A stretch of DNA of 38,434 nt, from the IMG/VR virus record IMGVR_UViG_3300038305_000088, positions 1 to 38,434 of that record; one strand, given 5' to 3'. Positions 1 to 38,434 of the stretch are shown here, piece after piece (position 1 is the first letter of the stretch; every line of letters begins with the position of its first letter). The stretch is from a virus. Under the pieces are notes generated by a model. That model searched no databases and was not told the DNA's origin. It saw only the letters and a program-made list of their open reading frames with translations. Made by a program: the position numbers and the translations under genes.

Positions 1-174
1 CTCACGGGTTCGCTTGAAGCCACCGCTTTCGTGTGACGCCTGCCCCATCAAGTGTGCGCCGCGTGCCGGAGATAGGTTGAAATACTTTGCGATTGCCCGT
101 GCTGTATTAGGCCCAAACTCACCGTCGGGCGTTGACCCGATTTTGGTTTGGAGGCTGGCCATTGCTTTGCTCAT
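1..174 (-). CDS. GH19-type endolysin, N-terminal fragment cut by window edge
   Basis: The first 58 codons of a peptidoglycan-degrading glycoside hydrolase 19 (chitinase-like) lysin, open through base 1. It matches the complete copy at 37130-37750 almost residue for residue (position 7 is Ser here, Ile there). Both presumed catalytic glutamates are inside the fragment: Glu49 in SHESGGF and Glu58, the last visible codon. The start ATG overlaps the holin stop as ATGA, so translation is probably coupled to holin. Only the 5' end is visible, so whether the rest is intact cannot be judged. Identity with the right-hand copy stops abruptly within a few bases of the ATG. Confidence 0.85.
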   Translation of the reverse strand, partial: MSKAMASLQTKIGSTPDGEFGPNTARAIAKYFNLSPARGAHLMGQASHESGGFKRTRE

Positions 175-572
175 TTCGTCAGTCCCTGTTTTTTCTCGTA
201 ACTTCTGAGTCCGCCCAAGCCGAGCATCCCCATCATCACGGTCATTAAGCTGCCCATGTCAAACGTAGGCAGCTCCGGTATGGCGACCCCAGCTACGGTG
301 ACGCCGAAAACTATAAATGGCTGCAACACAAAATGATATGCAAACGCAGTGCCGCAAACCCAGCCAATGAACGGACGCCAGCCGCCCTTGAATACAGACC
401 CGCTGGCCGCTTCAGCCTTGTTGACCTCGATCTGCGCCAGCATGGCTTGCTGCGAGTGCTTGTCGGCCATCGTGCTTAACTCATGCGCTAAGCGTGCCGC
501 TTGGTCTTTGTCTTGGATGAATTTTCCTGCCAGCTCAGTGGCTGGCGCAATCAGCGCACTCAGAATGCTCAT
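171..572 (-). CDS. Holin, GTA-type three-TM family
   Basis: A 133-residue inner-membrane protein likely to form lysis holes. A charged amphipathic N-terminal half (about residues 1-60) is followed by hydrophobic segments at about 65-95 (GGWRPFIGWVCGTAFAY) and 107-122, then a basic tail RSYEKKQG. The WRPF(I)GW motif and the LGLGGLRSYEKK ending are characteristic of the three-TM holin family found in Rhodobacter gene transfer agents and related phages. It overlaps the upstream 81-residue gene by ATGA and the downstream endolysin by ATGA, a tightly coupled lysis cassette. A ribosome binding site AGGAAAGG lies within the upstream gene. Confidence 0.85.
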   Translation of the reverse strand: MSILSALIAPATELAGKFIQDKDQAARLAHELSTMADKHSQQAMLAQIEVNKAEAASGSVFKGGWRPFIGWVCGTAFAYHFVLQPFIVFGVTVAGVAIPELPTFDMGSLMTVMMGMLGLGGLRSYEKKQGLTK

Positions 573-814
573 TTGTCATACCTTTCCTCATGAACGATCT
601 TGGTGGGCGTTACAGTGGTCTTTGACTCCTTACCCATCCAGATCGAGAAGGCCGCTGTGAAAGTTCCTGTGACCACCGAGATCAGCCCCGCCTGACTTAC
701 TGACAAATCTGGCTGACCCATCGCCCACTCTAAGCAACGTATATACATGACCGTCGTGACGAACATCATCAAACGCGGCAGAACTTTCCAGTTATCTAAG
801 ATCGTGTGCGCCAT
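569..814 (-). CDS. Small two-TM membrane protein of the lysis cassette
   Basis: An 81-residue protein with two hydrophobic segments (about residues 8-30, around RLMMFVTTVMYIRCLEW, and 40-60, ending FSIWMGKE) and a charged C-terminus. The start at 814 is chosen because it forms TAATG with the upstream stop and has AGGGG eight bases before it; ATG at 820 is too close to that site. Its place directly before holin and endolysin suggests a second holin, antiholin or holin regulator. That role is inferred from position and topology, not from a catalytic motif. Confidence 0.75.
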   Translation of the reverse strand: MAHTILDNWKVLPRLMMFVTTVMYIRCLEWAMGQPDLSVSQAGLISVVTGTFTAAFSIWMGKESKTTVTPTKIVHEERYDK

Positions 815-1281
815 TACCATTTCCCCTGTTGCTTGCCGATCAAGTAAAGCACCGCCGCCAAACCAGCGATACCAGCCAGCACGATGATGCCTCCAACAAC
901 CCACATGATTATAGCCTCTTTTATTTCGGCTTTGCGATAAGCTGTTTTCTTGCGCTGTGCTCTAATCTTTCGGAGAGTGTCTTTGTATTCCTCCAAACCT
1001 TTAGGCCCATGTTGGTACATGATGATTGTTTCGATCTCTTTCTTCATAGCCTGCAAGCGTTTCTGAGCGGAGAACGCGTCAATTGCGGCCTGCTCTGCGG
1101 AGCCAGTCAAAGATGCAAACACACCCGGATTTTTTGCTTTTTCGGCAGCATAGTTTACGTCACTGACAGCACCAGCAAATTTGCTTAATGCTCCTGACGC
1201 ATCGCGCCCAGCGGCGATTAGCGACTTGGCATTGTTTACTGCACTGGCGGCAATGGCTATGGCGGAAATTGGATCAATCAT
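814..1281 (-). CDS. Conserved phage protein with C-terminal TM segment
   Basis: A 155-residue protein beginning MIDPISAI. The N-terminal half is Ala-rich and helical, the middle is strongly charged and probably coiled (about residues 75-125), and a single hydrophobic segment lies near the C-terminus (about 128-150, WVVGGIIVLAGIAGLAAVLY). Proteins of this layout recur before the holin in marine phages, but I know no proven function. The start at 1281 overlaps the upstream stop as ATGA; a longer in-frame ATG at 1305 is less likely. Possible roles are a tail-associated or lysis-associated membrane protein. Confidence 0.75.
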   Translation of the reverse strand: MIDPISAIAIAASAVNNAKSLIAAGRDASGALSKFAGAVSDVNYAAEKAKNPGVFASLTGSAEQAAIDAFSAQKRLQAMKKEIETIIMYQHGPKGLEEYKDTLRKIRAQRKKTAYRKAEIKEAIIMWVVGGIIVLAGIAGLAAVLYLIGKQQGKW

Positions 1282-1460
1282 GCTTCTGCGAACCTCTTTG
1301 GGCATATATAGCGCGGTGGCACACTATACTTGCGGTCATACCACTGTCCTTTGCTGATCTTCTTTTGGCCGCACTCATAGTAGCAAGATTTGACCATCAC
1401 ATTGCCTGCGCCCTGCACCCATGTGTGTCCGAAACTCACAAAGACCAGAGCGCAAAGCAT
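1278..1460 (-). CDS. Small Cys-containing secreted or membrane-anchored protein
   Basis: A 60-residue protein with a hydrophobic N-terminus (MLCALVFVSFGHTW, probable signal or anchor) and a short exported part with three cysteines (SCYYECG and ICP). It starts one base after the upstream stop and overlaps the next gene by ATGA. There is no clear lipobox, so an outer-membrane spanin is not supported, although the pairing with the upstream TM/coiled-coil protein makes a two-gene lysis accessory conceivable. Function unknown. Confidence 0.65.
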   Translation of the reverse strand: MLCALVFVSFGHTWVQGAGNVMVKSCYYECGQKKISKGQWYDRKYSVPPRYICPKRFAEA

Positions 1461-1461
1461 T

Positions 1462-1695
1462 TCACCGCTCCATCAGCCTGTCAATTTTTTCTTCAAGCCG
1501 ATCAAACTTATTCATAATTTGCATCAAAACCTGATTGCTGTCGGCCTTTGTGACATACTCTTTCGCCATCTCTTCACGACTGCGGTTGAGTAAAATGCGC
1601 AAACGATCCAGCTCTTCGCGTTGTGTCTTCAGCCACCAGCCCAGACCGCCGATGACAAGCGCAAAAAGTATATTCAAGATCGCGTCCATTTCCAT
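1462..1695 (-). CDS. Small TM plus coiled-coil protein (spanin- or holin-like)
   Basis: A 77-residue protein. An N-terminal membrane segment (about residues 5-22, ILNILFALVIGGLGWWLK) is followed by a nearly continuous charged helix with heptad-like Leu/Ile spacing, ending KFDRLEEKIDRLMER. This resembles inner-membrane spanin subunits and small phage coiled-coil membrane proteins. An alternative ATG lies two codons downstream (1689). It opens the lysis cassette, separated from the upstream baseplate-like gene by 21 bases. Assignment as an i-spanin is inference. Confidence 0.7.
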   Translation of the reverse strand: MEMDAILNILFALVIGGLGWWLKTQREELDRLRILLNRSREEMAKEYVTKADSNQVLMQIMNKFDRLEEKIDRLMER

Positions 1696-1716
1696 TTCTT
1701 CTCAACCCTTAAAGAA

Positions 1717-2046
1717 TTATGATATGTCTTCTGTTATTACGACCCTAATGAAACTGGAGTTTGGGAAGGTCTCAACTTTCCCATCAGCATAAGCCACCTC
1801 AAACTCAGCTCGATATGAATCGCTGACTGAAGTGTCATCACCTTGCCAGATATATTCTACAGTCGCTTCAGTCACATCAAATATTTCCGCAGCACCTGAA
1901 ACGATGCTACCGCCCGTCATAGGTTGCATCTTAAATGAAACAGAAGCGCCATTTAGATTTACATAAGCGCCCAGGGCGTCCTTTAAAGACACCCTAATTG
2001 TTGGGCTGAAATCGTTGCGCTTTATAAAAAACTCTTGGGCCATCAT
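1717..2046 (-). CDS. BppU-like baseplate/tail-appendage beta-sandwich protein
   Basis: A 109-residue protein with the pattern of the BppU N-terminal type domain: FFIKRNDFSPTIRVSLKDA, a VNLNGASVSFKM strand, then YIWQGDDT and YRAEFEVAYADGKVETFPN. In phages this fold anchors receptor-binding or fibre proteins to the tail tip. The start is ATGATG: the first ATG overlaps the upstream stop (ATGA), the second (2043) has better spacing from AAGG. It directly follows the giant repeat protein and may bind it or the fibre complex. Confidence 0.7.
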   Translation of the reverse strand: MMAQEFFIKRNDFSPTIRVSLKDALGAYVNLNGASVSFKMQPMTGGSIVSGAAEIFDVTEATVEYIWQGDDTSVSDSYRAEFEVAYADGKVETFPNSSFIRVVITEDIS

Positions 2047-4805
2047 TCCACCTTATTTTTTCCGTCGCTCAACAATACCACAAAATTGATGCTGGGCGCT
2101 ACTGTTACAGAATTTTCGCTATTTTCAGCCCCGGCGCTGCGGCTAAATAGCATTTCCGCCCTATCAACGTCAGGCGCACCCGTGATAACATTTCCAACAG
2201 AGAAGCTCTCTGCCTCAGACATCGGGCAATCACCAATGTCAGGAGCGCCAGTGTAGTTATCAGGAACACCAATCGCATAGAAGGCAACGACAGAAGCTGC
2301 ATCTATTACCGGGACACCTGTGGTTACATCAGTTGCTGCCAGCAGGTAATTTTCAGTAAATACAGCGTCATCAACTTGTGGAGCTTCAGTAGAAACTGAG
2401 AGGGCCAAGATGTCATGGTTCTGCGTAATAACAGCCGTGAATACTAATGGAGCGCCCGTATTGACATCATCCCCATCAATAACGTGATCTTGGCTAATAC
2501 CAGAGGTATCAACAGCAACAGAGCCAGAACTTACAACAGAAGTCGTGAAGATGTGTTCTTCATCAATGTCAGTTGAATTGACCCTTGGGTTGCCCGTCAG
2601 GACATCATTACCGTCAATAAAGTGATGTTGCTCAAGAGCGCCTTGCTCAACTTCTACCGCGCTGGTGACAACATCTTCGACTGAGAAGGTTTCATCCTCA
2701 GCCATATTGGCTGTTTCTGCGAATGAAGCACCAGTGGTAAACCCGTTTGCAAGAAGTATGTGGATTTCTTGATATACAGCTTGCTCAACACTTGGAGCGC
2801 CAGTTGCAAGATCTTCGCCGGTAAAGTCATAAACTACACTTGCTTCAACCTCGTCAATAACAGGTGATCCTGTTTCAACATTATTCGCGGACAATAGTTG
2901 GCCCGAGAAGAAAGCAGAAGTTGGGACGATAGGCGCTTGAGTGTAGATGCTGGCCGTTGTGAAGGTCTCATACTCAGCCATGTTTGCTGTAGGAACATCA
3001 GCGGCGAGGGTAGTTACATCATTGCCATCGGTAACGTGAAGTTGAGTTATCCCTGTTGCGTCAACATCAGGAGCTTGGGAATAAAGGTCTTGCTCACCTA
3101 GAACATGGTTGACGACCATTGATGTGGCATCAACAACCACCGCACCAGTATCAAACCCATCAGCAATAATGCGATTGATGTAATCAAGGGTTGGGACTAC
3201 TGGAGCCTCAGTTTCAACATCATTTGTATCTGCTACAATGTTTATGACTGCGGAGGCATCATCAACAACTGGCGCTGACCCTGTAAGGTCGCTTTGAGGC
3301 TCAAACTCATGCTCAGTAATCATCTGAACGTCAGGGACTACTGGCGCTCCAGTTACAGGCGCGGAAATAATCTGTGTTACTTGAGAAGGGCGATCAATAA
3401 AACCGTTGTCAAAGAATTTAATTTTAATTGCAGAATTCGGGCGAATTGAGTCCCCGACTGAGTAATTAGTTTCAGCAACTCTATAAAGAACAGCTCTATC
3501 TTCAAGGATAGATTTCAAGGTAAAGTTATTTGCACTAGAAAGCGAATTTTCCCTAGCGGGAGATATAGAGATAGCTTCTCGCTTGCTGGAGCTTTGGTCA
3601 TACTCCCAATACCATTCTGATTTCAAATAGCCGGGATTTTGGGGGTCTGGAACTCTATCCTCAAAAACCCTAAGCTCTGACGGATCAACAGTAGACGTTC
3701 TTAATCCAACACTGCTAGAAGTTGGGTAATTCGTTCCGTGATATTCAAAAGACCCAATAGTGACATTAAATGGAGACGTGCCCTTCTGTAAAGTAACCTT
3801 TTTCCTTTTGGGAGAAAGACTATTTGTTCCCGGCCCTACATAGTCCAAAAGAATATATACATAAAAGGAAATCTCAGATGAGGTCTCCGTTATGTCTTTG
3901 ATTACAAAATTGGATGGGTATTCATTAACATTAGTATCAAGATAAATATTATATGTTGTTCTAGGTATCGGATTGCTGTAATCAAACCCACCATCGTAAT
4001 AATCTAACTCAACATAACCAGCATTCATCCTTGGTGCGGGATCAATTTCCTGCAAACTAGAAGACCCGACAACTACTACACCAGTAAATACGTTTGATGT
4101 GTTGAAGGTTTCGTCTTCAGCCATGTTGGCTGTATCAACAACCACACTGCCAGCAACGGCGTCAGGTGCAGAAACATCGTGATCTTGACTTAACGAAGAG
4201 GTATCAACCGATGGCGCAGAAGTGGTTACACCTACAGCGGAAAGAACAGACGAAACTGTCATTCCCAAGGAGTCAACAACAGGGCTTCCTGTGGTGACAT
4301 CATCGGCAGATAGAGACTCAACTTGTGTAATTGCGGCTGTATCTACCGATGCAGGGGCGGTGAAGATACTGCTAGTGGTGAATGTCTCATATTCAGCCAT
4401 ATTGGCGGTTGGAATATCGACTGCACCTGTGGCCAAATCATTGGTTGTAACAACATGATTTTGACTTACAGCAGCACCACCAACGGACGGTGGCCCTGTG
4501 TAAAGGTTAGCAACCGCAAGAACCTTGTTCAAGGATGCAACTGCATCAGCGATGTCTGGGTTGCCCGTCAGGATGTCACTGGTAACGAGAACGTGCTCAA
4601 CGTCCATAACAACGCTGTCAGCTACAGGAGCTTGTGTCTCAACAGACGCAGCGCCCATGACTTGTGTTTGGCTAAAGCTGACTTGATCGACGCTAGGGGC
4701 AGACGTAGTAATATCGGACGTTGACAGTGCAACAACACCACCAGCGTCTTCCTCAACAATATCACCCCCGAGTGGGGCCGAAGCTAATGGGTTAAAGCCA
4801 AGCAC
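2043..4805 (-). CDS. 920-residue repeat-built tail appendage protein
   Basis: A very large, acidic, Val/Thr/Ala-rich protein that is mostly a tandem array of about 28 degenerate 23-residue units with consensus like LxAxDVxTGAPxVDxAxxxQ. Ten units (residues 27-254) and eighteen (480-890) flank a unique 225-residue domain (255-479) rich in Tyr, Pro and Asp, beginning near NAGYVELDYYDGG. There are almost no Cys or Lys residues in the repeats. Such solenoid arrays are typical of extended fibres or adhesins; location between fibre genes and the lysis cassette supports a tail fibre or side appendage. The unique domain could be a binding or trimerisation module. It overlaps the downstream gene by ATGA. 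Confidence 0.75.
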   Translation of the reverse strand: MLGFNPLASAPLGGDIVEEDAGGVVALSTSDITTSAPSVDQVSFSQTQVMGAASVETQAPVADSVVMDVEHVLVTSDILTGNPDIADAVASLNKVLAVANLYTGPPSVGGAAVSQNHVVTTNDLATGAVDIPTANMAEYETFTTSSIFTAPASVDTAAITQVESLSADDVTTGSPVVDSLGMTVSSVLSAVGVTTSAPSVDTSSLSQDHDVSAPDAVAGSVVVDTANMAEDETFNTSNVFTGVVVVGSSSLQEIDPAPRMNAGYVELDYYDGGFDYSNPIPRTTYNIYLDTNVNEYPSNFVIKDITETSSEISFYVYILLDYVGPGTNSLSPKRKKVTLQKGTSPFNVTIGSFEYHGTNYPTSSSVGLRTSTVDPSELRVFEDRVPDPQNPGYLKSEWYWEYDQSSSKREAISISPARENSLSSANNFTLKSILEDRAVLYRVAETNYSVGDSIRPNSAIKIKFFDNGFIDRPSQVTQIISAPVTGAPVVPDVQMITEHEFEPQSDLTGSAPVVDDASAVINIVADTNDVETEAPVVPTLDYINRIIADGFDTGAVVVDATSMVVNHVLGEQDLYSQAPDVDATGITQLHVTDGNDVTTLAADVPTANMAEYETFTTASIYTQAPIVPTSAFFSGQLLSANNVETGSPVIDEVEASVVYDFTGEDLATGAPSVEQAVYQEIHILLANGFTTGASFAETANMAEDETFSVEDVVTSAVEVEQGALEQHHFIDGNDVLTGNPRVNSTDIDEEHIFTTSVVSSGSVAVDTSGISQDHVIDGDDVNTGAPLVFTAVITQNHDILALSVSTEAPQVDDAVFTENYLLAATDVTTGVPVIDAASVVAFYAIGVPDNYTGAPDIGDCPMSEAESFSVGNVITGAPDVDRAEMLFSRSAGAENSENSVTVAPSINFVVLLSDGKNKVE
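2136..3368 (-). repeat. Tandem 69-bp coding repeats, block 2 (18 units)
   Basis: Eighteen units of the same 23-residue module, nearly all exactly 23 residues long. A sub-variant containing TANMAE(Y/D)ET recurs in both blocks, which suggests blocks rather than single units were copied. Separated from block 1 by a unique 675-base segment. Confidence 0.85.
4044..4727 (-). repeat. Tandem 69-bp coding repeats, block 1 (10 units)
   Basis: Ten consecutive degenerate 69-base units encode 23-residue modules such as LSADDVTTGSPVVDSLGMTV. Nine are exactly 23 residues; the last is 21. DNA identity between units is low, so the periodicity is kept at protein level, implying old duplications under structural constraint. 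Confidence 0.85.
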
Positions 4806-4808
4806 TGA

Positions 4809-5114
4809 TTAGTTGCCCCGTAGGTCAAGCCAATCGCTTACGCGAGTAGCCACTTGCGCATCGGTTAGATCATTTCCCTCTTCATCAGTCATAGGCCGGT
4901 CAGCGTGAAGACCTTGCACATATGTTGTTAGCTCCGCGAGAGTGTAAGTCTCAACGGTATCTGGAACGTAATACTTACGGGCGTTCAGGTCAGGCGACCA
5001 GCCAATGTATTCATGGGTGACAGGGTTATAAAAGTAACCACCATCTTCGATCCACTCTGGAGCCTTCATGGACTTGCCACGACCCGTGCGGTGCATCTTG
5101 TATTTGATAATCAT
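4809..5114 (-). CDS. Small conserved tail-region protein, function unknown
   Basis: A 101-residue soluble protein. The N-terminal half has aromatic motifs PEWIEDGGYFYNP and YIGWSPD, followed by a helical, acidic C-terminus ending SDWLDLRGN. An AGGAG ribosome binding site precedes the ATG. It sits between the propeller-like fibres and the 920-residue protein; proteins with a similar WIEDGGYFYNP opening occur beside tail fibre genes in other phages. An assembly or attachment factor is plausible but unproven. Confidence 0.7.
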   Translation of the reverse strand: MIIKYKMHRTGRGKSMKAPEWIEDGGYFYNPVTHEYIGWSPDLNARKYYVPDTVETYTLAELTTYVQGLHADRPMTDEEGNDLTDAQVATRVSDWLDLRGN

Positions 5115-5138
5115 TTATTGTCTCCTCTGGAAGAACTA

Positions 5139-6152
5139 TTAGGCAGAGCCTGATGTGTACTGATAAATTGTATCGTTACTAAATTGCAATATATACATCT
5201 TTGTTCCATCCTCCGAAAAGTGCAGACCTTGTGCGGAGTCAGCTTGAGTTGCATGAGAATAACTAGACGTTAGACTCGCGTTGGTTAAGTCTGAAGCAGT
5301 AGACATGACTATTTCTACTACAGTATCTGCAACCGAATCAGAAAGGTAAATGTGAGTTTCTGCGCGGTTCACATAAATATCTGTAACACTCTGAAATAGT
5401 GAGGCTGAACCAAAAGAAACATTATTATATGAAAGGGTTGAAATATCAAAAGCTGTTGAGAGGCTATATTGATAAACTTTATCACCGTTATAATCTGGCA
5501 TATAAACTTTCGTTCCATCTATATTAAACATTAAACCCAATGGCCCAGTGTTTGCACTGTTAATAGTGCTGAGAAGTAAAGACTTATTGTCATATGAAGC
5601 AGATGTGACATCCCAAGCGGTACTTAAAGTGTAAGAAAAAAGAGTGCCCCCATTCTGCATTATAAACATTTTTGTGCCGTCATACGAAAAGTCTATACCG
5701 TGTGGCGTAGTTGATTGACTTGAAACACCGAAGTTTTGAACGTAACTAGCTGTACTCAAATCCCAAGCTGTTGATAGGTCTAAACGATAAACTCTGTCAT
5801 CGTCATTCCCAATAACGTACATCTTTGTCCCGTCTACACTAAGGCGAAATGATCTAGGGTACTGCTCATTAAATGTGCCAGTACTTATACTATCATAAGA
5901 AATAGAAGACGTATCAACATACCAAGGAAAAGGATTTGATATTCCAATAGCCTTAAACTCACTATTCAAATACTGGTACAGTAGCTCGTTAGTGCTATCC
6001 CACCAGAAGTCACCTGTGGACGGTGAAGCTGGCTCAGTGGCGCTGGAGGTGTAACCTTGCAGGATGCTCTTGCCGCCAATGTTAAAAGCCCCATTGGGGA
6101 AGTCTACAGCGGAACCATTGTTAGCGATACTATTAACTTTGAGAGTGCTCAT
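5139..6152 (-). CDS. Tail fibre/receptor-binding protein with five propeller-like repeats (copy 3)
   Basis: A 337-residue protein with an N-terminal tail-attachment type region (LKVNSIANNGSAVDFPNGA, then ATEPASPSTGDFWWDSTN, about residues 1-75) and five repeats of about 50 residues containing a DGTKMY-like turn and a YxLSTAWDLSTASY strand (about 80-337). The last half-repeat ends DTIYQYTSGSA and could be closed by the first strand WYVDTSSISYDS, as in a velcro-closed beta propeller. The fourth repeat is degenerate (RAETHIY). Third and most diverged of three tandem paralogues; the intergenic gap is three bases, with no strong ribosome binding site, suggesting coupled translation. Confidence 0.75.
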   Translation of the reverse strand: MSTLKVNSIANNGSAVDFPNGAFNIGGKSILQGYTSSATEPASPSTGDFWWDSTNELLYQYLNSEFKAIGISNPFPWYVDTSSISYDSISTGTFNEQYPRSFRLSVDGTKMYVIGNDDDRVYRLDLSTAWDLSTASYVQNFGVSSQSTTPHGIDFSYDGTKMFIMQNGGTLFSYTLSTAWDVTSASYDNKSLLLSTINSANTGPLGLMFNIDGTKVYMPDYNGDKVYQYSLSTAFDISTLSYNNVSFGSASLFQSVTDIYVNRAETHIYLSDSVADTVVEIVMSTASDLTNASLTSSYSHATQADSAQGLHFSEDGTKMYILQFSNDTIYQYTSGSA

Positions 6153-6155
6153 GAG

Positions 6156-7187
6156 TTATAATCCTGTGCTGTATTGGTAGACATTGTCACTAGCGTTATC
6201 AATTATATACATCTTAGTTCCATCAGTGTTGAATTCTATACCTGAAGGGGCGCTAACTGAGGTTAGTACAACAGAGACGCTATCGTAGGAAGCCGTGCTT
6301 AGGTCAAAACCTGTTGATAAACTGTATTGGTGGACACGGTCGCTGGAGCTGCCAACCATATACATTTTAGTGCCGTCAGTGTTGAACGATATGTCGAAAG
6401 GGCTAGTATCTTGAGAACTTACACTTAAAGTAACACTGTCGTATGAGGCTGTGCTCAAGTCAAAGCCTGTTGATAAACTATATTGATATACACTATCTCC
6501 GTTAATACCAATCATATACATCTTAGTTCCATCAGTGTTGAATTGCACACTTACAGGGCTAGCATCTTGAGCACTTACACTTAAGGTAACACTGGAGTAG
6601 GAAGCGGTGCTTAGGTCAAAAGCTGTAGATAAACTGTATTGGTAGACTCCCTTGTTGGCCAAGCCAACCATATACATCTTAGTTCCATCAACGCTGAATT
6701 GTAGACCATAAGGAACAGTATCTTGAGAACTTACATAGATGCTAACGCTATCATAGCTTGCGGTGCTCATATCAAAAGCTGTTGAGAGCGAATACTGATG
6801 GACTGAGTCGCTGGAGGTGCCAACCATATACATTTTAGTGCCGTCAGTGTTGAACGCTATACCTGAAGGGCCACCCTCTTGAGCACTTACACTGAATGAC
6901 ACACTATCATAAGTCACATTGGACAAGTCTACAGTCCAGCTTACAGCACCGCCAGCACCAATCACACGCACCCAAGCGTCTCCGATCAAAATGTCATAGG
7001 TGTCATTAGCAGTGTCGTAGAAAGTATCCCCATTGCTGGATGTCTCTGCGTCAGGCTGCGTCGCGCCCTCTGTACGAGTAGGGGCAAGCAAACCGCTGTC
7101 TGTGCCAGAGATTTTCAAACCTTGGCTGAAGTTAGGGCTACCTGTGCCAGCACGGTCAGTGATCTTTGTCGTTAGAAGTTCACTCAT
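6156..7187 (-). CDS. Tail fibre/receptor-binding protein with five propeller-like repeats (copy 2)
   Basis: A 343-residue paralogue of its two neighbours. The N-terminal region (about 1-80) has the fibre-type phrase GDTFYDTANDTYDILIGDAW. Five very regular repeats follow, each with NTDGTKMYMVG and QYSLSTAFDLSTASYDS, ending VYQYSTGL. The repeats are more alike than in the other copies, suggesting recent internal duplication or gene conversion. The stop-to-start junction GGTTATAATCC is nearly the same as in the following gene, a duplication scar. Confidence 0.75.
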   Translation of the reverse strand: MSELLTTKITDRAGTGSPNFSQGLKISGTDSGLLAPTRTEGATQPDAETSSNGDTFYDTANDTYDILIGDAWVRVIGAGGAVSWTVDLSNVTYDSVSFSVSAQEGGPSGIAFNTDGTKMYMVGTSSDSVHQYSLSTAFDMSTASYDSVSIYVSSQDTVPYGLQFSVDGTKMYMVGLANKGVYQYSLSTAFDLSTASYSSVTLSVSAQDASPVSVQFNTDGTKMYMIGINGDSVYQYSLSTGFDLSTASYDSVTLSVSSQDTSPFDISFNTDGTKMYMVGSSSDRVHQYSLSTGFDLSTASYDSVSVVLTSVSAPSGIEFNTDGTKMYIIDNASDNVYQYSTGL

Positions 7188-7190
7188 GGG

Positions 7191-8216
7191 TTATAATCCT
7201 GTGCTATATTGGTGTATTGCGTCAGTATTGTCAGCAGATAAGTACATCTTACTGCCATCAGCGTTGAAGGTTATGCCACCAGAACCGTTTTGTTGAGTAA
7301 GAACCGCGGTGTTAATACTGTCATAAGAAGCACTAGTCACGTCCCAAGCAGTAGATAAAGTATAACTAATTACACCTGTTTGAGACTGAATAAGCATCTG
7401 CGTCCCTTCAGGGTTAAAACAAATGCCCCGTGGAACGAGAGTCTGACTTGAAACACTGAAGTTTTGAAGGTAACTAGCTGTACTCAAATCCCAAGCTGTT
7501 GATAGGGTGTGCTCCCTAACATCATCTGCAGAAACATCAACAATATAAAGTTTTGTGCCTTCAGCACCAAAAAATAAACCTTGAGCCGATCCACCGCCAC
7601 CGTGAGCATAGTTAACACTATTATAAGAAGCTGTGCTTAAATCCCAAGCAGTAGATAAATTTATTTCGTATGTTCTATCGGATATGTACCCTAAAAAGTA
7701 CATTTTTGTACCATCAGTGCTAAACCTTACCCCAGTAAGAGCCCCTTCGCCCTGACCGCCAAACGAAACACTGTCGTAACTAGCTGTGCTTAAATCAAAC
7801 GCCGTTGATAGAGTGTATTGAAAAGTGCTGTCATTTATATACCCATTAATATACATTTTAGTACCATCAGCGCTAAACTCTGGCCCCCCATAGAGACCAG
7901 TCTCCTGACTAGCTACACTAAAGCTAACACTATCATAACTTACATTAGACAGGTCTACAGTCCAATTTGAAGCACCAGCAGCAGCACCAAGCTCAACTTC
8001 CTTAAACTCACCAGCAATATAAACCATGACCTTATCGTTGGCCGTGTCTTTCCAGATAGCTCCGTTCTTGGGGCTAGCTGGCTCAGTCCCAGTCTCGTAA
8101 TACTCAGCAGTATTAAGAGTGCTCAGAGCCGCTCCAGCAACGGTCAAACCTGACGTAAAGTCAGCAGCAGCCGTACCAGCGGCATCAACAACATTATCAA
8201 CTTTGATCTGGGTCAT
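7191..8216 (-). CDS. Tail fibre/receptor-binding protein with five propeller-like repeats (copy 1)
   Basis: A 341-residue paralogue, first of the tandem trio. N-terminal attachment-like segment (IKVDNVVDAAGTAAADFTSG, then GTEPASPKNGAIWKDTAND), followed by five repeats with (A/T)DGTKMY turns, two of them altered (AEGTKLY, PEGTQM). The C-terminus DAIHQYSTGL would pair with WTVDLSNVSYDS at the start of the repeat region. The start overlaps the upstream stop as ATGA. Role inferred from domain layout and position in the tail module. Confidence 0.75.
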   Translation of the reverse strand: MTQIKVDNVVDAAGTAAADFTSGLTVAGAALSTLNTAEYYETGTEPASPKNGAIWKDTANDKVMVYIAGEFKEVELGAAAGASNWTVDLSNVSYDSVSFSVASQETGLYGGPEFSADGTKMYINGYINDSTFQYTLSTAFDLSTASYDSVSFGGQGEGALTGVRFSTDGTKMYFLGYISDRTYEINLSTAWDLSTASYNSVNYAHGGGGSAQGLFFGAEGTKLYIVDVSADDVREHTLSTAWDLSTASYLQNFSVSSQTLVPRGICFNPEGTQMLIQSQTGVISYTLSTAWDVTSASYDSINTAVLTQQNGSGGITFNADGSKMYLSADNTDAIHQYSTGL

Positions 8217-8653
8217 ATTGTAATATACCTTCCGCCAGAAGCGACAGTTACGGTTACACCATTGGCGATTTCAACAGGGCCAACACTGAGCGCGCTCTCA
8301 GTAGCACTGACAGTTGTATCAACGCTTATAACCCGACTTGATACTTTGATTGGGGAACTGAAGTCCTCAGAAGTAGCTGTAACGTAAACTTCAGCAGCAC
8401 CCGCCAGCGTAATCGCTGCGTCTGAGTTACTGCTTTCTAGTACGTTCCGGGTTAGGGTTGTCCCGGTGGCTGTATATACGCCCGTTCCAATCTCCCAGTT
8501 GTTACCCTCTTCGATGACGTATCTGACAGTCGCCCCGTCAGATACGCCAGAGTTAGCGAAAGATTGGTATCCTGCAACCGCTGAACCTAAAGTTACAGTT
8601 CCAGTGCCGGTTGTGGCTGTGGACATCTTCGCACGGTTTACAAGCGTTACCAT
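8213..8653 (-). CDS. Conserved tail-tip/fibre-region protein
   Basis: A 146-residue Thr/Ser/Gly-rich beta protein opening VNRAKMSTATTGTGTVTLGS and containing the phrase RYVIEEGNNWEIGTGVYTAT, a signature of small tail proteins common in aquatic phages. It has GAGGAAAGATT before the ATG. No enzymatic motif; likely structural, at or near the fibre attachment site. Confidence 0.75.
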   Translation of the reverse strand: MVTLVNRAKMSTATTGTGTVTLGSAVAGYQSFANSGVSDGATVRYVIEEGNNWEIGTGVYTATGTTLTRNVLESSNSDAAITLAGAAEVYVTATSEDFSSPIKVSSRVISVDTTVSATESALSVGPVEIANGVTVTVASGGRYITI

Positions 8654-8692
8654 AATCTTTCCTCATCTCACAAAAAGTATTCTTGACTCAGC

Positions 8693-9064
8693 TTATGCTG
8701 GATCAGGGATACCGATCTTGAATGAAGCGAGAGAGAATGTGTTGCCACTTGTGACCGATTGGGATGCAGTCAAAGCACCTGTAACCAGCACACGAGAATT
8801 TGATGTGTCAACAAGCGCGTAGTGCGTAGCAGTGCCAGTTCCAGTAATGCTGCCATCTGTGATAGCTGCAACTGTTACTTCACGGCCACCGCCAGAGCGG
8901 TCAGCAGGCGCACCAATGGAAAGCGATGTGCTATTCCCAAGTGTGCTTGTGGACGTAGCGTCTGCGTAGCTTGTAGCTTCCTGAGATGTAACGTGGATTA
9001 CGTTTGCTTCTGTGTCCAAAACGGTCAGCCCGTTGTCAAACACTCGGTTGTCTAGTGTAGCCAT
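8693..9064 (-). CDS. Small tail-region structural protein
   Basis: A 123-residue Thr/Ser/Ala-rich protein, MATLDNRVFDNGLTVLDTEAN, predicted mostly beta. The ATG at 9064 is chosen over 9076 because a perfect GGAGG lies five bases upstream of it. The opening DNRVFDNGLTVL resembles conserved tail proteins of marine phages located between the tail tip and fibre genes. Function otherwise unknown. Confidence 0.7.
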   Translation of the reverse strand: MATLDNRVFDNGLTVLDTEANVIHVTSQEATSYADATSTSTLGNSTSLSIGAPADRSGGGREVTVAAITDGSITGTGTATHYALVDTSNSRVLVTGALTASQSVTSGNTFSLASFKIGIPDPA

Positions 9065-9145
9065 TTCGGCCTCCATTAAGTTGCATATGCAGAGGCATAA
9101 TAACCGACTTTTGAGCAGAATACTAGACCAAGATGAAATGCGAGT

Positions 9146-9556
9146 TTAGCTTGGTGCGGTCGGCCAAATTGGGCTTACTGGGTCTGTCGTATTCTCTGGC
9201 AGATCACGAAGCTGCTGACGGTAGGTGGCCCATGCGGCTTGATCGACTGGGGCACCGGGTACTTGCGTCCAATCACTATTTTGCAACTCTACGGTTCTTT
9301 CATACCGAAGTTTACCCCATAGCCTATCATTGTCCTGAACCCAAGTTAAAGTTTCTAAATCAAGAATTGTTGGATACAGAGGTTTTTCTGGAAGTCTGTA
9401 TGGTTGACCGTTCTGTATAATGTACTCATTCGGGTTATACTTACCTTCAACCCAAACTTCACCGTCTTGACAGTTCATTTCAACGTCAGTCTCTTGAACA
9501 GTTATAGTACGGTCAATAAGCCCAGTTTCTGCTTTGTAAATAGTTACAGTGGTCAT
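9146..9556 (-). CDS. Tail fibre assembly/chaperone-like protein
   Basis: A 136-residue protein. The N-terminal part is beta-rich; the C-terminal part has the hallmark of phage tail fibre assembly proteins: DWTQVPGAPVD, then WATYRQQLRDLPE. These proteins help fold or attach fibres. Its start overlaps the tail-tip gene stop by ATGA, and fibre genes follow directly, matching that role. Confidence 0.75.
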   Translation of the reverse strand: MTTVTIYKAETGLIDRTITVQETDVEMNCQDGEVWVEGKYNPNEYIIQNGQPYRLPEKPLYPTILDLETLTWVQDNDRLWGKLRYERTVELQNSDWTQVPGAPVDQAAWATYRQQLRDLPENTTDPVSPIWPTAPS

Positions 9557-12500
9557 CGTTTTACCTCCAATGCAGTGATAACCCTATCAGTGGCATATGT
9601 AGCTGTAGAACTAAACTGCCCCCGGTGCATATCAACTCTATAGGTAACAGAACCTGCGCTGTTGGCAGTATCCATATACGACCCAGTAAAAAAGTTTGTA
9701 GAAACAATATAGGGGCTATAAGTTAAGCCATTATACCCAGCTTCAAGTCTATAAATTAAGGTGTTATTTCTGTATAACTTGAAGGGCATCCTGACGCCGA
9801 TATGGCTGGTGGTTTCCTCAAGTACAAATGACCAAGTAAGTAAAACACTTTCACCCGCAGATGTAAAAGTGAGAGTTGCTACTGTGTAGTCTTGGTAAGC
9901 AGTTGTAAATTGTAACACGTTGTTGTTCACACTTGTAGTAGGTATAGTAACTGCCCTACCAGCAATTTTCAGGGTATCAACTGCTGCATTTTTGATGTTA
10001 GCGTTTTCAATAACAGCATTACTAATCTGAGCTGTATTAGTAATAATCCCAGAAGTTGCCAGCAAGCCACCTGTTATGGTGTTGGCGACAAGCTTGTTAC
10101 CTGTGATCGTTTGACCATTAATTTTATTACCAGTGATCTCATTTGCACCAATCTTGTCACCAGTAATCGTACCAGCCGCAATCTTATCAGCAATAATAGC
10201 ACCAGCATCAATCTTTGCAGACGTGATAGCATTGGCCGCAATCTCGTCTGCTGTGATAGCCCCCGCTGCAATGTTACCTGCCGCAATCGTATCTGCCGCG
10301 ATTTCATTTGAGGTAATACTACCTGCGGCAATCTCAGAGGCTGTAATGGCGTTAGCTGCAATCTTAGCTGTTGTTATGGCGTTGGGGCCAACCTTGGTTT
10401 CTGTAATAGCCCCAGCGGCAATAACGTCACCTTGAACTGCACTCACGGCTATCTTAGCGTTAGTAACGGCGTCATCCGATAGCTTTAGGGTATCAATTAG
10501 GCCATCTGGTATCTGTGCATCTGCAATAGCCCCCGTTAAGTCACTGAAGTCCTCAGCACCGCCAACGACTTGCTCCCATACAGAACCCGTCCACTGGTAC
10601 AGCTTGCCATCAGTACGGTTGAATACCTTTTCACCAACAAAGTTGCCTGAAGCCGGGAGTGATGTAACATCCTCAATGGCATAGAGACCTTGCTCAGTGA
10701 ACAAGCTATATACCCCGTTAGCAAAGTCATCGTCATCAATAAAGGTGGTTGTCGCTGATACACCAGTAGTAAATGCAGAAGCGTTGCCACTGTAATCCAC
10801 TGCCTTCAAAAAGTAGTATCTGGTTTCCTGTATGCCCAAGTCTGAGCGAACGAAATCGCTACCACCTGATATTCCAACCTTTGTTGCGCCAGATGATGAA
10901 TTAGAAGTATTCTCCCAAATCTCAACAAAGTTCAAATCAGCATCAGCAGGATTGGTCCAACGGACAGTGATGTACCTGAAGCCACCATCAGCAGTAATTG
11001 CTGTAGGTAGACCCGGAGCGGTCACATCTCCACCACCAGTAAACTGAACAGTAGAATAAGCTCCCGCAACCCCAGAGGCGGTTACAGCCCTCACACGGAA
11101 TATATACTCAACGCCATCAACTAACGGGGAAATCTCAATCGCTGACTCAACGGTTGTTGTACTGGAATATGTACTATCAGCCAGTGCCTTCCATTCAACC
11201 TCGTAATAGGCAGAAAAAGCATTTGACACATCGTCCCAGTTTAATATGGCGGAGTTAATGAAAGTGCCATCACCTTGAATTCGACCGCCACCGGAAGCAG
11301 TCAGATTGGTTATTGCAAGCCCACCGCCAAGATCAGGAAGATTGGTATTGTTGCCAATAATGTCGCTCTCTTCAGCGTTCCAAGCGAATGCAGCTTCAGA
11401 GGTCTCTTGCAGAGTCAGGCTAACACGAAGATCGCCAGCGTCTTGGTTGGATGAAAACTTCCAGCCGATCACCTCAAATTCTTTTTCGTCAAAGCCATAG
11501 CGAGGATTGGTGAATGCGATGATGTCACCAACTTCCACGTTGAACGCCTCAAGCCCAAAGTCTGCGCTGATGGTCATCTGTTCACGCCCACGATAGAGCG
11601 TCATCTTGGCAATGCGCTGCGCTGTCGCCGCGCTAGTGGTAAACGGCAGCGGCAAGTCTAGCAGAAGCTCATCTCCGCCATCTTCTGTTTTAAACACGCC
11701 ACTTTTGATCGCAGGATAGTCAGCCGTGATAAAGTCAGCCGAAGCATCGTTGAACGTACCCGTTACACCGTTGAAGCTGTCACGCATTGTAGATCGAGTG
11801 CTTAAATTGATTTCACTGCGCAGATCGTCGAGAGTTAATGTTTTGACTGGTGAACTGTACGCGCCAACCTTTAGCTTCCAGTAGCCAGAACCCCAGAAAA
11901 GCGTGCCAGCGCAAGCGGTGGACATTTTGCCAAGCACATCACCGGCAGGAGAACTGGCCTTGATTATGCCGTTGATGGTGTACCGCTTCTCAGTGCCGCT
12001 GCCACTTAGCGTGACGTTTTCATCACTCTCGTTGGCCGCAGCGGAAAAGCTCACATCGTCAATGGCGTTGTCATTTAAGCCATATGTGCTTGTGATGAAA
12101 TCACGAATGCAAAGAGCTGCGTTGTTGCTGTATGCCGTAACAGCGGTTCGCGGGTCATAAACCTTCTTGCCTTTGACCAATGCCGTAACCAACGGAACTC
12201 CGCTGGCGAACACATTGCCATCGTACTCGTATCGGACATATAAATAAGCAATACCATTGCCCACAAAGCTGGATGTGAGCGCATCTGAGCCTGTCAGCTC
12301 TGACTCGGCAAGCAAGTCAGCGGGTGCGCTTGTCTGACTGCCATCAAACTTCTGAATGCGGATGCCAGAGGGATTATCTCCGCCATCAATAACCCAGTCT
12401 GAAGTTGTGACGAAGCCATTGGAGTCAAGGGTCACAACTTGATCGTTTATGTAGATGTTTCCGATCTCTTCAACTTCGTGCGCAGCCAGGACAATTATCT

Positions 12501-12843
12501 GATGTAGAAACTTGTTCTTTTCCCCAGTTGACTCGTAAAAGCTGACAGTGCCACCCTTGCGGACCTGTCCATATACGAAATCAGCGGAGGCTGTCGCATC
12601 TCGCGAGTTGACCAAAGTACCCTGCGATCCAAAAGATGAGAAGTCAGGCTTGGGAGATAAAGCAGATATAGCCCATGACGTGACGGCTGTAACACCAATA
12701 TACGTTCCAACATAAATTGCAGCGATAGCGAGTGTTGATGTTGCTCCCGTTGCCGCAATAATTGCAGTCGCAATAGCTTCTACCCTTGGAGCGCGATCCC
12801 AATTCCCATGACGCATCACATTATATGGCATATTCTTATTCAT
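9553..12843 (-). CDS. Tail tip/host-specificity protein (gpJ-like)
   Basis: A 1096-residue central tip protein. Residues about 25-75 are hydrophobic and Ala-rich (AIATAIIAATGATSTLAIAA), followed by the gpJ-type core (FVYGQVRKGGTVSFYE, GNIYINDQVV). Fibronectin-III-like beta domains lie at about 520-700 (YYEVEWKALADSTY, PGLPTAITADGG), then a 10-residue repeat shaft and a C-terminal beta domain (about 970-1096), probably the receptor-contacting end. It follows the distal tail and NlpC/P60-like genes, the usual order. The start at 12843 overlaps the upstream stop by ATGA. Confidence 0.85.
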   Translation of the reverse strand: MNKNMPYNVMRHGNWDRAPRVEAIATAIIAATGATSTLAIAAIYVGTYIGVTAVTSWAISALSPKPDFSSFGSQGTLVNSRDATASADFVYGQVRKGGTVSFYESTGEKNKFLHQIIVLAAHEVEEIGNIYINDQVVTLDSNGFVTTSDWVIDGGDNPSGIRIQKFDGSQTSAPADLLAESELTGSDALTSSFVGNGIAYLYVRYEYDGNVFASGVPLVTALVKGKKVYDPRTAVTAYSNNAALCIRDFITSTYGLNDNAIDDVSFSAAANESDENVTLSGSGTEKRYTINGIIKASSPAGDVLGKMSTACAGTLFWGSGYWKLKVGAYSSPVKTLTLDDLRSEINLSTRSTMRDSFNGVTGTFNDASADFITADYPAIKSGVFKTEDGGDELLLDLPLPFTTSAATAQRIAKMTLYRGREQMTISADFGLEAFNVEVGDIIAFTNPRYGFDEKEFEVIGWKFSSNQDAGDLRVSLTLQETSEAAFAWNAEESDIIGNNTNLPDLGGGLAITNLTASGGGRIQGDGTFINSAILNWDDVSNAFSAYYEVEWKALADSTYSSTTTVESAIEISPLVDGVEYIFRVRAVTASGVAGAYSTVQFTGGGDVTAPGLPTAITADGGFRYITVRWTNPADADLNFVEIWENTSNSSSGATKVGISGGSDFVRSDLGIQETRYYFLKAVDYSGNASAFTTGVSATTTFIDDDDFANGVYSLFTEQGLYAIEDVTSLPASGNFVGEKVFNRTDGKLYQWTGSVWEQVVGGAEDFSDLTGAIADAQIPDGLIDTLKLSDDAVTNAKIAVSAVQGDVIAAGAITETKVGPNAITTAKIAANAITASEIAAGSITSNEIAADTIAAGNIAAGAITADEIAANAITSAKIDAGAIIADKIAAGTITGDKIGANEITGNKINGQTITGNKLVANTITGGLLATSGIITNTAQISNAVIENANIKNAAVDTLKIAGRAVTIPTTSVNNNVLQFTTAYQDYTVATLTFTSAGESVLLTWSFVLEETTSHIGVRMPFKLYRNNTLIYRLEAGYNGLTYSPYIVSTNFFTGSYMDTANSAGSVTYRVDMHRGQFSSTATYATDRVITALEVKR
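10060..10420 (-). repeat. 10-residue (30-bp) coding repeats in the tail-tip shaft
   Basis: About eleven consecutive 10-residue units of the type AITxxKIAAx (for example AITADEIAAN, AITSAKIDAG, TITGDKIGAN). The strict 10-residue period with Ile/Ala at fixed positions suggests a coiled or beta-helical trimeric shaft. Boundaries are approximate. Confidence 0.8.
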
Positions 12844-13253
12844 GCTTTAATCCACGCCTCATCAATATCGTCTAGCGGTAGGTATATCACACCGACCTTA
12901 TCCAAGAAAGCGCACTTAGCGCCAGTGCATATGCCCATCGCCACGCCCGTGACCCACTTGCGAGCCTTCTTTGTTGTCACCAGCGCACCAAGTGGAGGGA
13001 TGCCGCTTACACGCTCAAGCCTGCTGTCCACTGCCTTGTTGAAGTCAGAGTGGCGAAACTCTTTGACCAACTCATCCCTGCGCATGGGCCTGCCGTCAAT
13101 CATGTATCTGTCCAGCCAGTCATCCGCCCAGCCTTCGCCGTACATCGCCCGAAAAGCGTCATTGGTGAACGTGAGGCAATCGTGTTGGCCCCATGAGAAA
13201 GGCTCACCCCTCATCGCCCGCAAGTAAGCGTTGAGATGCTCGCGCGGCCCCAT
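12840..13253 (-). CDS. NlpC/P60-like tail assembly protein (DUF6950-like)
   Basis: A 137-residue protein with FSWGQHDCLTFTNDAF at about residues 18-33, the Cys-containing motif of small NlpC/P60-like phage proteins. The Cys is the presumed nucleophile, and a His or other partner may lie in the C-terminal half (GVIYLPLDDIDEAW). Located between two distal tail proteins and the tail tip, as the lambda gpK-like peptidase is. It may act in tail assembly or in local cell-wall degradation at entry. Confidence 0.8.
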   Translation of the reverse strand: MGPREHLNAYLRAMRGEPFSWGQHDCLTFTNDAFRAMYGEGWADDWLDRYMIDGRPMRRDELVKEFRHSDFNKAVDSRLERVSGIPPLGALVTTKKARKWVTGVAMGICTGAKCAFLDKVGVIYLPLDDIDEAWIKA

Positions 13254-13810
13254 TACTCAGAACTAACCTCGCGGCCCCAAACAATGTCGCGATCCTGCAA
13301 TGATGAGACATAGGAGAAGAACGTGTCACCACTGTGTCGTGACTGCTGGCTTCCCTCGGTATAACGCCAGTTTGATGATTTCTCCAGGCGGACCAGCTTA
13401 CTCTCAACTGTCAAAGATATGATGCTAGTCTCACCACTATCTTGGATCGTCATGACATTCATCAAGCCGCTGAACACCTCAATCGGCGTCGTGGTGTCGG
13501 TCGTGCCAAAGTAAATCTTACACGCACGGTTTTGATAAGGCTCTTGGATCGCCAGAGATACAAGCGTGGCCGGAACGCCAGACAACTGCAAGGTAATGCT
13601 CTTGGCCGACAGATCGTTCACCTCGTCAATTCCAGTGATCGACAAAAGGTTCCCGCTGCCAAGGTAGGTGTCTCCGCCTATCGTCTTGTCGCCGTATCCA
13701 GTCCAAAAGCGCACAGGCGCACTAGAAAAGAGCATCTCAACCGCATAAAACGGGAGAACTTCCGGCTGGCTCAGAGCAGTCAATAAGGATGCTGGTGTGT
13801 TCCGGGTCAT
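13253..13810 (-). CDS. Distal minor tail protein (DUF2163-like)
   Basis: A 185-residue beta-rich protein with the end pattern SNWRYTEGSQQ, GDTFFSYVSSLQD and IVWGRE, typical of the distal tail proteins that precede the NlpC/P60-like gene in phages and gene transfer agents. Overlaps both neighbours by a few bases. Likely part of the tail-tip hub; no catalytic motif seen. Confidence 0.8.
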   Translation of the reverse strand: MTRNTPASLLTALSQPEVLPFYAVEMLFSSAPVRFWTGYGDKTIGGDTYLGSGNLLSITGIDEVNDLSAKSITLQLSGVPATLVSLAIQEPYQNRACKIYFGTTDTTTPIEVFSGLMNVMTIQDSGETSIISLTVESKLVRLEKSSNWRYTEGSQQSRHSGDTFFSYVSSLQDRDIVWGREVSSE

Positions 13811-14391
13811 AATGCCTCCATAGCTCCAAACGTAATGCCATATACGCTGGCCTCATTCACTGACCAAGATTGCTCGTTTGATGAAAGGCGGAACACGCCA
13901 GCGGCGCTGGTTAGATCGGCAGAGACGTTTGATTGATCCGCTCTCAAGGCAGGCCATATCTCCAAAGTGCCTGATCCGTTTTGATCCTGCAAAACCTTGT
14001 GCAACCGTGCGTCAAGGCCGGAACCAAGCTGAATGTAATCACCAGCGAGCAATGTTCCAGTCATCGTGGTTGATACGCTGCTATCGCCGGTTGAACCTGT
14101 GATGTTGACTGTGGTCGCCGTGCCGCGAGGAGCCGACCCTGACGGATCATGCAGCAAGAACGTGCCGAATTGACCGCGCAGGCTAATCAAAAAGGCGATC
14201 CATTGCTCCGCATCCGCGCGCTTCATGGCTGGCAGCGTTACATCCGCCTGCCAGGTTTGGCCCGAATAAGCATGAGCCTGGCCAGCAAAGGTGAATGGGC
14301 TTCGTGTATAAGTCACAGCGTTAATAGTAGTAAACTCAACGCTCATAATACCAGTGTGCGATGGCAGGGCCAAAGGATAGCTAATACTCAT
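13807..14391 (-). CDS. Distal tail protein
   Basis: A 194-residue beta-rich structural protein, MSISYPLALPSHTGIMSVEF, with an LPAMKRADAEQWIAFLISLR helix and GTFLLHDPSG that are frequent in distal tail proteins of siphoviruses. It follows the tape-measure gene (ATGA overlap) and precedes the DUF2163-like gene, the canonical order. Probably the first ring of the tail tip. Confidence 0.75.
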   Translation of the reverse strand: MSISYPLALPSHTGIMSVEFTTINAVTYTRSPFTFAGQAHAYSGQTWQADVTLPAMKRADAEQWIAFLISLRGQFGTFLLHDPSGSAPRGTATTVNITGSTGDSSVSTTMTGTLLAGDYIQLGSGLDARLHKVLQDQNGSGTLEIWPALRADQSNVSADLTSAAGVFRLSSNEQSWSVNEASVYGITFGAMEAL

Positions 14392-16226
14392 GCGAATGCC
14401 CTTCCATATGATCCGCCCCGACGTTTCGCATCTACCACTGCCGACTTGGCACTTTCCGCAATCTGCGGCATTAGCTGCTTGATCTCTGTGCGTACAGTTT
14501 GTTGTACACCAGTGGAAACATTAATTGTTTGATTGACAACAACCTGGCCGCCGCCTTGGCCTCTGGTGTGGTCCGTGACCGTCTCTCTTGGGTGCAGCAT
14601 GGCCATAAAGCCGCCTTTGCCGTCCAAGCCGCCTGCTCGCGGTCCACTGCCTGTATATCCGCCGCCTGCGAAGGTGCGGGCCTGCGGGCGGACGTTGCCA
14701 GTCCCTAATGGCATAGATGGGCCAGAGACTTGGTTGGCGTTAAAGTAGCCGCCGACGGCGCTCATGATGAACCCAGTGATCTGCTTGACCACAAACACGC
14801 GATACAGCTCTTTGATGATCTCAGAAGCCATGGACTTAAATGCTTCTTTTGTTGACTTTGTACCGTCAACAGCACTCATCATAGCATTCTCAAATGATTG
14901 ACCGACTGAATCCATTATTCCATTAAGTTGCTTCATGGCTGGTGAAAGCTCACCGTTCACCTTTGCTGCAATTTTGGACAAACCTTTAGGAGCATTGTCA
15001 TTCAACTTCGCAGCAGCAGCGGCGGCGTCATCAAGCTGCTTTCTGAACTCATCCATGTATGTGAACTGACGTGGATCGCCGCCTCTACCGCCCTGAATCA
15101 TATTCTTCGCATAGACAAAAGACTTGGCGACTAGCTGCCCCATAACAGTGTCTTCATCTTGAAGCGTCTTCTTTATGCGATCTCTATCTTGCAGTATTGC
15201 CTTTAGGACGGCGTGGATGCCATTAGCCTTGACAACCGTTTGACCCATTATCGTGTCTTCCTCACGCATGAATCTGGTCAATTTTTGAGCAATAGCGAGT
15301 CTGCTATTTTCAGCCTTATCAACAGCTTTAGCTTGATTCAATATGTTAGTAACTAATCCAAATTGCTGCGCGTAATCCGCCAACTGCTTCTCCAGCTCAG
15401 GCGTCAATAATTTGTTTGCAGTTAAGGTGTCAGTGACAATTTGAAGTTTCTTAGCGGCCTCTTCACGGCTTTTGGCGTCCAGACCATTCATGATGTTCCG
15501 TAAACCTTGCAAATCTCTCAGATTGGCTACAGCTTCTTCATACTCAAATAACATGGGTTCAGTAGGGTCAACTCCCTCGGGAAGAGCATCAAATTCATTT
15601 TGCAACACTTTGACCTGACTTATAGCCCTATCAATGTCTGCCTGCGGCGCAAATTTATCAATTACGTTAATAATAGCTGCGCTACGCTGCTCTTCAGCAA
15701 CTCTCTCTATCATATTAAGAACGCCAGAGTATTTAGCCAAAACCATCTGAGCTGGCTTTGACATACTCTTTCCAAGAGCCTCAAAGTCAACTTTCTTCAA
15801 GGTGTCAAATGCTTGGTTCAAGTCTTCTACTGCTGTCTTTGCATTCCCTGAAGCCTTTGAAGTCTTCTCCGCCACAACTGCAAACGCCGCAAAGATAGCG
15901 ACCGCCGCACCGACAACCGCACCGATTGGGCCGAAGATTTGCAATAACTGTGGAGCCTGCTGACCAAACGCCTGCATTTTAGAAGTGCCGTTGGCGACTT
16001 GAACTGCAAAGTCACCGATCTGATAACCAGCTTGCTGCAAACCACCCATACCGAACTTTCGGAGGTTGACACGACCGACACTAACGCTCTTGTTAAATCT
16101 GGCCATTTTTGCCTGGGCGTTCTGCACTGATTGACCAACTTGATGAGTGGACCTAGATACTTGGTCTAAGCCCTTAACTGCCGCATTGGTCTGGGCGGCG
16201 ATAATAATGTTGATCTTTTCACTCAT
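14388..16226 (-). CDS. Tail tape measure protein
   Basis: A 612-residue, mainly helical protein that sets tail length and is probably ejected with the DNA. It has an N-terminal coiled region (about 1-60), a hydrophobic segment at about 95-120 (IFGPIGAVVGAAVAIFAAFA), long charged helices, and a Gly-rich C-terminus (FAGGGYTGSGPRAGGLDGKG). The ATG at 16226 is chosen because AGGAG precedes it and it overlaps the end of the frameshifted chaperone. The product is short for a tape measure, so a relatively short tail is expected. Confidence 0.85.
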   Translation of the reverse strand: MSEKINIIIAAQTNAAVKGLDQVSRSTHQVGQSVQNAQAKMARFNKSVSVGRVNLRKFGMGGLQQAGYQIGDFAVQVANGTSKMQAFGQQAPQLLQIFGPIGAVVGAAVAIFAAFAVVAEKTSKASGNAKTAVEDLNQAFDTLKKVDFEALGKSMSKPAQMVLAKYSGVLNMIERVAEEQRSAAIINVIDKFAPQADIDRAISQVKVLQNEFDALPEGVDPTEPMLFEYEEAVANLRDLQGLRNIMNGLDAKSREEAAKKLQIVTDTLTANKLLTPELEKQLADYAQQFGLVTNILNQAKAVDKAENSRLAIAQKLTRFMREEDTIMGQTVVKANGIHAVLKAILQDRDRIKKTLQDEDTVMGQLVAKSFVYAKNMIQGGRGGDPRQFTYMDEFRKQLDDAAAAAAKLNDNAPKGLSKIAAKVNGELSPAMKQLNGIMDSVGQSFENAMMSAVDGTKSTKEAFKSMASEIIKELYRVFVVKQITGFIMSAVGGYFNANQVSGPSMPLGTGNVRPQARTFAGGGYTGSGPRAGGLDGKGGFMAMLHPRETVTDHTRGQGGGQVVVNQTINVSTGVQQTVRTEIKQLMPQIAESAKSAVVDAKRRGGSYGRAFA

Positions 16227-16709
16227 TTTTATCCCGCTCCTCAATCAGCGCAAAGTATGCGATCCATTCATTATACTCCGAAAGGCTGATTTGCTCAATC
16301 TCTGAGACGGTCTTGCCTAATCTAAGCGCCAACCCAAGAAGGTTGAACCTGAATGGATCGCCCCTTAGTTTTTTAGATGGTCCTCTGTGCTATCAGTATC
16401 AAAGATAGAACCAAAGACCTTCGCAATCACGTTGACAGGCTCGCCAAGAAGGATCGCCTTATCTTCCAATGTGAATGCTTTTTCGCCAGCCTCATCCTCG
16501 CACTTGACAATAATCATCTCGACCATTGCACTCATGCTGGGTTCAGCCAGAAAGTTAGGGTATTTGCGCTGGACCTTCTCAATGTCTCTTGCTGAGACCT
16601 CGTTGAAGTAAAGGCGAAGCGGATTGTCCGCCTCGCCCCACTCTTCAACGTCAGAGAAACCACGCTGCTGTTCCGCTCGCTTCGCCGCGATACGTTTTGC
16701 TAGGGTCAT
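16219..16709 (-). CDS. Tail assembly chaperone, -1 frameshift fusion (gpGT-like)
   Basis: Joining 16709-16368 to 16368-16219 by a -1 shift at A AAA AAC adds 49 residues after Asn114 for a 163-residue product. The extension contains RGDPFRFNLLGLALRLGKTV and SEIEQISLSEYNEWIAYF, the classic T-domain pattern in which a short helix precedes EWIAYF. It is open for the whole distance and its stop overlaps the tape-measure start by eight bases. This is the expected two-product arrangement of long-tailed phages; expression of the fusion is inferred, not shown. Confidence 0.85.
16365..16709 (-). CDS. Tail assembly chaperone (gpG-like, unshifted product)
   Basis: A 114-residue acidic, helical protein. 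It lies between the tail tube and tape-measure genes, the invariant place for tail chaperones. Its last codons are CTA AAA AAC followed by TAA, carrying a slippery heptamer for -1 frameshifting. It presumably coats the tape measure before tube polymerisation. An in-frame ATG follows the tail tube stop by three bases. Confidence 0.85.
   Translation of the reverse strand: MTLAKRIAAKRAEQQRGFSDVEEWGEADNPLRLYFNEVSARDIEKVQRKYPNFLAEPSMSAMVEMIIVKCEDEAGEKAFTLEDKAILLGEPVNVIAKVFGSIFDTDSTEDHLKN
16368..16374 (-). promoter_or_regulatory. -1 ribosomal frameshift slippery heptamer A AAA AAC
   Basis: In the reading strand the zero frame is CTA AAA AAC TAA, so the heptamer A AAA AAC is in the exact X XXY YYZ phase and ends one codon before the stop. 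A -1 shift opens the conserved T-domain. Confidence 0.85.
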
Positions 16710-16712
16710 GTT

Positions 16713-17102
16713 TTACACCGTTGTTTGTGTTAATGCACCATTACCCTGCACTGAAATTGACATTTCCACAAGCCCATCAAATGATGAACTAACTGAACGA
16801 CCAGTTACGATGGCCGAACCAGAGAGATAAGTATCTCCGGCTGTATCGCCTTCAGGGTAAAGGTTCAGAGTTACCTCTGCACCGATTGTGAGACCGCCCT
16901 GACCCGCTGTGTCAGATTCGTCCCAAAATACATCAACAGAACCAGAAAAGCTGGTCAGTGATGGTTTGTACGTCCGAGCGGAATCGCCCATGGATGTATC
17001 TTCAAGTGTGTCCGCAGTTTCCTCAATTGAGAAAGAGCGGATTTCTGCAATCGCGTCGGAACCGACCTTTACGGTGCCTTCGCTACCAGCGTGCGTAGCC
17101 AT
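16713..17102 (-). CDS. Major tail tube protein
   Basis: A 129-residue beta protein beginning MATHAGSEGTVKVG. It contains DTLEDTSMGDSARTY, a motif of siphovirus tube subunits, and a Gly/Ser-rich C-terminal part. The ATG at 17102 has AGGAG seven bases upstream; a longer in-frame start at 17159 is less likely. It precedes the tail chaperones, the canonical place of the tube gene. Confidence 0.85.
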   Translation of the reverse strand: MATHAGSEGTVKVGSDAIAEIRSFSIEETADTLEDTSMGDSARTYKPSLTSFSGSVDVFWDESDTAGQGGLTIGAEVTLNLYPEGDTAGDTYLSGSAIVTGRSVSSSFDGLVEMSISVQGNGALTQTTV

Positions 17103-17112
17103 GGTGAATCTC

Positions 17113-17556
17113 CTATCTGGCCGTTTCCACATCATCAATGTCGGTGGAATACTCGACACTGAAGTTTAATCTGGCGACACCAACAGGCTGTTCGGCCTCC
17201 CCAGAGAAATCTATTTCAGTACCCGAAAGCACTGTATTCTTCGCAAGACCATTCAGAGAGTAATCCCCGGCGATGGCCTCTTCGACTTGAACGCAGATTG
17301 CGTCAAGATCGTTATCCAAATTAGCCGTTGCTAACGCATAAACGTCAACATTGACCGTCAGCGTTCTCATAAGCGTCTTCCGACCCAAAGTCATCAGGCC
17401 GGACTGCTCTGCGCCCGCATAAACAGTTATAGCAGGTAATTTAGCCTCTGTCAGTGGGTAAACGCGACTGCCGTAGACCCTAGACGAAACTAACGCCACA
17501 TTGCTGTTGAGCAACGCAGCCATTCTCTCTCTGATTTGCTGGCGGACATGAGACAT
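17113..17556 (-). CDS. Tail terminator/completion protein (gpU-like)
   Basis: A 147-residue protein, MSHVRQQIRERMAALLN, with a helix followed by alternating strands (RVYPLTEAKLPAITVYAG, LTVNVDVYA). It ends VARLNFSVEYST, like the tail terminators that cap the tube. It overlaps the head-closure gene as TAATG, which fixes its start. Position between head closure and tail tube supports the call. Confidence 0.8.
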   Translation of the reverse strand: MSHVRQQIRERMAALLNSNVALVSSRVYGSRVYPLTEAKLPAITVYAGAEQSGLMTLGRKTLMRTLTVNVDVYALATANLDNDLDAICVQVEEAIAGDYSLNGLAKNTVLSGTEIDFSGEAEQPVGVARLNFSVEYSTDIDDVETAR

Positions 17557-17870
17557 TATAATTTTTCCAATTGCACTACGGTGACACCAGTGCCATCGTG
17601 GACCCAAGCCCTAACAACGTACTCAATCGAATTGATAACCATTCTATCAGTTTCTGAGATGTACGGTATGTCAGATGCCCGACAAGTGGCTTGCGGTTGC
17701 TCCTGATGAACCTGGACGAATCCACCGTTGTCCACTGGGATAGTTTCGTTGTCGAAGATGACATTGATGTAAGTGTCACCCAGCGCGCCCTGGCGCTTAT
17801 AAAGCACCCGAGTGGCAAACTCATCTACTGAAAGTATTGCGGCAAGATCACTCGTCAGAGGCAGGGCCAT
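17556..17870 (-). CDS. Head-tail joining protein (head closure, gpFII-like)
   Basis: A 104-residue beta protein with CRASDIPYISETDRMVINSI and a final VVRAWVHDGTGVTVVQLEK strand, as in lambda FII-type head-closure subunits. The start at 17870 (ATG, GGAGG nine bases upstream) is preferred to a TTG six bases earlier. It overlaps the small 55-residue gene upstream by 23 bases and the terminator gene downstream by one. Confidence 0.75.
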   Translation of the reverse strand: MALPLTSDLAAILSVDEFATRVLYKRQGALGDTYINVIFDNETIPVDNGGFVQVHQEQPQATCRASDIPYISETDRMVINSIEYVVRAWVHDGTGVTVVQLEKL

Positions 17871-18015
17871 CTTCAACTTCCTCCGGTGGGGTATAAACTT
17901 CTGCGTATCCGCGAGAGATTAGCTTGTCTGCGACCCTATCATCAACGTCATGGCTGCTGCCGCTCTTGTGGCTCTTGCCACCCCAACTTGCCTTCTTGAT
18001 AAGAGTTATCATCAT
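17848..18015 (-). CDS. Small basic/acidic head-completion-region protein (55 aa)
   Basis: A short gene overlapping the upstream stop as ATGA and extending 23 bases into the head-closure gene. The product has a Gly/Ser/Lys-rich N-terminus (MMITLIKKASWGGKSHKSGS), a middle DDRVADKLISRGYAEVY that resembles the helical part of small connector-region proteins, and an acidic tail. GGAG lies nine bases before the ATG. Function unknown; context suggests capsid completion or decoration. Confidence 0.7.
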   Translation of the reverse strand: MMITLIKKASWGGKSHKSGSSHDVDDRVADKLISRGYAEVYTPPEEVEDGPASDE

Positions 18016-18230
18016 TTGTTTGATCTCCGAGTAACCTTTTTAGCAGGCTTGCTCTTTGGCAGAGCAACGGAGCGGTCCTCAACTTCCTTCGCAGGCTGCG
18101 GAGCATCAACATACTCAACGCGGCCCATGGCGGTCAGGGAGCGAGCATTATCATCAGATAAATTTAAAATGTCACCCGCATTGCAGCGAGAGTTGTCAAT
18201 TACACAGGATTTCAAGACTAGATATGGCAT
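18012..18230 (-). CDS. Small capsid-region protein (72 aa)
   Basis: A 72-residue protein beginning MPYLVLKSCVIDNSRCNAGD, with a basic C-terminal tail (KPAKKVTRRSNK). The ATG at 18230 has AGGAG seven bases upstream. An upstream in-frame extension runs antisense to nothing useful and overlaps the capsid gene, so it is rejected. Proteins with this opening and a Lys-rich tail occur just after the capsid gene in lambda-like phages; a connector or stabilisation role is likely. Confidence 0.75.
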   Translation of the reverse strand: MPYLVLKSCVIDNSRCNAGDILNLSDDNARSLTAMGRVEYVDAPQPAKEVEDRSVALPKSKPAKKVTRRSNK

Positions 18231-18249
18231 AGAAAAACTCCTAATAAGT

Positions 18250-18273
18250 TGGTGGGGACCGAAGCCCCCACCA
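18250..18273 (-). terminator. Stable UUCG-loop hairpin after the capsid gene
   Basis: On the coding strand a 10-bp stem (one G-U pair) closes a C(UUCG)G tetraloop, starting six bases after the capsid stop. It is not followed by a U-run, so it may be a partial terminator or, more likely, a 3'-end stabiliser of abundant capsid mRNA. Confidence 0.6.
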
Positions 18274-18279
18274 GCTATA

Positions 18280-19512
18280 TTATGCGCCGTCGTTGTTAAA
18301 CGCAAACGATACAGCGTGACGTACAGCCACATCGCATGTTTGCAATGCAACGATGCGTACAGTGCCGCTTGTGCTGCTGGTGTATGGATCAACAACAATG
18401 TCCAAGCCGCCGTACATGCCGATCAGCAAGTCAGCAAAGTTGCCGAAGTACAGATCGCCTGCTGTGACTTGGTTGGACACGATGGTGTTGTAACCATTCA
18501 TGTTGCCGTCTGGGCCAACTACGAACTGGCCTGAACCAGCGTCTTTTGCAGTTGTTTTCAGAGCGCCATACATGCCTGCTGGGGCGATGTATGCCAGGTT
18601 GCCAGACAAAGCGTTGTCTTCTGCAACCGCAGTTTCCATCGCAACAACTTCTGCGAAGGTTGGGTTTGCAGCAGCAAAGTTGGTTGGAGCGTTGATGCCC
18701 GATGTGTTTTTCACACCTGTTGGCTGACCAGACGAACCCGTGCCTGCCAACGCACCCAAGTCAATTGCGAGAGCAATTGCAGTGGACAAGTCGTTACGCA
18801 CGAGGGCTTCAATGTCCAGGCTGGACTGCATCATCATCAAACGTGTGATGTCTGTGAACGCGCCGAGTGTTTTTGGTGCCATTGTGACTTGGCCCAAAGT
18901 TGGCTCGCTCTCAGAAGCAGCGCCACCTTCAGTGGAAATCCAAGAAGCAGCCGATGCGGCAGTTTTCTTTGGGATTTTCACGTTGCCGGACAAACCAGAC
19001 AACATTGTGGCACCTGCCTGCATAACCGAAGATTGGTTGCGCAGAACGTCGATGAAAGAACCGCCACGGAAGTCATCTGCAATTACAGCAGCGTCATCTG
19101 TGGTGTTCAGGTCACGAACAGCCCATGAACGAAGAACTTCATTTGGGATCATGATGCCTTGGGCTTCGCGGCCATAGGCTTCAGAAGCTGCGGCAGATGC
19201 CTCAAGTTCAAAAGCGGCAGCTTGCTGTGCAGCACGATCAGTTGGGTTGGCGTGAGCGCGGATCGCTTTCAGCAAAGAGAACTGGCGAACTTCTTTCGGT
19301 GCAAGACCGATTTCAGTGTTGTCCAGCGGCTTGTTGCCGATTACGTTCAAAAGCTCGCCGCGGAACTCGGCCAATGTGCGGCCTTCTGCAACGGCTTTTT
19401 CAGCCATATCACGCTGCTGGTGCTTACCACCAAGAGCATAGATTTCGGCATGGTCTTTTGCGGCGGCGCGAACAGCTTCGGCCTTCACCGCTTCAATGTC
19501 AATATCGGACAT
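18280..19512 (-). CDS. Major capsid protein from internal start
   Basis: An in-frame ATG at 19512 (MSDIDIEAVKAEAVRAAAKD) with AAGGAGG exactly five bases upstream would make a 410-residue HK97-fold capsid protein alone, a normal size for this family. The first ~100 residues are the charged helical delta (scaffold-like) region; the later part has the typical QGIMIPNEVLR, GGSFIDVLR and P-loop/A-domain strands. This nested start would let capsid be made in large excess over protease. It is a strong candidate but not proven. Confidence 0.8.
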   Translation of the reverse strand: MSDIDIEAVKAEAVRAAAKDHAEIYALGGKHQQRDMAEKAVAEGRTLAEFRGELLNVIGNKPLDNTEIGLAPKEVRQFSLLKAIRAHANPTDRAAQQAAAFELEASAAASEAYGREAQGIMIPNEVLRSWAVRDLNTTDDAAVIADDFRGGSFIDVLRNQSSVMQAGATMLSGLSGNVKIPKKTAASAASWISTEGGAASESEPTLGQVTMAPKTLGAFTDITRLMMMQSSLDIEALVRNDLSTAIALAIDLGALAGTGSSGQPTGVKNTSGINAPTNFAAANPTFAEVVAMETAVAEDNALSGNLAYIAPAGMYGALKTTAKDAGSGQFVVGPDGNMNGYNTIVSNQVTAGDLYFGNFADLLIGMYGGLDIVVDPYTSSTSGTVRIVALQTCDVAVRHAVSFAFNNDGA

Positions 19513-20538
19513 AGTAGCCTCCTTTTGAGGGGTTGGGTTAGGTGTACGGTGTTGAAGGTCGTCATCTGCGCTCCGGCCAACGCCGACTGTCCTGTCAGCG
19601 GGGATAGATACAACAGAAACTTCCATTGGAAGCCAATCGACAGCCCGGTAGCTACCCTTGCCATCTTGTTCCAATTTGTTGACTTGGTAGCCAACTGAGA
19701 TGTTGCTGCGAATACCGTCAGAAACATCATCAAACACATCTTTGGCAAGTCCGTTCTTTCCAAAACGAACCGTCGCACGCAATCTGCGCGCCGAGCCATC
19801 CAATGTGACTGATTCCACAACGCCAATCTGCTGGCGAGGATCGTGATCCAAGAGCAAAGGGGCGCGACCACTATTCAGGAACGACAGGTCAATGCTGCGC
19901 TCAGAGTGATCTAAAACTTCATTTCCATATCCACGCTCAACTGGCTCCTCAGAAGAAACAGCAATTTGAACGCGGCGAGCCTCAACGTCAATGACCTTCT
20001 TCTCTGCGGATACAGCGCGAGAGATCAGCTTCTCAGGGGCTAACCGAGTCTCCTCAGCCCCATCAGTCGGCTCCTCTGCGGCACACTCAGTTTCTTCTTG
20101 GCGAACTTCATCTATTACTTCATCAGCAACAGTTTCAGTTTCCGCATCACGAACTTCAGTCATTACTTCGCCCTCAATATTTTCGGGCATTATATCAGAA
20201 TTTCCGACATTTTCCATAGAGCGTTCCTTTTCCATTCTATCAGCTAATTTGCGCGACCAACTGAAGCCAGCATCGCCGCCCCAGAGCGCCCAGGCTATGC
20301 GCCCGTTTGATGGATAGCCATCCTCGCCAGGACGGAACCCCTCGGCCTTCTTATCAACCTCATGTCGGCTGAAAAAAGAATACATCCGCTTAACCGTATC
20401 GTCAGACAAGTTCTTGCCGTTGGAAATATCACGCGCCCGCGCAATCCCAACCTCAGTACCGCCACGGCCATATTCGCTGCGCCAGTCCAAGCCCTTCTTG
20501 GCCTCAGATACCATTCCGCTGGTTGGTTTATTCGTCAT
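18280..20538 (-). CDS. Prohead protease-major capsid fusion (HK97 type)
   Basis: A continuous 752-codon frame. Residues 1-105 contain GLDWRSEYGRGGTEVG and SNGRIAWALWGGDAG, a module found in structural proteins of many phages. An acidic linker (about 106-185) leads to the U35/S78-type prohead protease (about 186-320) with His232 in LLLDHDP, Ser281 in NISVGY and Glu306 in PMEVSVVSIPAD, the presumed catalytic trio. Residues 343-752 are the HK97-fold capsid protein with a helical delta region first. The start at 20538 has GGAGG nine bases upstream and overlaps portal by 11 bases. Self-cleavage or internal initiation would be needed to free the capsid subunit. Confidence 0.9.
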   Translation of the reverse strand: MTNKPTSGMVSEAKKGLDWRSEYGRGGTEVGIARARDISNGKNLSDDTVKRMYSFFSRHEVDKKAEGFRPGEDGYPSNGRIAWALWGGDAGFSWSRKLADRMEKERSMENVGNSDIMPENIEGEVMTEVRDAETETVADEVIDEVRQEETECAAEEPTDGAEETRLAPEKLISRAVSAEKKVIDVEARRVQIAVSSEEPVERGYGNEVLDHSERSIDLSFLNSGRAPLLLDHDPRQQIGVVESVTLDGSARRLRATVRFGKNGLAKDVFDDVSDGIRSNISVGYQVNKLEQDGKGSYRAVDWLPMEVSVVSIPADRTVGVGRSADDDLQHRTPNPTPQKEATMSDIDIEAVKAEAVRAAAKDHAEIYALGGKHQQRDMAEKAVAEGRTLAEFRGELLNVIGNKPLDNTEIGLAPKEVRQFSLLKAIRAHANPTDRAAQQAAAFELEASAAASEAYGREAQGIMIPNEVLRSWAVRDLNTTDDAAVIADDFRGGSFIDVLRNQSSVMQAGATMLSGLSGNVKIPKKTAASAASWISTEGGAASESEPTLGQVTMAPKTLGAFTDITRLMMMQSSLDIEALVRNDLSTAIALAIDLGALAGTGSSGQPTGVKNTSGINAPTNFAAANPTFAEVVAMETAVAEDNALSGNLAYIAPAGMYGALKTTAKDAGSGQFVVGPDGNMNGYNTIVSNQVTAGDLYFGNFADLLIGMYGGLDIVVDPYTSSTSGTVRIVALQTCDVAVRHAVSFAFNNDGA
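19518..19524 (-). promoter_or_regulatory. Internal Shine-Dalgarno for the capsid domain
   Basis: AAGGAGG on the coding strand, five bases before the in-frame ATG at 19512, within the protease-capsid linker (PQKEAT). A perfect site is not expected by chance at the exact domain boundary. Confidence 0.8.
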
Positions 20539-22003
20539 TGACTTCAACCTCCGCCGGGACTGGCTGCTTGTCGCCAAACGGCTCGTAAGCCATCTTCAGG
20601 TTGAACGCATCAGCCATCTCTTTGTCACGCTGTATCTGGGCAAACGTCTCTTCAGCATCACGGCCATAGTTGGCAGCGATGTCAGTGTGGCTCAAGATGC
20701 CGTTCTGCAACCCTACAACTGCCGCATTGATCTCTTTCAGAGGATCAACCCACTGGAAGCCTCGCGCACGCCAAGATATGCCTGCGCTGAACTTGGCGAT
20801 CTTATTTGTGCCTGAGATCGGAATAACGCCAAAGCCCATAACATGCTCAAGCCACTCGCGGAACAGAGGATCAATGAAGTGGTCGATCATAAACCGATGC
20901 AAGGTGCGATAGAAATCACGCTCCTCAAGCGCACCCTGGCGGATCGACGAATATGACGTACCCTCCAGGTCATTGGCCAGTGACGTATAACTGATACCCA
21001 AACCGCCCGCGATACCGCGCAAGACAGCTTTCTCAAAGTCAGCAAAAGCTGAATTAGGGTGAGTAGGATCAAACGCAGTGAAATCAACGCCAGCCGGAAG
21101 CTGGTGGAACGTACCCGCCTCTGCGTCATAGATCGGCGTTACATCATCCTCATAGCCGTCAGCCGTAAAGCCATCGCCCGCAGGGGACGTAAAAAAGCCC
21201 ATCTTCGCAGCGCCGACACGGGCAGCAACCAATTCAGCCTCACGATAACCGTGCAGCATCTTCAGCGAGGCTATAGCGGAAACTGACCAAGGCACCCCTC
21301 GCGTCTGATCTGCGCGATCTGGACGGTAAATGTGCATCATCCTCTCAGCAGGAATGCGAGTGCGCTTCTTACCGTTGGCCAGTGTAGTGTAATCGTAATC
21401 GCCAGGGTGAGCCGTCAAAACGTGGTAGGCGACAGGGCGACGGGTTGATTCATCAATCTCAATGCCCATGCGGATCGGGTTGCCGCCTTTGACGCGCTCA
21501 TTGTGATCTTCGTCAATCATGTCAGGCTCAATGAGCTGCAAAGCATACCCCTGACGCAAATAGCTCGCACGAACCTTCATCAGGAACACTTCGCCATCAC
21601 GCGCAACGCCAGTGATGACGTGATTGAGCAAGTCAATCATTGACATCTGGCCGTCAACCGTAGGGCTACCATAACGGCAGAACTCAGACCAAGCATTCTC
21701 AACAATGTTGTTGCCGCCCATGTCCATCCCGCCGTCGGGATTGCGAGCCTTCATCTGTAGGCGTATCCCAGCCTCACCGACCACATTGGTGCGCAATAGC
21801 TGCAAATACCTACGCATGTATTCGTTGTTACGCTCAAGATCACGGGAGCGGTTCCGCAAGTCGCGCAGGACAGGATATATCTCACTGTCAGCACTGCGAT
21901 TGCTTGCGTTGAAGTCAGCGAAAAGCCGCCCTTTGCTGGCGGCTGCATAGTTTCTGCGGTTTTGCGGCTTCTTAGACCGACTGAAGATGTCCAAAATGCC
22001 CAT
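20528..22003 (-). CDS. Portal protein (lambda gpB-like)
   Basis: A 491-residue portal. It shows family motifs: LRNRSRDLERNNEYMRRYLQ near residue 45, GVARDGEVFLMKV about 130, a RMMHIYRPDRADQTRGVPW segment about 225, and LEGTSYSSIRQG about 340. It forms the dodecameric vertex for DNA passage. Gene order terminase, gpW-like, portal, protease is lambda-like. The start overlaps the upstream stop as TAATG. Confidence 0.9.
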   Translation of the reverse strand: MGILDIFSRSKKPQNRRNYAAASKGRLFADFNASNRSADSEIYPVLRDLRNRSRDLERNNEYMRRYLQLLRTNVVGEAGIRLQMKARNPDGGMDMGGNNIVENAWSEFCRYGSPTVDGQMSMIDLLNHVITGVARDGEVFLMKVRASYLRQGYALQLIEPDMIDEDHNERVKGGNPIRMGIEIDESTRRPVAYHVLTAHPGDYDYTTLANGKKRTRIPAERMMHIYRPDRADQTRGVPWSVSAIASLKMLHGYREAELVAARVGAAKMGFFTSPAGDGFTADGYEDDVTPIYDAEAGTFHQLPAGVDFTAFDPTHPNSAFADFEKAVLRGIAGGLGISYTSLANDLEGTSYSSIRQGALEERDFYRTLHRFMIDHFIDPLFREWLEHVMGFGVIPISGTNKIAKFSAGISWRARGFQWVDPLKEINAAVVGLQNGILSHTDIAANYGRDAEETFAQIQRDKEMADAFNLKMAYEPFGDKQPVPAEVEVNDE

Positions 22004-22590
22004 TAGCTAAATCTAACCTTTACAGTTGTGCCGCTGGCTTTGCCGCTCTCTATTCTCAGCTTCCGACGATAAGCCAAGACCTCCTGACGATACCTGTCTC
22101 GCGCGACCATAAGCTCATCAAAAGTCATCTTTGTGAGAGAGCGACCAGCAATGCTATAATTAGAAACATCGCTGTCAGCTTTGCCTTCAAGAATGGTTTC
22201 AATCTTATCCAGCATGATCTCAGAGTGCGTCCGAGGATCAGTGCCGTTTACGTCAAGGTCAACAACAGCCTTAAACTCACCGCGCTGAACAACGATGCGA
22301 TTTCCGCTAGACGTTTCCGTGATCTCTAGCTGCCAATGGTAAAAGCCAGCCGTAAAGTCAGAAGATGTTGAGCTGTCAACAGTGAATAGATAATGATCCG
22401 CACTGCCAACGCCAACAAGTTTGATCTCACTGCTTCCACCGGCAGTAACCCTGGCCACATACTCAGCAGAGTGAGTGGCGGCAGGGTAATCAGCGACTAG
22501 ATCGCTGCGCTTCCATTGCAAAAAGTCGCCAACCACTATTTCTAATGGTTCGCCTTCAGGAGCATTAGTGGAGTCGAAAAGATTTGCCAT
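22003..22590 (-). CDS. gpW-like head-completion protein with N-terminal beta domain
   Basis: A 195-residue protein in the gpW position between terminase and portal. Residues about 1-120 form a beta-rich domain (FLQWKRSDLVADYP, FYHWQLEITETSSG) resembling phage beta-sandwich modules. Residues about 125-190 resemble a gpW-type helical hairpin (DKIETILEGKADSDVSNYSI, then LTKMTFDELMVARDRYRQEV). A fusion of a gpW-like part with an extra domain is an inference from motif and place. TAATG junctions on both sides. Confidence 0.65.
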   Translation of the reverse strand: MANLFDSTNAPEGEPLEIVVGDFLQWKRSDLVADYPAATHSAEYVARVTAGGSSEIKLVGVGSADHYLFTVDSSTSSDFTAGFYHWQLEITETSSGNRIVVQRGEFKAVVDLDVNGTDPRTHSEIMLDKIETILEGKADSDVSNYSIAGRSLTKMTFDELMVARDRYRQEVLAYRRKLRIESGKASGTTVKVRFS

Positions 22591-24440
22591 TATTTGTACC
22601 CATGCACAAAGCCGCTGCGTTTAGGCATTCTCGGACCCCTAGACGGACGTGAAGTTTCGTCGGATAATAACCTATTTTGTGCCTGCTTGTAAACTGCCTC
22701 AATATTTAGGTTCAACACGGCCAATGCGGCGGTAGCGTAAACTCTACAATCCAAGGCTTCATTCCTTTGCCTGATCTTAACCCACTCACGTTTTGGGCGA
22801 CCCTTAAAATACTTCGTGACTTTCTTCTCAGCGGTCAACATGCGAAAATACTCCGCATTTCGATCCTTTGGGAAGTGGCAGTAGCCGTCACCTTCATCCG
22901 TCATCTTGAGCCGAGCATACACTAATTCCTTCGCAGTGTCAGTCCCTACAGGAAAAAGGTTGATCTTTCCGATATTATTCTTACTCGGGCGACCAATGAT
23001 GGGCTTGCCCTCGCCACCGACACCCTTAATCGCAAAAACCCTGCGACCCGCCCTCTGCCTAGCATAATTGTAAACCTGCTGAGTGTAATGACCACCAGAG
23101 TCAATGCAGGACGATCTGATGACCATCTCACCGTGAAGCGGATGCGTAAACGTCTTTTGCAGCAAGCTGTCCAAACGTATCCACAATTCAGACGTGGATG
23201 GGTCTCCGTACAGCGTATCATATGAGATTGACCAGCTTTCCTCGCCTCTCCCCCAGCCAACTACCTCGATCTCCAAGCGATCATCCTGAACGTCGATGCC
23301 AGCGGTCATTAGCAAGACCTCTGAAGGCAACTCATCGCCCCAGTCCTCACGACGATCCATCAAATCAAACTCGTCAATCCTGTCACCTTGCTCTTCCCAA
23401 GTCTCGCCCAGGAACGTATTAACCCAAGTTTTCAGCCTCATTGGGTCTTTCTTTGACGCCAGAAAGTCTCGAACCGTGTCCTCCATAGGCGTCCACGGTG
23501 AATACAGACCAGAAAGGTGGAATCCAGCCGTCTTGCCATCGCCTTCAGCAGTTGCACGCCATTCACCATACCTGATAGCCGCAAAACGCTTAACATCGCT
23601 CCAACAGCTCCCGCAATGCTCGCAAATGTACTCCGCAGAGGCAGGCTTGCCCTCCGACCACTTCACATTCGACCACTTGAGGACTTGATGCTCTCCGCAG
23701 TCTTGGCACGGCACGAAATATCGCCTCTTGTCACTTTCCTCGTATGCGTCCTCGATCCGACTCGCGCCCTTGTCGGTTGGCGTGCTGACCATGATAATCT
23801 TGCGGTTCCAGAACGTAGTTGAACGCTTCTTGGCCAATGACACAGGATCGCCCTCCGTCCCAGCGGACAGCGGATAGCGATCAACCTCATCGCACAAAAT
23901 GATCCGACATGGGCGAGATGCCAGTGAGGAGGGCGAGTTTGCGCCACAGGCAGTAACGTGTCCGCCAGGGAATACTTTATGCAGCGTTGTGTTGCCGCTG
24001 TCTCTCGACCTCGGATTCTTGATCTTCTCCGACAGAACGGGCGTATCCCTGATCGCTGGAGAAAGCCTGTCCTTTGACCAAGTTTGCGCCATCTCCAGCG
24101 TAGGCTGCACAACCAGCATTGGAGCCGGGTCTTGATGTATATGATAACCAACGACATTATTGATAAGCTCAGTCTTGCCGATCTGAGCGCCAGTCATCAA
24201 AACAACCGTTTCCACATCAGTATCGGAAACTGCGTCCATCATCCCGCGCTGGTATTCCGCCCTCGATGTTGTCCAGCGGCCAGCCTCCGCAGAGCTTTCA
24301 CTTGAAAGCTGGCGGTAATTATCCGCCCACTGACTGACGTTCAGCTTTGGAGGCGGCTTTAACGCCTTTGAAATCGCAGAAGACAGGCGTGAATCAAGTT
24401 TCTTCGCTTGCTGCTTCTTTGTCGTATCCGACCAATTCAT
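22590..24440 (-). CDS. Terminase large subunit (gpA family)
   Basis: A 616-residue packaging motor. Walker A is TGAQIGKTE at about residues 83-91 and Walker B IILCDEVDRYP at about 180-190. A zinc-ribbon-like pair (CQDCG and CEHCG) lies in the middle, and acidic nuclease-domain residues follow (GIDVQDDRLEIEV, SCIDSGGHY). This is the lambda gpA type that cuts cos sites. The start overlaps the end of the small terminase by 47 bases. Confidence 0.9.
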   Translation of the reverse strand: MNWSDTTKKQQAKKLDSRLSSAISKALKPPPKLNVSQWADNYRQLSSESSAEAGRWTTSRAEYQRGMMDAVSDTDVETVVLMTGAQIGKTELINNVVGYHIHQDPAPMLVVQPTLEMAQTWSKDRLSPAIRDTPVLSEKIKNPRSRDSGNTTLHKVFPGGHVTACGANSPSSLASRPCRIILCDEVDRYPLSAGTEGDPVSLAKKRSTTFWNRKIIMVSTPTDKGASRIEDAYEESDKRRYFVPCQDCGEHQVLKWSNVKWSEGKPASAEYICEHCGSCWSDVKRFAAIRYGEWRATAEGDGKTAGFHLSGLYSPWTPMEDTVRDFLASKKDPMRLKTWVNTFLGETWEEQGDRIDEFDLMDRREDWGDELPSEVLLMTAGIDVQDDRLEIEVVGWGRGEESWSISYDTLYGDPSTSELWIRLDSLLQKTFTHPLHGEMVIRSSCIDSGGHYTQQVYNYARQRAGRRVFAIKGVGGEGKPIIGRPSKNNIGKINLFPVGTDTAKELVYARLKMTDEGDGYCHFPKDRNAEYFRMLTAEKKVTKYFKGRPKREWVKIRQRNEALDCRVYATAALAVLNLNIEAVYKQAQNRLLSDETSRPSRGPRMPKRSGFVHGYK

Positions 24441-24867
24441 TCAGTGCCTCTACTATTTCAGCCTCAATCAAGCTCTGGACCTCTTTGACCGTCGCAGCAA
24501 TATGAGCTTCAGGTGCAACCTTCGTCGGGACAGCCAACAACTTGGTTCGGACCTTCGTTAGCTGCAACTCAAACTGTTTAGCTACATTTTCAATATACAC
24601 AAGATCGCCGCGCTCTACAGCATTTTCCATTTCCTTGGAATCAGCTTGCTCTTTCGCCAGCCGCGCTCGCTCTTCTTGCAGGTCAAGATCACCAACCTTC
24701 GCTCGGCCAGCGGCGACTTCTCTGACATGCAGGATATATTGCTTGCGAACCGCGTCGAGGTCGTACTTGCCGCGATCCTTTTTCTCAATTATACCTTTAT
24801 TTATAAGCTCTTGAACACTCTTCGTGGTCATTTGAAGATGTGATGCCAAATCTGACATGGTTGCCAT
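24394..24867 (-). CDS. Terminase small subunit (Nu1-like)
   Basis: A 157-residue protein. N-terminal winged helix-turn-helix (MATMSDLASHLQMTTKSVQ and LINKGIIEKKDRGKYDL, residues 1-40), then a long charged helix (EERARLAKEQADSKEMENAV) and a C-terminal gpA-contacting region. This is the Nu1/DUF1441 pattern for cos recognition. The start at 24867 is chosen by AGGGG upstream; an ATG at 24888 is possible. It is the first gene of the late leftward operon, directly after a putative promoter. Confidence 0.85.
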   Translation of the reverse strand: MATMSDLASHLQMTTKSVQELINKGIIEKKDRGKYDLDAVRKQYILHVREVAAGRAKVGDLDLQEERARLAKEQADSKEMENAVERGDLVYIENVAKQFELQLTKVRTKLLAVPTKVAPEAHIAATVKEVQSLIEAEIVEALNELVGYDKEAASEET

Positions 24868-24897
24868 TTTACTTTGTCCCCTTCCCATACACCCCCA

Positions 24898-24925
24898 TAT
24901 ATACAGTTCTATCGCTAAAAAACAA
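24898..24925 (-). promoter_or_regulatory. Putative promoter for the packaging/structural operon
   Basis: On the leftward strand TTGTTT and TATATA are separated by 16 bases, ending about 30 bases before the small terminase ATG. It is the only good match I see in the otherwise non-coding stretch to the right. Weak -35 and possible reliance on a phage activator limit confidence. Confidence 0.35.
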
Positions 24926-25216
24926 ACGTGCCTCGCGCGTACCCGCAGGGCATCTTGGCTGGAGGACCCGCTTAAGCGCGATTATGCGACGATTTGAGTG
25001 GAGGATAGGTGGCCGCATAGGTTCCAGGCCATATTTGAGCAAACCGCGCTTAAAACGGCTTAAAAACGGCCCCTTTTTAGAGCCGCTCGATGGCGGTTAA
25101 TTTGGCGGCATATGGGGTACTTTGTTTGATTTCGCGCTTGAAAAGGGCGCTAAAGCGCCAGCAGAAGGTCAGCAGCAAAAGGTCCGCGCTGGCGGATATT
25201 GAGTTTGCAATAGGCA
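24926..25216. other. Non-coding stretch with iterated GC-rich motifs, candidate cos/pac region
   Basis: About 290 bases without a convincing gene (one 86-codon rightward frame is rejected). It contains CGCGCTTRA three times (25045-25053, 25133-25141, and inverted 24972-24980), a CGGCTTAAAAACGG partial copy at 25056-25069, and the palindrome GGCGCTAAAGCGCC at 25146-25159. Iterated sites just upstream of a Nu1-like small terminase are what lambda-type cosB looks like. The role is inferred from position; the nick sites cannot be identified. Confidence 0.45.
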
Positions 25217-25243
25217 ACAAAAAACCCCGCTCAAGGCGGGGTT
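25217..25243 (-). terminator. Rho-independent terminator of the accessory module
   Basis: An 8-bp perfect stem (AACCCCGC / GCGGGGTT, 25223-25243) with a 5-base loop. On the leftward strand it is followed by TTTTTT, just after the stop of the gene at 25261. On the other strand the T-run is shorter but it could work both ways. Confidence 0.85.
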
Positions 25244-25260
25244 TTCTTTATCGTTTAGGA

Positions 25261-25578
25261 TTAACCTTTGAGCTTGTCTATCAACTCCTCTATATCGTCA
25301 AACTCATCCGTTGAAATCTCCATATGATTTGCGTCAAACCTAACAACGCAAAACATAGGCCAATTGATATCTTCCCGCATATCAGGGTTTGCGTAGTCAA
25401 TCCAAACCTGTTGCCATTCCTCATTAGGCAAATCTTTAATGATAGAGGGGCAAGTATCGTTGCCATAACTTGCATCATAATATCCAAGATAGCGAACCGC
25501 ATTCAAAACCTTATTGAATGTTTCTAGATTATCATAGTTGCCATGCGGCAATTGTTTAATGTCCATATCAATCCCCAT
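25261..25578 (-). CDS. Hypothetical acidic protein, last gene of accessory module
   Basis: A 105-residue, acidic, Asn/Asp/Tyr-rich soluble protein ending FDDIEELIDKLKG. The start at 25578 forms TAATG with the 20-codon frame upstream; the next ATG (25566) has a GGGGAT site and is a good alternative. The frame is open further upstream, but over the preceding genes. I do not recognise it. It shares the AT-richer composition of its neighbours. Confidence 0.6.
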   Translation of the reverse strand: MGIDMDIKQLPHGNYDNLETFNKVLNAVRYLGYYDASYGNDTCPSIIKDLPNEEWQQVWIDYANPDMREDINWPMFCVVRFDANHMEISTDEFDDIEELIDKLKG

Positions 25579-25640
25579 TAAATCAGCGCCATGATTGCTA
25601 TCATGATTGCAATGCCAAACAAGTTGCATGTTTTTTCCAT
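25578..25640 (-). CDS. Possible 20-residue membrane peptide
   Basis: Linked by TAATG junctions at both ends: it begins on the stop of the DUF7227-like gene and ends on the start of the next gene. The product, MEKTCNLFGIAIMIAIMALI, is almost entirely hydrophobic after residue 7, a single TM segment. It could be a real micro-membrane protein or merely a translational relay. Confidence 0.4.
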   Translation of the reverse strand: MEKTCNLFGIAIMIAIMALI

Positions 25641-26374
25641 TATGCGGCCACCATATCAACAACAAAACCCGATTGATCTTTACGCGCTTTGCCCTTGGCA
25701 TAAAGCGCGACAATTGATTGCAACGGGTCCAAAAAACGTAAATCGGTTTTATCGCCGTCAATTGTTGGCAATCCTAAAAAGCTTTCGGGAATGCTTTCTT
25801 TGTCGCGGAATACTACCGCAATATTCATTCCGCGCTTTAACGCAATAAAGCATTGCTTTTCATATGCCGCGCTTGCTTCACTATAGCTAAACGTCAATTT
25901 ATAATTAGGGATATCAAGCGGACGATTGGCAATCTTTGTATAATCGTAAAACATGATATCGGGAAAAATCTCAAATATGTTTAGGCCGTTATACTTTATC
26001 AATTCCCACCTAACGTCACTTGTGCCGTTTAATCGGATTGCGGGTTTTATACCGCGCTTGTCGCAATATGCCACAAAGCGGATACAATCTTTGACCAATT
26101 GCGCCATAAATCCCAATTGATCTTTGATAAACCATTCCGCTTTGCGGACGCGCCCTTTTTGAACGCTATTCATAGCGCCACGACCGGCGGTATTAAGGCA
26201 ACCGTCAAGGCAACCGGCTGTTTCCGCCATTGGGCATAAATTACGCCCTAATGTTTTGTAGGGCGTCATATACATAATTGCGGTTAAATACCCCGAACCA
26301 TTGCCCTTTACTGTTTTAGCGTCACCGCCTGCGCGGATTAGATTGCCGATAAAGTTATATTTAGCGTTTTCCAT
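25640..26374 (-). CDS. Conserved phage protein, DUF7227-like
   Basis: A 244-residue protein of a family spread among unrelated phages with no known reaction. Visible landmarks: a Cys cluster at about 47-59 (LCPMAETAGCLDGCLNTAGR, spacing CP-x8-C-x3-C including the Pro), RKAEWFIKDQLGFMAQL about 77-93, PAIRLNGTSDVRWE about 111, FYDYTKIANR about 142, and a C-terminal GDKTDLRF...ALYAKGKARKDQSGFVV. The Cys cluster suggests a metal or Fe-S site, but it is not the radical-SAM CxxxCxxC. AGGG precedes the ATG. The family name is from memory of these motifs. Confidence 0.65.
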   Translation of the reverse strand: MENAKYNFIGNLIRAGGDAKTVKGNGSGYLTAIMYMTPYKTLGRNLCPMAETAGCLDGCLNTAGRGAMNSVQKGRVRKAEWFIKDQLGFMAQLVKDCIRFVAYCDKRGIKPAIRLNGTSDVRWELIKYNGLNIFEIFPDIMFYDYTKIANRPLDIPNYKLTFSYSEASAAYEKQCFIALKRGMNIAVVFRDKESIPESFLGLPTIDGDKTDLRFLDPLQSIVALYAKGKARKDQSGFVVDMVAA

Positions 26375-26390
26375 TGTTCTATTCCCTCTT

Positions 26391-26573
26391 TTACTTGCTT
26401 AATTCTTGTTTAAACATTGCCAACAATTCGGCGCGAATTTTATATGCCGTCATCAATTCAACGTCATCAAAATCTGGAACATCAAAGCTTGATAGTTCAA
26501 TATCATTTTTTATGATGTCAATCATGGCGGCGATTTGCTCTTTATTCATCCATACTATTTGTTCTTTTTTCAT
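26391..26573 (-). CDS. Small acidic hypothetical protein (60 aa)
   Basis: A 60-residue helical, acidic protein (MKKEQIVWMNKEQIAAMIDI at the start) with no recognisable motif. AGGAAA lies about nine bases before the ATG and the gene is 16 bases from the next start. Member of the AT-rich accessory cluster; function unknown. Confidence 0.6.
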   Translation of the reverse strand: MKKEQIVWMNKEQIAAMIDIIKNDIELSSFDVPDFDDVELMTAYKIRAELLAMFKQELSK

Positions 26574-26603
26574 CGTTCTGTTTCCTGTTTTGTTTGTTAT
26601 GAT

Positions 26604-26837
26604 TTATTGGCAAGCGGTTTGGAAATAGTAACCAACCCCAAACCAATTGTTGAAAACGCCATATCCGCATGTATCGGTCCAGAATTCCGTTGCCATAAGC
26701 GCAGGCGCATAAAACACAAGCGCGGCAAATAACATCAAGCCAATAATTCCAGCCACGAATTCGCCTGCTATTTTATAGTGGCAATCAATTGCGCCAAGCG
26801 CGGCCAATTGCGGGTAGGTTCTACATTCATTGCACAT
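26604..26837 (-). CDS. Small single-TM protein with N-terminal CxxC
   Basis: A 77-residue protein with CNEC at residues 2-5, a membrane segment at about 28-50 (AGIIGLMLFAALVFYAPALM) and an aromatic C-terminal part with two more cysteines. GAGGAAAAAACA precedes the ATG. It is the first gene after the dyad near 26.9 kb and may be under its control. Function unknown. Confidence 0.6.
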   Translation of the reverse strand: MCNECRTYPQLAALGAIDCHYKIAGEFVAGIIGLMLFAALVFYAPALMATEFWTDTCGYGVFNNWFGVGYYFQTACQ

Positions 26838-26887
26838 TGTTTTTTCCTCATGTTATCGCGGCAACCTCACCGCTTAATATGTTTCTA

Positions 26888-26904
26888 ATATGCTTTGAGC
26901 ATAT
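26888..26904. promoter_or_regulatory. 17-bp perfect dyad, candidate operator
   Basis: ATATGCT-TTG-AGCATAT is a perfect 7-bp inverted repeat with a 3-base spacer, located 51 bases upstream of the 26604-26837 gene. On the leftward strand TTGATG adjoins it, in position for a -35 box, so the dyad would sit in the promoter spacer. Repressor binding is inference. Confidence 0.4.
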
Positions 26905-27005
26905 CATCAAGAAAAAAATGCACGATTTCCAATTATTTTGCAATTAATTCAACGCGGCGAGCGGGCAAGAAAACGCCACCGAAAACGCACAAAACCATGA
27001 CCGAG

Positions 27006-27077
27006 GGAAAAGCTCACCCCACCGTGGAAAAAGCTCACCAGTGGAAAAGCTCACCCCACCGAGGGAAAAGTTCAGCC
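27006..27077. repeat. Direct repeats GGAAAAGCTCACC, cluster A (4 copies)
   Basis: Copies at 27006-27018, 27026-27039 (one extra A), 27043-27055 and a diverged one at 27064-27077. They lie just past the stop of the gpZ-like gene, the last copy overlapping it. Flanks such as CCCACCG also recur. Confidence 0.8.
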
Positions 27078-27809
27078 GCGAATTTTCGCGGTGCGCAGCG
27101 CGCCGACAAAAGATTTGCGGAAAAGGCTGGGGAAAGTTCGCGCGATGCCGCGCTTGGCCGCTGGCAGGGGGTCATAAACGCGGTTGATCTTTGCGCTTGG
27201 TGCCAACGTATAAAGCGCCTTCACCTTTGCATTCTTCTTTTTGCCAGTGCGCTCCATAATCATGCTATTGCCAGTGCGCTTGCTGGTTCCAATAAATGTA
27301 TTCTTGCGGGCTAAAATTTGCTTTGGCTTTGACGCCTTTGTCATCGCACCTTCCATCGAGCCAGACCGCCGCCTGGTCAGCTTCGCACCAGTGACCGGAA
27401 TGGCCAGCTTTGTGCGCCCAGATGTCTTTATCCCACCTTTGACATGCCGCTTCATGAACTGCGTGCCAGCTCTGGTCTTCTTTGTGCCTTGGGGTGCGCC
27501 AGCAAACCCACTTGCCGTTGTCCCGGTCGGCACTGGGTCATCAACAGGCTGAATGGACGCCACAGCAATCCCTGTGCGCTTGGCAAACGATGCGTTGGCG
27601 CCGTACACCCGGTGAACAGCCATGATGAAAGATAAGTTTCGCGCCTCAAATGTGCGCATGTATTCGCGGGTGATGTCCTCGTTCCGTACCTTCACCGCTG
27701 TTTGAGTGACTGCCCTGGCAACCGCAAAGGGGATCTGACGCCGCGCCAGGTTGTCCAGCTTTTTGCGCATCTGATCTGTGTCGGCCTTAATTGAGAAGCG
27801 AATAGACAT
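27072..27809 (-). CDS. Minor tail protein Z-like (misplaced tail-completion gene)
   Basis: A 245-residue, very basic protein, MSIRFSIKADTDQMRKKLDN, with QIPFAVARAVTQTAVKVRNE at about residues 25-44, the opening of the gpZ-type minor tail family, and a long Lys/Arg-rich remainder (KKTRAGTQFMKRHVKGG). The ATG at 27809 has AGGGGG upstream; a GTG at 27836 would start inside a flanking repeat. Such a gene is expected near head closure, not between replication and packaging genes. It is flanked on both sides by the same 13-bp repeat, as if inserted. Confidence 0.65.
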   Translation of the reverse strand: MSIRFSIKADTDQMRKKLDNLARRQIPFAVARAVTQTAVKVRNEDITREYMRTFEARNLSFIMAVHRVYGANASFAKRTGIAVASIQPVDDPVPTGTTASGFAGAPQGTKKTRAGTQFMKRHVKGGIKTSGRTKLAIPVTGAKLTRRRSGSMEGAMTKASKPKQILARKNTFIGTSKRTGNSMIMERTGKKKNAKVKALYTLAPSAKINRVYDPLPAAKRGIARTFPSLFRKSFVGALRTAKIRG

Positions 27810-27820
27810 TGGGCCCCCTG

Positions 27821-27858
27821 CGATGGAAAAGCTCACCTACGATGGAAAAGCTCACCCA
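27821..27858. repeat. Direct repeats GGAAAAGCTCACC, cluster B (two 19-bp tandem units)
   Basis: Two head-to-tail 19-bp units, CGATGGAAAAGCTCACC(T/C)A, at 27821-27839 and 27840-27858, one mismatch. They form the leader of the gpZ-like gene, whose other end carries cluster A with the same core. Confidence 0.85.
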
Positions 27859-27870
27859 TATCATACACGA

Positions 27871-28056
27871 TCAGTGAATAGATTGCGAGGTGCTTGCGGA
27901 TTCCTGTATCATCTGCACTACGCAAAGCATCGCCACCATGATCTGAGCGGCGTTGTAACCCTGATCATGACATTCATCCATAAAGTCGAAAACGGCATCA
28001 ATTATCTCGGAGTCAATCTCCATGCCTCTGGATATAACAAACACTTCACTTGACAT
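27871..28056 (-). CDS. Small acidic hypothetical protein (61 aa)
   Basis: A 61-residue protein with an acidic first half (MEIDSEIIDAVFDFMDECHD) and an amphipathic or hydrophobic helix (AAQIMVAMLCVVQMIQE). GGAGG lies seven bases before the ATG. It stands alone between the early-operon terminator and the repeat-flanked gene. No known family recognised. Confidence 0.7.
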   Translation of the reverse strand: MSSEVFVISRGMEIDSEIIDAVFDFMDECHDQGYNAAQIMVAMLCVVQMIQESASTSQSIH

Positions 28057-28097
28057 ATCGTAACCTCCCTACTTGGGCGACCTTACGACCAAACAAA

Positions 28098-28128
28098 GCA
28101 AAAAAGAACCCCCGCCAAAAAGCAGGGG
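28098..28128 (-). terminator. Terminator of the early replication operon
   Basis: On the leftward strand a 7-bp GC stem with one mismatch (CCCCTGC / GCGGGGG) is followed by TTCTTTTTT. It lies about 70 bases beyond the stop of the DUF6378-like gene. Confidence 0.7.
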
Positions 28129-28199
28129 CCCAGGTGAACAAGAAAGCATGTCTGGGAGGATCATACTCCGACCCACTTACCACATATTGGCCACAAAGT

Positions 28200-28472
28200 C
28201 TACTCGCCTGAATCGCACTCGGCGCCGAGGGCCATGTAGCCAGCGCAATCCACTGATGAATCTCTGTGGCTACCGTTGCGTAACCTGGCTATTTTTAGCA
28301 TGGCCATCATGTGACAAACGTCGGATGCACTAATTGGGTAATTTAGGTACGCCTGCCACATTGCAGCAGTACAACCGAAGTTCTCACTTGGCTCACCGTA
28401 GTGCCTCGCCCGTTCCCCGTTGATAAGTTGCGATGCTTCTTTCAACACTTGCGTTCTTACGTTGTCTGTCAT
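28200..28472 (-). CDS. DUF6378-like phage protein
   Basis: A 90-residue protein with the family pattern: VLKEASQLINGERARHYGEP, NFGCTAAMWQAYL, SASDVCHMMAMLKIARLRNG and DSSVDCAGYMALG. The function of the family is not established; the pattern of conserved acidic and His residues resembles small nucleotide-pool (MazG-like) helical proteins, which is speculation. Start at 28472 with GGAGAG upstream, one base after the preceding stop. Last gene before the operon terminator. Confidence 0.8.
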   Translation of the reverse strand: MTDNVRTQVLKEASQLINGERARHYGEPSENFGCTAAMWQAYLNYPISASDVCHMMAMLKIARLRNGSHRDSSVDCAGYMALGAECDSGE

Positions 28473-28473
28473 T

Positions 28474-29046
28474 TCACTCTCCATCTGGTTCAAAGTTAAT
28501 CTCGTCATCGTACATTCTGACCGCTGTGATCTTAGCTTTCGGGAACTCGTTCACCACAGGGGCCACCAGATCGTCTGTAAGCGCGTTTAAGACGGCACAA
28601 ACGTCTGATAGGTGGTACACAGCCCAATTTGGGTTTGCGCGTCTGACGGCGCTTATATCGCCGCTGGCGAGGAAGCAATATATCTTGCCACCCCACTCGC
28701 AGATATGCCCGTCAACTTTCGGCGGCTCATGGCCATCCTGCCTTGCCTTCACGTTCATCACCTTGAGCGCCTTTATCAGGCTTGTGGCCAGCTCTGCACA
28801 TAACGTGTAATCGTCGGCAACCATCGCGGCGTCCAGATCACCACGCAGCTCGCGGTATCTCAGCGCGTAGGCTGGCGGCACGCAATTGACCAGCGTATCC
28901 CCCCACACCTTGCTGGCCGCTGCTGACGCGAAGACAAACGGCTCAACCGCTGCTGCGACCTTGTAGTGGATCGGCTTGTCATAGTCAGTATGCTTACTGT
29001 CAAACGTGCCACGATTAGCCATCGCCTTGGCTGTCTTTTTAGCCAT
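28474..29046 (-). CDS. Hypothetical early phage protein (190 aa)
   Basis: A 190-residue soluble protein, basic at the start (MAKKTAKAMANRGTFDSKHT), then mixed. Landmarks are VDGHICEWGGKIYCFLASGD and an acidic end INFEPDGE. GGGAG precedes the ATG, which overlaps the preceding small gene by eight bases. I do not recognise a family. Its place between primase-helicase and DUF6378 suggests a DNA-metabolism accessory. Confidence 0.7.
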   Translation of the reverse strand: MAKKTAKAMANRGTFDSKHTDYDKPIHYKVAAAVEPFVFASAAASKVWGDTLVNCVPPAYALRYRELRGDLDAAMVADDYTLCAELATSLIKALKVMNVKARQDGHEPPKVDGHICEWGGKIYCFLASGDISAVRRANPNWAVYHLSDVCAVLNALTDDLVAPVVNEFPKAKITAVRMYDDEINFEPDGE

Positions 29047-29215
29047 TAATTTTCTCCCGACATACTAATACGATTGCCTTATAGGCAAATCGTATTCTTC
29101 GTAGGTCATGTCCAATCATACGATTTTGACTACGATTAGCTACGAAAAATACGAAAAACGTGTTTATACTGTGCAAAATCAATAACATGAAAATCGTAGC
29201 AAAATCGTACATCAT
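29039..29215 (-). CDS. Possible 58-residue membrane protein
   Basis: Starts on the primase-helicase stop (ATGA) and overlaps the next gene by eight bases. The N-terminal part is strongly hydrophobic (MMYDFATIFMLLILHSINTF), the rest basic. Much of the DNA is occupied by a dense TACGA cluster, so the frame could be incidental to a regulatory element. The tight overlaps favour a real gene. Confidence 0.5.
   Translation of the reverse strand: MMYDFATIFMLLILHSINTFFVFFVANRSQNRMIGHDLRRIRFAYKAIVLVCREKING
29067..29209. promoter_or_regulatory. Cluster of nine TACGA/TCGTA elements with a 30-bp dyad
   Basis: The pentamer occurs in one orientation or the other at 29069, 29090, 29099, 29119, 29131, 29141, 29150, 29194 and 29205; well under one would be expected by chance. 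The first two form an imperfect inverted repeat (29067-29096; arms AATACGATTGCC and GGCAAATCGTATT). This looks like a protein-binding array or an origin-like element beside the primase-helicase gene. Confidence 0.55.
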
Positions 29216-31440
29216 GTGACCCTGCCTTCCTTCGCAGAAATCCATATTTTGCCCTCATTTTGCACCATATAGCCGCTTGCGATTAGCCCTTTGATGGCCG
29301 CTGTATAGGCTCCAGATGGATTGGCGGAGGTCATTTTGCCCCTCGCAAACTCCCTCAAACTCTCTTCGTCGATGCACCAGAAACGCCCACTTTCGGGCCA
29401 GCCTGGTCCCGCTGGGTTCTCTCCGCCGATGCCTTCGCCGCGCAATTGTTTGAAGGCTGACACGACAACCTTCTGGTTTGCCCCCGATGGCCGCTTTTGG
29501 TTCATGTCTGCCACATCGTCTGGGTCGGCTTGCTGAATGGTACAGGTTGTGACGGCATCGCCATCCTCATCTTTGCCCAGTTCATGCACCTTTAGTGTGA
29601 ACACAAATGGCTCCTGCGGCTCCAGATCACGCTGTTTGGTTGCGGTGGCTGTGCGCAGCTTATCTTCAACCTCCAGCTCAATCTCGGTATCTGTGGCGGC
29701 TCTGAGCGAGCTGTGTCCACGCGCCCCTTTGGCTGTATCTTTGCCGCTGTGATGCACGATCATGATATGTGCGCCTGTGACCTCGCGCAGGGCGTCAGCG
29801 TTGGCAATAAACGATGTCATATCTGTCGGCCCGTTTTCATCGCCGCCAGCCATTGCGCGGGATAGCGTGTCGATCACGATCATTGCGAGTGGTTCACCCT
29901 TGTCAGCTTCAATCTGCTTGCACAGTTCGATCAGGCTGGCCAGGTCGGCCTCTGGTCGCAGCAGATCAACGGGCGATGGCCTGACAGCCAGCGGAGCGTC
30001 AAAGATGCCATATTGTTTGCGCAGCGCCACGCAGCGTGATTGGAATGCGTTGCCGCCCTCGGTGGCCAGATATAGCACTGGTCCGCCTTTGACTTTGCTG
30101 CCCTGCCACTCAACGCTGGCTGAGACGCAAAGCGCCATGTCAAGACAAAAGAAGCTCTTGCCGACGTTTGATGGCCCATAGACCACTGACATTTGACCTC
30201 GGCCCAGCCAGCCCTTGATTAGGTAAGATGATGTCAGCACGGGTTCAGCGTCTTTCAGCCAGAAGATCGGCTTTTGTTCGGCGTTGGGTATGATGATTGT
30301 AGCTTTAGGCTGCACTGGCTGCGGCTCTGGGTCTGGAATGGTATCAAAGTCGGCATATGGATCAGTGGCCGCTTTGACGATCTCTTCGCGCTGCTTTGCT
30401 GGCGTTGGCCGGATTTCCTTACCATATTCGCGCACGGCGTCTGACATCCTGCCGCCATGCTCGAAGTGCGCCCAGATGTCAAAGGCGTCACCATAGCAGA
30501 ACTCACCGCTAGCCTGACCGATGCCGGATGCTCTGTCAGAGCCGGAGAGGCTCACCCAGTGCGTTCCAAAGTCCTTCGTGGCAAACGACCCGCTTGACTG
30601 CATTGGACTGCGGTAGCTGTCTGAGCGACCTTTGCGCTCGTATCCGTATTTGAGCATGATGTCTGAGATTGTGTGACGTTGGTTGAACACGTCAATTGGG
30701 TCATCATCGTCGTATTTGCTGCGCTTTTGCTCACGTTCCTGTGCGCGCAATGCTCGCTCGGCAGCGGCCCGTTCCTCTGCGATGGCTTCATTCTTGCGGC
30801 GAAACTCTAGGTTTGCCCATATCGTGCTTTCTGCTGGGATAAGCAGGCCACCACCTCTGTGGCGCACACCGTGGTAAAAGCTCGGCTCGCCCTGCGAGTT
30901 CCTGCGCGCTGTCGGTACGTTTGGAAGGTAGATCGGCTGACCCGTGCGTGAGAGGGCAGCGTCGCATGTTATATTTTCCTGCTGCATCAGGTCAAAGAGT
31001 GCGAGCTGTGCGTCCGCGTAGTCTTCACCGCTGATTGGTAGGGCCAGGGGAATTAGCACGCGCCACTTTCGGTTGTCTTCGCTGGCTCCAGATGACGAAT
31101 AGATAAGTGCGGATGCGTCACCTGTCACTTTGGAAACGGCTGTGCGCAGCTCTGTCAGCGACGGATCACCCTCGTCCACATCTAACGCCAATAGCCAATA
31201 TTCTCCATGTTCGCGCTGCGTTGCGTGGTTCCGACCATCGTAATCACGATAGGTTGATGGGATGATGAATGAGGCGTCGGCTTTTTCTTTCGACTGCGGC
31301 TCGTTCACCATCTCGGCTATTTCAGACAAGGTGATGCCGTCATATTCTAAGTATTTGTCGCCAATCTTTGTATCGTGCGCACCATGCGCTAACAGGAGCT
31401 GCTTCTTGCCAACTTCGCTGGTTTTTGTTAGTCTGTTCAT
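29212..31440 (-). CDS. Primase-helicase (prim-pol-like N-terminus, RepA/AAA_25 helicase)
   Basis: A 742-residue replication protein. Residues about 80-190 resemble an archaeo-eukaryotic type primase (LLALDVDEGD with Asp87/Asp89, then SSSGASEDNRKWRVLIPL). A linker rich in Glu/Arg (210-250) and a middle domain (250-340) lead to a RecA-like helicase: Walker A VVYGPSNVGKS at 419-429, Walker B AMIVIDTLSRAM, then IMIVHHSGKDTAKGARGHSS. The C-terminus is a winged-helix-like region. It would prime and unwind DNA for a host polymerase, as no phage polymerase is present. AAAGGG precedes the ATG. Confidence 0.85.
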   Translation of the reverse strand: MNRLTKTSEVGKKQLLLAHGAHDTKIGDKYLEYDGITLSEIAEMVNEPQSKEKADASFIIPSTYRDYDGRNHATQREHGEYWLLALDVDEGDPSLTELRTAVSKVTGDASALIYSSSGASEDNRKWRVLIPLALPISGEDYADAQLALFDLMQQENITCDAALSRTGQPIYLPNVPTARRNSQGEPSFYHGVRHRGGGLLIPAESTIWANLEFRRKNEAIAEERAAAERALRAQEREQKRSKYDDDDPIDVFNQRHTISDIMLKYGYERKGRSDSYRSPMQSSGSFATKDFGTHWVSLSGSDRASGIGQASGEFCYGDAFDIWAHFEHGGRMSDAVREYGKEIRPTPAKQREEIVKAATDPYADFDTIPDPEPQPVQPKATIIIPNAEQKPIFWLKDAEPVLTSSYLIKGWLGRGQMSVVYGPSNVGKSFFCLDMALCVSASVEWQGSKVKGGPVLYLATEGGNAFQSRCVALRKQYGIFDAPLAVRPSPVDLLRPEADLASLIELCKQIEADKGEPLAMIVIDTLSRAMAGGDENGPTDMTSFIANADALREVTGAHIMIVHHSGKDTAKGARGHSSLRAATDTEIELEVEDKLRTATATKQRDLEPQEPFVFTLKVHELGKDEDGDAVTTCTIQQADPDDVADMNQKRPSGANQKVVVSAFKQLRGEGIGGENPAGPGWPESGRFWCIDEESLREFARGKMTSANPSGAYTAAIKGLIASGYMVQNEGKIWISAKEGRVT

Positions 31441-31482
31441 GTTCGGACCCTTTCACCAATCACGGTCTGTTTTCTCCCAATG

Positions 31483-31514
31483 AACCCCTGCCAGCGTCCC
31501 AACTGGCAGGGGTT
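31483..31514. terminator. 12-bp perfect hairpin between SSB and primase genes
   Basis: AACCCCTGCCAG and CTGGCAGGGGTT form a perfect 12-bp stem around an 8-base loop, 9 bases after the SSB stop. Leftward it is followed by TTCATT, a poor U-run; rightward by TTTTATTAT. It may attenuate leftward transcription into primase, or stop stray rightward transcripts. Confidence 0.65.
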
Positions 31515-31523
31515 TTATTATAA

Positions 31524-32162
31524 TCAGAACGGGATTTCGTCGTCCAGCTCTGGGGCGGCTGGAATCGCCTGCTGTGCTGGCGCAGTGGCCGGACCAAAGT
31601 CATCCAGAGATGCGTCAACGCCGCCTTGCATAGTTGTTGTTACTTCATCAAAGTCATCTAAGCCACCGCCACCGTAGACTGCGTGACTTACCTGCACTGT
31701 GTCAATGAGCAAAGAAATGCCACCGTTGCCGTCTGGGTCTGTCACTGGGTACGCAGTTACCTTGATGCTGCCCTTTGATCCGCTCCAGATTGCGGTGTCA
31801 GCCAGCGGGTTTTTTGCCCCGTCGATCACGCGAGGCTTTTCGTTAAGTGCGCCTTGGCTGTTGGTGCCGTTGCGCTTGGCGCGAAACTCATAGTTGCCGC
31901 TGTCAAGTTTTTTCATGCCAAAGACCTTGGTGAAGGCTTCCTTGCGACCGCAGCTTTCATAGTGCGCCTTCAGGTCAGCGTGCAGCGCCTTTGCAGCATC
32001 GGCGCTCATCTCCCAGGCTATTGAGTAAGCCGCGCCGGAAGCGCCTGGTGCGCACTCCTCTGACTTTTTCTGAGAGGTGTTGAAGCGATAGGTTGTATTT
32101 AGGCGAGGGTATTTATATTCCACGTCGCGGATCATTACTGGTTTGAAGTCTGTATTAGCCAT
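31524..32162 (-). CDS. ssDNA-binding protein (DUF2815-like, acidic C-terminal tail)
   Basis: A 212-residue protein, MANTDFKPVMIRDVEYKYPR, with an OB-fold-type beta region, a Gly-rich middle (AVYGGGGLDDFDEV) and a C-terminal acidic peptide ELDDEIPF, the typical interaction tail of phage SSBs. The start at 32162 has AGGAG upstream; longer in-frame starts overlap the exonuclease gene antiparallel to no evidence. It follows the RecE-like exonuclease, forming a recombination/replication pair. Confidence 0.8.
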   Translation of the reverse strand: MANTDFKPVMIRDVEYKYPRLNTTYRFNTSQKKSEECAPGASGAAYSIAWEMSADAAKALHADLKAHYESCGRKEAFTKVFGMKKLDSGNYEFRAKRNGTNSQGALNEKPRVIDGAKNPLADTAIWSGSKGSIKVTAYPVTDPDGNGGISLLIDTVQVSHAVYGGGGLDDFDEVTTTMQGGVDASLDDFGPATAPAQQAIPAAPELDDEIPF

Positions 32163-32181
32163 GTGTTTTCTCCTAGCTATT

Positions 32182-32976
32182 TTAAAAGTCGGCTGCGTCG
32201 TTCTGCAACCATCGAGGTAGTACAACCACATTGGTTGTTGCGGACCAACCAGTATCCCACTTCTGGGTCTCGTTGGCTTGTGCGATCTGGCGCAGGGTTT
32301 CGTGCATCTTTTGCTTACCCCAAGCCAAATATTCTGGTGAAAGTATGTTTGTTGATACGGCATATGGAGCCGCCTTTTCCACATTTACGAAGACGAATTG
32401 GTCGGCCTTATGGCCAGCGCAATCCATAACATGAAGGTAGAAGGCGGCTTGGATGGCGTAGTTATATGTCACCATATCCTTCGCCACGCCGCGCGGGCTG
32501 GCGTCTTGGCATGTCTTTATGTCATACAGCACACCTTTTGCATCCCATAGGCTATCTGGGCGGCATTTAATCTTTAGCCCAGTTTCAGGGTCCGTGGCAA
32601 AGAAGCTGGCTTCATTGACCGTTGTTGGCCCAGCCATACGTTGCCCCGCTGGATGGAACAGCACGCTATCGGCAATATTCCGCGCAAGGTCATAGTCGGC
32701 GGTGGTCAACAGCGTTTGATCGTTTGCCTGCGCTTCATCATAAGCCTCCGTCCAAGCCTTGCCTCGGCGGGTCTCTGGCCCACGAATGACCAAGTTCTTT
32801 TCGCTTTCCAGGCACATCGAGTGAACGGCGGTTCCGACATCGAACACAGTGCTGGATTTGTAGACCTTGGCCTTCCAATGAGCCAACGACTTGCCGTAGA
32901 CCATTTTCACGTCAGATGAGCTAATCGCGTCAGTGGCGTGATATTGAGCATTGGTTAGCTGGTCAGCGGGGATCAT
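32182..32976 (-). CDS. RecE-like PD-(D/E)XK exonuclease
   Basis: A 264-residue nuclease of the exodeoxyribonuclease VIII type. The active-site core is KCRPDSLWDAKGVLYDIKTC (about 137-156) with the D...DxK pattern. Upstream is the family opening SSSDVKMVYGKSLAHWKAK and DVGTAVHSMCLE; downstream MVTYNYAIQAAFYLHVMD. GGAGAT lies upstream of the ATG, which overlaps the preceding gene by 14 bases. No RecT-like annealase is visible, so the SSB may be its partner. Confidence 0.85.
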   Translation of the reverse strand: MIPADQLTNAQYHATDAISSSDVKMVYGKSLAHWKAKVYKSSTVFDVGTAVHSMCLESEKNLVIRGPETRRGKAWTEAYDEAQANDQTLLTTADYDLARNIADSVLFHPAGQRMAGPTTVNEASFFATDPETGLKIKCRPDSLWDAKGVLYDIKTCQDASPRGVAKDMVTYNYAIQAAFYLHVMDCAGHKADQFVFVNVEKAAPYAVSTNILSPEYLAWGKQKMHETLRQIAQANETQKWDTGWSATTNVVVLPRWLQNDAADF

Positions 32977-33364
32977 GTTGTATAATCTCCGACTTACCGT
33001 CTCTTTCTGAGATGAATGTTACAACCTCATCTTTTAAATTAAGCGTCAAATTGCATGATAATTCGTTATCAGTCCACACAGATCCATTGTTCAAAGTCTT
33101 ACAAACTGAGCCACTTGCATTTCCAGAAAAATAAAGAATTTGAAACTGTGGCTTTCCGTCCACCATATTAATTTTTAATACAGCGTCATCTAAAGCATTC
33201 AATATTCCAAGTTTATAGTAATAATCATTATTTTTCTGCATAACTTTCTGCACCTCATAGAAAACGGCCTCATCAGATACTTGTTCAGTTTCAAACTCAT
33301 CGTTTATAGCGCACTCCATAATTCTATCGTAATTATCATTTGATTTATTTAGTTCTACTCTCAT
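32963..33364 (-). CDS. Hypothetical AT-rich orphan in the early operon (133 aa)
   Basis: A 133-residue soluble, acidic, Asn-rich protein (MRVELNKSNDNYDRIMECAI) with a beta-rich second half. Its DNA is clearly richer in A and T than the genes on either side, suggesting separate acquisition. It overlaps the nuclease upstream by ATGA and the exonuclease downstream by 14 bases, so it is co-translated with recombination genes. Anti-host or anti-defence function is only a guess. Confidence 0.6.
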   Translation of the reverse strand: MRVELNKSNDNYDRIMECAINDEFETEQVSDEAVFYEVQKVMQKNNDYYYKLGILNALDDAVLKINMVDGKPQFQILYFSGNASGSVCKTLNNGSVWTDNELSCNLTLNLKDEVVTFISERDGKSEIIQHDPR

Positions 33365-33750
33365 TGCATTGCCTCCCTCGCAATATAGCAGAAAGTCTCA
33401 AAGTCCACTTCTGCCTTGTAATCGTGATCGCAATCAGTCAACGCAGCCAGCGGGATCACACATCGCATTGGCTTGCGGTCGTATTTGTAAATCAGGCACG
33501 GCATCTTTTGCTCACGCTCGGCAGCGACTTTGACTTGCTCCCACCATGCCGGCGCACCGCCGATAGGGCCGTCCTTGTATCGCTTTAGCTCCAAGCTAAA
33601 CGGAAACTCTGGATCGTCTGGTATGAGGTCAGCGTGCGAGCCAGATCGGTATTGCTCAAGGTCTCGCTTAAAACCTATGCCAAGCTCATCGCGTAGCATT
33701 ATGGCAACTTCACGCTCAAACGATGCGCCCTTATTGCGCCCGTTAACCAT
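33361..33750 (-). CDS. PD-(D/E)XK nuclease, Holliday-junction-resolvase-like
   Basis: A 129-residue nuclease: KGASFEREVAIMLRDELG (helix with catalytic Glu), RDLEQYRSGSHADLIPDD (Asp), then FSLELKRYKDG (ExK core), and WWEQVKVAAEREQKMPCLIYK. This matches small phage resolvase-like PDDEXK proteins. The start overlaps the ribbon-helix-helix gene stop as TAATG. Likely resolves recombination intermediates before packaging. Confidence 0.75.
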   Translation of the reverse strand: MVNGRNKGASFEREVAIMLRDELGIGFKRDLEQYRSGSHADLIPDDPEFPFSLELKRYKDGPIGGAPAWWEQVKVAAEREQKMPCLIYKYDRKPMRCVIPLAALTDCDHDYKAEVDFETFCYIAREAMQ

Positions 33751-33911
33751 TAATCAACTCGCGGCTGCGTTACTTCAACGCCAGCATCAGCGGCCTTTGA
33801 TACGGCGGAACTCCGCACAAATGCTGTGAATGACAAACCAGATCGCCGCGCAGCCTCTGCGATGGCTTCCTTCTGGGCCTGGGTAAAACCTATCAGTTGC
33901 TTGTGATCCAT
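33750..33911 (-). CDS. Small ribbon-helix-helix-type DNA-binding protein (53 aa)
   Basis: A 53-residue basic protein: MDHKQLIGFTQAQKEAIAEA, then RRSGLSFTAFVRSSAVSKA. The strand-helix-helix pattern is that of MobC/antitoxin/Arc-like RHH proteins. AGGAGGG precedes the ATG and the stop is TAATG with the nuclease. It is the first gene of the leftward early operon, beside a divergent promoter region, so an autoregulator is likely. Confidence 0.75.
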   Translation of the reverse strand: MDHKQLIGFTQAQKEAIAEAARRSGLSFTAFVRSSAVSKAADAGVEVTQPRVD

Positions 33912-33942
33912 TGGACCCTCCTATGCTTGCTCCCTACCCTTA

Positions 33943-33971
33943 ATATTAAATAAATATCATTGCAAGCGCAA
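33943..33971 (-). promoter_or_regulatory. Putative early leftward promoter
   Basis: On the leftward strand TTGCGC and TAATAT are separated by 17 bases, ending about 30 bases before the RHH gene. The -10 lies in the palindrome TTAATATTAA (33940-33949), a possible operator. The region is the only AT-rich divergent gap in the early block. Confidence 0.5.
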
Positions 33972-34041
33972 AATATGTGTTGCCAATATTGTTATGATAT
34001 GTGATGAAGAGTTACAGAATGTTAAAACAAAGGAAGATGTA

Positions 34042-34563
34042 ATGCACACTAAATCAATCATTGTAACCAATGTTCACTTCAACGGCTTTTGCTTCGCTTA
34101 TGATATAGAGAGCGCAGAAGGCGTCTTTATCCCTGCTGGCGTTGTTGATGGCCACAATGTTAAAGCTGGCGACAGCATCAATGCCGTCTTGATTCCGAAT
34201 TATTCCGACAAGGCCAGCTCGACACCTTGGATGGCTATCAAGATTGAGAACGGGGTTAAGTTCCCGCATCCTGAAACCACTGGTGATGTCATTGAGGCGC
34301 CGGAGCCAGAACCAGAGCCGGAGCAAGTATCGCCGCAGAACCTTGACAAGTCTGTATTCTCTTACATCAGTGAGACGAAATATTGCACCACCGCTGAGAT
34401 TGCTGACTATTTAAACATTGACAGCAAGACAGCAGGCAACTCGGCCCAGCGCAATTTTAGTGCCGGACGCATTGCCAAGGCCGCTGTGTATAACCGTGTT
34501 GGTTTGACCAAGCCCAATTTCATCTTGTGGGCTGTAAACGCCTCTGACTTTGTGGAAACTTGA
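34042..34563 (+). CDS. Hypothetical protein with OB-like N-terminus and winged-helix-like C-terminus
   Basis: A 173-residue protein, MHTKSIIVTNVHFNGFCFAY. Residues 1-75 have a small OB/cold-shock-like pattern (GVFIPAGVVDGHNVKAGDSI). A PEPEPEPEQ linker (about 94-105) precedes a helix-turn-helix-like part (TTAEIADYLNIDSKTAGNSA). AGGAAG is upstream of the ATG. First gene of the rightward cluster; probably a nucleic-acid-binding regulator, inferred. Confidence 0.65.
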   Translation: MHTKSIIVTNVHFNGFCFAYDIESAEGVFIPAGVVDGHNVKAGDSINAVLIPNYSDKASSTPWMAIKIENGVKFPHPETTGDVIEAPEPEPEPEQVSPQNLDKSVFSYISETKYCTTAEIADYLNIDSKTAGNSAQRNFSAGRIAKAAVYNRVGLTKPNFILWAVNASDFVET

Positions 34564-34564
34564 T

Positions 34565-34732
34565 ATGAGCAATTTAATTGATTGCCCCGAATGCGATGGC
34601 GATGGCCAAGTTGAGCGCGAAGTCTGGGTGCGCCAGAGTGCGACTTGGCATGGCGACTTTGAGTCAGAAGTGCAGGATTGCGATAACTGCAATGGAAAAG
34701 GTCAGATTGAGCCGCTGGAGGAAGACGAATGA
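34565..34732 (+). CDS. Small CxxCxGxG zinc protein (DnaJ-type motif)
   Basis: A 55-residue protein with two CxxCxGxG motifs, CPECDGDG and CDNCNGKG, separated by about 30 residues, enough for one zinc site. Such proteins are common in phages and unassigned; they are like a single DnaJ zinc-finger arm. The ATG follows the preceding stop by one base; its own stop overlaps the next gene. Confidence 0.7.
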   Translation: MSNLIDCPECDGDGQVEREVWVRQSATWHGDFESEVQDCDNCNGKGQIEPLEEDE

Positions 34733-35496
34733 AACAGGACGCTGAAACCTTGACCGATCAGGTCATCAGGTGCGCAGAGATGGACATGTCACAAAGCGAA
34801 ATTGCCGAATTGCTGCGCGTAACACCGACCACCGTTGGCCGGATCACAAGCAAACTCAATATAACCCTGAAGCGAAAGAGGCGCCAATATGGACCTAATA
34901 ATGCAATATATAAAACGGCTCGAAAGAGTGAACTCAATTCTGCTGTCGGAACCGAAGACAGCGATGAGGCCAGCGTTGCAGCAGAGGCTGCAAGAGCAAG
35001 GCGCTCTGCTCGAGAAGCTAAAATCCGCGATCAGCGATCTGCCGAAGCTCGACTGAAGGCTATGCTAGAGGGCGTCACAGACAAGCATGAGCGGTTTGAG
35101 ATCACTTACGGTCATGTCCTGCTTGAGTTCGAGAAGTTGCAGCACAAGCTCGGCAAACGTGATCCACTGCCATCGCGTGAGGCTCGCAAGTCAACCATGC
35201 ACCCAAGTGCCGTTGAGTTGGCCGAGAAGCGCCGTCAGCACGGCATAGAACAGGGTGAGCGTCTTTTCCGCATGTTGCGCTATGACCAACGCATATCGGC
35301 TTCTGAGGGCGCTGGTATGCTCGGTGAGAGCATTGCTCGCACCTCAAGTTATCTGAACAACATGGCCGACGCTGGAAAGCTGTACCGTGTGCGCGATTTC
35401 ATCAAGGTGCCTGGGTACACAAAGCCGCAGTGGCGTTGGGTGTTTAGCAAGCAGCCGATCAAACCGCTGTCGAATAAGTTTGAGGAGGAGTCATGA
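34729..35496 (+). CDS. HTH DNA-binding protein
   Basis: A 255-residue basic protein. Residues 18-45 form a clear helix-turn-helix (SQSEIAELLRVTPTTVGRI). The middle (about 65-110) is low-complexity Ala/Arg/Glu, coincident with an overprinted second frame. The C-terminal half has LLEFEKLQHKLGKRDPLPSR and a second winged-helix-like part (SEGAGMLGESIARTSSYLNN). It overlaps both neighbours by ATGA. Probably a regulator or replication factor. Confidence 0.7.
   Translation: MKQDAETLTDQVIRCAEMDMSQSEIAELLRVTPTTVGRITSKLNITLKRKRRQYGPNNAIYKTARKSELNSAVGTEDSDEASVAAEAARARRSAREAKIRDQRSAEARLKAMLEGVTDKHERFEITYGHVLLEFEKLQHKLGKRDPLPSREARKSTMHPSAVELAEKRRQHGIEQGERLFRMLRYDQRISASEGAGMLGESIARTSSYLNNMADAGKLYRVRDFIKVPGYTKPQWRWVFSKQPIKPLSNKFEEES
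34889..35056 (+). CDS. Overprinted 55-codon frame inside the HTH gene
   Basis: In the +1 frame relative to the HTH gene, ATG at 34889 has AGAGG seven bases upstream. The 55-residue product begins MDLIMQYIKRLERVNSILLS and is a balanced, amphipathic-helical protein, unlike the low-complexity host frame here. The stop is TGA at 35054-35056. Either a genuine overlapping gene or an accident of composition; the ribosome site favours the first. Confidence 0.45.
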   Translation: MDLIMQYIKRLERVNSILLSEPKTAMRPALQQRLQEQGALLEKLKSAISDLPKLD

Positions 35497-36509
35497 AATA
35501 TGGTTCAGTTTGCTCTGGCGTTGAAGCGGCCACAGCCGCATGGCATCCTCTTGGCTGGACGCCGCAATGGTTCAGCGAAATAGAAAAGTTCCCAAGCGCC
35601 GTGCTGGCGCATCGTTATCCAGATGTCCCTAACCTTGGCGACATGACGCAATTTAAGGAGTGGCCCATTGACAGATCAATTGACCTTCTGGTCGGAGGAA
35701 CCCCCTGCCAATCGTTCAGCGTCGCAGGACTTCGCAAGGGACTTGATGACCCAAGGGGAAATCTCATGCTCACCTATCTTGCCATTGCTGCACAATATCA
35801 GCCCAAGTGGTTGGTTTGGGAGAACGTCCCCGGCGTCTTGTCTAGCCAACGAGGACGGGATTTTGGAACCTTTCTCGGGGCGCTGGGCCAGCTCGGGTAT
35901 GGGTTCGCCTACCGAGTGCTTGACGCTCAATACTTCGGAGTGGCCCAGCGCCGCCGCCGTGTGTTCGTTGTCGGATACCTTGGAGACTGGCGGCGTGCCG
36001 CAGCGGTTCTTTTTGAGCGCGAAAGCATGTCAGGGCATCCTGCGCCGAGCAGAGAAGCGGGGCAAGAAGCTGCCCCCACAGTTACACAAGGCGCTCCATT
36101 CAGTCGCACAGGCAACGAGCGAGTAGAAGCGGAGGCTGTTGTGGCTCAGTGTCTCACAACTCGCACGGGAAGCGCATACGACCCAACAACAGAGACATTG
36201 CCGATAGCCTTCGGCGCACAAAACAGTGCCAACCAAGGAGACAGCGTGTCAACTGAAGTCACGCCAACGCTGGATAAGAGCAAGACGCCAGCGGTGATGA
36301 ATGACTTGCAAGTGCGACGTTTAACCCCAACAGAATGCGAGCGCCTGCAAGGCTTCCCTGATAACTACACGCAAATTGAGTGGCGCAATAAGTCCGCTGA
36401 AGATTGCCCAGATGGCCCTCGATACAAAGCAATGGGCAACTCAATGGCTGTACCAGTGATGCGCTGGATCGGTGAGCGAATACAAATGGTGGAGAGTTTA
36501 GATGGATGA
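35493..36509 (+). CDS. dcm: C5 cytosine-specific DNA methyltransferase
   Basis: A 338-residue methyltransferase with all main motifs: I (GSVCSGVEAATAA, residues 4-16), IV (GGTPCQSFS, catalytic Cys72), VI (WENVPG, 109-114), VIII (AQRRRRVFVVG, 151-161), IX (LTPTECERLQGFPDNYT) and X (YKAMGNSMAVPVM). It would methylate phage or host DNA at a short sequence and so protect from restriction. The recognition region between VIII and IX is short and shaped like phage orphan enzymes. It starts by ATGA overlap. Part of it is dual-coded. Confidence 0.9.
   Translation: MKYGSVCSGVEAATAAWHPLGWTPQWFSEIEKFPSAVLAHRYPDVPNLGDMTQFKEWPIDRSIDLLVGGTPCQSFSVAGLRKGLDDPRGNLMLTYLAIAAQYQPKWLVWENVPGVLSSQRGRDFGTFLGALGQLGYGFAYRVLDAQYFGVAQRRRRVFVVGYLGDWRRAAAVLFERESMSGHPAPSREAGQEAAPTVTQGAPFSRTGNERVEAEAVVAQCLTTRTGSAYDPTTETLPIAFGAQNSANQGDSVSTEVTPTLDKSKTPAVMNDLQVRRLTPTECERLQGFPDNYTQIEWRNKSAEDCPDGPRYKAMGNSMAVPVMRWIGERIQMVESLDG
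35668..36126 (+). CDS. Overprinted 152-codon gene inside the cytosine methyltransferase
   Basis: In the +1 frame relative to the methyltransferase (its residues 59-211) a 152-codon frame starts with TTG at 35668, preceded by AAGGAG with 7-base spacing. Its product contains GWFGRTSPASC, SSGMGSPTECLTLNTSEWPS, VCSLSDTLETGGVPQRFFLS and ILRRAEKRGKKLP. These phrases recall a phage protein family I have seen annotated as hypothetical, so both frames may be under selection. Function unknown; if real, translation would be nested in the methyltransferase mRNA. An alternative is that conserved methyltransferase motifs project a conserved shadow. Confidence 0.6.
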   Translation: MTDQLTFWSEEPPANRSASQDFARDLMTQGEISCSPILPLLHNISPSGWFGRTSPASCLANEDGILEPFSGRWASSGMGSPTECLTLNTSEWPSAAAVCSLSDTLETGGVPQRFFLSAKACQGILRRAEKRGKKLPPQLHKALHSVAQATSE

Positions 36510-36612
36510 CAAAGAAATCGAACGCATGATAAACGCAGCCGGTCTGATTGGAGCTATCTTTGGCTTCGTCGCTGGCGCTGGCCTGATGGCGGCTGTGGGT
36601 ATTATATTCTAG
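36502..36612 (+). CDS. 36-residue membrane peptide
   Basis: Begins inside the last codons of the methyltransferase gene (ATG 36502, GGAGAG five bases upstream). The product starts MDDKEIERM, a short charged head, followed by a hydrophobic Ala/Gly-rich segment (LIGAIFGFVAGAGLMAAVGI). A single TM peptide; last gene of the rightward cluster. Function unknown. Confidence 0.6.
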   Translation: MDDKEIERMINAAGLIGAIFGFVAGAGLMAAVGIIF

Positions 36613-36619
36613 AAATCGT

Positions 36620-36692
36620 GTGGGTGGCAGAATGATTGGCGCATTCGGTAACGCGATAACCAATAAACAAGGTTACGGTTGAAGCCACCCAC
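36620..36692. other. Intergenic long inverted repeat between convergent genes
   Basis: GTGGGTGGC (36620-36628) and GCCACCCAC (36684-36692) pair over 9 bp and enclose 55 bases containing a second perfect 4-bp hairpin (AATG/CATT, 36631-36645). Between the rightward cluster and the leftward gene at 36732 this could stop or process both transcripts. There is no U-run. A tRNA was considered and not accepted. Confidence 0.45.
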
Positions 36693-36731
36693 TCAAACTT
36701 TGTAATCAAACCGACGCCGACCCGCAAGATA

Positions 36732-37145
36732 CTATTTGAAGCTGTCGAGAGTTTTTTGCATCGACTGGCTTTCGTTTAGAAATTCTGCCTCTGGTACATA
36801 TGTTGTCTTCTTGAGAACTTCGTCGCCGCGTCGAAAGACTACAGCATCCATATCCACAGCGACAAAGGCGTAAACGTCTGACCTTTGCCCGCTCTTCTTT
36901 GCTGTGTGGAATTTGTACCTTCTCCCTACTCCATGCGTCTTGCTGGCGCTCTTTACCTGCAAGGTCAGCACGCCTGAAACGGTCTGTATATACGCATCGT
37001 GGTCCCTGATCTGGCATAGGGTGCAGAGATAACCAGCAAGCGAAAGCCGAGCGAGTGCTATATGCTCGCCCGCCCTTCCAACCGCCGCGCTGGCCTTCTG
37101 ATCTTGGACGCGCAACTTAGCTAACTTGGCTAGGTCAACAGCCAA
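36732..37145 (-). CDS. PD-(D/E)XK endonuclease-like protein
   Basis: A 137-residue protein with AVGRAGEHIALARLSLAGYL (helix with Glu), IRDHDAYIQTV and LTLQVKSASK (D...QxK core), then YKFHTAKKSGQRSDVYAFVA. This resembles PDDEXK proteins of the group I intron endonuclease/restriction-like class. It overlaps the endolysin stop by 16 bases. There is no ATG; TTG at 37145 is the only plausible start, without a strong ribosome site, so expression may be coupled to endolysin. Confidence 0.65.
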   Translation of the reverse strand: MAVDLAKLAKLRVQDQKASAAVGRAGEHIALARLSLAGYLCTLCQIRDHDAYIQTVSGVLTLQVKSASKTHGVGRRYKFHTAKKSGQRSDVYAFVAVDMDAVVFRRGDEVLKKTTYVPEAEFLNESQSMQKTLDSFK

Positions 37146-37750
37146 GTGTGGATTTTCTTGCTCTGATTGCTTCGATCCTCTAGCCCGTGATAGCCGCCAT
37201 TCACGCGGCGCGTAATGCGCTTGATAGCGTCATCTGTCACGCCCTCATCGGCAATCTTGAACAAGGCATTCTTCTCGAAAAACCACAACGCAGTCTCGAA
37301 GGCATATGTGTCTGCCACCAAATCTGGGTCAGTCATAACCTTTGGCACGCCCATGTCCGACGCGAATGAGCGGTAATTGTCACGCCCGGTCAATTGAAGA
37401 AATCCTCGACCAATGTACAGGCTGGCCTGTGCCTCATTCTCGTTGCCCATACGGCCAGCGTAAACCTTGCCAGCAAGCCCAGATGGGTTTCTAGCGTAAG
37501 GTTCAGCATCCTCAACCGTTGGGAAGCGTGACGGCCACACAGCCTGTATGCGCTCTGGTGAGCTATAGTACAGGCTCTCACGGGTTCGCTTGAAGCCACC
37601 GCTTTCGTGTGACGCCTGCCCCATCAAGTGTGCGCCGCGTGCCGGAGATAGGTTGAAATACTTTGCGATTGCCCGTGCTGTATTAGGCCCAAACTCACCA
37701 TCAGGCGTTGACCCGATTTTAGTTTGGAGGATAGCCATTGCTTTGCTCAT
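37130..37750 (-). CDS. GH19-type endolysin, complete copy
   Basis: A 206-residue cell-wall hydrolase. A short peptidoglycan-binding-like start (ILQTKIGSTPDGEFGPNTAR) leads to the GH19 catalytic domain: Glu49 in QASHESGGF and Glu58 in TRESLYY, then GNENEAQASLYIGRGFLQLT and TGRDNYRSFA. It lacks a signal peptide and so needs a holin. The start overlaps the upstream small gene as ATGA. The first 174 bases match the left-end fragment at 169 positions. Confidence 0.9.
   Translation of the reverse strand: MSKAMAILQTKIGSTPDGEFGPNTARAIAKYFNLSPARGAHLMGQASHESGGFKRTRESLYYSSPERIQAVWPSRFPTVEDAEPYARNPSGLAGKVYAGRMGNENEAQASLYIGRGFLQLTGRDNYRSFASDMGVPKVMTDPDLVADTYAFETALWFFEKNALFKIADEGVTDDAIKRITRRVNGGYHGLEDRSNQSKKIHTWLLT
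37577..37750. repeat. Direct repeat of bases 1-174 (endolysin 5' end)
   Basis: Bases 37577-37699 equal bases 1-123 exactly. The next 51 contain five substitutions (at 124, 127, 145, 155 and 157 of the left copy). Similarity ends within a few bases of the endolysin ATG. The copy at the left edge is cut by the window. Confidence 0.95.
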
Positions 37751-37896
37751 TTCTTAGCCTTTTTCTTTGCTGTCTTGGCAGCCGCTTTAAATGCACTGGC
37801 CGTTGGCGCTCCCTTTGTGCCGGGCTTGCGCATTTTCTCGCCGCTTCCGGCCTTAATGCGCGCACGCTTTTTAGCAATGTTTGAATACAGTCCCAT
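37747..37896 (-). CDS. Small, very basic protein (49 aa)
   Basis: A 49-residue Lys/Ala-rich protein beginning MGLYSNIAKKRARIKAGSG, ending KTAKKKAKK. Similar basic peptides with the MGLYxNI opening are frequent in marine phages beside lysis or packaging genes; function unknown. It overlaps the endolysin start by ATGA. The ATG at 37896 follows the upstream stop closely; longer frames are rejected. Confidence 0.65.
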   Translation of the reverse strand: MGLYSNIAKKRARIKAGSGEKMRKPGTKGAPTASAFKAAAKTAKKKAKK

Positions 37897-37900
37897 TCTC

Positions 37901-38161
37901 TCACCATTTAACCTTATCAGCCCAGTAGGCCGCTGACATTTTACCCTTTGCAATATTCTTTGCGTGGCGGGCCTTGAATGATTTGTTGCGAGCTGTGCCT
38001 TCTTTTGATCCAGACACGCCTTGCTGGCCAAACCGAATTGTCTTTGTCTGGTCGCCAGACTTGGCCACCACAACATGAGATTTGGTTTTATGACCGGGTG
38101 TGCGCTTTGGCTTGTTGTAGCCAGACACACCAGCTCTTGCTAATCTTGGGTCTTTTGCCAT
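37901..38161 (-). CDS. Conserved small basic phage protein (86 aa)
   Basis: An 86-residue protein beginning MAKDPRLARAGVSGYNKPKR with THxSHVVVAK-like, KTIRFGQQGVSG and FKARHAKNIAKGKMSAAYWA motifs, ending DKVKW. This pattern recurs in T7-like and other aquatic phages as a small structural or unknown protein. TAATG junction with the preceding membrane-protein gene and AAAGGGG upstream fix the start. Function not established. Confidence 0.75.
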   Translation of the reverse strand: MAKDPRLARAGVSGYNKPKRTPGHKTKSHVVVAKSGDQTKTIRFGQQGVSGSKEGTARNKSFKARHAKNIAKGKMSAAYWADKVKW

Positions 38162-38434
38162 TACCCCTTTAACCCCTTTACTGTGCGTATGCCAAAGCTC
38201 GCCGCAATGCTCGCATACATTGCCCACTGGAACCACTGCGGCGCAGCATCCAGATTGGCAAAACCTTGCGCCATGTAAGGTTGTATCCCCGGTATGAAGC
38301 TGCCCAGCACAATGGCTATGAAGGCCACTGTCCACGCCTCATCCTTCCACGAATTATTGCTGGCCTCAATGGCGGCTTGCTCCCAGCTAATTTCACCCGT
38401 GGCGATTTTCATCTTGGTCTCGGCTTCAGCTTTC
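38161..38434 (-). CDS. Holin-like membrane protein, C-terminal part, open at window end
   Basis: Ninety codons, open through base 38434; the first visible ATG is at 38412, preceded in frame by KAEAETK, so the true start is likely beyond the window. The visible part has MKIATGEISWEQAAIEASNN, a hydrophobic segment AWTVAFIAIVLGSFIPGIQP and a second one WAMYASIAASFGIRTVKG, with a WKDE motif before them. This layout is that of small holin-like proteins before endolysin in aquatic phages. Confidence 0.7.
   Translation of the reverse strand, partial: KAEAETKMKIATGEISWEQAAIEASNNSWKDEAWTVAFIAIVLGSFIPGIQPYMAQGFANLDAAPQWFQWAMYASIAASFGIRTVKGLKG

Follow-up and report, generated by a model that had tools for sequence, protein, structure and literature searches.

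A conserved start codon with its own Shine-Dalgarno (SD) sequence lies inside a gene in which a marine phage encodes a prohead protease fused in frame to an HK97-type major capsid protein, and comparison of related sequences strongly supports that the capsid alone can be made from this codon. We consider it probable that the gene has two products, a long protease-bearing fusion and a short capsid precursor which assemble together, and that it arose by loss of the stop codon between two ancestral genes. The window, i.e. the whole stretch of DNA analysed here, is a virus record of 38,434 bases with a terminase and a portal of lambda type (Pfam), whose closest cultured relatives over the terminase–capsid block belong to the CRP-822 group of roseophages (71% DNA identity for CRP-811).

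The fusion gene and its internal start codon

The first-pass annotation had described a 342-residue N-terminal part fused in frame to an HK97 capsid protein at 18280–20538, leaving the strand unstated. Both the coordinates and the residue count were correct, and translation places the ORF on the minus strand, where it runs from 20538 to 18280 (ATG 20538–20536, stop 18282–18280) through 752 amino acids plus stop without an internal stop. The genes and start signals are as follows.

20528..22003, minus: portal gene of the lambda family (Pfam PF05136, E 7.9e-97)
18280..20538, minus: protease–major capsid fusion gene (translation; Pfam S78 and Phage_capsid above cut-offs; PHROG 617)
20539..20554, minus: ribosome-binding region of the fusion start, GCGGAGG with a 9-nt spacer (sequence)
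19518..19526, minus: internal Shine-Dalgarno AAAAGGAGG, 5 nt before ATG (sequence; −11.8 kcal/mol; conserved in relatives)
18280..19512, minus: internal ORF for the capsid precursor alone, 410 aa, same stop as the fusion (conserved Met column)

The motif AAGGAGG-5-ATG reported at the domain boundary was indeed found there, at 19524–19510 on the minus strand. The boundary sequence CCTCAAAAGGAGGCTACTATGTCC consists of a near-perfect SD, five bases (CTACT) and the ATG at 19512–19510, which encodes Met343 after exactly 342 codons, and in the AlphaFold model this Met falls inside a linker that separates folded domains and is predicted to be disordered. At the fusion start, the SD has an energy of −10.7 kcal/mol in near-identical copies. 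The portal ORF (22003–20528, minus) overlaps the fusion start by 11 nt, an arrangement in which translational coupling is possible; the fusion start may depend on coupling to the portal stop, which could lower its use.

Two further candidate elements were evaluated. CCTC...GAGG at window positions 19518–19533 (minus) could form a small hairpin over the internal SD, and perfect linker hairpins of at least 4 bp were present in 42 of 121 relatives (22 ± 4 in recoded controls); we do not claim a hairpin that sequesters the SD, given a folding energy of −4.20 compared with −4.14 in recoded controls. A sigma70-like match at 20216–20189 was considered as an internal capsid promoter; matches of this kind are frequent in this DNA, and scanning for them gave no evidence for one.

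Elsewhere in the window, three tandem paralogous genes of 337–343 aa (5139–8216, minus; 36–45% identical among themselves) lie near a gene for a 1096-aa tail-fibre/host-specificity protein. Two of them had no PHROG match and the third only weak, short ones; they are perhaps alternative or stacked tail-fibre parts. At 2043–4805 (minus) a 920-aa protein rich in Ser, Thr, Val and Ala is encoded, which had no PHROG match.

Domain anatomy of the 752-residue protein

The full-length AlphaFold model, built from a 64-sequence alignment, consists of well-predicted modules separated by three disordered stretches (residues 113–180, 324–346 and 476–493). Its parts, in the order of translation, are listed below.

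20200..20538, minus: N-terminal all-helical module, residues 1–113, PHROG 2859-like (PHROG 2859 match at 3–108)
19999..20199, minus: acidic disordered linker, residues 114–180 (pLDDT <50 over 113–180)
19570..19998, minus: S78/U35 prohead protease domain, residues 181–323 (Pfam, invariant columns, folded in the model)
19501..19569, minus: disordered inter-domain linker, residues 324–346, containing the internal start (pLDDT <50 over 324–346)
19114..19511, minus: delta/scaffold-like helical domain, residues 344–475 (helices 348–470 in the model)
19060..19113, minus: probable maturation-cleavage linker, residues 476–493 (pLDDT <50 at 476–493; 8gta chain start)
18283..19095, minus: mature HK97-fold capsid, approximately residues 482–752 (8gta match E 1.9e-51; Foldseek HK97-fold matches)

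The N-terminal module was modelled as five helices with a mean pLDDT of 85.6; neither Pfam (up to E 1) nor a fold comparison with the PDB gave a match. It is strongly conserved (window 20200–20538, minus; L103:2974-4953). The same module heads a Vibrio phage protein whose gene directly precedes that of the capsid (weak DUF2213 match, coiled-coil annotation), and occurs in a putative DNA-binding protein of PaBG, in haloarchaeal virus proteins and in Nodularia phage proteins.

The protease domain matched Peptidase_S78 (PF04586) at residues 219–317 with 32.1 bits (cut-off 21). H232 and S281 are invariant in the 64 aligned relatives and H211 is near-invariant (at least 90%); from knowledge of the family we take these three residues to be catalytic. 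By its score and the conserved Ser and His residues, the domain belongs to the S78/U35 group, and protease activity is predicted. Phage_capsid (PF05065) matched residues 492–746 with 127.8 bits (cut-off 24.2), and both sequence and fold identify this part as an HK97-fold capsid. The match of the delta domain to Pfam Scaffold was weak and below the cut-off.

A guide to the mature capsid is 8gta, the cryo-EM chain of the capsid of the fused homologue R4C (268 residues, R4C residues 362–629). Its first residue aligns with residue 482 of the window protein, in the third disordered stretch, although the deposited chain may be the modelled part only and does not fix the exact mature terminus. In R4C the internal Met lies 173 residues before the first residue of this chain, which follows the delta domain, so mature capsid N-termini should look alike whether the precursor arises from an internal start or by cleavage; as a refuting test, which the first-pass annotation had proposed, they are not diagnostic. 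Passages of the R4C structure paper make no mention of a protease or of cleavage.

Conservation of the internal start

The internal Met occupied one alignment column in all of the first 80 IMG/VR relatives (80/80, three of them shifted by two residues), and a GGAG- or GAGG-type sequence preceded it in 80 of 80 close relatives, in which the linker residues around it are poorly conserved. Among 159 distinct fused loci, 144 had a linker ATG with an SD of −5.5 kcal/mol or lower and 15 fell short of this threshold, whereas of the remaining 3262 in-frame ATGs of these genes only 18.3% reached it. Where a linker held several ATGs (one to four per linker) the best one was chosen, which favours the internal start somewhat; by our estimate this choice lifts the chance expectation to approximately 30%, far under the 91% observed.

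The strength of the SD was also compared with that expected from the encoded peptide. At the internal ATG, the SD pairing energy averaged −8.69 kcal/mol over 37 distinct upstream sequences from close relatives, compared to −2.20 kcal/mol at 999 in-frame ATGs elsewhere and −5.26 ± 0.48 kcal/mol after synonymous recoding (z = −7.2, which overstates the significance because related sequences are not independent). A better test is given by changes in the codon frame of the SD along the capsid tree: there were at least 21 such changes, and all three frames are used. The peptides encoded by the SD accordingly differ (for instance K-E-A, Q-R-S-D-P and R-G-S-E), and there are 84 distinct peptides over the last four linker positions. 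Since recoding weakens the SD, and since it occurs in three frames with different peptides, protein constraint cannot explain it.

The boundary ATG, usually with an SD, is kept in cultured phages down to approximately 35–45% identity. It was found at the boundary, or no more than a few codons away from it, in phages of Escherichia, Salmonella, Pseudomonas, Xanthomonas, Vibrio, Halomonas, Rhodobacter, Dinoroseobacter, Roseobacter, Acinetobacter, Achromobacter, Burkholderia and Synechococcus. In loci of the NCBIfam family NF045541 from alphaproteobacterial genomes, a linker ATG with an SD was present in 13 of 15 (19% of other ATGs). The cyanophages S-CBS3, S-CBS1 and S-LBS1 (L085, L086 and L088) have an ATG at or near the boundary with no convincing SD, where initiation is possibly SD-less.

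The Met column, the SD statistics, the frame changes and the NF045541 loci together bear out the first-pass proposal that the capsid could be made alone. By its sequence, the gene has what a nested dual-start gene would be expected to have, namely a conserved in-frame internal start with its own ribosome-binding site, and we infer that ribosomes actually initiate there.

Distribution and origin of the fusion

Protease and capsid were encoded in one frame in all of the first 80 IMG/VR relatives except L045, and the fusion was present in 203 of 216 related loci, most of the others being truncated contigs. The 216 loci include 34 from bacterial genomes, whose record titles name Proteobacteria, Bacteroidota, Chloroflexi, Planctomycetota, Chlorobi and Myxococcota; these are mostly MAG labels, and the host assignments are soft. 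Loss of a stop between the domains by sequencing or assembly error, which the first-pass annotation had named as one finding that would overturn it, is ruled out, as other IMG/VR contigs carry fused copies that are 100% identical and 57–99% identical.

In L045 a frame break lies inside the protease region, which could equally be a real split or a sequencing error. CRP-823 has the N-terminal module in its own overlapping ORF (L084:1983-2699) before the protease–capsid ORF (2659-4911), again either a split or a sequencing error.

The comparison of fused and separate genes among relatives, as had been suggested, also yielded pairs of separate genes. In Cellulophaga phage phi39:1, gp11 and gp12 are separate genes that correspond to the two halves of PHROG 617 and overlap as TAATG, and the protease and capsid genes of a faecal phage overlap as TAATG too. 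These pairs suggest that the fused state arose when the stop separating a protease-then-capsid pair was lost in frame and the capsid start with its SD was kept.

The protease–capsid fusion is already catalogued (PHROG 617, NF045541) and hence not new; PHROG 4523 is likewise named 'major head and protease protein'. In the open-access full-text literature, to which our search was confined, we found no description of an internal start or of the translation of fused protease–capsid genes. As far as searchable sources go, the conserved internal start is the undescribed part.

Two proposed products from one gene and the alternatives

In the working that we propose, ribosomes starting at 20538 would make the 752-aa fusion of N-terminal module, protease, delta domain and capsid, and those starting independently at 19512 would yield the 410-aa precursor of delta domain and capsid. 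The prohead would consist mostly of the short form, joined through the shared delta/capsid part by a minority of fusion subunits, so that the protease would be carried inside as part of a capsid subunit. Once the prohead is complete, the protease would cut away the delta domains and probably cleave its own linker as well, leaving a mature capsid of approximately 271 residues. An ancestral protease-then-capsid pair would have given rise to this gene by in-frame loss of the separating stop with the capsid start retained. The ratio of the two products, the co-assembly of the fusion and its self-release are putative; that the internal start sets the protease:capsid ratio and places the fusion in each prohead, as the first-pass annotation had put it, is a sound inference.

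Space inside the prohead limits the share of the long form. HK97 proheads contain 415 capsid and approximately 60 protease molecules, and those of D3 approximately 90 proteases, which in both phages enter as separate proteins (PMC12749128). With these copy numbers and an assumed HK97-size inner radius of 180–200 angstrom, 415 long subunits would put approximately 22 MDa inside, or 79–109% of the interior; for CRP-831, whose internal start is preceded by 536 residues, an all-long prohead would need 116–159%, whereas 60 long and 355 short subunits of the window protein would take 31–43%. On this estimate, either internal starts supply most of the capsid or the fusion has to be cleaved ahead of assembly, and the conservation of the start favours internal initiation. 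SD strength as the setter of the ratio is unsupported: the two starts are about equal in close relatives (mean −9.1 kcal/mol for the fusion and −8.7 kcal/mol for the internal start; in 18 of 37 sequences the internal SD was the stronger). Coupling, mRNA structure or start efficiency would therefore have to account for the ratio.

Three other explanations have to be weighed against the two-product gene. The least credible, to which we give hardly any weight, is that the Met and the GGAG-like codons are kept by chance or for protein reasons without internal initiation. The linker does have Glu at −4 in 97% of close relatives, and GAG and GAA codons aid SD-like strings; yet the SD is kept where that Glu is missing (CRP-831 with Q-R-S-D-P, VP882, phiHAP-1) and in other frames, the synonymous null is rejected, and the NF045541 family has the same pattern. 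Chance or peptide constraint is thus nearly excluded, and it is the retention across frames that largely refutes it. A somewhat better case, still an improbable one, can be made for a polyprotein, in which the 752-aa fusion is the only source of capsid, the linker is cut before or during assembly, and the internal ATG is a relic. Split homologues show where such a relic would come from, S78-type proteases cleave capsid precursors, and the linker is predicted to be disordered and accessible. A relic would decay, however, and here SD and ATG persist while the linker varies and the SD moves frame at least 21 times. Moreover, by the packing estimate a full complement of uncut fusions would be implausible inside a T=7 prohead, and cleavage ahead of assembly would yield protease and capsid at 1:1 and risk early loss of the delta domain.

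The strongest competitor, which we nevertheless regard as unlikely, accepts both products and lets the fusion cleave itself early, the freed protease being packaged, as the separate protease of HK97 is, by other contacts, for example of the N-terminal module or the portal. The separate proteases of HK97 and D3 do enter the prohead in approximately 60 and 90 copies (PMC12749128), and the N-terminal module also stands at the head of the Vibrio phage protein encoded just upstream of its capsid gene. This explanation gives no reason for the fusion in nearly every relative, however, and needs a second uptake route. We therefore keep to two products that assemble together, and for the at least two fused families, which occur in phages and prophages across many bacterial phyla, we lean towards the view that each gene gives two products and that the fusion is an obligatory shell subunit delivering the protease.

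If so, this would be a widespread mechanism, not described until now, by which HK97-type heads set the dose and the location of their protease, convergent with the long and short protease–scaffold pair of herpesviruses; many shell subunits and few protease-bearing ones could come from a single gene. If co-assembly holds, the gene would also offer a simple system for the setting of protease copy number in HK97-type heads, with the two start codons as the handle, and a bacterial parallel to the herpesvirus protease–scaffold arrangement. When such a gene is annotated as a single large 'major capsid protein', the true beginning of the capsid precursor is overlooked, which affects structure work, proteomics and capsid-based phylogeny.

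Comparison with known systems

The closest known family is PHROG 617, 'major head protein' (phiHAP-1, VP882, ECO1230-10, FoX/Murka, RcCronus, R4C, CRP-811), to which the window protein matched over residues 174–747 (profile 11–620 of 626, E 3.1e-152). Its members are also fused, and the cultured ones resemble this gene in having the portal just upstream and an internal ATG at or near the domain boundary, which is unannotated in the records examined; many cultured myophage members differ in lacking the N-terminal module. The NF045541 family, 'prohead protease/major capsid protein fusion protein', shares the fused domain order and the linker ATG with SD (13 of 15), but the window protein scored 153.6 bits against a cut-off of 525, mainly over the protease/delta part, and lies outside it. 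In phi39:1 the homologous halves are separate genes overlapping as TAATG.

HK97 and D3 are like this gene in the order portal–protease–capsid, the delta domain and cleavage-type maturation (PMC12749128), but their protease and capsid are separate polypeptides. Here a single ORF, fused in 203 of 216 loci, carries both together with an internal start. The likeness to nested protease and scaffold genes that was noted at the outset is apt: lambda C/Nu3 and herpesvirus UL26/UL26.5 each pair a protease-bearing long form with a protease-free short form that has a common C-terminus in one frame, the short form of herpesviruses being made from a second transcript. In those systems the shared product is a separate scaffold distinct from the shell, whereas in the present gene it is the delta domain together with the major capsid protein itself.
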